From assembly GCA_024640465.1 (NCBI GenBank), contig JAHEEX010000004.1, positions 1 through 50,151 on the forward strand: a stretch of DNA of 50,151 nt. Reading direction: 5' to 3'. The translations under genes and the position numbers were made by a program. This document shows positions 1 through 50,151 of the stretch, one piece after another (positions within the stretch are counted from its first letter, which is position 1; every line of letters begins with the position of its first letter). Origin of the DNA: Sphingobacteriales bacterium. GTDB taxonomy: Bacteria > Bacteroidota > Bacteroidia > Chitinophagales > Chitinophagaceae. Under the pieces are notes generated by a model. That model was not told where the DNA came from. It saw only the letters and a program-made list of their open reading frames with translations, and searched no databases.

Positions 1-206
1 GGTATGAATCCACCTATCATGAACTCATACATTTATATCCTTTATTAACAGAAAACGGAATACTTATCATCGATGACTTTGGTCATTGGGAAGGGGCTAA
101 AAAGGCTGTGTTGCAGTATTTTAATGAAAAGGACCTTCATCCGCTTATTCAGCGGGTTGATTATACAGGCCGCATCATAGTTAAGTCAGGAAACATGATG
201 CCTTAA
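1..206 (+). CDS. TylF/MycF-type O-methyltransferase, C-terminal fragment
   Basis: The window opens inside an open frame that runs to a TAA at 204-206 and gives about 67 residues. The visible part contains LYPLLTENGILIIDDFGHW, then EGAKKAVLQYF, and ends with RVDYTGRIIVK. This order (LYPLL, IDDFG.W.GA..AV..YF, DYTGRI) is the C-terminal signature of the TylF/macrocin O-methyltransferase family: SAM-dependent enzymes whose Asp pair binds the metal that activates a sugar hydroxyl. The substrate cannot be told from this fragment; in Bacteroidota such genes often lie in polysaccharide or glycan clusters. The N-terminal SAM-binding half is outside the window. The family call is fairly safe, the exact role is not. 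Confidence 0.72.
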   Translation, partial: YESTYHELIHLYPLLTENGILIIDDFGHWEGAKKAVLQYFNEKDLHPLIQRVDYTGRIIVKSGNMMP

Positions 207-271
207 AAATATTATTGAACTTATCCTGATCATTCCGGCTTCTTTATTTTACATGCAGTTAACCAGGGATC

Positions 272-300
272 AAAAAAAAGAGCGGGGTAACCCGCTCTTT
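272..300 (-). terminator. Rho-independent terminator for the trxA transcript
   Basis: A perfect 10-bp stem (277-286 with 291-300, AAAGAGCGGG pairing CCCGCTCTTT) encloses a GTAA loop. The run of A at 272-279 becomes a U-tract when read on the minus strand, directly after the trxA stop. On the plus strand the hairpin follows the methyltransferase gene by about 70 nt but has only a weak T-tail, so it acts mainly in the minus direction. Confidence 0.85.
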
Positions 301-321
301 GTAGTATGATCAATCTATGGA

Positions 322-639
322 TTAAACATGTGCTTCAATCTTCTTCAAAAAATTTCCCTTAGGCTGAGCACCAACAAGTTTATCAACCACTTTGCCATCC
401 TTGATGAAAAGGATCGCAGGGATAGATGTAATACCGTAATTGATAGACAACTGGGGATTATGATCCACATTAACCTTGCCCACATTTACTTTGCCTTCAT
501 ATTCCTTTGAGATCTCTTCAACAATGGGTCCGATGGCACGGCAGGGGCCACACCATTCAGCCCAGAAGTCGATCATAGACAGTTTATCGGAAGACAACAC
601 TTCGGTTTGAAAATTACCGTCATTAAATTCTTTGGCCAT
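322..639 (-). CDS. trxA: thioredoxin
   Basis: A 105-residue single-domain thioredoxin of normal family length. It carries the redox motif W29-C30-G31-P32-C33 after the FWAEWCGPC strand-helix junction, the cis-proline Pro74 in TSIPAI, and the D-F-W-A buried aspartate segment. There is no signal peptide, so it is a cytoplasmic disulfide reductase that serves ribonucleotide reductase, methionine sulfoxide reductases and peroxiredoxins. The lipoprotein MsrA encoded at 11745-12395 is periplasmic or on the cell surface, so it would not meet this protein directly. The gene lies 97 nt downstream of dnaE on the same strand, but has its own -7 box in that gap and a strong terminator after it, so it can be expressed alone. 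Confidence 0.97.
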   Translation of the reverse strand: MAKEFNDGNFQTEVLSSDKLSMIDFWAEWCGPCRAIGPIVEEISKEYEGKVNVGKVNVDHNPQLSINYGITSIPAILFIKDGKVVDKLVGAQPKGNFLKKIEAHV

Positions 640-688
640 TGATATGATTTTTAAAGTTGATAAACAATTTAAGCTTTATAATTAGAAA

Positions 689-696
689 CAAAATTA
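689..696 (-). promoter_or_regulatory. Bacteroidota -7 box of the trxA promoter
   Basis: On the minus strand this reads TAATTTTG, an exact match to TAnnTTTG, about 50 nt before the trxA start codon. No convincing -33 TTG lies at the usual 19-21 nt spacing, so only half of the promoter is supported. Confidence 0.5.
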
Positions 697-736
697 AGTC
701 CAATTCAGTTCAGATGATGTTTTGACATTAAAACCT

Positions 737-3700
737 TCAGGCTGTCTCAACATTAACCTCCATATCCGGATTTTCCAGCAAAAAAGCAGCCATTTCGTCA
801 TTCATTTCAAAACCTTTGTCAATAGTTGAAAGAATGACCATTTTCTGACCCTTTTTCTCGTTGAAAACAAATTTCAACCGGGTCTTGCCCGGGTTCTTTT
901 TAATATTACGCTCCATGAAAGCGAACTGGTTATCTGTAAACAGTTTCGGATTAATATTAAATTGAATTTGTCTGGTTAGCGACCGTTTAATTGTTTCAAG
1001 CAGGCAAATCTCCAATACTTTAAAATTCCAATCGTTACGGTACTCCCATTTTTCAAATTTGCCGGTGATATACAGGCAATTACCGGTTTCAAAGTAATTG
1101 GCAAATTTCACATATTGATCTCCGAATAAGGTGAGTTCCATTTTTCCGGAAAAATCTTCCAGCATCAGCACCCCGAATTTCTTGCCGGCCCTTGATACCC
1201 TGTGCTGAGATCCGGTAACCAATCCCGCCAGCCTGAATGGTTTTGTAGGGTAGGGCTGGGCCTCAATCTCTTCTTTGAACGTATTGTATTCTGCAATGGA
1301 ACTGATTCCGTAGTTTTTCATTTCAAAGCGGTAATGATCCAGCGGATGCCCGCTGAGGAACATGCCTGTTACTTCTTTTTCTTTATCCAGCACTTCTGTC
1401 AGCGACCAGGTAGGACAATCAGCAATTTTAGGAAGTGGTATATCATGCATCATGGGCAAATCGCCAAAAAGGGTATTGGATGTATTGGCTGTCTGGCTTT
1501 GAAAAATATTACCAAATCGTATGATCTTCTCCAGGCCGGTAACAGATTCACCTTCCTGTATATGAAAATACTGGGCACGGTGTAATTTGGTATCAAAGTC
1601 AAAAGCGCCGGATATGGCCAGGCTCTCCAATGATTTTTTATTCACCACCCGCTGGTTAACGCGTTTGATAAGATCAAATACGGATGAATATGTACCATGT
1701 TTGCGTCGTTCATCAATGATGCCTTCAACAGCTGCTTCACCCACACCTTTCAGTCCGCCCAGTCCAATACGGATCTCTCCTTTTTTATTTACGGCAAAGC
1801 CTTTCAGTGATTCATTGATATCAGGGCCCAGTACCGTTAGTCCCATGCGTTTACATTCTTCCATGAACCAGGTGATCTTTTCAATATTACCAGCATGGTT
1901 TAGAACTGCAGCCATGAATTCCGATGGGTAATGCGCTTTCAGGTATGCGGTCTGGTAAGCAATCATCGCATAGCAGGTTGAATGCGATTTATTAAATGCA
2001 TATTGTGCAAATGATTCCCAGTCGGTCCAGATCTTCTCCAATTTATCAGCCGCATGTCCTTTAGCCACAGCACCACTGATAAACTGCCCTTTCATTTTAT
2101 CAAGCACCGCTTTTTGTTTCTTACCCATGGCCTTTCTCAATACATCCGCATCCCCTTTGCTGAAAGAGGCCAGTTTTTGTGCCAGCAACATTACCTGTTC
2201 CTGGTAAACAGTAATACCATAGGTTTCCTTCAGGTGTTCTTCCATGGCATCAAGATCATAACTGATCTCTTCCTTACCATGTTTACGATCAATATAGTTA
2301 CTGATGTATTCCATGGGGCCCGGACGGTACAATGCGTTCATGGCAATGAGGTCCTCAAACTTATCGGGCTTCAGTTCACGCAGGTATTTTTGCATACCCG
2401 GACTTTCAAACTGGAATGTTCCAATGGTTTCACCGCGTTGATAAAGCTGGAATGTTTTTTCATCATCCAGTGGAATGGTATCGATATCAATGGAGATATC
2501 GTAATTCAGTTTGATCAGTTCAAGGGAAGTCTTCAGGATGTTTAATGTCTTCAGACCAAGAAAGTCCATCTTGATAACACCTGCTTCTTCGATCACACTG
2601 CCTTCGATCTGTGTTACCCAAAGTGGCGAATCTTTTGCCGTGCAAACAGGGATCAGGTCTGTAAGGTCGCGCGGTGCAATGATGATTCCCGCAGCATGTA
2701 AACCTGTATTTCTAACTGATCCTTCCAGGATTTCTGCTTCATGCAAAACCTTACTACGTAAATCATCACCGGCAAATATTTCGCGTATCCTTTTTACATT
2801 CTCCAGTTCATCCGGGTTCAGTGCTTCTTTTTCCGATAGACTTTTATCGCCGGTAATGGGTGCATGCAACAATCTTTTCAAAACAATGCCCGGTTTTTCC
2901 GGTACCATTTTAGCAAGAATGTTAGATTCAACCAATGGAAGATCCATCACCCTGGCCACATCTTTTATACTGCTCTTGGCAGCCATTGTGCCATACGTAA
3001 TGATTTGTGCCACCTGGTTCCGGCCATATTTATCCACCACATAATCGATCACTTTCTGCCGGCCCTCATCGTCAAAGTCAGTATCAATATCCGGCATCGA
3101 CTTACGATCAGGATTCAGGAACCTTTCAAACAGCAGGTTATATTTAATGGGATCGATATTGGTGATGCCAATGCAATATGCTACAACACTACCTGCCGCA
3201 GATCCACGGCCGGGGCCGATGAATACACCCAGGTCACGACCCGCCTTAATGAAATCAGAAACGATCAGGAAGTAACCTGCAAAGCCCATTGTTTGAATGG
3301 TGAACAATTCGAATTTAATCCGTTCTTCAATTTCAGGAGTTAGTTCGCTGTATCTTTTATGGGCACCTTCCCAGGTGATATGCGCCAGGTATTCGTCCTG
3401 TGAATTAAAAGTCTTTGGTACGGTAAAGTGGGGGAGAAGGATATCCCGTTTAAGGTCGAGCAGGGAAACCTTGTCTACAATTTCATTGGTATTATCGATG
3501 GCTTCTTCCAGGTCGTGGAAGGCCGATGTCATTTCACTGGTGGTCTTGAAATAGAACTGGTCGTTCGGAAAGGCAAAACGTTTGTTCTTAACATTTATAT
3601 CATCATCCGAAAACTCACGCATAGCCGGGGTGGCCTGCTTTTCGCCGGTATTGATGCAGAGTAAAATATCATGCGCGTTAAAATCAGACTTATCTACATA

Positions 3701-4360
3701 GTGTGAGTCGTTGGAAGCTATGACCTTTACTTTGTATTTTTTGGCAAATTTCAGCAGGACCTTATTCACTTTTTCCTGTTCGGCCATACCATGACGCTGC
3801 AGTTCTACGTAATAGTCTTCCTGGAAGATATTGAGCCACCATTTGAATTCGTTTTCTGCTTCCTCTTCCCCTTTTTTCAGGATCATTTGCGGAACCAGGG
3901 CGCCGAGGCAACAAGTTGTGGCGATCAGACCTTCGTGATATTTGTGTATAAGTTCTTTATCTATACGGGGGTATTTGCTGTACATCCCCTCTATAAAGCC
4001 AATGGAGGTTAGTTTTACCAGGTTTTTGTAGCCAATTTCATTCTTTGCCAGCAGGATCTGGTGGTGTCTGGGGTCTTTTTCTTCTTTGGAGAAGGTCTTA
4101 CGGAGACGGTTTTCTGTGATATAAAACTCACAACCCACTATTGGCTTTACTTTAAGGGGGCTTTTTTTGTCGTCCGGGTCCACCCGGTTCTTATAGGCCT
4201 CAGCCACAAACTGGAATACCCCAAACATATTGCCATGATCTGAGATGGCCAGGGCGGGCATTTTATCATCTATTGCCTTCTTATACAAGGCTTTAATGGA
4301 TGCTGCACCATCAAGCAGCGAATATTGGGTATGGACGTGTAAATGGGAAAAACTACTCAT
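737..4360 (-). CDS. dnaE: DNA polymerase III subunit alpha
   Basis: A 1207-residue replicative polymerase. The N-terminus is a PHP domain starting MSSFSHLHVHTQYSLLDGA. The palm carries the PDIDTDFDD catalytic motif (Asp424 and Asp426), next to FIGPGRGSAAGS and a FERFLNPDR segment; FAQYAFNKSHSTCYA follows in the fingers, then a tandem HhH and an OB-fold region near the C-terminus (PFRLAGLVTG, GKKFGVLMLEDFSG). It synthesises both strands at the replication fork together with the clamp and clamp loader; HolA of this loader is encoded at 46468. An upstream in-frame ATG at 4444 would add 28 residues, but the HLHVHT motif normally sits within about ten residues of the start, so 4360 is chosen. That leaves 131 nt to the divergent NlpC/P60 gene. 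A weakly separated trxA lies downstream on the same strand. Confidence 0.97.
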   Translation of the reverse strand: MSSFSHLHVHTQYSLLDGAASIKALYKKAIDDKMPALAISDHGNMFGVFQFVAEAYKNRVDPDDKKSPLKVKPIVGCEFYITENRLRKTFSKEEKDPRHHQILLAKNEIGYKNLVKLTSIGFIEGMYSKYPRIDKELIHKYHEGLIATTCCLGALVPQMILKKGEEEAENEFKWWLNIFQEDYYVELQRHGMAEQEKVNKVLLKFAKKYKVKVIASNDSHYVDKSDFNAHDILLCINTGEKQATPAMREFSDDDINVKNKRFAFPNDQFYFKTTSEMTSAFHDLEEAIDNTNEIVDKVSLLDLKRDILLPHFTVPKTFNSQDEYLAHITWEGAHKRYSELTPEIEERIKFELFTIQTMGFAGYFLIVSDFIKAGRDLGVFIGPGRGSAAGSVVAYCIGITNIDPIKYNLLFERFLNPDRKSMPDIDTDFDDEGRQKVIDYVVDKYGRNQVAQIITYGTMAAKSSIKDVARVMDLPLVESNILAKMVPEKPGIVLKRLLHAPITGDKSLSEKEALNPDELENVKRIREIFAGDDLRSKVLHEAEILEGSVRNTGLHAAGIIIAPRDLTDLIPVCTAKDSPLWVTQIEGSVIEEAGVIKMDFLGLKTLNILKTSLELIKLNYDISIDIDTIPLDDEKTFQLYQRGETIGTFQFESPGMQKYLRELKPDKFEDLIAMNALYRPGPMEYISNYIDRKHGKEEISYDLDAMEEHLKETYGITVYQEQVMLLAQKLASFSKGDADVLRKAMGKKQKAVLDKMKGQFISGAVAKGHAADKLEKIWTDWESFAQYAFNKSHSTCYAMIAYQTAYLKAHYPSEFMAAVLNHAGNIEKITWFMEECKRMGLTVLGPDINESLKGFAVNKKGEIRIGLGGLKGVGEAAVEGIIDERRKHGTYSSVFDLIKRVNQRVVNKKSLESLAISGAFDFDTKLHRAQYFHIQEGESVTGLEKIIRFGNIFQSQTANTSNTLFGDLPMMHDIPLPKIADCPTWSLTEVLDKEKEVTGMFLSGHPLDHYRFEMKNYGISSIAEYNTFKEEIEAQPYPTKPFRLAGLVTGSQHRVSRAGKKFGVLMLEDFSGKMELTLFGDQYVKFANYFETGNCLYITGKFEKWEYRNDWNFKVLEICLLETIKRSLTRQIQFNINPKLFTDNQFAFMERNIKKNPGKTRLKFVFNEKKGQKMVILSTIDKGFEMNDEMAAFLLENPDMEVNVETA

Positions 4361-4491
4361 TATGTTAAAGATGGTCTGATATTTGAAGCAGGAAGGCAAA
4401 TTTCGGAAATATTTTAACCCTTTTGGCGTTTGAATTTTCCACATTTATTTCTTTTCTGTTCAAAATGAGAATCTTAACATTGCATGACAAA

Positions 4492-5196
4492 ATGCCGGTA
4501 CTAAAACATTACCTCTATACCACGGCCATTTTTGTCCTTTTAACCGGATGCCAGGCGCTAAAGCCTGCTGCCCAGGCCAGCCCGGGTAAAAATGAGGCAT
4601 CTTCATCCGGATTCCTGGACAATATCGCCATATCCAGCGCTCCTGAATCAAACAACAGGAACGTAAAGGAAGGACCTATGCCTGAAATTGCGGATGATAA
4701 TGCACCCCGTTTCTATTTCAATTCAGCCTTTAATATTGAACAATCTCTCAGCATCCAGTTTAAATATGCCATTATTATGGATGTGGATGTGGAAACACTG
4801 GAGAACCAGTCATTATATAATTATATAGAAAACTGGTGGGGCACACCTTACAGGATGGGTGGGAACAGCCATAGCGGTATAGATTGTTCAGCTTTTGTAC
4901 AGGGACTTTTAATATCTGTTTACGGGGCATCGCTTCCCCGTGTGGCCCATGAGCAAAAAAGCAACTGCGTGCCAATACGGGATGATGAGAAGCGTGAGGG
5001 CGACCTGGTGTTCTTTAATACCAGGGGCGGCGTATCTCACGTTGGCGTATACCTGCATAATAATAAATTTGTACATGCATCAACCTCTGGTGGCATCATG
5101 ATCAGTGATCTCAATGAAACATACTGGAGCAAACATTATCTTGGTGCCGGCCGGCCATTGGATGAAACCATGGCACAGAAAATGACCGGGCAGTAA
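4492..5196 (+). CDS. NlpC/P60-family murein endopeptidase lipoprotein
   Basis: With the ATG at 4492 the protein is 234 residues and begins with a compact lipoprotein signal, MPVLKHYLYTTAIFVLLTGC (lipobox LLTGC, Cys20). In-frame ATGs at 4465 and 4423 would give an over-long charged leader, and the 4423 start would overlap the dnaE upstream region. After a poorly conserved linker of about 90 residues comes an NlpC/P60 domain: W-GTPYRMGG, then catalytic Cys132 in DCSAF, His183 in SHVGVY and third polar residue His195 in FVHAST. Such enzymes (Spr/MepS type) cut peptide cross-links or stem peptides of peptidoglycan on the periplasmic side, attached to a membrane by lipid. It is convergent with the M1 peptidase gene, only 34 nt away. 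Exact bond specificity is unknown. Confidence 0.88.
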   Translation: MPVLKHYLYTTAIFVLLTGCQALKPAAQASPGKNEASSSGFLDNIAISSAPESNNRNVKEGPMPEIADDNAPRFYFNSAFNIEQSLSIQFKYAIIMDVDVETLENQSLYNYIENWWGTPYRMGGNSHSGIDCSAFVQGLLISVYGASLPRVAHEQKSNCVPIRDDEKREGDLVFFNTRGGVSHVGVYLHNNKFVHASTSGGIMISDLNETYWSKHYLGAGRPLDETMAQKMTGQ

Positions 5197-5224
5197 TCTT
5201 AGCGTCTTATTTTCTTTGTGGTTA
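5197..5224 (-). repeat. 3'-end repeat of the TAACCGCAAAG class
   Basis: Read on the minus strand, shortly after the TAG of the M1 peptidase gene, the spacer gives TAACCACAAAG, a short A-rich stretch, then ACGCTAAGA. Close relatives of this unit occur at 20610, 23781 and (antisense to its upstream gene) 16926. It fills most of the 34-nt convergent spacer. Confidence 0.5.
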
Positions 5225-5230
5225 GTGTAT

Positions 5231-6892
5231 CTATTTTATTTTTTCTGCTGTAGCATAAAAACCCGGGTGCAATTCAACATCAGTAACCGGAAATGTAAGT
5301 GATACGTTTTTCCATCCTGTTTCAGGTTCCAGCCATTGTTCCGTTGATTTGTTTAGGATTATCTTCACCGGAATGTTATATCCTTTAATACAATTGACCC
5401 AGCGGTATTGCAGTTTTTCCCCTTTGAGTTTATATTCCAGTTTTGGAATCTGTGTGGTGGTAAGGTATTGATTAAATAGCGGAGATAAATCCCTGCCTGC
5501 CTGCCTGCTCCAGAATGATACGATGTCGTTATATGTAACCGTCTTGTGGTAAAAACTATCATTCATCGCACGCATTGCCAACCTGAATTTATTATCATCC
5601 TTAAACAACTGCCGCATATAATGGATCATATTCCCGCCTTTATAATACATATCTCCTGAACCTTCGTCATTAACACCGTATTTGCCAACGATGGGCCTTT
5701 CGTTTTCAATTAAAGCCCTGGTTCCACGTACATATGCATTGCCGGCTTCAACTCCCGACTGGCAGGTAGTATAAATCGTTTCACTGTAATTGGTAAAACT
5801 TTCATGAATCCACATATCTGCAAGGTCTTTAGAGGTGATGTTATTTCCAAACCATTCGTGCCCGCTTTCATGAATGATGATAAAATCCCATTTGAGCCCC
5901 CAACCGGTTTGGGAAAGATCCCGGCCACGGTATCCGTTCATGTATCCGTTACCGTAAGCTACTGCGCTTTGGTGCTCCATGCCCAGGTGGGGAGATTCAA
6001 CCAGTTTGTATCCATCTTCATAAAAAGGATAGGGACCGAACCAGTGTTCAAAACAACGAAGCATGCTGTCTGCCTGCTTGAACTGTTTTTGCGCCTTTTC
6101 TTTGTTATAGTCCAGCACAAAATAGCTGCAGTCAAGCACGCCCTTCTCTCCGTTAAACGTTTCATTCCATTGGGTATATTTTCCTATATAAGGAATGATA
6201 TTGTAGTTATTGATCGGGCTTGTTACCGCCCAGGTATAACTCATTGAACCGGGTTTATTGCTTATGGCAGACCTAAGCCTGCCATTGGCCACGGCCATTA
6301 GGGTATCCGGAACCGTTATGCTGATGGCTGCACTGTCTGGTTCGTCGCTCTGGTGGTCCTTACAGGGATACCAAACACTGGCCCCAAGGCCCTGGCAGGC
6401 AACGCTCATCCAGGGACGGCCCATTTTGTCTTTGGAGAATATCCATCCGCCATCCCATGGGGGCCTCACTGCAACCACGGGCCTGCCGCTGTATGATATT
6501 ATAATGGTTTCAATATTTCCGGTAAGCGGCTGCTCCGGAAAATGAATATAATAGACATTACCGCTTCGTTCAAAGTCAATTGTCTTTTCTCTCCACAGCA
6601 CTTTTTCTATTTGCATGGGTTGCTGGAGGTCAATCTGCATTCTATTTCCAGGGGCCAGTACATGGAAACGAAGGGTAACTGAACCGGAAAGGCTTTTTTC
6701 CAGGTAATCAGGGCTGATATCAATGCCGTACCAGTTTACATCCCACCAGGCCCTTTCTGCGCTTATGCTTCCCCGTAATGTATCTCCGCGCGTGAATGAT
6801 TTTTGTTCAATACCCAATTGTGCTTTTGCAAAACCCGAAATAAAAAAAAAGGTGATTAACAATGATGTCCGGTAGAAATATTTTTTCACCAT
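5231..6892 (-). CDS. secreted M1-family zinc aminopeptidase
   Basis: A 553-residue protein with a signal peptide (MVKKYFYRTSLLITFFFISGFAKAQ). The start at 6892 is preferred over 6937 because it places a normal n-region before the hydrophobic core. The N-terminal beta-sandwich of the M1 family is followed by GMEHQSAVAY (counterpart of the GAMEN substrate-binding motif) and the gluzincin site H341-E-S-G-H345 with third zinc ligand E364 in WIHESF, exactly the HExxH-x18-E spacing. A catalytic tyrosine is expected in the MYYKGG segment. It is shorter than full M1 enzymes such as PepN, lacking the C-terminal HEAT-like domain, as is common for the Bacteroidota secreted form. Its role is removal of N-terminal residues from peptides in the periplasm or outside the cell. 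It is divergent from an oligopeptide-binding lipoprotein gene, which suggests linked peptide use. Confidence 0.93.
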   Translation of the reverse strand: MVKKYFYRTSLLITFFFISGFAKAQLGIEQKSFTRGDTLRGSISAERAWWDVNWYGIDISPDYLEKSLSGSVTLRFHVLAPGNRMQIDLQQPMQIEKVLWREKTIDFERSGNVYYIHFPEQPLTGNIETIIISYSGRPVVAVRPPWDGGWIFSKDKMGRPWMSVACQGLGASVWYPCKDHQSDEPDSAAISITVPDTLMAVANGRLRSAISNKPGSMSYTWAVTSPINNYNIIPYIGKYTQWNETFNGEKGVLDCSYFVLDYNKEKAQKQFKQADSMLRCFEHWFGPYPFYEDGYKLVESPHLGMEHQSAVAYGNGYMNGYRGRDLSQTGWGLKWDFIIIHESGHEWFGNNITSKDLADMWIHESFTNYSETIYTTCQSGVEAGNAYVRGTRALIENERPIVGKYGVNDEGSGDMYYKGGNMIHYMRQLFKDDNKFRLAMRAMNDSFYHKTVTYNDIVSFWSRQAGRDLSPLFNQYLTTTQIPKLEYKLKGEKLQYRWVNCIKGYNIPVKIILNKSTEQWLEPETGWKNVSLTFPVTDVELHPGFYATAEKIK

Positions 6893-6947
6893 AAAGCTAT
6901 TTTTGATTGGGTTGATCTGCAGTTTAATGATATACACTGTTTAAATG

Positions 6948-6959
6948 CCTAAATTTAGG
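6948..6959. promoter_or_regulatory. palindromic promoter core between divergent genes
   Basis: CCTAAATTTAGG is a perfect 12-bp palindrome in the 81-nt gap between the M1 peptidase (minus) and the oligopeptide-binding protein (plus). Its core TAAATTTA is one base off the TAnnTTTG -7 box on both strands, so one element could serve either or both directions. This is inference from the sequence alone. Confidence 0.35.
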
Positions 6960-6973
6960 TTTATAATCAACAG

Positions 6974-8611
6974 ATGCCAAGCTTTATCAGACAAACGGTT
7001 ATGGTAGTTTTTGTAATGGGTTGCTTTGCCATAAGCGGTTGTAATAGCCATGGGCGGAGGGATCAACAGGTATTCTATTATAATCAACCGGAAGGTATAG
7101 GTACACTTGATCCGGCTTTTGCCAAGAACCAGCCCATCATGTGGGCTACCCATCAGTTATATAACAGTCTGATGGAAGTAGACCAGGACCTAAAGATTGT
7201 ACCGGCACTTGCAAAAAGCTGGACCCTTTCATCAGACCGGCTTACCTATACATTTATCATAAGGAATGATGTTTATTTTCATGACCATCCTGTTTTCCCG
7301 GATGGGAAAGGCCGGAAAATGATTGCTGCCGATGTGGCCTATAGCCTGGGAAGAATTCTAAACCCACAAACTGCAAGTCCGGGTGCGTGGATTTTTAATG
7401 GCAGGGTGGATAGCCTTCAACCATTTACCGCTATCAATGATACTATATTTCAATTAAAGCTTAAAAGCCCTTTCCCTCCTATACTGGGAATTTTAAGTAT
7501 GCAGTATTGTTCTGTTATTCCGCATGAAGTAGTTGAGGCACTGGGCAAGGATTATGGTCGACATCCCTGCGGCACTGGTCCTTTTATGTTTAAGGCCTGG
7601 GAGGAAGGACAGGCTTTGATTTTTTTGCGCAACGAAAAATATTTTGAAAGAGACAGCGCGGGGAATTCGCTACCATATCTCGATGCCGTCAAAATTTCTT
7701 TCCTGGATAATAAAGCCGGAGAATTCCTGGAGTTTCAGCAGGGCAGGCTTGATTTTATGAACGACATTGATGCAAATTTTAAAGATGAGATACTTAGCAG
7801 GAATGGGGAGTTAAAAGAAGAATGGAAGGGTAAGATAATATTGCAAAAACATCCATACCTAAATACAGAATACCTGGGTATTTTGCAGGACAGCAGTAAT
7901 CCTTTACTCAAAAATTCCCCACTTCGGTTGAAGAAAGTAAGGCAGGCAATGAGTTATGCCATTGATAAGCGAAAGATGATGCTATACCTGCGTAATTCAA
8001 TCGGTATACCTGCAGAGAATGGGTTTGTTCCATATGGTTTACCCGGGTTCAATGATAACAGACCCACCGGGTATGTATATGATCCCGCCAAAGCCAGGCA
8101 ATTGTTGGTTGAGGCAGGCTTCCCCGGTGGAAAGGGATTGGAACCGATAAAACTGCTGACGATTCCCATTTATGCGGAAATGGGTGCATTTGTTGCAAGG
8201 CAGCTCGAAGAAGTAGGGATTCCCGTTCAGGTGGAGGCTTTTCAACGAGGAACATTATTAGAGAAGATCGCCCGGCAACAAGTCGTTTTTTTCAGGGGAA
8301 GCTGGATAGCAGACTATCCTGATGCAGAAAATTACCTCAGCGTTTTTTATGGAAAGAATCCATCACCTCCTAACTATACCCGGTTTACAATGCCATTGTT
8401 TGATGAGCTCTTTCAAAAAGCATTAACTGAAACAAATGATAGTATCCGACTTTCCATCTACAGGCAAATGGATCAATTGGTTATCAATGAAGCCCCGGTT
8501 ATACCGCTCTGGTATGATATGGCCATTCACCTGGTTAACCCACGGGTGTCCGGATTTTACCCCAATGCACTTAACCTGCTCGAATTGAGAAGAACACGAA
8601 AGAAATTATAA
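6974..8611 (+). CDS. family 5 solute-binding lipoprotein (oligopeptide type)
   Basis: A 545-residue lipoprotein (signal with lipobox AISGC, Cys23) with the organisation of SBP_bac_5 proteins such as OppA/DppA: LDPAFAKNQ near the N-terminus, the PALAKSW segment followed by a TFIIRNDVYFHD strand, then VRQAMSYAIDK, ARQLLVEAGFPGG and a C-terminal IADYPDAENYLSVFYG. It should capture peptides or related solutes in the periplasm and pass them to an inner-membrane ABC importer. No permease or ATPase gene is adjacent, so it is an orphan here. The M1 aminopeptidase is transcribed divergently 81 nt away, which fits peptide scavenging but does not prove it. Nickel, heme and sugar ligands are also known in this family. 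Confidence 0.9.
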   Translation: MPSFIRQTVMVVFVMGCFAISGCNSHGRRDQQVFYYNQPEGIGTLDPAFAKNQPIMWATHQLYNSLMEVDQDLKIVPALAKSWTLSSDRLTYTFIIRNDVYFHDHPVFPDGKGRKMIAADVAYSLGRILNPQTASPGAWIFNGRVDSLQPFTAINDTIFQLKLKSPFPPILGILSMQYCSVIPHEVVEALGKDYGRHPCGTGPFMFKAWEEGQALIFLRNEKYFERDSAGNSLPYLDAVKISFLDNKAGEFLEFQQGRLDFMNDIDANFKDEILSRNGELKEEWKGKIILQKHPYLNTEYLGILQDSSNPLLKNSPLRLKKVRQAMSYAIDKRKMMLYLRNSIGIPAENGFVPYGLPGFNDNRPTGYVYDPAKARQLLVEAGFPGGKGLEPIKLLTIPIYAEMGAFVARQLEEVGIPVQVEAFQRGTLLEKIARQQVVFFRGSWIADYPDAENYLSVFYGKNPSPPNYTRFTMPLFDELFQKALTETNDSIRLSIYRQMDQLVINEAPVIPLWYDMAIHLVNPRVSGFYPNALNLLELRRTRKKL

Positions 8612-8662
8612 ATTATTTTTTGTGTGTATCTTTTTGCAAATCAAGAATTTATTATAGTGGTT

Positions 8663-8812
8663 CGTAGAATTACCTGAACTATCTACGTAATAATTTGAAA
8701 ATACCTTCGTTTTATTACTGTATCTCCGAAAGGAAAAACACTTTAAATGTCGGGCTTGACATAAAAATCATCGAAACCCGGCAACACCATCCAATACTTC
8801 CTTCGAAAAACA
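8663..8812 (+). promoter_or_regulatory. conserved upstream region of the first T9SS paralog
   Basis: This region shares a series of blocks, in the same order, with the region before the paralog at 10360: an inverted repeat CGTAGA / TCTACG (8663-8668 with 8682-8687), TACGTAATAA (8684-8693), CTTCGTTTTAT with a -7-like TACCTTCG at 8702-8709, ATCCAAT at 8789-8795, and CCTTCGAAAAACA at 8800-8812. The last block sits 43 nt before the ATG in both genes. The inverted repeat could be a regulator site. This and the following untranslated leader explain the 231-nt gap before the gene. Confidence 0.5.
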
Positions 8813-8842
8813 AAGTTTCGATAACCCTGGAAAATTGGATGT

Positions 8843-10105
8843 ATGAAAACGTTTTTTACCCTATTGAAAGAAAAGTGGCTTTTAGGATTAAGTTTATTTT
8901 TTATTCTGCCATTTGCCTCAATTGCCCAACCCGATTATGATTTCAGAAACGGTACCCTTATATCGGGTACAGACTTGCAGGCAGGAGCAAAATACCGCTT
9001 TAATAATGTGCGTAGTGGCGTTGACGCTTTTGTCACACTTACATTTATATCACCAGGTATTACCGTTACAGAATTGGATGGTGCTTCTGGTTATCCGGAA
9101 GCACTTCAGCCAACCTTAAAAGTAAACCCCAATACTAATGGTTACCTGGAAATGTATTTTGAATTTCTATATGCCGGAACAAATAATCCATATGTGCAGA
9201 GCCGGGTGCCCGTAACCTGTATCGATGTTGATGGGATTAAAAATTATGACGGGGCCGGCAATGGTATATTTGAATTTGATGAATTAGACCTTGGAGGCGG
9301 ATATGTTAATTATGATCTGTTGGGTACTGAACTGCAGATGTCTCATACCGGTAATATTTTCAGGGGCTACAATATGGCCGGAATTGATTACCCAGGGCGT
9401 GATACAGCTGCAAAGCAGGTGATGTTTACTGCAGTTAATACCAATATTTCCACTGCAACAATTCGTGTTGGTGTGGATAATAAAGCAAGTATTAGTGCAA
9501 CACGTTTACGCAGTGTTTATTTTAAAGAATTCTGGTATGCCAATGGTTTGCTTCCATCTGCGGGACTCCTCTCATTTTCAGGTATCCAAAAAGTAAATGG
9601 CAATGAATTAAACTGGGAACTGGCAGCCGATTGTGGTTTTACCGGAATCACCATCGAAAGAAGCAGCGATGGGAAAAAATTTACTTCAATCGAATACAAA
9701 ACTATTCCGGTTTTGTCGCAGAAACTCAGGCAAAATTATACAGATGCTGTTCAAACCGATGGAATGGTTTACTACCGTCTGAAATTACAAAATGCAAATG
9801 GTAAATATTCTTACAGTGAAATCCTGATCATGAAGTCTAAGACTACTGCAGTCCAGGGATTTAAAGTGTATCCGAACCTGGTTGAATCAGGTGCCACCAT
9901 TAATTTGTCTGCAGCAAGGAATGAAAATGCTGAGTTGATGATTGTTGACCTGGGCGGACGGATCTTGAGCAGGCAACAAACCAGGCTTTCAACTGGTAAC
10001 AATAGTATTCAACTGAATGATACCGACCACTTAATAGCAGGTAACTACCTGGTGGTACTTTCTGTAGGAAATGAAACAATGACCCAAAAGATTATCAAGC
10101 GATAA
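8843..10105 (+). CDS. secreted protein with T9SS type A sorting domain, paralog 1
   Basis: A 420-residue secreted protein of unknown function. It has a signal peptide ending in FASIAQ, followed by PDYDFRNG. Residues about 25-230 form a beta-rich domain with several Asp-rich turns (CIDVDGI, FEFDELDLGG) that could bind calcium. Residues about 245-330 look like a fibronectin/Ig-like module (LNWELAADCGF, ITIERSSDGKKF, YYRLKLQNANG). The last 80 residues are a T9SS type A sorting domain (FKVYPNLVESG, then MIVDLGGRIL and a final QKIIKR), which directs export through the type IX system. The same three-part layout is in the next gene, so the pair arose by tandem duplication. A terminator follows, so each copy is its own transcription unit. 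Confidence 0.85.
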   Translation: MKTFFTLLKEKWLLGLSLFFILPFASIAQPDYDFRNGTLISGTDLQAGAKYRFNNVRSGVDAFVTLTFISPGITVTELDGASGYPEALQPTLKVNPNTNGYLEMYFEFLYAGTNNPYVQSRVPVTCIDVDGIKNYDGAGNGIFEFDELDLGGGYVNYDLLGTELQMSHTGNIFRGYNMAGIDYPGRDTAAKQVMFTAVNTNISTATIRVGVDNKASISATRLRSVYFKEFWYANGLLPSAGLLSFSGIQKVNGNELNWELAADCGFTGITIERSSDGKKFTSIEYKTIPVLSQKLRQNYTDAVQTDGMVYYRLKLQNANGKYSYSEILIMKSKTTAVQGFKVYPNLVESGATINLSAARNENAELMIVDLGGRILSRQQTRLSTGNNSIQLNDTDHLIAGNYLVVLSVGNETMTQKIIKR

Positions 10106-10130
10106 CAGTTATTTAATTATTTTTCAACTG

Positions 10131-10158
10131 TCCCGGAAATTTTTCCGGGATTTTTTTT
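10131..10158 (+). terminator. Rho-independent terminator after T9SS paralog 1
   Basis: TCCCGGAA (10131-10138) pairs with TTCCGGGA (10143-10150) around a four-base loop, followed by eight T at 10151-10158. It lies 25 nt after the stop codon. Confidence 0.9.
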
Positions 10159-10197
10159 ACCCTATAGACTTATTAATCAATTATATAATGTGTCTAT

Positions 10198-10329
10198 CGT
10201 AGATATACTATCTACATATACGTAATAAATACAAGTGCACTTCGTTTTATCTATGTAGAAACCCTAATGACACCAGGCAGACAACTAAATTTCAGTTCTG
10301 CTTTCGATCCAATTACCCTTCGAAAAACA
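10198..10329 (+). promoter_or_regulatory. conserved upstream region of the second T9SS paralog
   Basis: A near-perfect palindrome GTAGATA-TAC-TATCTAC (10199-10215) is followed by TACGTAATAA (10219-10228), CTTCGTTTTAT (10240-10250), ATCCAAT and CCTTCGAAAAACA (10317-10329), in the same order as before the gene at 8843. The distances between blocks differ, but the last block keeps 43 nt to the start codon. The palindrome is the best candidate for an operator shared by the two genes. Confidence 0.5.
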
Positions 10330-10359
10330 TTTCTTTCAATAACCCTTGAAAAGAATGTT

Positions 10360-11616
10360 ATGAAAACAACTGTTACCCTTAAGAAACACCTTATTAAAGC
10401 AGCATTAATCATCTCCCTCTTGCTGCCCGTAATGGCCATCGCCCAGCCAGATTATATTTTTCATAATCCGGTTCATTTATCAGGTACCGATTTACAGATT
10501 GGCGCTACTTACCGATTCCCTGATGTGAAACCCGGCATTGACGGTATCATTACCATTACTGATATGACTGGCGGGATGACTTTGAGCCAGCTTGATGGTC
10601 CTTCAGGTTTTGACGAGGCTTTTCAGCCTTATATAAATTGTGTGGGTAACCAAAAAGGATATGTTGAATTTCAGCTTGATTTTGTTATCAGCGGAACATT
10701 TACTCCGGCAATGATGACTGAAGTACCCTTAACGGCAATTGATATAGATGGATGGAGATTTGGTGATGGCGATTTATATGAATTCGATCAGTTTGAAAAA
10801 TCACCTTCATTTACGGAACAATACGACCTGATTGGCGGATCCCTCAATATATCTGATTTAGGATCGTGGACGGAAGCTCAGAACAAAACTGCTATCACCT
10901 ATGATGGTATTGATACCATTCAGCGTGATGTGATGTACAGTGCCATTCATGCCAATGTATTTAGTGTGAAGTTCCGGGTTGGTGGAGATAACCGATCGGC
11001 AAGTAGTATGCAACGTTTACGCAGTGTGTACTTTAAAAAATTCACCTTTAAAACCCTGTTACTTCCTATAAATGGTCTAATGTCTTTTAATGGATTGGTA
11101 CAGAACAATGCTGTACAACTTAACTGGGAACTTGCTGCTAACGGGCTGTATCAAAAAATCACTGTTGAGAAAAGCAATTCCGGTAAGGGTTTTATACCAG
11201 TAGCAGATCTTGCAGTTAGCAATTCCGGGTACAACCAGAAAATGTCTTACCGTGATCCGGTAAACATTCAAGCCAATACATTTTATCGACTTAAAACAAC
11301 CGATCAGGAAGGTAAAGTTTTATACAGCCAGGTGATTGTGATGAAATTTAATGCACAGGCAGTGAGTGGTTTCCGAGTTTATCCTAATATCATTTCTTCA
11401 GACGCTTCCATAAATCTTACTGCAACGCACAAAGACCAGGCATCTTTGATGATCACTGATTTCAATGGCCGGGTATTGAAGCAACAGCAGTTCCTGGTGC
11501 AGTCGGGTTCAAATAGTATTGCCATTTCCGGAATGGATGCATGGGCTACTGGACAATATGTGGTTGTACTGCAGGTTGGTGGTGAAAAATATGCTCAGCA
11601 AATTATGAAACGTTAA
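10360..11616 (+). CDS. secreted protein with T9SS type A sorting domain, paralog 2
   Basis: A 418-residue homologue of the preceding gene's product. The frame is open back to 10267, but the signal peptide starts at the ATG at 10360 (MKTTVTLKKHLIKAALIIS..., ending MAIAQ), and the nucleotide homology to the upstream region of paralog 1 ends at the same ATG, so 10360 is the start. The mature part begins PDYIFHNP, keeps the acidic turns (AIDIDGWRF, YEFDQFEKS), the RLRSVYFKKF segment, an Ig/fibronectin-like module (LNWELAANGLY, FYRLKTTDQEG) and the type A sorting domain (FRVYPNIISSD, MITDFNGRVL, QQIMKR). It should leave the cell or be anchored to its surface by the type IX system. Function unknown. 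Confidence 0.85.
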   Translation: MKTTVTLKKHLIKAALIISLLLPVMAIAQPDYIFHNPVHLSGTDLQIGATYRFPDVKPGIDGIITITDMTGGMTLSQLDGPSGFDEAFQPYINCVGNQKGYVEFQLDFVISGTFTPAMMTEVPLTAIDIDGWRFGDGDLYEFDQFEKSPSFTEQYDLIGGSLNISDLGSWTEAQNKTAITYDGIDTIQRDVMYSAIHANVFSVKFRVGGDNRSASSMQRLRSVYFKKFTFKTLLLPINGLMSFNGLVQNNAVQLNWELAANGLYQKITVEKSNSGKGFIPVADLAVSNSGYNQKMSYRDPVNIQANTFYRLKTTDQEGKVLYSQVIVMKFNAQAVSGFRVYPNIISSDASINLTATHKDQASLMITDFNGRVLKQQQFLVQSGSNSIAISGMDAWATGQYVVVLQVGGEKYAQQIMKR

Positions 11617-11626
11617 TAAATTTTTT

Positions 11627-11721
11627 GGCCACAGAGGGCCACTGAGAAAAAAGAGAGCCACAGAGAAATTTAAATGTATTCTCTGTGGTTCTCAAAATAA
11701 GCTCTGTGGTTCTCTGTGGCC
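11627..11721. repeat. nested inverted repeat of CCACAGAG units between convergent genes
   Basis: GGCCACAGAG (11627-11636) pairs with CTCTGTGGCC (11712-11721). Inside, a second stem of 15 bp (11653-11667 with 11679-11693, one G-U) has an 11-nt loop. Each arm is a short array of GCCACAGAG-like units reading in the sense of its own gene: plus after the T9SS protein, minus after msrA. It probably works as a two-way terminator and is one of the 3'-end repeat classes of this window. Confidence 0.75.
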
Positions 11722-11744
11722 TTCAATATATTATAAGATACCTT

Positions 11745-12395
11745 TTAATTTTTGGCCTTTGATTTAAACACCTTTTCAAATTTCTCCAACTTAGGCCTGA
11801 TCACAAAATAACAATACGGCTGGTTGCTGTTATTATTATAATAGTTCTGGTGATAATTCTCCGCCACGTAAAAATTTTTGTATGGCTCAATGGCGGTGAC
11901 AATTGGTTTGCCAAATGCACCACTCTTATCAAGTTCTGATTTGTAATATTCAGCTTTCTGTCTTTGTTCTTCGTAGTGGTAAAAAACCACACTCCTATAC
12001 TGTGGTCCTTCGTCATTTCCCTGCTTATTTAAAGTAGTGGGATCGTGGGTTTGCCAGAATACCTCAAAAAGTTCATCAAGTGAAACTTTGGTTGGGTCGT
12101 ACACCAATTGGCAAACTTCGGCATGGCCTGTTTTTTTATCACAAACTTCTTCATAAGTAGGGTTTACCACATGGCCACCGCTATATCCACTGGTTACAGA
12201 AACAACCCCTTCAATCTGTTGAAAGATGGCTTCTGTGCACCAGAAACATCCATTGCCAAAAGTTATTGTGTCTGTATGCATGGAGGAAACATATTTTGCC
12301 TGGGTGAACTTGTTTGATTTCGGGGATTCCCTTTGGGAACAAGATAACAAAGAAGCCAGTAAAACAGTTGTAGAAAAGAGTAACATTTTATTCAT
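11745..12395 (-). CDS. msrA: peptide-methionine (S)-S-oxide reductase, lipoprotein form
   Basis: A 216-residue MsrA. The catalytic motif GNGCFWCTEA places the nucleophile at Cys50, followed by SGYSGG, the GHAEVCQLVYDP segment and a C-terminal QPYCYFVIRPKLEKF. It reduces methionine-S-sulfoxide in proteins. The start at 12395 gives a lipoprotein signal (MNKMLLFSTTVLLASLLSC, Cys19), so the enzyme is periplasmic or outer-membrane-anchored and needs an extracytoplasmic thiol donor rather than the thioredoxin encoded at 322. A longer frame to 12434 would spoil the signal peptide. No MsrB is fused or adjacent. Confidence 0.95.
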   Translation of the reverse strand: MNKMLLFSTTVLLASLLSCSQRESPKSNKFTQAKYVSSMHTDTITFGNGCFWCTEAIFQQIEGVVSVTSGYSGGHVVNPTYEEVCDKKTGHAEVCQLVYDPTKVSLDELFEVFWQTHDPTTLNKQGNDEGPQYRSVVFYHYEEQRQKAEYYKSELDKSGAFGKPIVTAIEPYKNFYVAENYHQNYYNNNSNQPYCYFVIRPKLEKFEKVFKSKAKN

Positions 12396-12548
12396 AGAAC
12401 ACACATTTTCTTCAGAAATCCAAAGTTGAAACAAGTTGACGTCTTCACCAACGCCGTTAAGTTAAACATGTTTTCCTTAACTGTAATTCCATAGCGATTT
12501 AACAATACCTTTGTATTTCGGTTTTATTTTAACCCGCCCCGGGCTGGG

Positions 12549-12579
12549 TTGATGCCTATTTTTTATATACTTATTTTTG
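12549..12579 (+). promoter_or_regulatory. promoter of mutS2
   Basis: TTG at 12549-12551 and TATTTTTG at 12572-12579 (exact TAnnTTTG) are separated by 20 nt, the expected Bacteroidota spacing. The start codon follows 28 nt after the -7 box. It is one of the cleanest promoters in the window. Confidence 0.75.
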
Positions 12580-12607
12580 CGCCGCGGAAAAAGGCGCCCT
12601 CAAGTTT

Positions 12608-14725
12608 ATGAAGTTATTCCCTGATTCAGCTTCGGTACAACTGGAATTCGATAAGATAAAATCCTTGCTTGCTGAGCATACAAGAACGGCTTATGCCAGG
12701 GAAAAAGCAATGTCTCTCAGGATCCATACCCGTAAAGAATTTATCGAACTTGAACTGGCACAAAGCCATGCCTACCTGCTTATTCAGCAGACCGGGCAGC
12801 ATTTTCCCAATGATTTTGTATTGAATATTTCCCGCGAACTCAAATTATTGGGTATTCCCGGTGCTGTATTAACAGGGGAGGACTTTGTTCAGGTACGCAA
12901 ACTATCTGAAGGTACCCGGCTCATTTTTAAATGGTTTGAAGCTGACAGGCAGGAAGCTTATCCATCCTTGTATGAAGTTGTCCGTAATGCTTACTATGAA
13001 AAAAATATCATTGCAGGTATCGATAAAGTGATGGATGAACAAGGCTATGTGAAGGATGATGCTTCAAAGGAACTGGGGGAGATTCGTTCAAGCTTATATC
13101 GTAAACGCAATGAACTTAGAAGGTCTTTTGAGAAGATTGTTCAAAAACTCAGTAAATCTGGTTATATCGCCGATATTGAAGAAGCTTTTCTGAATGGCAG
13201 AAGGGTGGTGGCCATTTATGCCGAACATAAGCGGCAGGTGAAAGGGATCCTGCATGGTGAAAGCGACACCCGTCGCACTTCTTTTGTAGAACCAGAAGAA
13301 ACCATTGAACTGAATAATGATATTTATTCCCTGGAAAATGAAGAGCGTGCAGAGATCTACCGCATCATGCGAACGCTTACTGCAGAACTTTCTGTGTATG
13401 CGCCATTATTGAAAAATTATCATGATATCCTGGGTGAATTTGATTTCATTCGGGCAAAGTCCAGGCTGGCACTGGATATGAATGCTTCTTTGCCTCAATT
13501 AAAAGAACGTTCCGGGATTGAATTAATCAAAGCCTTTCACCCACTCTTATATCTATATAACCGCAAATCGGGTAAACCTGTTATACCGGTTAACCTGAAA
13601 CTTGATGAAAAGCAACGCATACTGATCATATCCGGACCGAATGCCGGCGGAAAGACAGTTACATTGAAGACTGTTGGCTTACTCCAGATGATGATCCAAA
13701 GCGGCTTGCTGGTGCCCGTACATCCCGATTCCTGTTTTGGTATTTTCAAACAGATCATGATCCATATTGGCGATACCCAAAGCCTGGAATTTGAATTGAG
13801 TACCTACAGTGCTCACCTGAAGAATATGAAATTTTTGATGGAAGAGGCTAACGGTCGTACACTCTTCTTTATTGATGAACTGGGAAGTGGAAGTGATCCC
13901 AGCCTGGGTGGTGCTTTTGCGGAAGTTTTCCTGGAGGAACTGGTGCGCAAACATGCCATGGGAATAGTTACCACCCATTACCTTAACTTGAAGGTGATGG
14001 CTAATAAAACCCCCGGCATCATTAATGGCGCCATGGCTTTTGACGAAAAGAACCTGCTGCCTTTGTATCAACTCAATATTGGTAAACCGGGAAGCTCGTA
14101 TACATTTTCAATTGCCGAAAGGATAGGCCTTGAACCCAGGCTGATTGACAGGGCACGTCAGTTGGTTGATGAAAACCATTTTACACTGGATAAATTATTG
14201 AACCGGACAGAGCAAGACCTGCGTAAAATAGACCAGAGAGACAGGGAACTCCAAAAATTACTCCGGGAAAACGAAAGGCTCCGTAAAGAAATGATCCTGG
14301 TAATGGACAAGGAAAAACATCGCCAGGAAGTGGAGCTCCTGAAGCAACAGAACAGGGTAACCGAAGATCGGATTGCTTACCTGAAGGATATGGAACGCAA
14401 GTTGAAACAGATTGTTTTCGACTGGCGCCGAACACAGGATTCGGAAAATAAACAGGAACTGTTGAAACAAATGCATACCCTGCTTTTCAGGCAAAAGGAA
14501 AAGCAGGTTTCGGAAAAGGTCAGAAAAAAGCTGGATGCACGTTATATGGAAACAGGGCTTGAACCAAAGACCGGGGATAAGGTACTGATGAAACAAAATA
14601 ACCAGGTGGGGCAACTGGTTGAAATCAGGGGTAAAAAAGCTATCGTACAACTAGGTGTAATACCACTTACTGTTGAGTATGCCGACCTGATATCGGTACA
14701 GGAAAAAGAACCCAAAATCTCCTGA
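12608..14725 (+). CDS. mutS2: MutS2-family ATPase without Smr domain
   Basis: A 705-residue protein that starts MKLFPDSASVQLEFDKIKSLL and has the MutS2 layout: core/lever region, then the ABC-type ATPase with Walker A GPNAGGKT (343-350), a signature-like ELSTYSAHL, Walker B FFIDELGSGSDP and the switch histidine in TTHYLNLK, then a long coiled coil (about residues 520-640) and a short KOW/SH3-like end (GDKVLMKQNNQVGQLVEI). Full-length MutS2 is near 780 residues with a C-terminal Smr nuclease; here the frame stops after the SH3-like segment, so the Smr nuclease is missing. It is likely a DNA-junction or ribosome-clearing ATPase, as known for MutS2, without its own nuclease. The stop codon lies in the loop of a terminator hairpin. 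Confidence 0.88.
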   Translation: MKLFPDSASVQLEFDKIKSLLAEHTRTAYAREKAMSLRIHTRKEFIELELAQSHAYLLIQQTGQHFPNDFVLNISRELKLLGIPGAVLTGEDFVQVRKLSEGTRLIFKWFEADRQEAYPSLYEVVRNAYYEKNIIAGIDKVMDEQGYVKDDASKELGEIRSSLYRKRNELRRSFEKIVQKLSKSGYIADIEEAFLNGRRVVAIYAEHKRQVKGILHGESDTRRTSFVEPEETIELNNDIYSLENEERAEIYRIMRTLTAELSVYAPLLKNYHDILGEFDFIRAKSRLALDMNASLPQLKERSGIELIKAFHPLLYLYNRKSGKPVIPVNLKLDEKQRILIISGPNAGGKTVTLKTVGLLQMMIQSGLLVPVHPDSCFGIFKQIMIHIGDTQSLEFELSTYSAHLKNMKFLMEEANGRTLFFIDELGSGSDPSLGGAFAEVFLEELVRKHAMGIVTTHYLNLKVMANKTPGIINGAMAFDEKNLLPLYQLNIGKPGSSYTFSIAERIGLEPRLIDRARQLVDENHFTLDKLLNRTEQDLRKIDQRDRELQKLLRENERLRKEMILVMDKEKHRQEVELLKQQNRVTEDRIAYLKDMERKLKQIVFDWRRTQDSENKQELLKQMHTLLFRQKEKQVSEKVRKKLDARYMETGLEPKTGDKVLMKQNNQVGQLVEIRGKKAIVQLGVIPLTVEYADLISVQEKEPKIS

Positions 14726-14740
14726 TTCTTTGGGCTCTTT
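14705..14740 (+). terminator. hairpin terminator spanning the mutS2 stop codon
   Basis: AAAGAACCCAAA (14705-14716) pairs with TTTGGGCTCTTT (14729-14740) with one mismatch; the TGA stop (14723-14725) is in the loop. A short T-rich tail follows. Only 34 nt separate it from the next gene. Confidence 0.6.
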
Positions 14741-14774
14741 GTTTCCTTGCGATGAATATTAATTATATTGCCTA

Positions 14775-16916
14775 ATGCATTATCGATTAATATTATTTCT
14801 GATTATCCTTTTTTCCTGCACCAATAAAAAAAGTGATAATCAACAATGGCCGGTTAGTGGAGGCAGCCATGCAAACATCCGCTATGCCGGTATTTCTCAA
14901 ATCAATACTACCAATGTTCACCTGCTAACCCCAGCCTGGGAATTTCATACCGGTGATGCAGATACTGTAAATCATTCACAGATTCAATGTAACCCATTGG
15001 TCATTGATGGCATGCTGTATGGCACAACACCCGAAATGAAATTGTTTGCCATTGATGCCGCAACGGGAAAGCAGCAATGGATCTTTAATCCTTTCGATTC
15101 TGTCGATGTGGGTAATGTTTCATTTTTTATCATGAACAATTGCCGGGGTATCAGTTACTGGACAGATGGTGCAAATGACAAACGAATTTTATATACGGCT
15201 GGTTCATACTTACATTGCATCAATGCCAATGACGGAACCATAATGAAGTCGTTTGGCGACAATGGCAAAGTAGACCTGCATGCAGGCTTGGGCAGGGATG
15301 TAAGCCTGCTATTTATCACGGCCACTTCGCCTGGAACAGTGTATAAGGACCTGATCATTTTAGGCAGTCGCGTGGATGAAGGTCCGGCTGCCGCACCGGG
15401 CCATATCCGGGCATTTAATGTAAAAACAGGAAAACAGGAATGGATTTTTCATACCATACCGGAACCTGGTGAACCCGGTCATGAAACCTGGGATAACCCC
15501 AATGCATACCAGAAGATCGGCGGGGCCAATAACTGGAGCGGAATGAGTCTTGATGAAGCCCGGGGTATTGTTTATGTACCAACCGGCTCTGCATCATTTG
15601 ATTTTTACGGCGGCCGGCGTACCGGAAATAATTTGTATGCCGATTGCCTGTTGGCCCTGGAGGCTGCAACGGGAAAATACATCTGGCATTTTCAGAATAT
15701 TCATCATGACGTTTGGGATCGGGATCTGCCAACAGCTCCGGCATTAGTAACCGTTATGCATGATGGGAAAAAAACAGATGCCGTGGCGCAGCCTACCAAA
15801 ACCGGCTTTGTTTATTTGCTTGACCGGGTATCCGGAAAACCATTGTTCCCGGTTGAAGAAAAAGCAGTGCCATTTGATACGGAATTGAAAGGTGAAAAAC
15901 TCTCCCAAACGCAACCTGTTCCAACGCTGCCCAAGCCATTTGCAAGGCAGGTATTTACAGAAGCAGATATTAATAACTTATTGCCTGATTCTTCACGTGA
16001 AGAAATACGCAAACGCTGGATGGGATATCGTAAAGATCATATGTTTGCTCCACCTTCCAAACAGGGTACGATTGTATTTCCCGGGTTTGATGGTGGGGCT
16101 GAATGGGGCGGCCCTGCGTTTGATCCTGAATCAGGATTGCTTTATGTTAACGCAAACGAGATGCCCTGGGTTTTAACCATGGTTGATAAACCGTTGGCGC
16201 CCAAAAAAGAAAATTACCTGGAAGCAGGTAACCGTATTTATCAGCAGCAATGTTTGGCTTGCCATGGTTCAGACAAGAAAGGCACCGGAAATTATCCCTC
16301 TCTGGATTCGGTAAAAATAAAATACACTCCATCAACACTGCTTACGCTGATAAATAGTGGCAGGAGGATGATGCCCTCTTTCAGACATCTTTCTGATGAA
16401 GTAAAAAATGCTGTGGCAGCTGTCTTACTGGATGATAAAACTTCTGCTAAAAAATTATTTCCCCCACAACCTGTGGATACATTTCTTCAATTGCCTTATG
16501 GAATAACCGGGTATAATAAATTCCTGAGCAAAGAAGGATATCCCGCCATTAGTCCGCCCTGGGGTACGCTCAATGCCATTGACCTGAATACAGGAGATAT
16601 TGCATGGAAAATACCGCTGGGTGAATATCCTGAGTTTTCGAAAAAGGGGATTATCACCGGAACAGAGAATTATGGCGGGCCGGTTGTCACTGCCGGGGGT
16701 ATCGTATTTATTGCAGCTACCCGTGATAGTAAGATCAGGGCATTTGATAAAAAAAACGGCAAACTTCTATGGGAATATATGTTGCCTGCACCTGGCTTTG
16801 CAACACCTGCAGTATATTCACTTAATGGGAAGCAATACCTGGTGATAGCCTGTGGTGGGGGAAAACTTGGCACAAAGAGCGGCGACAGTTATATCGCATT
16901 TTCACTTCCTGAATAA
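14775..16916 (+). CDS. PQQ-dependent sugar/alcohol dehydrogenase lipoprotein with inserted cytochrome c domain
   Basis: A 713-residue lipoprotein (lipobox near LILFSC, Cys15) with an eight-bladed quinoprotein propeller. Family marks include NVHLLTPAWEFHTGD, NNWSGMSLDEARGIVYVPTG, DFYGGRRTGNNLY and WHFQNIHHDVWDRDLP, typical of glucose-dehydrogenase-like PQQ enzymes. Between blades a cytochrome c domain is inserted: C493-L-A-C496-H497 with a later RRMMPSF as possible distal methionine. The protein would oxidise a sugar or alcohol in the periplasm and pass electrons through its own heme to the respiratory chain. It lacks the N-terminal membrane helices of E. coli Gcd. It lies 41 nt before the GH95 gene and two fucosidases follow, so a released monosaccharide is a reasonable but untested substrate. 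No pqq biosynthesis gene is in view. Confidence 0.88.
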   Translation: MHYRLILFLIILFSCTNKKSDNQQWPVSGGSHANIRYAGISQINTTNVHLLTPAWEFHTGDADTVNHSQIQCNPLVIDGMLYGTTPEMKLFAIDAATGKQQWIFNPFDSVDVGNVSFFIMNNCRGISYWTDGANDKRILYTAGSYLHCINANDGTIMKSFGDNGKVDLHAGLGRDVSLLFITATSPGTVYKDLIILGSRVDEGPAAAPGHIRAFNVKTGKQEWIFHTIPEPGEPGHETWDNPNAYQKIGGANNWSGMSLDEARGIVYVPTGSASFDFYGGRRTGNNLYADCLLALEAATGKYIWHFQNIHHDVWDRDLPTAPALVTVMHDGKKTDAVAQPTKTGFVYLLDRVSGKPLFPVEEKAVPFDTELKGEKLSQTQPVPTLPKPFARQVFTEADINNLLPDSSREEIRKRWMGYRKDHMFAPPSKQGTIVFPGFDGGAEWGGPAFDPESGLLYVNANEMPWVLTMVDKPLAPKKENYLEAGNRIYQQQCLACHGSDKKGTGNYPSLDSVKIKYTPSTLLTLINSGRRMMPSFRHLSDEVKNAVAAVLLDDKTSAKKLFPPQPVDTFLQLPYGITGYNKFLSKEGYPAISPPWGTLNAIDLNTGDIAWKIPLGEYPEFSKKGIITGTENYGGPVVTAGGIVFIAATRDSKIRAFDKKNGKLLWEYMLPAPGFATPAVYSLNGKQYLVIACGGGKLGTKSGDSYIAFSLPE

Positions 16917-16925
16917 CTCATGTAT

Positions 16926-16946
16926 TCTTTGTCTCATTGTGGTTAA
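16926..16946 (-). repeat. TAACCGCAAAG-class repeat, antisense copy
   Basis: On the minus strand this reads TTAACCACAATG followed by AGACAAAGA, a relative of the units at 5197, 20610 and 23781. It fills most of the 41-nt gap between the PQQ dehydrogenase and GH95 genes and, unlike the others, is not in the sense of the gene that ends beside it. Confidence 0.35.
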
Positions 16947-16957
16947 AAATTTGTCAT

Positions 16958-19297
16958 ATGAAAGAAAAATTATTTCTCTTAATCATATTTACAGTTTCCG
17001 CTTTTATTTCAGTTGGCCAATCTAACACGAATAGTTTATGGTATAGTAAACCTGCAACTAAATGGACAGAAGCACTGCCCATTGGTAATGGCCGCATGGG
17101 GGCAATGGTCTTTGGAAAAACCAACCGGGAGCAGATCCAGCTAAATGAAGAAACGGTATGGGCCGGAAGTAGAATAGATGATATCAATACAGGTGCGTTA
17201 TCCCACCTGAAAGAAATTCAGAACCTGCTCCTCGAAGAGAAAAACAAGCAGGCATACCAGCTAACAAAAATGTATTTACTGGGAACCCCACCCGAAATCA
17301 GGTCATACCAGACCCTTGGGGATATGTTTATTGATTTTCAGGATTCTGCAATAATGACTACTGGTTACAAGCGCTCACTCGATTTATCAACAGCAGTCCA
17401 CACCACTTCGTTTAACCGGGGAGCGGTTCATTATGAAATGGAATCTTTTTTGTCCTCTCCTGCAGATATCATGGTAGTTAGGATCAGGGCAACAGGTGGT
17501 AAATTGAATATCAGGGTTTCTCTTGAAAGGGAGAAAGATGTAAGTATAACAGTTAAGCATAACCGGATTTTGATGAACGGGCAGATCGAAGATAAAGGGG
17601 AAGTGCTCACTAAAGGACCACAGGGACTGCATCTTAAATTTGCCGCTGTGGCCGATGTTGAAAATCTACAGGGTTCAATAGCGATGCAGGAGAAAGCGAT
17701 ACTGGTAAGTGATGCGTCTGAAGTGATTATCCGGTTCTCTGCTGCAACGGACTATGACTATAAAAAAATGGATTTCGACCGTAAGATCGATCCTTTAAAG
17801 AAAGCCATGGTTATTGTAGATCGTGGAAGCAATAAAAAATATAGCAGCCTTTTACAGGAGCATCTTTCGGAATATCAACCACTCTTCAATAAATGTTCAT
17901 TGGAATTGTCCCGGGAAAACAAGTCTCAAATCCCTACAGACCAGCGGCTGCAGAAGGTCAAATCCGGAACTAAGGACCCGGGCCTGATGGCTTTGTATTT
18001 TCAATATGGCCGATATTTATTGCTGTCAAGTTCCCGTTACCCTGCAAAATTGCCTGCTAATTTGCAGGGGAAATGGAACCCGTATTTTGATGCACCCTGG
18101 CAAAGTGATTACCATACCAATATCAATTTGCAAATGAATTACTGGCCTGCTGATGTGGCCAATGTGGGTGAAACAGTGGAACCACTTGGAAAATTCATGC
18201 TGGCCTTACTGGCTCCGGGAATAAATGCTGCTGAAAAAATGTATGGTGCAAAGGGCTGGATGATGCACCATGTAACGGATATCTATGGCCGAATAGCCCT
18301 CAATGCAGATCCTCAATGGGGTACCAGTCCGCTGGCTGGCGCCTGGATGGCCCTGAGTCTCTATGATCATTACGATTTTACCCGGGATGAAAAATACTTG
18401 AAAGAAGTGGCATTCCCATTAATGAAAGGATCTGCTGATTTTATTAGTTCTTTTTTGATAAAGGATAAGAACGGGTACCTGGTCACAGCTCCTTCCATGT
18501 CTCCGGAAAATGGATTTTACCTTCCGGGTGATTCCAGTTTTCGAAGCGTTGTAACGTATGGACCTGCCATCGATGTTCAGATCATTGTAGAATTATTTGA
18601 TGCCATAAAAGCGGTGGCTATACCTATGAAACTTTCTCCCGACTACCTGGCCGGATTGGAGCAAATCAAAAAGCAGTTGCCGCCCATTCGCATTAACCGA
18701 AACGGGGGCATACAGGAATGGATCAAAGATTACCCGGAGCAGGAACCCGGCCACAGGCATATGTCGCAACTTTTTGGACTATATCCTGGCACTTCACTTA
18801 CCCATGATACAACACTCCTGTTGGCAGCCCGGAAAACGATCGAGAACCGGCTTAAATATGGCGGCGGGCACACTGGTTGGAGCAGGGCATGGATGATCAA
18901 TTTTTTTGCACGCCTTAAGGATGGCAATACAGCATATTTTCACCTGGAACAGTTACTTATTAAATCAACAATGTCAAATTTGTTTGATGACCATCCGCCA
19001 TTTCAAATAGATGGAAATTTTGGGGGCACGGCAGGTATAGCGGAGATGCTGATTCAATCTCATAACAACCAGCTGGTTCTTTTACCTGCCCTTCCGGATG
19101 CATGGAACTCCGGTAAAGTGAAAGGCTTGAAAGCACGGGGCGGGCTAACCGTGGATATGGAATGGGATAATGGCAAACTTGTTAAAGCAACTGTATTTTC
19201 ATCATTTGATCAAACGATAAAAATTAATTATAAATCCGATGAGCAAACCATTAGTATTAAAAAGGGACAAACTGTACCTTTTGTTCCTTCGCGGTAA
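16958..19297 (+). CDS. glycoside hydrolase family 95 (alpha-L-fucosidase type)
   Basis: A 779-residue exported enzyme. The start at 16958 gives a standard signal peptide (MKEKLFLLIIFTVSAFISVGQ); the ATG at 16937 would add seven residues. The N-terminal beta-sandwich has WTEALPIGNGRMGAMVFG and NEETVWAGS, hallmarks of GH95. The (alpha/alpha)6 domain carries NLQGKWNP, DYHTNINLQMNYWPAD (Asn388 and Asn390), PSMSPENG (Glu517, proposed acid), HRHMSQLFGLYPG and IDGNFGGTAG (Asp685). These match the Asn/Asn/Glu/Asp set of the inverting 1,2-alpha-L-fucosidases; some GH95 members act on alpha-L-galactose instead. It overlaps the following GH29 gene by 59 nt, so the two are probably co-translated and degrade fucosylated plant or algal glycans together. 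Confidence 0.93.
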   Translation: MKEKLFLLIIFTVSAFISVGQSNTNSLWYSKPATKWTEALPIGNGRMGAMVFGKTNREQIQLNEETVWAGSRIDDINTGALSHLKEIQNLLLEEKNKQAYQLTKMYLLGTPPEIRSYQTLGDMFIDFQDSAIMTTGYKRSLDLSTAVHTTSFNRGAVHYEMESFLSSPADIMVVRIRATGGKLNIRVSLEREKDVSITVKHNRILMNGQIEDKGEVLTKGPQGLHLKFAAVADVENLQGSIAMQEKAILVSDASEVIIRFSAATDYDYKKMDFDRKIDPLKKAMVIVDRGSNKKYSSLLQEHLSEYQPLFNKCSLELSRENKSQIPTDQRLQKVKSGTKDPGLMALYFQYGRYLLLSSSRYPAKLPANLQGKWNPYFDAPWQSDYHTNINLQMNYWPADVANVGETVEPLGKFMLALLAPGINAAEKMYGAKGWMMHHVTDIYGRIALNADPQWGTSPLAGAWMALSLYDHYDFTRDEKYLKEVAFPLMKGSADFISSFLIKDKNGYLVTAPSMSPENGFYLPGDSSFRSVVTYGPAIDVQIIVELFDAIKAVAIPMKLSPDYLAGLEQIKKQLPPIRINRNGGIQEWIKDYPEQEPGHRHMSQLFGLYPGTSLTHDTTLLLAARKTIENRLKYGGGHTGWSRAWMINFFARLKDGNTAYFHLEQLLIKSTMSNLFDDHPPFQIDGNFGGTAGIAEMLIQSHNNQLVLLPALPDAWNSGKVKGLKARGGLTVDMEWDNGKLVKATVFSSFDQTIKINYKSDEQTISIKKGQTVPFVPSR

Positions 19298-20612
19298 ATT
19301 TTCTCTTTTTCTGATTCTGTTTTTTTCGAATGTTTTTTCGCAATCTAACATTTCACCGGATAGCATTCGTCCCAAAATGCAATGGTTCTCTGATGCCAAA
19401 CTGGGAATATTCATCCATTGGGGGATATATTCCGTGAAGGGAATTGATGAGAGCTGGAGTTTTTATAATAAAAAGATCAGTTGGCCGGATTATATGTCGC
19501 AGTTGAAGGGTTTTACCGCATCAAAATATGATCCTGAAGCCTGGGCGTCTTTGATTAAGGAAAGTGGTGCCAGGTATGCTGTGATGACTACAAAACATCA
19601 TGATGGTGTGGCGCTTTGGGATACTAAGGAGAAACATTATGATGTGGTTGATAATACCCCGGCAAAGCGGGATCTTTTATCTCCATTCTACGCTGCATTG
19701 CGAAGAAAGGGCCTGAAAGCAGGGGCATATTTTTCACTAATAGACTGGAGCCATCCTGATTACCCCGGCTTTATGAAAGACAGCACCCGCTATTCCATTG
19801 CAGATGACCCGGCAAGATGGAGAAGGTTTCAGTCTTTCTACCAGGCACAACTGAACGAAGTGGGCAAACTCCTGGATCCGGACCTATGGTGGTTTGATGG
19901 CGACTGGGAACATACCGCCGAAGAATGGGAAGCGCCCAAAGTGCGCAGGATGTTACTTGACAGAAATCCCAATGCTATTATAAACGGGAGACTGCAGGGA
20001 TACGGTGATTATGAAACCCCGGAACAGAATTTTCCGGTTACCCGTCCCCGGTATAACTGGTGGGAACTGTGCATGACCATTAATAATAACTGGGGTTACC
20101 AGCAGTCTGATACAAACTGGAAAACACCCTATGAGATCATTACCATTTTTGCAGATGCGGTAAGCAATGGGGGAAATCTCCTGCTGGATATTGGTCCGCG
20201 CCAGGACGGCACAATACCAGGGCAGCAGGTGCATGTGCTCAAAGAATTGGGCGCCTGGAATAAAAAACATGATGAAGCCATTTTTGGATCAGAAGCCGGC
20301 ATACCGCAGGGACATTTTTATGGGCCTACTACATTATCAAAAGACAGTATGAGTTTATACCTTTTTTTGCCGGGAAAAGTATCAGGAGAGATCATGGTAA
20401 AGGGATTGGTCAATACTATTCAATCAATAACAGTAGTGGGAGAAGAGACATCACTTAAACATAAAGTGGTAGGTAAAATTTCCTGGAGCCCGGTGCCCGG
20501 ATTGGTATATATTACCGTACCACCTGAAGTACAGGATAAATATATGACCGTCATTAAACTAAGGCTGGATAAACCCGTAAGTCTTTACAGAGGAAAAGGC
20601 GGCTTCGATTAA
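19239..20612 (+). CDS. glycoside hydrolase family 29 alpha-L-fucosidase
   Basis: A 457-residue retaining fucosidase. The start at 19239 lies inside the GH95 gene; no other in-frame ATG precedes the mature domain, and the resulting leader (about 35 residues ending SNVFSQ) is long but has a proper hydrophobic core. Catalytic-domain marks are KLGIFIHWGIYSV, TTKHHDGVALWDT, GAYFSLIDWSHPDY and WWFDGDWEH, whose Asp220 is the expected nucleophile. The C-terminal beta-domain runs from about residue 360. GH29 enzymes release alpha-1,3/1,4/1,6-linked fucose, complementing the alpha-1,2 preference of GH95. No SusC/SusD pair is present, so this is not a classical polysaccharide utilisation locus. Confidence 0.94.
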   Translation: MSKPLVLKRDKLYLLFLRGKFSLFLILFFSNVFSQSNISPDSIRPKMQWFSDAKLGIFIHWGIYSVKGIDESWSFYNKKISWPDYMSQLKGFTASKYDPEAWASLIKESGARYAVMTTKHHDGVALWDTKEKHYDVVDNTPAKRDLLSPFYAALRRKGLKAGAYFSLIDWSHPDYPGFMKDSTRYSIADDPARWRRFQSFYQAQLNEVGKLLDPDLWWFDGDWEHTAEEWEAPKVRRMLLDRNPNAIINGRLQGYGDYETPEQNFPVTRPRYNWWELCMTINNNWGYQQSDTNWKTPYEIITIFADAVSNGGNLLLDIGPRQDGTIPGQQVHVLKELGAWNKKHDEAIFGSEAGIPQGHFYGPTTLSKDSMSLYLFLPGKVSGEIMVKGLVNTIQSITVVGEETSLKHKVVGKISWSPVPGLVYITVPPEVQDKYMTVIKLRLDKPVSLYRGKGGFD

Positions 20613-20637
20613 CCGCGAGGGCACTAAGTTGCTAAAG
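20610..20637 (+). repeat. TAACCGCAAAG-class repeat starting at the GH29 stop codon
   Basis: The stop codon TAA of the GH29 gene is the first three bases of TAACCGCGAGG, followed by GCACTAAG and TTGCTAAAG. The same TAACCGC opening forms the stop codon of the thioesterase gene at 23804 on the minus strand. Confidence 0.55.
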
Positions 20638-20671
20638 AAAATTGAATTAACTTGTATCAATAAATATTATT

Positions 20672-21106
20672 ATGGCAGTACAAAATCTCAGCAATCATCG
20701 CCGTTATGTTCCCGGCTTTCATATCCTCACAGCAACCTTATGTGTTGTTGTATTCATAGCATCCATTTTCAATCTTATTCATAACTGGTATGATCCGGAT
20801 AATCATTTGTCTGCGGCCATCATTTTTTTCATTACAATCATCCTGTGTCTGTTCTTCTGGTTCATCAGGAGTTTTGCACTTCGGGCCCAGGACAGGGCCA
20901 TCCGTGCCGAAGAAAGCCTTCGTCATTTCCTCTTAACCGGAAAACCTGTTGATCCAAGGCTTCGCATTGGACAGATCATTGCCCTGCGTTTTGCAAGCGA
21001 TGAAGAACTGGCAGCATTAACCAAAAGAGCAATTGATGAAAGTCTCCGTGCTGATGATATTAAAAAAGCCATCCGGAATTGGAGGGAGGATAAGCACAGG
21101 GTGTAG
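20672..21106 (+). CDS. DUF6526-family membrane protein
   Basis: A 144-residue protein that starts MAVQNLSNHRRYVPGFH, has two membrane helices (about residues 17-37 and 47-66), then a soluble amphipathic tail with LRIGQIIALRFASDEELAAL and a closing KKAIRNWREDKHRV. The NH.RYVPGFH opening and the IKKAIRNWR.D.HRV ending are what I recognise as DUF6526, a small family of unknown function common in Bacteroidota. Its position after the fucosidases with a repeat-bearing gap of 59 nt gives no clear functional link. The stop codon TAG is the start of a heptad array. Confidence 0.72.
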   Translation: MAVQNLSNHRRYVPGFHILTATLCVVVFIASIFNLIHNWYDPDNHLSAAIIFFITIILCLFFWFIRSFALRAQDRAIRAEESLRHFLLTGKPVDPRLRIGQIIALRFASDEELAALTKRAIDESLRADDIKKAIRNWREDKHRV

Positions 21107-21138
21107 AAAGAGGTGATAGTTGTTAGTTGTCAGAAAAT
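21105..21138 (+). repeat. 7-nt repeat array (AGTTGTT units) starting at a stop codon
   Basis: From the AG of the TAG stop: one six-base unit AGAAAG, then AGGTGAT, AGTTGTT, AGTTGTC and AGAAAAT, four units in strict 7-nt register. The array is in the sense of the gene that ends here. The rest of the gap to 21281 shows no clear structure. Confidence 0.55.
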
Positions 21139-21281
21139 GCAATTCACGAAGTCTGCGGAGTAACAAATTTCAAAAGAGTATTTATTTAAAGGTTTAGATA
21201 TTGACGGAATAATCTGCTAAGCTGCTTTTCATCTCGTAACACTCAGATATTGCGCATGCAGTATCACTTTAATTATTATGC

Positions 21282-22742
21282 ATGAAAAATAGTCTTGTAC
21301 AACTGTTTCTGTTTTTTTCAAGTAGTCTTTTCGCACAGAACCCACCCGGGATAAACCTGGTGAAAGAATCCGACCTGAAAAAAGATGTCTATGAAATCTG
21401 TGATCCTTTTTTCCGGGGCAGGGGAGGTGGAACTATTGATGAATTGAATGCTGCAATCTGGCTGGCTGAAAAATTCAGATCTCTGGGTATCAAGCCTGCA
21501 GGTGATCATAATACCTATTTCCAGTATTTTAATCTCTGGCGTAACGAACTTGCCGACCGTTCAAACATCAGTATTAATGGAACTGCTATGCAGATGTGGA
21601 AAGACGTTGCGGTGTCACAACTGACAAACGTATCTCTTGATGCGCCAATTCTTTACCTGGGTGATCCGTTATTGATTGATACTGCAAAGATTGATGTAAA
21701 GGGAAAAGTTATTGCACTACTGGCCAATGGGAAAGACATTAACTTGGATGTATCCCTGCCAACCTGGAGATACAACAGGTATATATATGCTAAATACGGC
21801 TCGGTAATGGTAAGGAAAGGAGCATCGGCGGTGATCTTTTTGGCAGATGATATTGCAGAGCATGCCTGGAATGATGCAGTAGAAAATTTCAGACGCGGGA
21901 CCTATGATATTGATGGCGGTCCAAATATAACTGTAACGGCTACGGTTCCTGTAATCTGGGTCAGGAAGTCAAAGGGAGAAATGCTTAAAAATGGGGCAAC
22001 CATCAAAGCGAACATTATAGTTTCAAAATATCAGTATCCTTCTGTCAATGTGGTGGGGGTGATCCCCGGTACTGATCCCAAATTAAAATCGGAATATCTT
22101 TTACTCAGCAGCCATATTGATGCACATGGGGTACGCAATCCTGTTAATGGTGATTCCATTTATTATGGCGCCGATGATAATGCCAGTGTTACCGCTGCAA
22201 TGATGGCCTCGGCCCGCGCCTTTGTAAAATACCCATCCAGGCGTTCGGTTTTGCTGGTAATCCATGGTTCGGAAGAACGTGGCCTGCTGGGATCCAGGTA
22301 TTTTGCGTCTCATCCAACTGTTCCAATTAGTAGTATCGTTACCGTTTTAAATGGTGATATGATTGGCAGAAATCATCCCGACAGCGCAACGATACTGGGA
22401 GTTGTTTCACCTCATAAAAATTCAACTGAGTTGGTGAACATGGCAATTACTGCCAATGCCGAGGGACCAAAATTTATCCTTGATTCTGCCTGGGATGCAG
22501 TTAACCATATTGAAGGCTGGTATTTCAGGAGCGACCATCTTCCTTATGCACGCCTGGGAATTCCTGCGCTGATGTATACAACATTGTTACATCCAGACTA
22601 CCATACGCCATTGGATAATCCACAAAACATTAACTATCCGAAATTGAAAAAAATGGCCGACTGGATTTATCGCACGGGTTGGAAAGTGGCAAATGCACCG
22701 GTAAGACCTGAGAGGGAGAGTGGTTTTAAGCTGGAACGTTAA
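21282..22742 (+). CDS. secreted M28-family zinc aminopeptidase with PA domain
   Basis: A 486-residue exported peptidase (signal MKNSLVQLFLFFSSSLFAQ). The region around residues 105-240 is a protease-associated insert (PILYLGDPLL, KGKVIALLANG, GASAVIFLADD). The di-zinc M28 core follows: LLSSHIDAHG, YYGADDNASV (bridging Asp), HGSEERGLLGS (catalytic Glu and a ligand), NGDMIGRN and the late RSDHLPYARLGIPAL histidine. It should trim N-terminal residues from peptides in the periplasm or outside. With the M1 enzyme at 5231 and the peptide-binding lipoprotein at 6974 it points to peptide scavenging as a major trait, though the genes are not one operon. Confidence 0.93.
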   Translation: MKNSLVQLFLFFSSSLFAQNPPGINLVKESDLKKDVYEICDPFFRGRGGGTIDELNAAIWLAEKFRSLGIKPAGDHNTYFQYFNLWRNELADRSNISINGTAMQMWKDVAVSQLTNVSLDAPILYLGDPLLIDTAKIDVKGKVIALLANGKDINLDVSLPTWRYNRYIYAKYGSVMVRKGASAVIFLADDIAEHAWNDAVENFRRGTYDIDGGPNITVTATVPVIWVRKSKGEMLKNGATIKANIIVSKYQYPSVNVVGVIPGTDPKLKSEYLLLSSHIDAHGVRNPVNGDSIYYGADDNASVTAAMMASARAFVKYPSRRSVLLVIHGSEERGLLGSRYFASHPTVPISSIVTVLNGDMIGRNHPDSATILGVVSPHKNSTELVNMAITANAEGPKFILDSAWDAVNHIEGWYFRSDHLPYARLGIPALMYTTLLHPDYHTPLDNPQNINYPKLKKMADWIYRTGWKVANAPVRPERESGFKLER

Positions 22743-22869
22743 AGTAGAGGGTAGAGGTTAGAGGATAGTAACAGCCACTAATATCTTTAAATATTGCTAT
22801 CAACTTTCAACTTTTAATTCCAACTGTCTTTACTGACTTCTAATCTCTAACCTCTACCCTCTATCCACT
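22743..22869. repeat. paired 7-nt arrays forming a 19-bp inverted repeat between convergent genes
   Basis: Plus strand after the M28 stop: AGAGGGT, AGAGGTT, AGAGGAT (22746-22766). Minus strand from the esterase stop TAG: AGTGGAT (22869-22863), AGAGGGT, AGAGGTT, AGAGATT, AGAAGTC, AGTAAAG (to 22828), then looser units with AAGTTGA twice. The arms match perfectly over 19 bp (22745-22763 with 22845-22863) around an 81-nt loop. The minus array begins inside the stop codon. Likely a two-way terminator in effect. Confidence 0.8.
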
Positions 22870-23749
22870 ATTTCCCCATCATCCCGGTCTGCGTGAGCCA
22901 ATCGCCAAACAAATTGATCCATTGATCGGAGGGCAGATTTTGTTTGCGCATACCAAAACCATGGCCGCCTGTGGAAAAAATGTGCAGCTCAGCACCCTTT
23001 TTTGCTTTGATCCAGGTGTTATATAAATCGGCACTGGACGGGGCGAATCCAAAGGAATCATCAGTGGCTACACAAATGAATATCGGAGGGGCATCTGCAG
23101 GCACTATGATATCCTTGAAATACGTAGAATATGGATATATGGGTGCGGAAAAGTTAGGTTTGTTGATAGCATCATACCCTAACGTAGCGCCCAGGGTAAC
23201 CGTACCACCTGCAGAGAAACCTATGATGCCAATTTTATTGGGATCTATGCCATACGTTTTTGCATTGGTGCGAACATATTCAATGGCCTTTCTGCCATCC
23301 GCAATACACATCGGGATTATGGTGTCATTGATTTTTTTAGCCATAGCCGGATTGCTTAATCCCTGCATAAATTCGGCAACAGGATCTTCTGACTCTGTTT
23401 TATTAAGACGATATTTTAATACAAAAGCAGTAATCCCTTTTTCTACAGCCCATTTTGCCACGTCAATGCCTTCGCTGTTAATTGACAAAGCCTGGAATCC
23501 ACCGCCCGGAGCAATCACTATAGCGGTTCCGTTTGCTTTGCCTGTTGCTGGTTTATATACGGTTAGGGTAGGGGTAGCCACATTGAAAACCACAGTAGTG
23601 TTCCACGCGTTTTTTTCAAGTGTCTTTTCCGACCAGTTCCAGGTTTCTGATCCGGGGGCTTTGCCGGGATACAATTGAATCACTTGTTGTGCCTGAATAG
23701 TAACAACATGAATAAGTATAGCTATTATAAGCGAGATAGATTTACACAT
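22868..23749 (-). CDS. secreted alpha/beta-hydrolase (acetyl-esterase type)
   Basis: A 293-residue exported esterase. The start at 23749 gives a good signal peptide (MCKSISLIIAILIHVVTIQAQ); the frame extends to 23794 without need. The fold shows TAIVIAPGGGFQALS (oxyanion-hole strand, in the place of HGGG), then nucleophile elbow GFSAGG, an acid in CVATDDSFGF and His in GGHGFGM. This is the pattern of bacterial acetyl-xylan or carbohydrate esterases of the BD-FAE/Axe type; lipase-like substrates are also possible. It is the last of three minus-strand genes (DoxX, thioesterase, esterase) with short gaps, but the products share no obvious pathway. Confidence 0.85.
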   Translation of the reverse strand: MCKSISLIIAILIHVVTIQAQQVIQLYPGKAPGSETWNWSEKTLEKNAWNTTVVFNVATPTLTVYKPATGKANGTAIVIAPGGGFQALSINSEGIDVAKWAVEKGITAFVLKYRLNKTESEDPVAEFMQGLSNPAMAKKINDTIIPMCIADGRKAIEYVRTNAKTYGIDPNKIGIIGFSAGGTVTLGATLGYDAINKPNFSAPIYPYSTYFKDIIVPADAPPIFICVATDDSFGFAPSSADLYNTWIKAKKGAELHIFSTGGHGFGMRKQNLPSDQWINLFGDWLTQTGMMGK

Positions 23750-23780
23750 GTGTATGATTGATTTTATTACGTTTATTTTA

Positions 23781-23806
23781 TTTACGCCTTTCAATCTTTG
23801 CGGTTA
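23781..23806 (-). repeat. TAACCGCAAAG-class repeat starting at the thioesterase stop codon
   Basis: On the minus strand the stop codon TAA (23806-23804) opens TAACCGCAAAG, then ATTGA and AAGGCGTAAAT. It is the closest match to the unit at 20610 and again supplies the stop codon of its gene. It fills half of the 54-nt gap to the esterase start. Confidence 0.55.
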
Positions 23807-24214
23807 CATAAAATATGCAGCCAGTTTATCTCTCAGTATATCCGGCATTTTACTTCTTTTCTTTGTTGCCTTATCAAGAAAAAATAAGGTCACCTTTCCG
23901 CTGGTTATCAACTTACCTTTTTCATTAAAAATTTCCTGGTAGAAATCAATATGATGCTTTTCGGGTAGGGTTCTGAGTTGGGTTTTTACAGTTAAGATAT
24001 CATCGTATTGTGCCGATCTCAGATACCGGACGATTATTTCTGTAACCGGCATTTCCACACCCATGGCTTCCATTTCACGGTAAGTGAATCCCAATTCACG
24101 GATGGCTTCTGTTCTGGCCACTTCAAAATAGGTAATATAATTGGCATGATATACCACATTCATCTGGTCTGTTTCAGCATAACGTACCCTGATCCTGAAT
24201 TCGGTGCTATACAT
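23804..24214 (-). CDS. YbgC/4HBT-family acyl-CoA thioesterase
   Basis: A 136-residue hot-dog-fold protein. The N-terminal RVRYAETDQMNVVYHANYI is the 4-hydroxybenzoyl-CoA thioesterase signature, with Asp16 as the expected catalytic residue and Tyr22-His23 beside it; the rest (YFEVARTEAIRELG, IVRYLRSAQYDD, GKVTLFFLDK) follows the YbgC group. It hydrolyses short acyl-CoA or acyl-ACP thioesters in the cytoplasm. The family is normally near 135 residues, so the gene is complete. It starts 28 nt after doxX on the same strand and is probably co-transcribed with it. No tol-pal genes, the usual E. coli neighbours of ybgC, are nearby. Confidence 0.92.
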   Translation of the reverse strand: MYSTEFRIRVRYAETDQMNVVYHANYITYFEVARTEAIRELGFTYREMEAMGVEMPVTEIIVRYLRSAQYDDILTVKTQLRTLPEKHHIDFYQEIFNEKGKLITSGKVTLFFLDKATKKRSKMPDILRDKLAAYFM

Positions 24215-24242
24215 GTGAATATATAAATAAAAAGGTGTTAGG

Positions 24243-24650
24243 TTATTTTCCCATGATGCCGTCTACGGATGCTTTACCAGGTCCGCATAATAAAACAACC
24301 AGCAAACCAATCAGGAATAAACTGCCATGTTCCCCATCTCCAAATATTTCTCCATTATGAGCTTTGAAAATGACCACACAGAGGCCAATGATCATGGGCA
24401 TAACCGTTATTCTGGTAAACAATCCCATGATCAGGAAAATAGAACAAAAGAATTCTGAAAAAACAATCAATGCCAGGCTGACGGTGCTGCCCAGGCCAAG
24501 GAAATTCATGAAATCCTTTTTGTAATTGGCAAAATGTACCAGTTTATCATATCCGTGGGGAATCATCAAAACGCCTAATCCAAGCCGGAGTATAAACATG
24601 GAGAGGTTAAAAGCCCAGTCTTTGTATTGTGTGCTTAACAGTTTTTTCAT
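24243..24650 (-). CDS. DoxX-family membrane protein
   Basis: A 135-residue protein with four predicted membrane helices. It begins MKKLLSTQYKDWAFNLSMFILRLGLGVLMIPHGYDKL, in which RLGLG.LM..HG..KL is the DoxX opening, and has SEFFCSIFLIMGLFTR in the second and third helices, also typical. DoxX proteins are linked to thiosulfate:quinone oxidation or redox stress in some organisms, but most are uncharacterised. It is the first gene of a minus-strand set with the thioesterase and esterase. Confidence 0.9.
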   Translation of the reverse strand: MKKLLSTQYKDWAFNLSMFILRLGLGVLMIPHGYDKLVHFANYKKDFMNFLGLGSTVSLALIVFSEFFCSIFLIMGLFTRITVMPMIIGLCVVIFKAHNGEIFGDGEHGSLFLIGLLVVLLCGPGKASVDGIMGK

Positions 24651-24668
24651 CGTGATTTGTTTTCACGG

Positions 24669-24676
24669 CAAATGTA
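24669..24676 (-). promoter_or_regulatory. -7 box before doxX
   Basis: The minus strand reads TACATTTG, an exact TAnnTTTG, 18 nt before the doxX ATG. The nearest TTG upstream is 26 nt away, longer than usual, so the -33 part is uncertain. Confidence 0.45.
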
Positions 24677-24889
24677 CAATCCATTTTGAATAGTTGATTT
24701 AACAAAAGATTATCGGCAAAAAGGCTCTTATGGCCTTACTTTGGTGTGGTTTTTATCCACATACTAACATGTACGGTATTTACCGGAGAGCATAGTTGTA
24801 ATTTTAGCGCATCGATTTAACAATTCATCAGCATAGATCAAAAAATAAGCTGGCTTTTGGTTTCGTTTCAACAGCAACCCGCTTTAAAC

Positions 24890-27800
24890 ATGAACAGGAC
24901 TATATTATCTTTTATCCTTTTTTTCTTATTTACATCGGCAGGGGCCCAGCAAACCCGAGTTTATACAGATCCTCAAAATAAATTCTGGCAGGCTAAAGAA
25001 CTCTTTCAACAGGAACATTACAGCCTGGCATACCCTATATTCAGGGAACTGCAACATGACCTTCGCGAAACGGATATTTCAAACCATCGTTTATCCACGG
25101 AAGAAATCAATTTCTATACAACCGTTTGCGGCCTTAAGCAAAATGAAAAGAATGCAGCCAGCCAGGCTGAAGCCTTCATTGGTTTAGAAAGAAACAGTGC
25201 ATTGCAGCAGAAGATGGCCTTTCATTTGGGTGAATATTATTTTCGGACTGGTGATATCCGGAATGCCATTATCTATTATGAGCAATCGGATATCGGCCAG
25301 CTAAGCAATACAGAAATTGCTGATATGAAATTCCACCAGGGCTACGGCTATTTCTCCCTGAAGCAATTTGATAAAGCAAAACCTTTGCTGAACAGTATCC
25401 GGCAGATGCCGGAGAATGAACATTATCTGGATGCAAATTATTATTATGGATTTATCACCTACAGTGAAGGGCGATATACAGATGCATTAGACGCTTTTCG
25501 GAAAGTGGAAAATCATCCGGAATATGGAAAAGTTGTTCCATTTTATATTGCCAGCATCATGTATAACCAGGGTGATAAGGAAAAAGCGCGTCAGTATGCC
25601 GAAGCCAATATCAATAAATCGTCTGCACTTTATAACGCAGAAATGAAACAGCTTCTGGGCCATGCTTATTTTGAAAGCCGTCAATTTAAAAAAGCACTGC
25701 CTTACCTGGAGGCTTCTTTACAAAGCCCGGAAAAGATAAGCAGGGAACAACTATACGAACTCAGTTACTGTTATTATGATGGCGGCCAGTTTTCCAAAGC
25801 AGCTGATGGCTTTAAACAATTAAGTACTGGAGAGGATTCCCTCACACAAAGTGCTATGTACCTTCTTGGTGATGCATATATGAAGCTTGGCCAAAAACCA
25901 AATGCCCGAAATGCTTTTGCTTTTTGCGCCGCTAACAGCAGTATCAAATCCCAACGTGAAGTGGCTGCATTCAACTATGGCAAACTGTCTTATGAACTGG
26001 GTTACCAGGATATCGCGCTGAATGAATTGAAAAAATTTATTATTGATTATCCGCAGTCTGCTTATAACAAAGAGGCCCGTGAGTTGATGGTTGGATTACT
26101 GGCCAATACAAATAATTACCGGGAAGCGCTTGATCTGCTGGAATCGCTTACAACCCCATCTGATGCTGCAAAACAGCTTTATCCCAGGGTGGCTTACGGC
26201 CGGGCAATGGAACTTATCAATGATCAGAACCTGGCGGAAGCAGATCGTTTGCTTGACAAAGTTTTAAAAGATCCCAACAATGCACCCGTAATTTCCCTCA
26301 CACAATTTTGGAAAGGTGAAATAGCTTATCGGACAAACAAGCCTGAAGAGGCCATCAGGTTTTATAATACATACCTTGAAAATTCACCGGTTACCAATGG
26401 GGAAGTGAGTCCGCAAAATGCACGTTATAACCTCGGTTACGCATACCTGCGTAAAGAGAATTATAAAGTTGCCCAGGGTTTTTTTGACCAGGTGGCTAAA
26501 TCGGTAAGGTTAAACAGTCCTGATATCGAAAGGGATGCCTGGTTGCGCAATGCAGATTGCTATTTTATGCAAAAAGGTTTCAGTACTGCGCAATCAATGT
26601 ATGCCAAAGCAATTGATTATTCCTGGCCATCCGCAGATTACGCCCAGTACCAGCTTGCCATGATTGCAGGCGTTTCCAGGCCTGCTGAAAAAATCAATAT
26701 GCTCAATTCTTTTGAAAGAAAATATCCTTCCTCGGAACTGGTGCCTTTAGTGAATATGGAAATTGCTGGCACATACTTATCAGAAGAAAAATATAAGGAA
26801 GCCATTCCATATCTTAATAATGTTATCAGATCTACCAGTAATACGGGCGGACTAAAGCCACGTGCTTACCTAAGGTTGGGCATTGCTCAATATAACCTGG
26901 ACAATAACAAAGAGGCACTCGCTAATTATGAGAAGCTGGTAAAAGAATTCCCGGATGCACCCGAAACAGATGAGGCACTCGAAAGTGCAAGGGCCATATA
27001 TGTTGAAGAAGGCAAGACGGGTGATTATGTGAATTTCCTTAAATCCGCAGGACGGAGTGTGACCAAAAACCAGGAGGATTCCCTGGCTTATACTGTTGCG
27101 GAAAATCGATATGCCGGTAATGATATGAATGGCGCACTTAGCGCATATAATGACTACCTCAAACAATTTCCTGAAGGCGAGTTTTCACTGGATGCGCAAT
27201 ATTTCAGGGCTGAGATCTATAATAACCGGAAAGACTGGAAAAATGCAACTGCCGGTTATGAAACTGTGGCAGACAGGGGAGCGAGTAAGTATGTAGAAAG
27301 GGCAAGTCAGCAGGCTGGCAGGATAAATTATTTTGAATTACAGGATTATGTAAAAGCGGAAAAATATTTCACCCTTTCAAAATCGGTTACGGGTAACAGG
27401 GAACAACGACTGGATGCCATGAGGGGGCTTTTAAGAAGCCAGTACCAATTGAAGAAATGGAATGATGCGGTTCCAAATGCCCAGGAATTACTGAAAGAAA
27501 AATCCATTAGTGTGGATGATAAGGTGCTTGCGTCTATGGTTCAGGGACGGGCACAGCAAAGCAGTGGAAAATATGCTGACGCCATCCAATATTACCGTTC
27601 TGTAGTATCAATGAATAATGCCGCTTACGGAGCGGAGGCACGTTATGAAATTGCGGATTGCTATTTCCGAATGAATGATCTGAAAAATGCAGAGCGAGGG
27701 GCTTTTGAAGCCATCAATAAGTCGGGTTCTTATGACTTCTGGATCACAAAAGCCTATATTCTTTTAGGCGAAGTTTTCTGGAAACAAAAAGACTATTTCA

Positions 27801-27934
27801 ATGCCAAAGCTACTTTGCAGAGTGTGGTGGAGAATAGCCGCAATACAGAATTGAAAGAAGAAGCTCAAGTGAAACTGGAACTGGTGACGGAAGAAGAAAA
27901 GAAAAACAGCAAGATAGAAAATAACCAACCCTGA
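24890..27934 (+). CDS. large periplasmic TPR-repeat protein
   Basis: A 1014-residue exported protein. The start at 24890 (MNRTILSFILFFLFTSAGAQ) gives a clean signal peptide; 24857 only adds a poor leader. Nearly the whole mature chain is tetratricopeptide repeats of about 34 residues (for example YFRTGDIRNAIIYYEQS, EGRYTDALDAFRKVE, YKEAIPYLNNVIRS, ADAIQYYRSVVS), in the style of BamD/YbgF-like scaffolds, with a charged tail EEEKKNSKIENN. It is followed after 44 nt by a beta-barrel gene, and the pair is likely a unit: a periplasmic scaffold working with an outer-membrane protein. The function is unknown to me. It resembles other long Bacteroidota TPR proteins tied to envelope assembly or type IX export, without being identifiable as SprE/PorW. 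Confidence 0.85.
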   Translation: MNRTILSFILFFLFTSAGAQQTRVYTDPQNKFWQAKELFQQEHYSLAYPIFRELQHDLRETDISNHRLSTEEINFYTTVCGLKQNEKNAASQAEAFIGLERNSALQQKMAFHLGEYYFRTGDIRNAIIYYEQSDIGQLSNTEIADMKFHQGYGYFSLKQFDKAKPLLNSIRQMPENEHYLDANYYYGFITYSEGRYTDALDAFRKVENHPEYGKVVPFYIASIMYNQGDKEKARQYAEANINKSSALYNAEMKQLLGHAYFESRQFKKALPYLEASLQSPEKISREQLYELSYCYYDGGQFSKAADGFKQLSTGEDSLTQSAMYLLGDAYMKLGQKPNARNAFAFCAANSSIKSQREVAAFNYGKLSYELGYQDIALNELKKFIIDYPQSAYNKEARELMVGLLANTNNYREALDLLESLTTPSDAAKQLYPRVAYGRAMELINDQNLAEADRLLDKVLKDPNNAPVISLTQFWKGEIAYRTNKPEEAIRFYNTYLENSPVTNGEVSPQNARYNLGYAYLRKENYKVAQGFFDQVAKSVRLNSPDIERDAWLRNADCYFMQKGFSTAQSMYAKAIDYSWPSADYAQYQLAMIAGVSRPAEKINMLNSFERKYPSSELVPLVNMEIAGTYLSEEKYKEAIPYLNNVIRSTSNTGGLKPRAYLRLGIAQYNLDNNKEALANYEKLVKEFPDAPETDEALESARAIYVEEGKTGDYVNFLKSAGRSVTKNQEDSLAYTVAENRYAGNDMNGALSAYNDYLKQFPEGEFSLDAQYFRAEIYNNRKDWKNATAGYETVADRGASKYVERASQQAGRINYFELQDYVKAEKYFTLSKSVTGNREQRLDAMRGLLRSQYQLKKWNDAVPNAQELLKEKSISVDDKVLASMVQGRAQQSSGKYADAIQYYRSVVSMNNAAYGAEARYEIADCYFRMNDLKNAERGAFEAINKSGSYDFWITKAYILLGEVFWKQKDYFNAKATLQSVVENSRNTELKEEAQVKLELVTEEEKKNSKIENNQP

Positions 27935-27958
27935 TGAATACGCGTTAAACGTATTCAT
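27934..27958 (+). terminator. hairpin between the TPR and beta-barrel genes
   Basis: ATGAATACG (27934-27942) pairs perfectly with CGTATTCAT (27950-27958) around a 7-nt loop, directly after the TGA stop at 27932-27934. No T-run follows, so it is more likely an attenuator or mRNA-stability element than a full terminator. Confidence 0.5.
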
Positions 27959-27978
27959 GTTAAAAGTATCGATTCAGT

Positions 27979-29619
27979 ATGATGATGAATAGAATAAGTT
28001 TCAAGGCTTCTTTACCAGTTGCGGTTTTCCTGCTACTGGGACTGACTGTTTTCTCACAGGAACCGGCTAAGAAACAAACCATTGATATCACTTCTTCATT
28101 TAAGCCGGTTTTAAGAAATGCGGCTAAAATTAATTTCAATGCAAGTCCGCCCCGGGTGGATAGTGGAAGACCCAACCTGGCTTATACCATTCCAGTACAA
28201 AATATGGTACCCGGTTTAATGCCGGTTTCCATAAATCCACTTGCTTTGATTATAGACAGCACAGAATCCTGGGCAAACAGCAATTTTATTAAAGCAGGTT
28301 TTGGAAACCTGACAACCCCTTATGTGGAAGCCGGTTTGAGTTTTGGTGATCAGAAAACGAAGTTCAATGTTTTTGCTTCACATATTTCATCCAATGGTAA
28401 GATAGAATACCAGGATTATGCTCAGTCTGCTGTAACCGGTAGTTTCTATACCCCCATATCTAAAAACATCGAATTGCATGGTAACCTGGGGTATCACCAG
28501 GATAAATATTATCAGTATGGGTATGATAAAGCAGTGTATAATTACGATAAATCTGATTTGTTGAAAAGGTATAATACCATCACTGCAGAAGCCGGCCTGC
28601 GTAACCTTGCGCCAACTGAATTTGGTTTAAGTTATCATCCAAACCTTAAGATTGATATATTCAGCGATAACAGAAAGAATAATGAATCCAATGCAGTGCT
28701 CGACCTGCCATTAATCAAAACATTTGGGAATGCTTTGGCCATTAAGGTTGGCTTTAATGCAGATTTCACCAGGTTTACGCCGGATAATGCAGATGCCATT
28801 AATAATAACATAATTACCACCCCTGTTGCTTTGCTGTTTAAAACACCCAACCTGAGGTTTCAGGCGGGTCTTACTCCTTCATGGGATAACAGTCTTTTCC
28901 GGCTACTGCCTTCTTTCCTGGTTGACTTCCCGATTGCAAAGGAAAAATGGATCATCCAGGCCGGATGGATCAGTTATTATAATAAAGGAAGCTATCAGCA
29001 TTTTGCAGCGATCAATCCATATATGGCCACTCCAACTGAGTTAAAGAATACCCGGATGGTGGAAAGATATGTTGGATTTAAAGGCACTTTATTTAAGACA
29101 TTTACCTATAACGCAAAGATTGGATCTGCCGAGTTCAATAATACCCCCTTGTTTGTGAATGATGCCACGTCCGGTAAATCATTTAATATCATCTATGAAG
29201 AACAGCTTCAGGCTGTTCAAATACAGGGTGAACTCGGGTTCTCCAGGGCAGAAACTTTTTCCCTGCAGGCCGGATTCAATTGGTATTCTTTTAATAATCA
29301 AACTACAGAAGACCGGGCCTGGGGAATGATCCCCTTAGAATTAAATGGCCGCCTCAGGTGGATGATCATGAAGGATCTTTGGTTTAAAACAGACCTTTTT
29401 CTTTGGGACGGACCTTTATATAAAAAACCAAATGGGTCAAGTGACAGGCTGGCCGGCGGCTTTGACCTGAACGCAGGTGTGGAATTCAGGATTACCAAAC
29501 AGCTTATGTTATGGGCGCAGTTCAATAATATCACCAATTCCAAATACCAGCGCTGGAATCAATATGAGATATATGGATTCAATATGTTGGGCGGCGTAAG
29601 GCTCAACTTCGATAAATAA
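27979..29619 (+). CDS. outer-membrane beta-barrel protein with SSFKPV N-terminus
   Basis: A 546-residue exported protein (signal ending VFSQ). The mature N-terminus has QTIDITSSFKPVLRNAAKINFNASPP, a segment I associate with a conserved Bacteroidota beta-barrel family, then many amphipathic strands (FIKAGFGNLTTPYVEAGLSF, IELHGNLGYHQDKYYQYG, WIIQAGWISYYNKG) and a terminal GFNMLGGVRLNFDK. The last strands (LWAQFNNITNSKYQRW) resemble the end of TonB-dependent receptors, but there is no plug domain, so it is not a SusC-type importer. It is downstream of the TPR protein and probably its partner. The triple ATG at the start leaves the first residue uncertain by one or two codons. Function unknown. 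Confidence 0.82.
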   Translation: MMMNRISFKASLPVAVFLLLGLTVFSQEPAKKQTIDITSSFKPVLRNAAKINFNASPPRVDSGRPNLAYTIPVQNMVPGLMPVSINPLALIIDSTESWANSNFIKAGFGNLTTPYVEAGLSFGDQKTKFNVFASHISSNGKIEYQDYAQSAVTGSFYTPISKNIELHGNLGYHQDKYYQYGYDKAVYNYDKSDLLKRYNTITAEAGLRNLAPTEFGLSYHPNLKIDIFSDNRKNNESNAVLDLPLIKTFGNALAIKVGFNADFTRFTPDNADAINNNIITTPVALLFKTPNLRFQAGLTPSWDNSLFRLLPSFLVDFPIAKEKWIIQAGWISYYNKGSYQHFAAINPYMATPTELKNTRMVERYVGFKGTLFKTFTYNAKIGSAEFNNTPLFVNDATSGKSFNIIYEEQLQAVQIQGELGFSRAETFSLQAGFNWYSFNNQTTEDRAWGMIPLELNGRLRWMIMKDLWFKTDLFLWDGPLYKKPNGSSDRLAGGFDLNAGVEFRITKQLMLWAQFNNITNSKYQRWNQYEIYGFNMLGGVRLNFDK

Positions 29620-29641
29620 TTTCACAGGGGATATTTTGTGT

Positions 29642-29671
29642 TTTGAACAACAACCTAAACCGCTATCTTTG
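29642..29671 (+). promoter_or_regulatory. promoter of the HU-like membrane protein gene
   Basis: TTTG (29642-29645) and TATCTTTG (29664-29671) are 18 nt apart, close to the Bacteroidota consensus. The ATG at 29688 follows 16 nt later. The upstream in-frame TTG at 29643 lies in the -33 box, so it cannot be the start. Confidence 0.7.
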
Positions 29672-29687
29672 GCGCAACCCAACGGTT

Positions 29688-30362
29688 ATGAAAGCGAAAG
29701 ATATTGCAGACATTTTACATCATTATTTTATCCAGAACAATTCACTGAGCCTTCCGGGAATCGGCACATTTGACATGTTCCGAATATCGGCTCAAACAGA
29801 TTTTGCCAATAAAAAAATGCTCCCGCCAACTTTCACCATCAGCTATAATAATCAATTTGATTCTCCCCAGAAAGAACTCTTTCATTATGTTTCCAGAAAG
29901 AAGAATATTGCTGAATGGGAAGCCATCAAAGTTGTAAACGATTTTGCATTCGACCTCAGAAATTCTCTCAAAACAGGTGAATCAATTGATTGGAAAGGCA
30001 TCGGTGTATTAAAGCAGGGGAATGGGAAGGAAATTATTTTTGAGCCACACAGGTTGAGTTATGAATTTATTCCACATGTAAGTGCACAAAGGGTTATCAG
30101 GGAGAGTTCTAATCATGCCATGCTGGTAGGAGACCGGGAAAGGAGCAAATTAGAAATGCTCAAGTTCCTAACTGATGATGCTCCCGAAGTAAAAGCTAAA
30201 GGCGGCTGGTGGAGTATTGCTGCCATCATTGCAGCACTGGCGGTTTTGCTGATGGCCATTCGTGCTTTTTCCGGCGGTCTCAGTGTAATGGATGGACGGC
30301 AGCAAATCATAAAGCCAGGTAATGAAAATCCAACCTACACCATTCAAAACCCTATCCGGTAA
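29688..30362 (+). CDS. HU-like (CCDC81-type) domain protein with membrane anchor
   Basis: A 224-residue protein. Residues 1-45 (MKAKDIADILHHYFIQ, SLPGIGTFDMF) and about 55-135 (ELFHYVSRKKNIAEWEAIKVVNDF, IDWKGIGVLKQG) look like the two halves of the prokaryotic CCDC81-like HU domain, with the LPGIG and WKGIGVL turns of HU-fold proteins. A single membrane helix follows (about 173-192, WWSIAAIIAALAVLLMAI) and then a tail of about 30 residues. Topology with the HU part in the cytoplasm is inferred. Relatives in Bacteroidota often carry a C-terminal SPOR domain for peptidoglycan; here that part is absent or lost, leaving only a short tail. It is followed after 5 nt by a methyltransferase gene and is probably co-transcribed with it. 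Confidence 0.75.
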   Translation: MKAKDIADILHHYFIQNNSLSLPGIGTFDMFRISAQTDFANKKMLPPTFTISYNNQFDSPQKELFHYVSRKKNIAEWEAIKVVNDFAFDLRNSLKTGESIDWKGIGVLKQGNGKEIIFEPHRLSYEFIPHVSAQRVIRESSNHAMLVGDRERSKLEMLKFLTDDAPEVKAKGGWWSIAAIIAALAVLLMAIRAFSGGLSVMDGRQQIIKPGNENPTYTIQNPIR

Positions 30363-30367
30363 GATCC

Positions 30368-31258
30368 ATGACCAAGTTCGACCACTGCCCTGTATGTTCC
30401 GGCACAGATATTCATGAAGTATTGAAAGTAAAAGACTTTAGCGTAAGTGGAAATACTTTCCCGGTCTTTCAATGTAACCAATGCACTGCTCGCTTTACAC
30501 AAGATATTCCAGGTGAAACAGAGATCGGGGCCTATTATCAATCGGAAGATTATATTTCGCATACAGACACTAAAAAAGGACTGATCAATAAATTGTACCA
30601 TGTTGTTAGAGCCAGAACCTTAAAGGATAAACGAAAAATGGTTGAGCAGGTGAATGGAGGCGTTAAAGGCAGTATCCTTGATTATGGTTGTGGTACTGGC
30701 GCATTCATTCATGAAATGCAATCGGCCGGCTGGAAAATTACCGGGCTGGAGCCAGACCTCAGGGCAAGGGAACTTGCCCGAAAACTCAATGGGTCTAATA
30801 TTTTTCCGCCCGATTATATTTCTTCTATACCGGGTGAACAGTTTGATATAATTACACTCTGGCATGTGCTCGAACATGTTCACCGGCTGCATCCAACATT
30901 AAAACACCTGAACAGGGCCTTGAAGCGGGGAGGCAGCATATTTATAGCGGTGCCTAATTATACATCTGATGATGCTAAGGCTTATGGCCCAGCCTGGGCC
31001 GCATGGGATGTGCCCCGTCATTTATATCATTTTTCTCCTGATTCTATGAAAAAATTATTGGCGGCAAATGGTTTTACATTAAAGGCCATTCACCCCATGT
31101 GGTTCGACAGTTTCTATGTTTCCATGTTGAGTGAAAAATACAGGACAGGAAAAAACAATCACCTGCGGGCGTTCTTAAAAGGGCTTAATTCAAATATCAC
31201 GGCAATAGGAAACAAGGAACGTTGCAGTTCCCTGATATATGTTGCCATTAAAGAATAG
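30368..31258 (+). CDS. class I SAM-dependent methyltransferase with N-terminal zinc ribbon
   Basis: A 296-residue protein. Residues 7-44 contain CPVC and CNQCTARF, two Cys pairs of a zinc ribbon typical of this methyltransferase subgroup. The Rossmann domain has motif I ILDYGCGTGAFIHEM, motif II GLEPD, and FDIITLWHVLEHVH (the Methyltransf_23 type). A late WAAWDVPRHLYHFSPDS is also common to the group. It may modify a glycan, lipid or small molecule; the substrate is unknown. It is 5 nt after the HU-like gene, and its TAG stop starts two heptad-like units (AGTTGAA, AGTAAAC at 31257-31270). Confidence 0.88.
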   Translation: MTKFDHCPVCSGTDIHEVLKVKDFSVSGNTFPVFQCNQCTARFTQDIPGETEIGAYYQSEDYISHTDTKKGLINKLYHVVRARTLKDKRKMVEQVNGGVKGSILDYGCGTGAFIHEMQSAGWKITGLEPDLRARELARKLNGSNIFPPDYISSIPGEQFDIITLWHVLEHVHRLHPTLKHLNRALKRGGSIFIAVPNYTSDDAKAYGPAWAAWDVPRHLYHFSPDSMKKLLAANGFTLKAIHPMWFDSFYVSMLSEKYRTGKNNHLRAFLKGLNSNITAIGNKERCSSLIYVAIKE

Positions 31259-31341
31259 TTGAAAGTAAACCTCATGCGTTTTGCTGCACCAGTTAATGTC
31301 TTCACGAACCATGGCGAAGAAAATAAATTTTGCCACAGACA

Positions 31342-31422
31342 CCACGGATCAACAGCCGGAAAAATGCAAATACAGAGTAGAAAACGGCTGTTACTCCTGC
31401 TGTTTTTCAGTGTATTCCGTGG
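31342..31422. repeat. nested inverted repeat between convergent genes
   Basis: CCACGGA (31342-31348) pairs with TCCGTGG (31416-31422), and inside it AACAGCCG (31351-31358) pairs with CGGCTGTT (31385-31392). It lies between the methyltransferase and the S41 protease. The sequence is related to the GCCACAGAG repeat at 11627 and may serve as a two-way terminator. Confidence 0.6.
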
Positions 31423-31433
31423 CTGATTTTCGG

Positions 31434-33038
31434 TTATTTTAGAACAGGATTTTTCACTTCTTCCAGCGCTTTCTGAATCATTTTGTCCTCGCCATTAGCC
31501 ACTTCAAAATAACCCTCGTTTCGCCATTGCTGCCTGGCCAGGAGGCTTTTCACCCTTAAGCGCAACCTGTCTTTATTTGCTTCATTCAAAGGCCTAAGTT
31601 GAACGCTGTCTTTTTGCGCGAAAACTAAAAGTTCATTTAGTACGGCATCATTTACAGTATACATTTTACTGAAAGCAGCAGGGGTCTTATATTGATCAAA
31701 TTGCGATTTATGCGCGATGTAATACCGGTATGCAAAATTCCCCATGGTATTGCGAGTATATAAAGGGGCTAAACTTGTATCAATGAGCAGTGTATCCAAA
31801 GGAATGAAGACATCCGGAGAAATGCCCCCTCCGCCATATACTTTTTTCCCCCTTTCGGTAGTGTATACTTTTCCGTTAGTATTCTTATTGCTGTCTGCAT
31901 TTACCAGTTTCCCATTATGGTAACGTTCGAGTATCTCTTCGTTGTACTTTTCAATTCCCCCGCTATATGATTTCTGTATGCTCCTTCCCAGTGGTGAGTA
32001 ATACCTCGCTACAGTTAGCCTGAGCGCAGAACCATCCCTGAGGTTATACTGTTCCTGTACCAATCCTTTGCCAAAACTTCTTCTGCCGATGATGGTTGCC
32101 CGATCCCAGTCCTGCAATGCACCTGCCAGTACTTCACTGGCTGAGGCCGAACCTTCGTTCATGAGGAGGATCAATTTGCCCTTTTCAAACAATCCATTTC
32201 TCCTGCAGGTATATTCTTTACGGGGTGTGTGTTTCCCTTCGGTATACACAATTAGCCTGTTACCATCCAGGAATTCATCAGCGATCTCCACTGCTTCATC
32301 CATGATCCCTCCTCCATTGTCGCGCAGATCAAGTACCAGTTCCTTCATCCCTTGCTGCTGTAACTTTTCAAGGCTGGCCATAAATTCTTCATAGGTTGTT
32401 TCAGAAAATTTATTCAGGCGGATATAGCCGGTAGAATCTTGAAGCATATATGCCGCATCCAGGGAATAAATGGGGATAAATCCGCGGGTGATCTTAAATG
32501 GTTTCTGTTCTTTCCCACGCATAACTATAACCGACACTTCCGTGCCCCTTGGGCCTTTAAGCATGCTCCGGATACCATCCGAACTAATACCTGTTCCGGC
32601 AACAACGGAATCGCCCACACGTAAAAACCGGTCTCCGGGAAGAAGGCCGGCCTTATCACTGGGCCCGTCTTTCAATACGGTTATTACATGAACTGTATCT
32701 TCAAAGATGTTGAATTCTACGCCTATACCTTCAAAACGGCCGGCAAGATCTTCATTGACACCATTAAGTTCTTTCGCCGGGATAAAAACAGAATGCGGGT
32801 CCAGTTGAGTAAGCATGCTCTCAATAGCTGATTGCCCCAGCGTATCCAGGCTAACATCATCTACATACCTTGTTCTGATCAATTCAAATACTTCCTGAAG
32901 GGTACCCCGGCCACCCATTTGGAAAATATTCCGGGAAACCGGCATGTTTCCATGCAACTTATATCCCAGAAAAATACCAATGAGCATGGAAAACGAAAAA
33001 AATAAGGGTAACCAGACCTGCAATTTTTTATTATTCAT
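31434..33038 (-). CDS. S41-family C-terminal processing peptidase
   Basis: A 534-residue protease with an N-terminal membrane helix (about residues 9-27, PLFFSFSMLIGIFLGYKL) that also could serve as an uncleaved signal. A PDZ domain (about 85-175: GRFEGIGVEFNIF, GLLPGDRFLRVGD, LKGPRGTEV) precedes the S41 core, with LVLDLRDNGGGIMDEAVEIA, the nucleophile loop NEGSASASEVLAGALQD and the general base in GRRSFGKGLVQ. It degrades or trims periplasmic proteins from their C-terminus. The C-terminal 150 residues resemble those of Bacteroidota CtpA proteins. It is divergent from the sugar-kinase gene, with 65 nt between them. Confidence 0.95.
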   Translation of the reverse strand: MNNKKLQVWLPLFFSFSMLIGIFLGYKLHGNMPVSRNIFQMGGRGTLQEVFELIRTRYVDDVSLDTLGQSAIESMLTQLDPHSVFIPAKELNGVNEDLAGRFEGIGVEFNIFEDTVHVITVLKDGPSDKAGLLPGDRFLRVGDSVVAGTGISSDGIRSMLKGPRGTEVSVIVMRGKEQKPFKITRGFIPIYSLDAAYMLQDSTGYIRLNKFSETTYEEFMASLEKLQQQGMKELVLDLRDNGGGIMDEAVEIADEFLDGNRLIVYTEGKHTPRKEYTCRRNGLFEKGKLILLMNEGSASASEVLAGALQDWDRATIIGRRSFGKGLVQEQYNLRDGSALRLTVARYYSPLGRSIQKSYSGGIEKYNEEILERYHNGKLVNADSNKNTNGKVYTTERGKKVYGGGGISPDVFIPLDTLLIDTSLAPLYTRNTMGNFAYRYYIAHKSQFDQYKTPAAFSKMYTVNDAVLNELLVFAQKDSVQLRPLNEANKDRLRLRVKSLLARQQWRNEGYFEVANGEDKMIQKALEEVKNPVLK

Positions 33039-33103
33039 TCCTTACTTTGTATCTTAATTAAGTAAACACGAATTTCCAGAAATAAGTTGAATAATTCATA
33101 CCG

Positions 33104-33940
33104 GTGGTAAAATTGATTGCAGATAGCGGCTCAACCAAGGCAGAATGGTGCCTGGTTCAGGGTAAAAAGAAAACAACCTTTTTTACGCAGGGTATAAGCC
33201 CATATTTTCTAAATGGGGCAGAAATCCAACAACTTATTCGAACCCATCTTTTACCTTCCCTGGGAAAAGTTTCAGTAGACGAAGTATTTTTCTATGGCAC
33301 CGGTTGTAAAAGCCCGGCTAATCATAAACTGATGAAAGCCGCGCTGAAGGCTGTTTTCCCTGATTCCGACATTGCTGTTGACCACGACCTGATGGGGGCT
33401 GCCAAGGCTTTATGCGGAAATGCTAAAGGAGTAGCCTGTATCCTGGGTACCGGGTCAAATTCCTGTTATTACAACGGCAAGAAGATTGTAAAAAACAGTC
33501 CGGGCCTTGGCTATGTGCTGGGGGATGAGGGAAGCGGGGCTTACCTGGGCCGAAAAGTGCTCCAATATTATCTCTATAATACTTTTGATGAAGATCTGCG
33601 GTCGAGGTTCGATGCTCAGTATGTTACCAGTGCTGCAGAAATTCTGGATAATGTCTATAAAAAACCACTGGCCAATCGTTATCTTGCATCTTTTGCCTTG
33701 TTCCTTGCTGAAAACAGGGGACATTTCATGATAGAAAATATCATTGAAGACTGTTTAAACGATTTCTTTTTCAATCACATCATCAAATACCGCGAAAGCT
33801 GGATTTTGCCGGTTCATTTTGTAGGTGGGGTTGCATATGGATTCAGGGATGTTATAAAGGAATTATGTTCAAATTATGAACTTACTTTGGGTAAGATTAT
33901 GCAAAATCCCATGGAAGGACTTGTGACATATCATAGTTAA
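33104..33940 (+). CDS. BadF-family amino-sugar kinase (GlcNAc or MurNAc kinase)
   Basis: A 278-residue ASKHA-fold kinase starting at GTG. It has LIADSGSTKAEWCLV (phosphate 1), FFYGTGC, the central DHDLMGAAKALCG (catalytic Asp) and CILGTGSNSCYYNG (phosphate 2), then PGLGYVLGDEGSGAYLG. This is the N-acetylglucosamine kinase/BadF family. It lies 44 nt upstream of murQ. In Tannerella forsythia (another Bacteroidota) a kinase of this type beside murQ, MurK, phosphorylates N-acetylmuramic acid to the MurQ substrate; I recall that as established knowledge. By position this one may therefore be a MurNAc kinase rather than only a GlcNAc kinase. No transporter for MurNAc is in the window. Confidence 0.88.
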   Translation: MVKLIADSGSTKAEWCLVQGKKKTTFFTQGISPYFLNGAEIQQLIRTHLLPSLGKVSVDEVFFYGTGCKSPANHKLMKAALKAVFPDSDIAVDHDLMGAAKALCGNAKGVACILGTGSNSCYYNGKKIVKNSPGLGYVLGDEGSGAYLGRKVLQYYLYNTFDEDLRSRFDAQYVTSAAEILDNVYKKPLANRYLASFALFLAENRGHFMIENIIEDCLNDFFFNHIIKYRESWILPVHFVGGVAYGFRDVIKELCSNYELTLGKIMQNPMEGLVTYHS

Positions 33941-33984
33941 TAAGTCAAAAAAAGATGCATACAGCGTAAGTAAATGAATCTGCA

Positions 33985-34803
33985 ATGAGTGAATTTAAAA
34001 AAGTTACAGAGCAAACATCAAATTATATTGACCTCGATAAAATGTCTGTTCACGAAATTCTGGTGAACATTAACCACGAAGATAAAATCGTGCCATTAGC
34101 TGTTGAGAAAGCCATTCCATCCATTGAAAAACTGGTATCTGTTATTGTAGATAAAATGCTTGCAGGTGGCCGGCTGTTTTATATAGGAGCGGGTACCAGC
34201 GGGCGTTTAGGCGTGGTTGATGCGAGTGAATGTCCACCAACATATGGCGTACCTCATGGACTGGTTATAGGCATCATTGCAGGCGGTGAGAATGCCATGT
34301 TCAAAGCGGTTGAATTTGCAGAAGACAGTAAGGAAGATGGATGGAAGGACCTTGAAAGTTTTGATGTTTCAGAAAAAGACGTAGTTGTGGGTATTGCAGC
34401 AAGTGGTACAACGCCTTACGTTATTGGCGCTCTGGAAGAGTGTCGTAAACGGAATATCTCAACCGGTTCAATCACCTGTAACCCGGATGCCCCAGTATCT
34501 GATGTGGCTGATTTTCCCATTGAAGTGGTTGTTGGGCCTGAATTTGTTACCGGCAGCACCAGGATGAAAAGCGGAACTGCTCAGAAATTGGTATTAAATA
34601 TGATCTCAACCTCCGTAATGATCCAACTTGGCCGTGTTGAAGGGAATATGATGGTTAATATGTTACTGAGCAACGAGAAACTGGTAGACCGTGGCGTTAA
34701 AATGGTAATGGAACAAATGCATCTTCCGGATTATGCAAAAGCCAAAGAACTGCTTCTTCGTTTCGGTAGTGTTAAGAAAGCAGTTGAATCCGGTTCAAAA
34801 TAA
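33985..34803 (+). CDS. murQ: N-acetylmuramic acid 6-phosphate etherase
   Basis: A 272-residue SIS-domain enzyme. FYIGAGTSGRLGVVDASECPPT contains the phosphosugar-binding loop (about residues 68-75) and the catalytic Glu82. Further family marks are GIIAGGENAMF, VVGIAASGTTPYV, VVGPEFVTGSTRMKSGTAQK and LVDRGVKMV. It splits the lactyl ether of MurNAc-6-phosphate into GlcNAc-6-phosphate and D-lactate in peptidoglycan recycling. It is somewhat shorter than the 298-residue E. coli protein at its C-terminus. With the kinase in front it forms a two-step pathway. Confidence 0.96.
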   Translation: MSEFKKVTEQTSNYIDLDKMSVHEILVNINHEDKIVPLAVEKAIPSIEKLVSVIVDKMLAGGRLFYIGAGTSGRLGVVDASECPPTYGVPHGLVIGIIAGGENAMFKAVEFAEDSKEDGWKDLESFDVSEKDVVVGIAASGTTPYVIGALEECRKRNISTGSITCNPDAPVSDVADFPIEVVVGPEFVTGSTRMKSGTAQKLVLNMISTSVMIQLGRVEGNMMVNMLLSNEKLVDRGVKMVMEQMHLPDYAKAKELLLRFGSVKKAVESGSK

Positions 34804-34812
34804 AACTTTCCC

Positions 34813-34820
34813 TAATTTTG
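34813..34820 (+). promoter_or_regulatory. -7 box before the unknown gene at 34880
   Basis: TAATTTTG matches TAnnTTTG exactly, 9 nt after the murQ stop and 59 nt before the next ATG. No TTG stands at the ideal -33 distance. Confidence 0.45.
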
Positions 34821-34879
34821 TTGCCATAAAATGTAATACCGGATTATACCGGCCATTTTATAATTCAGCGTACCTGCGG

Positions 34880-35449
34880 ATGCATGAAATTGAACCATAT
34901 TTTAACTGGCGTCATCTCTACACGGCAGAAGAAGATGAAAGATCACCGTTTTATGAACGTGAATATAATGAGTTTGCCTTTACACAAACGGTGTATAACT
35001 ACTATATCCACCCCCAATGGGATGACTTTGGATCACGTACCCTTTACCTGAAGATACTGTTTGCTGATTACGATCAGGACTATGCGATAATCGAATTGAT
35101 CGGAGAATGGAATGATGCCATTGAAAACGATATCATGACCCTGAAAAGAGAGATCATTGATAAGTTGATATCTGAAGGGATCTATAAATTTATCCTGATC
35201 GCAGAGAATGTGCTCAATTTCCACAGTAGCGATACCAGTTATTATGAAGAATGGATGGAAGATATCCAGGAAGCCGGCGGATGGGTGGTAATGCTGAACT
35301 TCCCGCCCCAATCACAATACGATTTCAGAAAAACCCATATAGACCGCTATATTGAATTAATGGATTATCCTGTCTGGCGAACGGTTCAACCTCAACTTTT
35401 GTTTGCTGCCATTGACAATATGTTACTCCGAAGGTTAAACAACGACTGA
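34880..35449 (+). CDS. conserved-looking protein of unknown function
   Basis: A 189-residue soluble protein, which I do not recognise. The frame is open back to 34733 inside murQ, but the -7 box at 34813 and the start MHEIEPYFNWRHLY favour 34880. It is acidic and aromatic-rich (EREYNEFAFTQTVYNYYIHPQWDDFGSRTLYLKILF), has alternating strands and helices, a Tyr/Asp-rich middle (LNFHSSDTSYYEEWMEDI) and a C-terminal helix (PQLLFAAIDNMLLRRL). No signal peptide, membrane helix or known motif is visible. It sits between murQ and sdhC and probably has its own promoter, so neither neighbour gives a role. Confidence 0.75.
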   Translation: MHEIEPYFNWRHLYTAEEDERSPFYEREYNEFAFTQTVYNYYIHPQWDDFGSRTLYLKILFADYDQDYAIIELIGEWNDAIENDIMTLKREIIDKLISEGIYKFILIAENVLNFHSSDTSYYEEWMEDIQEAGGWVVMLNFPPQSQYDFRKTHIDRYIELMDYPVWRTVQPQLLFAAIDNMLLRRLNND

Positions 35450-35543
35450 TTTTTAAACCCTTGCCTTTATTTTTTGTTAAGCAAATAATCAGGCCTGATT
35501 TGAGGAAATATGAAAAAAATGTTTTTTTTGATTCCTGTAGGTT

Positions 35544-35551
35544 TATTTTTG
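35544..35551 (+). promoter_or_regulatory. -7 box of the sdhC promoter
   Basis: TATTTTTG is an exact TAnnTTTG, 31 nt before the sdhC ATG. A TTG at 35528-35530 is too close (13 nt) to be a normal -33 box, so the upstream half is unclear. Confidence 0.5.
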
Positions 35552-35582
35552 TGAGAATTCCTTAAATCAGCAACTTTCAATT

Positions 35583-36293
35583 ATGGAGTGGAAACAGTTA
35601 TTCACCTCTTCTATCGGTAAAAAAATTACCATGGCCCTCACCGGCATTTTTCTGATCGTGTTCCTTTTGGTTCATTGCTATGTAAATGCCAATGTTTTCT
35701 TCTCCCATGGTGAAGAAAACTTCAACAGGGCGGCTCATTTTATGGGTACCAATATCCTGGTAAGGATCGCGGAAATAGGCCTTTTTGCGGGTTTTATCCT
35801 CCATATCATTCAGGGTTATAAACTTGAACTGTCCAATAGGGCAAAAAGATCTTCAAAATATGCAGTGACTGCAGGCAACAAAACCAGTACCTGGTATTCC
35901 CGTTCCATGGCTTTGCTGGGAACACTTATCCTCTTATTCCTGATAATTCACCTAGTTCATTTTTGGGTTCCATCCCGGTTTGGCGGACTAACTGAAGTAA
36001 ATTATGATGGCAAATCCGTTCTTAACCTGTATGGACGGATGAAAGATGTTTTTAGCCAGGAATGGGTGATTATTGTTTACTTGCTCGGTTGTTTCTCCCT
36101 GGCATGGCACCTGTTACATGGCTTCCAGAGTGCTTTTCAAACCATGGGATGGAATCATAAAAAGTATACTCCTTTGATACATAGCATGGGTGTTGTATTT
36201 TCTGTGGTCGTGCCGCTCATTTTTGCATTAATGCCCCTGTTCATGTATTTTGGCTGGGAGATTCCGGTTGGGGAATTGACTTTGTTGTTTTGA
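35583..36293 (+). CDS. sdhC: succinate dehydrogenase cytochrome b subunit (type B)
   Basis: A 236-residue integral membrane protein with five predicted helices, the layout of the single di-heme cytochrome b of type-B succinate:quinone reductases. Candidate heme-ligand histidines lie in LLVHCYVN, FILHIIQGYKL, IIHLVHFW and WHLLHGFQSAF. It anchors SdhA-SdhB to the inner membrane and reduces menaquinone or oxidises menaquinol. It is the first of sdhC-sdhA-sdhB. The gap of 241 nt to sdhA is unusually long for an operon and contains an inverted heptad repeat. Confidence 0.95.
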   Translation: MEWKQLFTSSIGKKITMALTGIFLIVFLLVHCYVNANVFFSHGEENFNRAAHFMGTNILVRIAEIGLFAGFILHIIQGYKLELSNRAKRSSKYAVTAGNKTSTWYSRSMALLGTLILLFLIIHLVHFWVPSRFGGLTEVNYDGKSVLNLYGRMKDVFSQEWVIIVYLLGCFSLAWHLLHGFQSAFQTMGWNHKKYTPLIHSMGVVFSVVVPLIFALMPLFMYFGWEIPVGELTLLF

Positions 36294-36302
36294 TAAGCTA
36301 TC

Positions 36303-36489
36303 AGATAATTAGATAATAGATATTGGATATTAGATATAGAAGACAGGGAAAATTTAGCAAATAGAAATAAGCCTATTTAAAAAACAGGTTTTTGATATTA
36401 ATGACTTATGCGATTTAATTCCTTTATCAGAACTAATTATACTTAAAAAGGTTGTATTTATTTGTCTGATATCCAATTATAATTATCAA
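36303..36489. repeat. paired 7-nt arrays in the sdhC-sdhA spacer
   Basis: Plus strand: AGATAAT, one extra T, then AGATAAT, AGATATT, GGATATT, AGATATA (36303-36338). The minus strand around 36489-36463 reads GATAATT, ATAATT, GGATATC, AGACAAA, so the two arms form an imperfect inverted repeat with ATTGGATAT (36322-36330) matching ATATCCAAT (36469-36477). The remaining 241-nt gap is AT-rich with no other feature. Confidence 0.6.
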
Positions 36490-36534
36490 ACTATTTTTTT
36501 CCTGATTTAATATTTCGAACTAATTAATTAAAAT

Positions 36535-38505
36535 ATGCCAGACGCTAAAATTCCAGCAGGACCACTCGAAACCAAATGGACCAAGTATAAAAGTAGTGTC
36601 CGACTGGTAAACCCTTCCAATAAAAGGAAAATAGAAGTTATTGTTGTTGGTACAGGTCTTGCCGGAGCTTCTGCAGCCGCCAGTCTGGGTGAGCTGGGTT
36701 ATAAAGTTAAGGCATTCTGTTACCAGGATTCACCAAGACGTGCGCATTCCATTGCAGCACAAGGAGGTATCAATGCTGCTAAGAATTACCAGAATGATGG
36801 CGACTCTGTTTATCGTCTTTTTTATGATACTATCAAGGGCGGCGATTATCGCGCACGTGAAGCAAATGTATACAGGCTGGCAGAGGTTAGTAATAATATT
36901 ATTGATCAGTGCGTTGCCCAGGGTGTACCCTTTGCACGTGAATATGGCGGTTTACTGAGTAACCGTTCATTTGGTGGCACTCAGGTACAACGTACTTTTT
37001 ATGCTGCAGGTCAAACCGGACAGCAATTGCTGATCGGTGCTTACCAGGCCATGGAAAGACAGGTAGCACTTGGTACTGTTGAAATGTTCAGCCGTCATGA
37101 AATGTTGGAAGTAGTGGTGATAGATGGAAAGGCGCGAGGTATCATTACACGAGACCTGGTAACCGGTAAAGTGGAACGTCATTTCGGTCATGCGGTACTG
37201 CTATGTACCGGGGGATATGGGAACGTTTTTTATCTTTCTACAAATGCAATGGGTTGTAATGTTACAGCGGCATGGAAGGCACACCGCCAGGGTGCTTATT
37301 TTGCCAATCCATGTTTTACACAGATACACCCAACATGTATTCCTGTTAGTGGTGATCATCAGTCGAAGCTAACCCTGATGTCTGAATCATTGCGTAACGA
37401 CGGGCGAATCTGGGTCCCCAAAAAACAAGGAGATAACCGTATTGCTACCGAAATACCTGAAGATGAAAGGGATTATTTCCTGGAACGCCGTTATCCGGCC
37501 TTCGGTAACCTGGTGCCACGTGACGTTGCATCCCGTGCTGCTAAAGAAAGATGCGATGCGGGACACGGCGTTGGAACATCCAAACAAGCAGTATTTCTGG
37601 ATTTTGCTGATGCAATTCAGCGATATGGTAAAGCGGAAGTAAGTAAAAGGAACCTGGGCCAGGTGGATGCGGTTTCGGTTACCCAATTAGGTAAGGAAGT
37701 GATCAAAGAAAAATATGGCAACCTCTTTGACATGTATGAAAAAATTACCGGGGAAAATCCCTATGTAGTACCTATGCGTATATATCCTGCAGTGCATTAT
37801 ACCATGGGTGGTTTGTGGGTTGATTATGAACTTATGACAACCGTAACCGGTTTATACTGTTTGGGTGAGGCCAACTTCAGTGAGCATGGCGCAAACCGCC
37901 TCGGTGCTTCTGCTTTAATGCAAGGCCTGGCTGATGGTTATTTTGTAATTCCATATACCATTGGAAATTACCTGGCTGATGAAGTGGGTAAATCACATAT
38001 CTCTATAGATCATCCCGGATTTATGGAGGCTGAAAAAAAGGTAAGCAAGCATTTGGCGGAACTAATGAAAATTAACGGAAAGCAATCCGTTGAAAGTTTT
38101 CATAAAAGATTGGGTAAGATCATGTGGGATAAATGTGGGATGGCCAGAAATGCTGAAGGACTGAAACAAGCCATTCAAGAGATCAGGGCATTGAAAAAAG
38201 AATTCTGGAGCGACCTGAGAATACCCGGAAAAATCGATGAAATGAATCCTGAACTGGATAAAGCAGGAAGGGTGGCAGATTTCCTGGAACTCGGTGAACT
38301 TATGTGCATAGACGCCCTGGAAAGAAATGAAAGTTGTGGAGGACATTTCAGGGAAGAATACCAAACATCAGAAGGAGAAGCACTTAGGGACGATGCTGGA
38401 TATATGCATGTGGCACAGTGGGAATATTTCCATGATCAATGGAAATTGCATAAAGAACCGTTGAATTATGAAGTGGTGAAACCAAGTCAGCGGAGCTATA
38501 AGTAG
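36535..38505 (+). CDS. sdhA: succinate dehydrogenase / fumarate reductase flavoprotein subunit
   Basis: A 656-residue flavoprotein. The FAD-binding dinucleotide fold is [21 protein letters not shown] (about residues 35-55), and His71 in [13 protein letters not shown] is the site of covalent [31 protein letters not shown] and [19 protein letters not shown] carry the dicarboxylate and FAD contacts. The C-terminal helical domain follows ([24 protein letters not shown]). It oxidises succinate to fumarate in the TCA cycle. Its TAG stop is the first unit of a heptad array. Confidence 0.97.
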
Positions 38506-38548
38506 TCGGGAGTCGGGAGTCAACAGCCAAATGCAGTCGGGAGTAAAT
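38504..38548 (+). repeat. 7-nt repeat array (AGTCGGG units) starting at the sdhA stop codon
   Basis: From the AG of the sdhA TAG: AGTCGGG, AGTCGGG, AGTCAAC, AGCCAAA, a 3-nt break, then AGTCGGG and AGTAAAT. The array is in the sense of sdhA. No inverted partner is seen in the same spacer. Confidence 0.75.
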
Positions 38549-38622
38549 ATTATTAAAAGTTATGGAGAACTTATTACAAAGTATAAAAAGTTGAATTCGC
38601 AAAAGCTTATCATTTTAAAAGA

Positions 38623-38662
38623 ATTCATTAATTCGTTAATTCGCTAATTCGTTAATTGATTA
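38623..38662 (+). repeat. 8-nt tandem repeat directly before the sdhB start codon
   Basis: Five adjacent octamers: ATTCATTA, ATTCGTTA, ATTCGCTA, ATTCGTTA, ATTGATTA. The array ends one base before the sdhB ATG at 38664, so it forms the whole translation-initiation region. A change in copy number would alter this region by 8 nt per unit. Confidence 0.8.
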
Positions 38663-38663
38663 T

Positions 38664-39428
38664 ATGCAGCATTACAACATGGATCTTACGCTCAAGGTTT
38701 GGCGCCAGCAAAACAGGAATGCACAAGGCGGATTTGAAACCTATCAGGTTAAAGATATTTCCTCTGAAATGTCTTTCCTTGAAATGATTGATGTACTAAA
38801 TGAAAAACTAATACACGAGGGCGGAGATCCGATTGCATTTGACCACGATTGCCGTGAAGGTATTTGTGGTACCTGCTCCATGGTGATTGATGGCCGTCCA
38901 CACGGTCCCTGGAAAGGAACCACCACCTGCCAGTTGCATATGCGTGCGTTTAAAAATGGTGAAACCATCGTTATTGAACCATTCCGTGCAAATTCTTTTC
39001 CGGTACTCAAAGACCTGGTTGTGGATCGTAAAGCCTTCGACCGTATCATCCAGGCCGGTGGATTTATTTCTGTAAATACGGGTAATGCAGTAGACGGAAA
39101 CGCAATTCCTATTGATAAAGATGATGCAGACAATTCTTTTGCAGCGGCCAGTTGTATTGGTTGCGGCGCCTGTGTTGCGGCTTGTAAAAATTCATCAGCC
39201 ATGTTATTTGTTTCAGCAAAAGTTTCTCATCTCGCATTGTTGCCCCAGGGCGCACCGGAGAAAAGCACAAGAGTTGCTGCTATGGTAGATCAGATGGATA
39301 AAGAAGGTTTTGGCAGCTGTACAAATACGTATGCTTGTGAAGCCGAATGTCCAAAAGAAATATCCGTGATGAATATTGCCCGATTGAACCGGGAATACCT
39401 GGCTTCATCATTTAATGCCGATAAATAA
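38664..39428 (+). CDS. sdhB: succinate dehydrogenase / fumarate reductase iron-sulfur subunit
   Basis: A 254-residue protein. Cys63, Cys68, Cys71 and Cys89 (CREGICGTC and a later TTTCQL) hold the [2Fe-2S] cluster; [14 protein letters not shown] and a C-terminal [15 protein letters not shown] hold the [4Fe-4S] and [3Fe-4S] clusters. It carries electrons from the FAD of SdhA to the hemes of SdhC. Methionines at 1 and 6 are both possible starts; 38664 is kept. The gene is 158 nt after sdhA and has a strong terminator behind it. Confidence 0.97.
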
Positions 39429-39443
39429 TTTTTTACATTTTAT

Positions 39444-39475
39444 AAAAAATGCTTCCGGAGACGGGAGCTTTTTTT
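39444..39475 (+). terminator. Rho-independent terminator of the sdh operon
   Basis: GCTTCCG (39451-39457) pairs with CGGGAGC (39462-39468, one G-U) around GAGA, followed by seven T. The A-run at 39444-39449 makes it usable on the minus strand too, although no minus gene ends here. Confidence 0.88.
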
Positions 39476-39482
39476 ATGCATC

Positions 39483-39529
39483 CATATGGAATCCTTTATC
39501 TTTAAAGAAGCTTAAACCAATTCCATATG
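39483..39529 (+). promoter_or_regulatory. inverted repeat around the promoter and start codon of the Tat oxidoreductase gene
   Basis: CATATGGAAT (39483-39492) pairs with ATTCCATATG (39520-39529), 27 nt apart. Between them is TATCTTTA (39497-39504), one base off the -7 box. The right arm contains the start codon at 39527. It could be an operator or an mRNA hairpin that hides the start. Confidence 0.5.
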
Positions 39530-40918
39530 CCATCATCATCCCGTCGTAAATTCATTCGCCAGCTTGGAACAACTGCCGCCTTATTCACTGGTGGGAATGC
39601 TGCCGCTTTATCCCTCGATGAGCACAAAATTCAATATCTGCAACCGGAAAAAAGGTATACTTCCAATGATAAAGTACGCATAGCAGGAATTGGTATGGGA
39701 CTGATGGGATTTGGGGATATGGAAACAGCATTGATGGTTCCCGGAGTTGAAATTGCCGGAGTGTGCGACCTATATGATGGTCATTTTGACCGCGCCAGGG
39801 AGCTATGGGGAAAGGACATTTTTTGTACGCGCGATTATCGGGAAATACTGGAAAGAAAAGATATTGATGCCGTAATTATCGCAACACCTGATCATTGGCA
39901 CGACCATATCTCTATTGCGGCTATGCGTAAAGGTAAGCATGTATATTGCGAGAAGCCCATGGTGCAAAACTGGGAAGAAGGGCATGAAGTAATACAAGCG
40001 CAGAAAGAAACCGGCAAGGTTTTTATCGTAGGATCACAGGGTGTAAGCAGCATTGTGCTTGCAGAAGCAAAAAAACTGATCAAATCCGGTGCAATCGGGG
40101 AACTCAACCTGATTGAAGCAGTGAATGATCGTTATGGCGCCCTGGGTGCCTGGCAGTATTCGATCCCAACAGATGCATCTCCTAAAACAATTGACTTCGA
40201 TCGCTTCCTGGGTGATGCCCCTAAAAGGCCTTATGACCCCATTAGGTTCTTCCGCTGGCGTAATTACCAGGATTATGGCACCGGTGTGGCGGGTGATCTT
40301 TTTATTCACCTTATTTCAGCGGTACATTTTGCACTGGATTCAAACGGACCGGAAAGAATTTTTTCCAGTGGATCACTCAGCTATTGGAAAGACGGGCGTG
40401 ATGTTCCCGATGTACTTACCGGTATCATGGATTATCCCAAAACGGCTACGCATAGTGCATTCCAAATGCAACTACGGGTAAACTTTGCTGACGGATCGGG
40501 TGGTAGTAACCGTACCAGGTTCTATGGGTCTGAAGGGATGATGGAATGGGAGGGAGACCGATTTACGCTTAAAAAACAAAAACTTTCTGCAGCCCCTGGT
40601 TTTGGGGGTTGGGATACCTATAATGTTTTTTCTTCTGCCCAGCAGAAGGAATACGAGAAATGGTATAACCAAAAGTATTCTGCAGAAGATAAAAAAGAGA
40701 TAGCTCCTGAGCAAAAGCATTTTGCTGCTCCGGCAAATTATGATGCCCGGTTGGATCATTTCACCAATTTTTTCGAAGGAATCAGAAATGGCAAGCCCAT
40801 CGTGGAAGATGCCAGTTTTGGCCTCCGGGCAGCCGGTCCTGCATTGGCCAGTAATCTAAGTTATTTCAAAAAGAAGGTGATTAATTGGGACCCGGTAGGA
40901 ATGAGGGTGAAATCATGA
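39527..40918 (+). CDS. Tat-exported Gfo/Idh/MocA-family oxidoreductase
   Basis: A 463-residue protein with a twin-arginine signal (SSRRKFIRQLGTTAALFTGG, Arg6-Arg7). The Rossmann domain starts VRIAGIGMGLMGFGD, and the family catalytic-loop motif is YCEKPMV, with HWHDHISI before it. The second domain (about residues 170-400) is an alpha/beta substrate domain. Such NAD(P)-dependent enzymes act on sugars, polyols or their derivatives; export by Tat means the protein folds with its cofactor in the cytoplasm and works in the periplasm, as in glucose-fructose oxidoreductase-like members and Tat-exported Bacteroidota glycosidases of this fold. The substrate is unknown. Confidence 0.92.
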   Translation: MPSSSRRKFIRQLGTTAALFTGGNAAALSLDEHKIQYLQPEKRYTSNDKVRIAGIGMGLMGFGDMETALMVPGVEIAGVCDLYDGHFDRARELWGKDIFCTRDYREILERKDIDAVIIATPDHWHDHISIAAMRKGKHVYCEKPMVQNWEEGHEVIQAQKETGKVFIVGSQGVSSIVLAEAKKLIKSGAIGELNLIEAVNDRYGALGAWQYSIPTDASPKTIDFDRFLGDAPKRPYDPIRFFRWRNYQDYGTGVAGDLFIHLISAVHFALDSNGPERIFSSGSLSYWKDGRDVPDVLTGIMDYPKTATHSAFQMQLRVNFADGSGGSNRTRFYGSEGMMEWEGDRFTLKKQKLSAAPGFGGWDTYNVFSSAQQKEYEKWYNQKYSAEDKKEIAPEQKHFAAPANYDARLDHFTNFFEGIRNGKPIVEDASFGLRAAGPALASNLSYFKKKVINWDPVGMRVKS

Positions 40919-41013
40919 TGACATCTAAATAATTCCGACTCAAAAATAAACCTGTTTTTGGCCCCCTTTTTCTCCAAAACTCGCAGATTTTCACTGTCTT
41001 ATGCAATAAATGC

Positions 41014-41021
41014 TATTTTTG
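41014..41021 (+). promoter_or_regulatory. -7 box before the large beta-barrel gene
   Basis: TATTTTTG matches TAnnTTTG exactly. It overlaps the first codons of the longest frame (ATG at 41010), which argues for a downstream start, best the TTG at 41049. Confidence 0.5.
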
Positions 41022-41048
41022 GGCATTTATATAAAAACGGGAAATCTT

Positions 41049-44000
41049 TTGTTCAGCAAGCGGGTAATATGGCTGCTCATTTTGGGGGGGATTGCAATGT
41101 CGGGTTGGTCACAGCCATTAGCTCAATCAAACCTGCGCAGGAAATTTATTTCCACCCGTGAAACATTTGTACTCATAGACTCGCTCAGTATCATTCCGAA
41201 TACATTTCTTATTACCGGAATTCCAGATTCCACCTATCGTATCGATTACGTAAATGCCAGCCTTACATGGAGGGTAAAACCTCAATGGGACAGCATACCA
41301 GTTGTTTACAGGGTCTTTCCTTACCGGCTTAATAGCGCTGCTCAACGGATGAAATTTGATACTGTAATGGGAAAATTTGTGGTCACTCCCCTGGAAATGC
41401 AAAATAAGAACGAATCACAGGCTTTGTTCGATTTCGGTAATATCAGTTATAACGGAAGTTTTGGACGTGGACTGTCTTTTGGAAACCGGCAGGACGTAGT
41501 GGTAAATTCAAGCCTTAATTTACAGATCAACGGATATATTGGTGATAGTATACAGCTTGCTGCAGCCATAACGGATAATAACATCCCCATCCAGCCGGAT
41601 GGGAATACGCAGAACCTGAATGAATTTGACCAGGTGTATATCCAGTTTTCAAAAGACAAGTGGCGGTTCAATATCGGCGATATTGATATCCGTCAGAATC
41701 AGAATTACTTCCTTAATTTCTATAAACGACTCCAGGGTGCTTCATTTGAAACAGAAACAAGGGTTAGTAAGAATACGGTAAATAAGGTGCTGGCCAGCGG
41801 TGCAGTTGCCAAAGGAAAATTCACCCGAAATGTTTTTCAGGGATTGGAAGGAAACCAGGGGCCATATCGCCTCATCGGTGCCAATAATGAACTCTATTTT
41901 ATCATCCTGGCGGGTACGGAGCGGGTATTCATTGACGGTATCCTTATGCAGCGTGGGGAAGATCAGGACTATGTGATCAATTACAATACTTCAGAAGTGA
42001 CTTTTACACCGAGGCAGATGATCACAAAAGATAAAAGGATTCAGATCGAATTTGAATACGCAGACAGGAACTACCTGAACGCGCAATTATATCTCGCAGA
42101 TGAAGTAAGCCTGAACAATAAATTAAAACTTAGGGTTGGCGCCTATAATAATAACGATGCAAAAAATTCACCGATAAACCAAACCCTGGATTCAAGGCAG
42201 AAACAGTTTCTTTCCGTCATTGGGGATAGTGTTCAGAAAGCATTCTATCCATCTGCTGCACTGGATACCTTTTCAGCTGGAAAAATATTATACGAAAAAG
42301 TTGATACCGTTTACAATGGTGGAATCAGTGATACTATTTTTGTTTTTTCCAACGACAGCAGCAAGGATTTGTATTCTCTATCATTTACTGAAGTTGGATT
42401 TGGGAATGGTAACTATATACAGGACCTGAATAATTCTGCCAATGGAAAAGTCTTCCGCTGGGTTGCCCCGGATTCCGTAACCGGAGCTTTACAAGGACAA
42501 TTTCTGGCTGCCGTTTTACTGGTAGCACCAAAGAAACAGCAAATAATTACCATTGGGGCAGATTATGCCATCACTCCTTTAACCATGGTCAGAACAGAAA
42601 TGGCCATGAGTAACCTGGATGTAAATACTTTTTCTTCAAAAGATAAAGGAAACGACAAAGGCTTTGCAGGAAGGGTCATTCTAAATAATACAAAACCTTT
42701 TAGTGGCGCAAAGGGCCTGGAGTTAAAGACGGATCTATATTATGAACACATTCAGGCAGACTTCCGGCCAATTGAACGCCTAAGGAATGTTGAATTCAAT
42801 CGAGATTGGGGCCTTCCGTATAATGCAACACCTGCAAATGAAAATGTATTCAGCGCTGCTTTTGGCTTAAAAGACAAAGTAAATAATACGGTCAAATACA
42901 GCTTTTCAGGATATGTAAGGAGTGATAATTACCAGGCATTCAGGAACAGTATAGTACACCAGGGGGCCGTGCGTGGATGGAAATTCAATAACCAGTTTAA
43001 TTACACTTCCATTGATGAATCAAAGCAGTCTGGCTTTTTTCTAAGGCCATCAATTGATATTAACAAGCAATTGAAGAATCTGAAGAATTACCAGCTGGGA
43101 ATGAATTATTCTTTGGAACATAATGAACTCAGGTATAAATTATATGATTCACTTAACCTTACCAGTTTCTCATTTGATACCTGGCAGGTATATTTTAAAT
43201 CGCCTGATAATTTGCCCAACAAATGGGGGGTAAGTTATTTTACCCGTTCAGATAAATATCCATTTGGAAGCCAGTTGATCCGAACAGACAGGAGCCAGAA
43301 CATAAATGTATTTACCGAACTCATGAGAAGCGAACATCATCAGTTCCGCTTTAATACAACTTACCGTAAACTCAGTATCATTGACAGTAAGTATTCAACA
43401 TTTAAGCCAGATGAAACCATCCTCGGCAGGGTAGAGTATAATACCAATGTATGGAAAGGTGGTGTCAGTGGAAATGCCTTATACGAATTAGGAACTGGGC
43501 AAGAACCCAGACGCGACTTTGCATACCTGGAAGTACCACCGGGGCAGGGAGAGTATACCTGGATAGACTATAATAATGATGGGATTCAGCAATTGAATGA
43601 ATTTGAAATAGCCAGGTTTCCGGATCAGGCTAAATTTATAAGGGTTTTTACACCTACCACTGAATTTACAAAAGCCAACTACCTGCAATTTAATTACAGT
43701 GTAACTATCAACCCAAGAGCTGCCATCAATCTTGCAAAAGCAAAAGGGATGCAGAAATTTCTTACCCGTGTATACTTTCAAAGTGCTTTACAGATAAACC
43801 AGAAAAAGATTGCTGATGGAGCGCTTGCCGATTTTAATCCTTTTGATAATAATATCGGTGATTCATCGCTATTAACCCTTAGCCAGCTTTTTAGCAACAG
43901 TTTTTCGTTTAACCGTTTCAGTTCGGTATGGGGGATAGACATCAATAATATTCGCAGTTCGGGGAGGGCATTCTTGTCATATGGATATGAATCAAGAAAA

Positions 44001-44519
44001 CTAAATGATTGGACGTTGAAAGGCCGGTATAATATCGGAAAAAAATTCACCATCGATATGATTGCCCGGAAAATTGTTAATGGACTGTCTACACCAGAGT
44101 TTAATAACAGGAATTATAAAGTGGAAGGAAAATCATTTGAACCAAGATTTACTTATACAAAGGGGACTGTATTCAGGATACAGGCAGGGTACATTATGGA
44201 CAACAAAAACAATACTACCGGAACCGAAAAATCCACAACCAATTCGTTCAATACAGAAGCGAAGTATAATGTATTGTCAAACACTTCTCTCACTGCCCGG
44301 TTTACCTACAGTCAGATAGATTATAATGCATCTCCTAATACTACGGTTTCTTATGTTATGCTGGAAGGCCTGCTTCCAGGTAAAAATTTTCTATGGACAT
44401 TAGACCTCACACAGCGACTGACATCTTTCCTTGAACTAAACTTTCAGTACGAAGGCCGTAAATCCGGAACTTCAGGTATTGTTCATATAGGCCGTGCACA
44501 AATCAGAGCGCTTTTTTAA
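41049..44519 (+). CDS. very large outer-membrane beta-barrel protein, SprA-like in part
   Basis: A 1156-residue exported protein with the TTG at 41049 as proposed start, giving the signal [21 protein letters not shown]; the ATG at 41010 would put 13 extra residues in front and overlaps a -7 box. The N-terminal third contains [32 protein letters not shown], and [21 protein letters not shown], a pattern I associate with repeats in SprA-type translocon proteins and a group of unnamed Bacteroidota barrels. The rest is a long run of amphipathic beta strands ending RAQIRALF, as an outer-membrane barrel should. There is no plug domain or TonB box. It is about half the length of SprA, so it is not that protein. 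A role in outer-membrane transport or structure is inferred only. Confidence 0.75.
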   Translation: [1156 protein letters not shown]

Positions 44520-44520
44520 A

Positions 44521-44615
44521 AGTGGAAAATCGAAAGTCGAAAATGGAAAGTGGAAAGGCAGTCGCCAGTCAACAATCGCCAGTCACCAGTCACCAGTCAA
44601 CAGTCACCAGTCACC
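44521..44615 (+). repeat. two adjoining 7-nt repeat arrays, 13 units
   Basis: Directly after the barrel gene stop: AGTGGAA, AATCGAA, AGTCGAA, AATGGAA, AGTGGAA (44521-44555), a 4-nt joint, then AGTCGCC, AGTCAAC, AATCGCC, AGTCACC twice, AGTCAAC and AGTCACC twice (44560-44615). Register is strict within each block. The first block matches, in inverted orientation, part of the 60-bp repeat at 44724. Confidence 0.9.
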
Positions 44616-44723
44616 AAAAACAGCCCTGATTAATAGTAAACTGGTTTAAAAAAAGACTAACAAAAATGAAAAGCAATATCAAATATCCAATTTGAAATCA
44701 AGCATTTTTTCCTTTCTAAACTT

Positions 44724-44896
44724 CCTGGCTGTTTCTGCATTTTATTTTCTCTTTTCGATTTTCCACTTTCGATTTCTCTCTCGCCTGGCTGTTTCTGCAT
44801 TTTATTTTCTCTTTTCGATTTTCCACTTTCGATTTCTCTCTCGCCTGGCTGTTTCTGCATTTTATTTTCGCTTTTCGATTTTCCACTTTCGATTTC
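44724..44896 (-). repeat. 60-bp tandem repeat, nearly three copies
   Basis: The period is exactly 60 nt: 44724-44783, 44784-44843, and a partial copy 44844-44896 with one substitution. On the minus strand each copy contains heptads such as AGTGGAA, AATCGAA and AAGAGAA, the same units as the plus array at 44521, so the whole 432-nt spacer is a large inverted structure. The period is a multiple of three, so frames stay open on both strands; I do not regard these as genes. Between 44616 and 44723 I see nothing specific. Confidence 0.92.
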
Positions 44897-44898
44897 AC

Positions 44899-44927
44899 AA
44901 AAAAAAGCCGGACATTTCTGCCCGGCT
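44899..44927 (-). terminator. terminator of the coiled-coil protein gene
   Basis: AGCCGG (44906-44911) pairs with CCGGCT (44922-44927). The A-run at 44899-44906 gives a U-tract on the minus strand, 24 nt after the stop of the gene at 44952. Confidence 0.8.
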
Positions 44928-44951
44928 ACTTAGTATTCTTATATTTTCAGA

Positions 44952-45932
44952 TTAGCTGAACAAGCCACCTTTTTTCAGGGCAACTGTGTTTTCACCGATT
45001 TTGAAACCATTGTTATATACTTCTACTTTGTAATTACCCGGAACATATTTATCAGCTTGTTGCAGATCAAAGCTTACATTCTTCTTAACACCCTGTTCGT
45101 AATTAACGGATACTTTATTTGTGAATTGTTTTTCACCATCTTTACGTGTAGTGAATGTACCAGAATTAAGGCCTTGCTCACTCACAACTTTGCCAGCCGG
45201 ATCAGTTACAACAATGTACAGGTCTTTGGTGCCACTTGGCGTGATCAGGTTCTCGTCCAGATCAAAAGAGATCCTGAATTTATCAGCACGCTTAGCAGTG
45301 CTGGTAGATTTTTCTTTACCACTGCCTTTTACATTAACAGCGTTGATCTTAAAGCTTGAAGCATGGAGTGTAGAACCTATATCTACTTTTTCTTCAGCAG
45401 CTTTCTTTTCATTTGTAGTGGTTGCGAGGTTGGTTTCCAGTTCAGCTTTCTGGGTAGTCAGGGCAGCTTTGTCCTGGGTCAGTTGCTGATTTTCGCCTTG
45501 TAAGCGCTGGATTTCCTGCAGGTAACCATCAATTTTACCATTTAATTCGCTGATAAGCTGACGGGCTTCTTTCAGATCAGCTGCAGTTGCATTTTGTTTG
45601 CCAACCAAAGTTTTGATACGGTTTTTCAGGTCATACATTTCTTTGTCTTTGGTCTTAACCAGGCTGTCCAGGCGCGCGTTGCTGCTGGTCATGCCATCCA
45701 GACGAAGAAGAGCATCTTCATATTCTTTCTGAACCATATTCTTGGAAGAATCAAGTGCAGCATACTGAACATCTTTTTGCTGAATCACTTCTTTGGTTCT
45801 GCTTTTGTCATAAATAATATAGCCCCAGGTACCCAGTAAAGCGGCAATCAGGACACCATAGATCAGGCCCCTGTTGTCTTTTTTAGGTTCTTGTGCAGGA
45901 GGCGTTGCGGAAGGATAATTTGCGGAACTCAT
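44952..45932 (-). CDS. membrane-anchored coiled-coil protein
   Basis: A 326-residue protein, start at 45932 (MSSANYPSATPPAQEPKK); the frame is open upstream to 46046 but that part has no protein-like character. A short Pro-rich cytoplasmic segment is followed by one membrane helix (about residues 23-42, GLIYGVLIAALLGTWGYIIY), then a long coiled coil (about 50-190, with heptads such as LISELNGKIDGYLQEIQRLQGENQQL) and a C-terminal beta-rich domain of about 130 residues (FRISFDLDENLITPSG, YIVVTDPAGKVV, YKVEVYNNGFKIGENTV). The layout suggests a periplasmic spacer and ligand- or partner-binding head. I know similar proteins only as hypothetical ones from this group. Confidence 0.8.
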   Translation of the reverse strand: MSSANYPSATPPAQEPKKDNRGLIYGVLIAALLGTWGYIIYDKSRTKEVIQQKDVQYAALDSSKNMVQKEYEDALLRLDGMTSSNARLDSLVKTKDKEMYDLKNRIKTLVGKQNATAADLKEARQLISELNGKIDGYLQEIQRLQGENQQLTQDKAALTTQKAELETNLATTTNEKKAAEEKVDIGSTLHASSFKINAVNVKGSGKEKSTSTAKRADKFRISFDLDENLITPSGTKDLYIVVTDPAGKVVSEQGLNSGTFTTRKDGEKQFTNKVSVNYEQGVKKNVSFDLQQADKYVPGNYKVEVYNNGFKIGENTVALKKGGLFS

Positions 45933-46467
45933 AATGTGGGTTTTAATATTAAAGTTGGTTATAAAAGCATTTTTGATAAACTGGTTTCTGGCACAGATCA
46001 AACCCTCATCTACTTCGAAACTTTGTCCTGACTCATTCATTATCAATTCTTACAGAAGTATGAAGAGCCTCTGGAAGCCCTAGATTTCCAAAACCGTGCC
46101 AGAAAATGTTAGTGAAGATGATTTTTGTCATAAACAGGTTGCTAATATGGGTTTCCTTGCCCTGTATTTCTTGCCCAAATATGCATAAAACCTGCATTTC
46201 GGGCGATTTCAGAAATGTATACATGGGCAAAGGTAGAATGGACGATTTTTTTTAAAAACGGCCGCTTTTTTGATTTGAAAGCAATTTTTTTGCTGTTTTA
46301 CACTTAAAGACCGGGTTTATGATAAAGTAGTGAAATATTTAATTTGTGTATAAAGCTTTATGAATTTGCCCGTCTTGGCATCAAAAATTAACTTCGTTGC
46401 TTATTAGGCATTTTGCCTGAATTACCTTCTTCTTTTTTGTCTTTTACACGTATCAAATGGTTAAAAA
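45933..46467. other. 535-nt gene-free region between divergent genes
   Basis: No credible gene is seen. A minus-strand -7 box TACCTTTG lies at 46228-46235, nearly 300 nt before the coiled-coil gene, so that gene may have a long leader. An imperfect hairpin (GCCCAAATATGCA with TGCATTTCGGGC, about 46172-46206) lies just downstream of that box, and a small hairpin AGGCA-TTT-TGCCT at 46406-46418 precedes holA. A 65-codon minus frame (46033-46230) starts 1-2 codons after the box and has no recognisable features. Confidence 0.4.
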
Positions 46468-47463
46468 GTGATAGAAAAAATCATCAATGACTGGAAAAAA
46501 CAGAAATTCAGGCCCATATACTGGCTTGAAGGGGAAGAGGAATATTACATTGATGAAGTAATGAAGTACGCGGAGCACCACATACTGAATGAGCAGGAGG
46601 CAGGCTTTAACCTAACTGTATTTTACGGAAAAGATGCCCAATGGCCGGAAGTACTGAATGCATGCAGGCGTTATCCCATGTTTGCAGACAAACAGGTTGT
46701 CTTACTTAAGGAGGCCCAGCAGATGAAGGATATCGAAAAACTTGAATCCTATATAGAACACCCACTTGATTCAACCATATTTGTGGTTTCATATAAAGAT
46801 AAAAAAGTTGATGGCAGAAGTAAACTGGCCAAAATACTGAAACAGAAGGGCGAAATGGTTACCACTAAAAAGATGTACGATAACCAGTTGCCCGACTGGA
46901 CCAATAACCATGTGCAGTCCCTGGGGTATACGATCAGCCAGAAAGCATTGATGTTATTGATTGATCATATTGGCAACGACCTGAGCAGGCTGGTGAACGA
47001 AATAGATAAAATACTGGTGAATTTACAAGGCCGTAAAAACATCACGGAAGATGACATTGAACAATTTGTTGGTATAAGTAAAGAATATAATGTTTTTGAA
47101 CTTCAGGCTGCGATGGCACAAAAGGACCTGTACAAGGCTATGCGCATTATTACATATTTTGAAGCCAATCCCAAAGCTGGCCCAATTCAATTGATCCTGC
47201 CCTCCTTGTACAGCTTTTTCAGTAAAGTGTATATGCTGTATGGTATTGATGCCAAAGATGAAAAAGCGGCAGCATCTACATTGAGCGTATCCCCGTTTTT
47301 TATAAAAGATTATTTATCCGCCGCACGTAAATACGATTATAACGGGGTAACTCAGGCGCTTTTATTGTTGCATCACTATAACCTCCGGAGTGTGGGTGTA
47401 GGAGATACAGGCACTTCAGATGCCGGCCTGTTGAAAGAGTTAGTGGTTAAGATGATGAATTAA
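46468..47463 (+). CDS. holA: DNA polymerase III subunit delta
   Basis: A 331-residue clamp-loader subunit starting at GTG. Family marks: FRPIYWLEGEEEYYIDEV at the start (the LxGEExxxxxE segment), VVLLKEAQQMKD, and a middle domain with LIDHIGNDLSRLVNEIDKI and ITEDDIEQFVGISKEYNVFELQAAMAQKD, typical of delta. It opens the beta clamp for loading at primed DNA, serving the polymerase encoded by dnaE at 737. It converges with ribF with only 4 nt between the stop codons, so transcripts probably overlap. Confidence 0.95.
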   Translation: MIEKIINDWKKQKFRPIYWLEGEEEYYIDEVMKYAEHHILNEQEAGFNLTVFYGKDAQWPEVLNACRRYPMFADKQVVLLKEAQQMKDIEKLESYIEHPLDSTIFVVSYKDKKVDGRSKLAKILKQKGEMVTTKKMYDNQLPDWTNNHVQSLGYTISQKALMLLIDHIGNDLSRLVNEIDKILVNLQGRKNITEDDIEQFVGISKEYNVFELQAAMAQKDLYKAMRIITYFEANPKAGPIQLILPSLYSFFSKVYMLYGIDAKDEKAAASTLSVSPFFIKDYLSAARKYDYNGVTQALLLLHHYNLRSVGVGDTGTSDAGLLKELVVKMMN

Positions 47464-47467
47464 TGTA

Positions 47468-48409
47468 TCAAAGCAAGATTTCCAGCGCATCTTTGCGATC
47501 CTTTTCCAATTGGGCCTTCAAAAATTCAATGCCCTCAAATTTTTGTTCGTCTCTGATTCTTTGGATGACGGAAACCTGGATGAACTTTCCATAGATGTCT
47601 TCATTGAAATCAAAGAGGTGAACTTCGATACTGTGATGTAGACCATCCACCGTTGGCCGAAAGCCAATATTCATCATACCCTGCTTATGCATGTATTGTC
47701 CTTTATGATCGGTAAAGGATACTTGTACGGCATAAACACCATTCGCAGGCGTTAATTTATCCGCATTGGTGAGTCGGAGGTTTGCAGTGGGATATCCGAT
47801 AGTTCTGCCTCTTTTATCACCATGTATAACTTCTCCTTCAAAAAAATACGGATATCCCAGGAAATCATTTGCTGTTTTAATATCGCCTTTGCTTAATGCT
47901 TCCCTGATCCTGGTTGAACTGACGGTCACTTCATTTAATACCTTTTCGTCTATTTCCTTTACGATATATTGATATTGTGGGGCCAGTTCATCCATCAAAT
48001 GATAATCACCCCGGCGATCTTTACCAAAGCGGTGGTCATAGCCAATAATAATTGTATGCGGATGAAAATATTTAACCAGGAAGTCCTTAATGTAAACTGC
48101 GGGATCAAGTTCCGCAAATGCTTCCGTAAAAGGAATAACAACAAGGTGGTCTATTCCGGCTTCTTCCAGCAATAAGGTCCTTTCAGCCATAGTTGTCAGC
48201 AGGAACAGTTTTCCGGACCTGGAACCGATAATTTTCCGTGGATGGGGATGAAATGTGATGATCACGGTTTCACCGCCAATGGCAAGCGCTTCGCTTTTCA
48301 TCTGGTCGATGATCAATTGATGGCCTTTATGCACACCGTCAAATGTGCCAATGGTAACAACGGCATTTCGGAATACAGGTAAATGATCTGTTTGCTGGTG
48401 TACTTGCAT
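47468..48409 (-). CDS. ribF: bifunctional riboflavin kinase / FAD synthetase
   Basis: A 313-residue enzyme. The N-terminal nucleotidyltransferase has IGTFDGVHKGH (His27 and His30 of the HxGH-like site) and TFHPHPRKIIG, then VSSTRIREALSKGD (the ISSTxIR motif). The C-terminal riboflavin-kinase domain starts near GEVIHGDKRGRTIGYPTANLRL and has GVYAVQVSF and NIGFRPTVDG. It makes FMN and FAD from riboflavin, supplying flavin to SdhA among others. Confidence 0.96.
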   Translation of the reverse strand: MQVHQQTDHLPVFRNAVVTIGTFDGVHKGHQLIIDQMKSEALAIGGETVIITFHPHPRKIIGSRSGKLFLLTTMAERTLLLEEAGIDHLVVIPFTEAFAELDPAVYIKDFLVKYFHPHTIIIGYDHRFGKDRRGDYHLMDELAPQYQYIVKEIDEKVLNEVTVSSTRIREALSKGDIKTANDFLGYPYFFEGEVIHGDKRGRTIGYPTANLRLTNADKLTPANGVYAVQVSFTDHKGQYMHKQGMMNIGFRPTVDGLHHSIEVHLFDFNEDIYGKFIQVSVIQRIRDEQKFEGIEFLKAQLEKDRKDALEILL

Positions 48410-48420
48410 ATTCAGGCGGG

Positions 48421-48428
48421 CAAAATTA
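48421..48428 (-). promoter_or_regulatory. -7 box of the ribF promoter
   Basis: The minus strand reads TAATTTTG, an exact TAnnTTTG, only 11 nt before the ribF ATG. Transcription would start about 4-5 nt before the start codon, suggesting an almost leaderless mRNA. Confidence 0.5.
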
Positions 48429-48596
48429 ATACAAATTCATTGATCCATATGTTGTATTCATATTGAAGTTAGTTTAAATGCCATTAACAGGTTGTATGGG
48501 GACGGTTTATCTGTTTTTAGACCTATCGGAAATTGCCGTAAAAATTTATTTAGATGCTTTTTATCTCCTTTAAGCTGTCGTTTGTCTACTATTCAA

Positions 48597-48625
48597 ATCA
48601 GGCATTTGAAAGCCTGATATTTTCG
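48597..48625 (+). promoter_or_regulatory. inverted repeat next to a -7-like box before the first PKD lipoprotein
   Basis: ATCAGGC (48597-48603) pairs with GCCTGAT (48612-48618) around an 8-nt loop. TATTTTCG (48618-48625) abuts it and differs from TAnnTTTG by one base, and resembles the TACCTTCG before the T9SS paralog at 8843. The ATG is at 48657. The rest of the 247-nt gap from 48410 shows nothing else. Confidence 0.4.
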
Positions 48626-48656
48626 TAATCGAGTTTAATTTTATAATATATGTCTG

Positions 48657-49376
48657 ATGAAAAATACTCCACTATTCATTTTTATGCCAATTTATTTTTT
48701 GGTTTTTTTTATAAGTTGTCAGAAAGAGAAAGTCATTCCGATTCCTGATAAACAGGAATATATTACTAAACCGCCCGAGGTCATTGCGGATGCTGATCGA
48801 TTTGTTAGTTCAAAATACCCTTTTACAAATTTACAAATCATACAGGCAGATGGAACAACTGTAAAATGGGTTAAGAACTGGACTGTTCAATGGACATGCG
48901 CAAAGAAACCTGCCGGAGCACCTGATCCTGTAATTTTGCAACCACAGGAAGATGGAACTCCGGTAAATGGTTTAGTGCTTGGCGAATACGAATTCAGGGT
49001 AGAGTTAAAGAATTCAAAAGGAGTGAGTGGGGGTGCGGTATATGTAACTGTAGTGGAAGATACCATGTCTGGCAAAACCCTCGTTTTTGACCAGGTTCCC
49101 TGGATAAATTGGCAGCCATATTGTTCGTTCCCGGATTGCAACAGTACTTATGTACCAGGGCTTATTATAGAAGGTAAGCCATTTTCATTTATCCGAAAAC
49201 CGGGTCAGATTGAGATCAATGTTGATCCGGGTATTTCGGCGCAGGGACTTAATATAAGCTATGGCATAGCATCCATTGATAATTTTCAAATCCTGTCCAT
49301 TGTAGCCTCAGGTGAAACTTCAGTATTGCAACTACTTGAAGGGAAAAAAGCAACAGTTACTATTAAGTTCCCTTAA
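48657..49376 (+). CDS. PKD-like lipoprotein, paralog 1
   Basis: A 239-residue lipoprotein (signal with lipobox FFISC, Cys21). After a short Pro/Lys-rich linker, residues about 45-135 look like a PKD/Ig-like domain (VKWVKNWTVQWTCAKKPAG, LGEYEFRVELKNSKG, AVYVTVVED). The C-terminal half begins MSGKTLVFDQVPWINWQ and is beta-rich with a Cys pair (YCSFPDCNSTY). It belongs on the outer membrane or cell surface, as a binding or structural domain. A homologous gene follows after 282 nt. Function not recognised. Confidence 0.78.
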   Translation: MKNTPLFIFMPIYFLVFFISCQKEKVIPIPDKQEYITKPPEVIADADRFVSSKYPFTNLQIIQADGTTVKWVKNWTVQWTCAKKPAGAPDPVILQPQEDGTPVNGLVLGEYEFRVELKNSKGVSGGAVYVTVVEDTMSGKTLVFDQVPWINWQPYCSFPDCNSTYVPGLIIEGKPFSFIRKPGQIEINVDPGISAQGLNISYGIASIDNFQILSIVASGETSVLQLLEGKKATVTIKFP

Positions 49377-49590
49377 CCGTGCAGGGGAAAAGGATTTAAT
49401 GTAAGGTTAGCAAAATGAATATTTTTTGCATATTTATTTCAGCCATGATCAACATCCGGAGTATAGGGTTTATTTGATTGAAATATATTAGTGGGGAATC
49501 AGAAACATCGATTACATTGACTTTCAGGAAGATATTTGCTTGATTTAATTTTCTGTCTTATAAAAATGAAGTGATTTTTAAATGCCAATA

Positions 49591-49624
49591 TTTGACCAAA
49601 AGCGCTGGTAAAATTGTATTTTTG
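49591..49624 (+). promoter_or_regulatory. promoter of the second PKD-like lipoprotein
   Basis: TTTG (49591-49594) and TATTTTTG (49617-49624, exact TAnnTTTG) are 22 nt apart. The ATG at 49659 follows 34 nt after the -7 box. The gap from 49377 to 49590 shows nothing else I can name. Confidence 0.65.
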
Positions 49625-49658
49625 CATTTTATCAGAGTGTACCAAATAAGTTGTTTAA

Positions 49659-50151
49659 ATGAATTCAGGCAAAATCAGCAGAAAAATAAAGGGCTTCATT
49701 TTTATACATATATTTTGTACGCTAATAGTATCCTGCAGTAAGGATGCCCCTTTTGGTATTATACAAAATGAAATTGCTCCTCCTCCTATTTCTGCCGGGA
49801 AGGACAAGTTTGTAAGTTCTAATCAGGATACATTGACTTTTACCACTGTAAGCAGTTCAGCCGAGGTACTCACGCCTGCCAATTTTAAATTCAGCTGGAC
49901 TAATATTCAAAAACCATCAGGTGCAAAGGATCCCGTAATTGTAAATCCGGGAAGTTATGAAACGGTTATTTATGGAATGGTTCCCGGTGAGTATCAGTTC
50001 CAGGTAGAAGCTTCCAATAAAAAAGGTTCCAAAAAAGATGTTGTTGCTGTAACAGTAGTGCCGGATACACTTTCCGGTAAAACAATTTACATCGACGGAC
50101 TTACCTGGAATATCATCAATGTTCCTCTATTCCCGGGATCAACTGCTTCTA
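49659..50151 (+). CDS. PKD-like lipoprotein, paralog 2 (cut by the window end)
   Basis: An open frame from ATG 49659 to the window end gives 164 residues without stop. The signal peptide has a lipobox LIVSC (Cys26). The mature part parallels the previous protein: DKFVSSNQ against DRFVSSKY, KPSGAKDPVIVNPGSYE against KPAGAPDPVILQPQED, PGEYQFQVEASNKKG against LGEYEFRVELKNSKG, and VVPDTLSGKTIYIDGLTWN against VVEDTMSGKTLVFDQVPWI. So it is a tandem duplicate with a PKD-like domain and the start of the same C-terminal domain. Its own promoter lies before it. Confidence 0.8.
   Translation, partial: MNSGKISRKIKGFIFIHIFCTLIVSCSKDAPFGIIQNEIAPPPISAGKDKFVSSNQDTLTFTTVSSSAEVLTPANFKFSWTNIQKPSGAKDPVIVNPGSYETVIYGMVPGEYQFQVEASNKKGSKKDVVAVTVVPDTLSGKTIYIDGLTWNIINVPLFPGSTAS

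Follow-up and report, generated by a model that had tools for sequence, protein, structure and literature searches.

The heptad arrays found between the genes of this Sphingobacteriales genome probably represent paired arms belonging to small cassettes of the intervening-sequence (IVS) type, which are bounded by inverted repeats and in their full copies harbour an IVP gene. This gene belongs to the 23S rRNA intervening-sequence-protein family (IVP/S23p, PF05635, TIGR02436), a "four helix bundle", and the full cassette reads as a 5′ arm of AG-type heptads in sense, one IVP/S23p gene, a 3′ arm that is the reverse complement, and then the next gene. Physical linkage of heptads with IVP genes is established in Bacteroidota and on cyanobacterial plasmids, as are the complementarity of the arms, the link between IVP clade and repeat period, the match of array units to the genome's own IVP arms, and the occurrence of a single orthologous site in three states. 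A given cassette lineage uses a unit of its own, and the period, either 7 or 8, tracks the IVP subfamily. The IVP gene is the likely owner of the heptad repeats.

The window element and its companion arrays

The window is the whole stretch of DNA analysed, 50,151 nt in length, and is one contig of a 3.8-Mb, 330-contig genome. It contains the following features.

21282-22742, plus strand: peptidase M28 gene, 5′ neighbour of the element (Pfam PF04389)
22743-22768, plus strand: 5′ arm, period-7 AGAGGGT AGAGGTT AGAGGAT in sense, just 3′ of the M28-peptidase stop (direct reading, TRF, own period scan)
22745-22863, no strand: exact 19-bp inverted repeat (22745-22763 with 22845-22863) plus loop (sequence, RNA fold)
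22835-22869, minus strand: opposite arm, AGTGGAT AGAGGGT AGAGGTT AGAGATT AGAAGTC, starting within the hydrolase TAG (direct reading, TRF, period scan)
22868-23683, minus strand: alpha/beta hydrolase (BD-FAE/DLH), the convergent gene
36303-36340, plus strand: period-7 array AGATAAT/AGATATT after the stop of an sdhC-like gene (TRF); the unit matches no IVP arm
38504-38521, plus strand: AGTCGGG array starting within the sdhA TAG, unit of the IVP locus L255 family (TRF, unit match)
38622-38662, minus strand: period-8 array of AATTCGTT type in 3′-arm orientation, just before sdhB (TRF); resembles arms of the octad IVP subfamily
44519-44557, plus strand: AAAGTGG/AAAATCG/AAAGTCG array at a stop codon, units of the IVP locus L257 family (TRF, period scan)
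44559-44616, plus strand: CAGTCGC/CAGTCAC array, units of the IVP locus L256 family (TRF, period scan)
44724-44896, minus strand: 60-bp tandem repeat (2.9 copies) with 3′-arm-type units TTTTCGA and TTTCCAC of the L257 family (TRF, unit match)

Direct reading bore out the original prediction's description of heptads running in sense from both stop codons and of a 19-bp inverted repeat. The M28-peptidase gene ends in TAA at 22740-22742 on the plus strand, with heptads of this arm running from 22746. On the minus strand AGTGGAT begins inside the hydrolase TAG (22870-22868), and is followed in register by AGAGGGT, AGAGGTT, AGAGATT, AGAAGTC and AGTAAAG. The matched arms proposed for this convergent pair are likewise exact over 22745-22763 and 22845-22863, and RNA of 22735-22875 is predicted to fold at -43.4 kcal/mol (z = -7.4 against shuffles). 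Thus the element has the complementary, stem-forming ends of an rRNA IVS (19-bp exact arms, fold z of -7.4), whilst the insertion into a 16S or 23S rRNA helix is not found, the window copies lying between protein genes. The window gave no Rfam match that reached the gathering score. The loop leaves too little room for an IVP gene, which makes the window element an ORF-less (miniature) copy; IVP ORFs are absent between the arms of the window copies, and cassettes built from these units at the loci L253 and L255-L257 of this genome do contain them. The consensus unit of the 5′ arm (GTAGAGG) is identical to an arm unit of L253, one of the genome's own IVP loci, and that of the opposite arm is 1 base off the L253 arm units.

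With regard to the other sites at which the design had been reported to recur, those at 38504 and 44519 (originally placed at 44521) are solid and that at 36303 is real, although its consensus TAGATAT (36310) could be matched to no own IVP arm. The site at 21105 was dropped, as it comprises two units only and was reported by neither TRF nor our own detector. Unit sequences do differ between sites, as had been noted, though they do not vary freely: of the seven arrays in the window, six have units identical to, or 1 base from, the arms of IVP genes elsewhere in the genome, with GTAGAGG corresponding to L253, AGTCGGG to L255, CAGTCAC to L256, and both AAAGTGG and TTTTCGA to L257. What had been taken for a lone array made at gene ends is better read as an arm belonging to a hairpin cassette, which in its complete version includes an IVP gene. 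That heptads are actively made or copied is a plausible suggestion. When the genome was searched with the DNA of the element, no near-identical second copy was returned, such that recent movement is not seen.

A separate ORF-less palindrome at 31332-31425 has, by eye, the look of a GxxExxY cassette (GCCACAGACACCACGG...CCGTGGCTG). GxxExxY (PF13366) genes also reside within palindromic cassettes between genes (L260, L262, L263, L266-L268, L272 and L273), with arms of CACAGAG/CGCAGAG/ACGCAAAG type that lack period 7 and give pairing scores of 11-41 (14 located of 35). As an alternative cargo for heptad arms these genes were rejected, period 7 being found at the flanks of none of the 14 loci, of 35, that could be located by motif.

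Number, placement and units of the heptad arrays

A period scan of a 304-kb sample of the genome detected 40 intergenic arrays of period 7, where Markov shuffles yielded 0.0 on average. In the same sample there are 0-2 arrays at periods 4-6, 8-13 and 15, and 27 at period 14, which is a multiple of 7. In 697 kb, equal to 18 % of the genome, gene calls from our own codon-score caller, used for the 304-kb sample and G120 as well, place 60 of 62 period-7 arrays in intergenic DNA, and extrapolation from 78 arrays in this 18 % gives roughly 400 per genome, against seven IVP genes. Tandem 7-nt units that are intergenic and genome-wide, as in STRR and long simple sequence repeats, are thus found here.

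One explanation for such abundance is slippage alone, in which the polymerase favours 7-nt steps and heptads grow wherever they are tolerated, i.e. in spacers; the idea is Mrazek's, as cited in PMC4679880 and PMC4692102. It accommodates the 7-nt length steps between strains of Coxiella (PMC4990558) and Cyanothece (PMC4679880), the almost exclusively intergenic location, and the occurrence of long near-perfect arrays, such as that of CCGTCAA in L016. It does not predict reverse-complementary partners in a fixed order, yet neighbouring arrays in one spacer are +- in 13 cases, ++ in 3, -- in 3 and -+ in 0, i.e. left arm then right arm and never the reverse, with orientation set by the IVP arms and not by genes. 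Also unpredicted are adjacency to stops and not to starts (33 and 0 of 61 arrays), the match to IVP-arm vocabulary, and the 8-nt arms of one IVP subfamily. As a complete account slippage is quite unlikely; as a second step acting on cassette arms it is probably real.

In two genomes of a different family, G116 (L139-L142) and G151 (L132), many arrays are strongly degenerate, with fields that keep a 7-nt register for up to ~110 nt, some having a constant CAGT with three variable bases, an arrangement that is hard to obtain by slippage alone.

Placement was evaluated for the 61 arrays to which a unit could be assigned and whose neighbouring genes were known on either side. A stop codon lies within 10 nt of 33 of these, whilst uniform placement gives 7.6 (sd 2.3, maximum 17 in 2000 draws); a start codon lies equally close to none (1.8 expected). 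All 26 of the orientable stop-adjacent arrays are in sense. The genome-wide, sense, stop-adjacent 7-nt design of the original prediction was in this way upheld, the check on stop and sense preference and on excess over shuffles having failed to refute it.

Given this position, the arrays might be thought of as bidirectional terminators, or as hairpins that stabilise 3′ ends and owe their position there to selection, their heptad content being incidental. A stable, stop-adjacent hairpin at a convergent junction is what would be expected of these, and 27 of the 61 arrays do lie in convergent spacers. However, 31 of 61 occupy co-directional spacers, and arrays are found inside likely operons (sdhC-sdhA-sdhB, and cyanobacterial cas6-cas4 and cas10-cmr3). 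Since linkage to IVP and the period itself are also left unexplained, termination is improbable as the origin of the arrays, although it may be a side effect that eases tolerance of cassettes.

With regard to the units themselves, AG as a key feature, and the special status given to units beginning with it, had to be abandoned: AG occurs on either strand in 59 of 78 consensus units, against 57.3 when shuffled. AGT is enriched amongst consensus units (37 against 20.1 shuffled), and a common motif, approximately A-R-T-N-R-A-A, fits 196 arrays with a score of 495, compared with 399-409 for column-shuffled units. Amongst the genome's arrays outside IVP loci, 51 of 74 consensus units recur exactly in the arms of the seven IVP loci (5.0 when shuffled) and 68 of 74 are within one base of an arm unit (38.6 when shuffled); four arrays of contig C260 were excluded from this comparison because they surround an IVP locus. 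The seven IVP loci together cover 69 % of sampled arrays exactly, whilst seven random array spacers cover a mean of 49 % (sd 10), with 1.6 % of draws as high. AAGGAAT units are shared by the sister IVPs L258 and L259. From 400 kb of a second genome, G120, only 12 arrays were obtained, of which four match an IVP arm exactly (1.0 when shuffled); matching within one base is no better than shuffled (9 of 12 against 8.4), a comparison with little power, and arms were not seen at two of its six IVP loci. In their orientation pairs and vocabulary match the arrays share a trait of REPIN/RAYT systems, namely palindromic doublets dispersed in spacers with a family tied to an owner gene.

The units also bear on the proposal, made for GGGNATC in Xanthomonas and Nostoc (PMC4692102), that such repeats are G-quadruplex elements. 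GGGNATC obeys the same placement rule, lying within 50 bp of a stop on the coding strand (PMC4692102). The units AAAGTCG, CAGTCAC, GTTGACA and AATAAGG contain no G-tract of three, the TAGAGGG family of the window has a single GGG in some units only, and four G-tracts are not found in the units, which makes a quadruplex role extremely improbable here.

IVP genes and the period of their arms

The heptad-IVP linkage was evaluated at 37 loci, comprising the 30 best-scoring Bacteroidota loci (not a random draw) and all seven of the genome itself. With arrays counted at a score of at least 8, period-7 arrays are present on both flanks at 22 of the 37, the other 15 missing this cut-off, compared with 1.5 % of 336 controls, which were genes of 70-220 aa taken from the same genome and Chitinophagaceae relatives. 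Other periods between 5 and 12 are found on both flanks at only 0-2 of the 37. Arm pairing has a median score of 16, against 10 in permuted pairs, with 15 of 37 loci at or above the 99th percentile, and the full element of L253 folds with a z of -7.9 (20 shuffles). Amongst the genome's own IVPs, L253-L258 are above the Pfam cut-off and L259 is below it. The TIGR02436 cut-off is exceeded by L253-L257, L188, L298 and L317. Five of eight IVPs give sub-cut-off matches to NF033474 (Avd), and 4DWL and 2GSC are homologous (PMC10053308). The two solved IVP structures that could be located, 2rld and 2gsc, each comprise five chains as deposited. The arms mostly comprise 4-5 units, a number shaped by the detector; because its threshold sets the lower end of the count, unit number was not used as evidence for a pentamer. 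RRM proteins (RbpB) were considered as binders and dropped, as they bind single-stranded, AU-rich sequence without heptads (PMC11697453).

Of 296 Bacteroidota genomes, 191 contain a heptad pattern defined as five AGT spaced 7 nt apart. The distribution is patchy, ranging within one genus from hundreds of overlapping matches to none. A control with the pattern reversed also matches many genomes; as this fits other heptad units, the pattern counts heptad arrays generally and not AGT as such. PF05635 is present in 232 of the 296, and the pattern occurs in 182 of these as opposed to 9 of the 64 without IVP (P = 3e-21; genome-level IVP, heptad and Y1 counts were transcribed by hand). Within a single family the corresponding values are 34 of 50 and 1 of 14. 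The pattern is lacking in 50 IVP-positive genomes.

These data can also be turned around, such that the heptad palindromes would form a repeat family of their own, into which IVP genes insert by preference as passengers. ORF-less arrays far outnumber IVP genes, GxxExxY (PF13366) genes occupy other palindromes, and nine IVP-free genomes do have arrays, one with 158 matches. Against this, 55 of the 64 IVP-free genomes lack the pattern, periods differ by IVP subfamily, and IVP loci cover 69 % of arrays where random spacers cover 49 %, so that reversed causality is unlikely. Another candidate owner is the Y1 (RAYT) transposase, which would move the arrays as REP/REPIN-like elements. Palindromic doublets in spacers are suggestive of this, the genome has one Y1_Tnp gene, and Y1 correlates with the pattern (157 of 210 genomes with Y1 against 34 of 86 without). 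However, the effect of Y1 is weak once IVP status is given (P = 0.047 with IVP, 0.07 without), whilst that of IVP is strong given Y1 status (P = 6e-8 and 8e-9), and in G190, where the pattern matches 167 times, there is no match to Y1. RAYT was rejected as owner, since Y1 presence explains less than IVP presence, and a RAYT-driven origin is very unlikely. The probabilities assigned to all of these rival explanations are not exclusive of the IVP cassette as the main one.

The STRR of cyanobacteria are heptanucleotide repeats. A kinship with these, which the original prediction had suggested, was upheld. A plasmid search for IVP listed 30 records, of which 24 are cyanobacterial; the 16 examined (H1-H12, H14, H15, H17 and H24) are all cyanobacterial, and some are close relatives. 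A period-7 array lies upstream of the IVP gene in 14 of the 16 and on both flanks in 9, with the both-flanks test failing at the other 7. Other periods, which serve here as the comparison in place of control genes, occur on both flanks in 0-3 of 16 (3 being period 8). In Nostoc edaphicum the IVP gene is surrounded by GTAGGGA...TCCCTAC and lies between ribonucleotide-reductase genes. Some cyanobacterial IVP cassettes adjoin conjugation genes. IVP cassettes were also seen on cyanobacterial plasmids between cas6 and cas4 (L295 and L300, the latter being type I-D), and between cas10 and a cmr3-family gene of type III-B (L304). In the 23S rRNA IVS of Coxiella burnetii, S23p stands behind tandem GACAGAT heptamers at the 5′ end, the number of which varies by one unit between strains, and an RNase III site is located at the first repeat (PMC4990558). 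Heptads therefore accompany the IVP ORF in rRNA too.

The period is not always 7. In several Chitinophagaceae relatives the sdhA-sdhB spacer contains 8-nt repeats of AATTTGAA type at, or soon after, the sdhA stop, and the reverse complement of these octads before sdhB. Nine relatives harbour an IVP ORF inside this spacer, those of L171 and L219 being short and broken. The sdh-linked IVPs are a distinct subfamily, and their loci are octad in 9 of 9 cases. In 30 octad-subfamily loci, taken as the best-scoring matches in the class to the sdh-linked IVPs and not as a random draw, period 8 exceeds period 7 in all 30 (weakly in a few). Under a stricter rule (best of periods 5-12, score at least 10) 25 are octad, 1 is tied, 3 have none and 1 has period 9. 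These loci display various insertion sites and differing units (AATTTGAA, AATTAGCG, AATGTGCG and others). Amongst the other 53 loci (the 37 and 16 above), period 7 is the stronger in 45 and period 8 in the remaining 8.

A tree of 91 IVPs, from 92 rows (L338, with period 9 and an internal stop, was too short and left out), shows clustering of the period labels, with 0 of 500 shuffles as low, a value that near-copies help to produce. One clade of 40 rows comprises 33 octad, 3 heptad, 3 unlabelled and 1 tied, and the remaining 51 rows comprise 38 heptad, 6 octad, 6 unlabelled and 1 of period 9. Rows that depart from this division comprise three heptads on long branches within the octad clade. In the heptad part they comprise a small group that includes three octads, two octads from cyanobacteria, and a single octad row whose branch is very long. 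By eye, a second IVP group in the heptad part (L225, L226, L234, L252, L241 and L244) has octad arms; its labels are three octad, one period 9 and two none. It seems that the IVP repeat period has switched more than once.

At the sdhA-sdhB spacer itself, 81 rows comprise 53 that are short, 9 with IVP, 8 with arms only (the window included), 9 others and 2 undetermined, with classes assigned by reading, such that L150, L169 and L185 were placed in 'other' rather than 'arms', and L199 and L218 in 'IVP'. The window sdhA shares 89 % identity with its counterpart in a Chitinophagaceae MAG. On the sdhA tree the IVP label requires 7 changes, 3 of them forced by well-supported branches, with gains and losses not told apart; the arms label also requires 7, of which 6 are forced in this way. 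In L150 the spacer has a different small ORF (METFQIIQITFWAVTALGVWLTWQTF..., by eye) near heptads, and other cargo may therefore exist. Two contigs titled Beijerinckiaceae and Sphingomonadales (L169 and L203) have an sdhA that falls amongst the Chitinophagaceae rows, and are probably mislabelled MAG contigs.

Proposed behaviour and comparison with known systems

Taken as a mechanism, an IVP multimer would bind its repeats with one subunit per unit, and this binding could allow cassettes and ORF-less hairpins to spread or persist in transcripts. Paired arms would fold the insert out of the mRNA, keeping the neighbouring genes translatable, and would probably be cut by RNase III, with slippage in 7- or 8-nt steps perhaps lengthening or shortening the arms afterwards. 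The cassette might be selfish or mobile, like rRNA IVSs, and the ORF-less hairpins would be dependants of IVP, as REPINs are of RAYTs.

What heptanucleotide repeats do in bacteria and what S23p/IVP does are long-standing questions, and the accounts available leave the role of both open (PMC4679880, PMC4990558, PMC4692102). Linking them provides the protein with a candidate ligand and the repeat with a candidate owner, and would explain the sense placement at stops, the inverted pairs, the differences in unit, and the choice of period 7 or 8. For annotators, IVP cassettes inside operons, those of cas genes included, could be mistaken for operon members or CRISPR-linked genes. Already in print are the heptad repeats, rRNA IVSs with S23p, and the stop and sense placement of GGGNATC (PMC4679880, PMC4990558, PMC4692102). 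Within the titles and abstract openings listed in searches of an open-access library, heptad arrays as arms of IVP cassettes were not found, nor were the unit-IVP link or an octad IVP subfamily found stated.

STRR, TAACTGA (PMC4679880) and GGGNATC (PMC4692102) are, like the arrays described here, 7-nt intergenic tandem repeats, and GGGNATC shares their stop and sense placement (PMC4692102). Mixed heptamer arrays have been noted in Bacteroidetes (PMC4679880, PMC4692102), and long simple sequence repeats of 5-11 nt were described by Mrazek in 2007, as cited in the same two papers. The accounts of TAACTGA and GGGNATC, in the parts accessible, make no link to IVP genes, paired cassette arms or a period-8 subfamily (PMC4679880, PMC4692102). 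The likeness to REPIN-RAYT systems resides in dispersed, ORF-less hairpin doublets whose families are tied to owner genes with repeats nearby (PMC3116915). The owner differs, being a four-helix-bundle protein rather than a Y1 (HUH) transposase, as the genes inside the arms are IVP and Y1 is not required, and the repeats are period-7 or period-8 arrays. Avd of diversity-generating retroelements belongs to the same protein superfamily as IVP (sub-cut-off NF033474 matches; PMC10053308), whilst for the 16 cyanobacterial IVP genes an incomplete gene table names no reverse transcriptase amongst the features lying up to 900 nt away.

A close resemblance is also seen to the rRNA IVS with S23p, which is likewise a small cassette with complementary ends, a single S23p/IVP ORF and 5′ tandem heptamers (PMC4990558). 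The cassettes described here differ from it in lying between protein genes at stops, in being mostly ORF-less, in numbering many per genome, and in having unit families that match particular IVP loci. A broader reading, offered tentatively and thought somewhat less probable than its negation, is that these constitute a novel class of mobile or selfish nucleic-acid element, in which a multimeric, Avd-related four-helix-bundle protein, neither a transposase nor a reverse transcriptase, would read 7- or 8-nt arrays with each subunit taking one unit, and would in this way disperse hairpin cassettes and the ORF-less forms derived from them into stop-start gaps of Bacteroidota and Cyanobacteria. The rRNA IVSs would then be its rRNA-resident branch, with STRR, TAACTGA and GGGNATC as traces.
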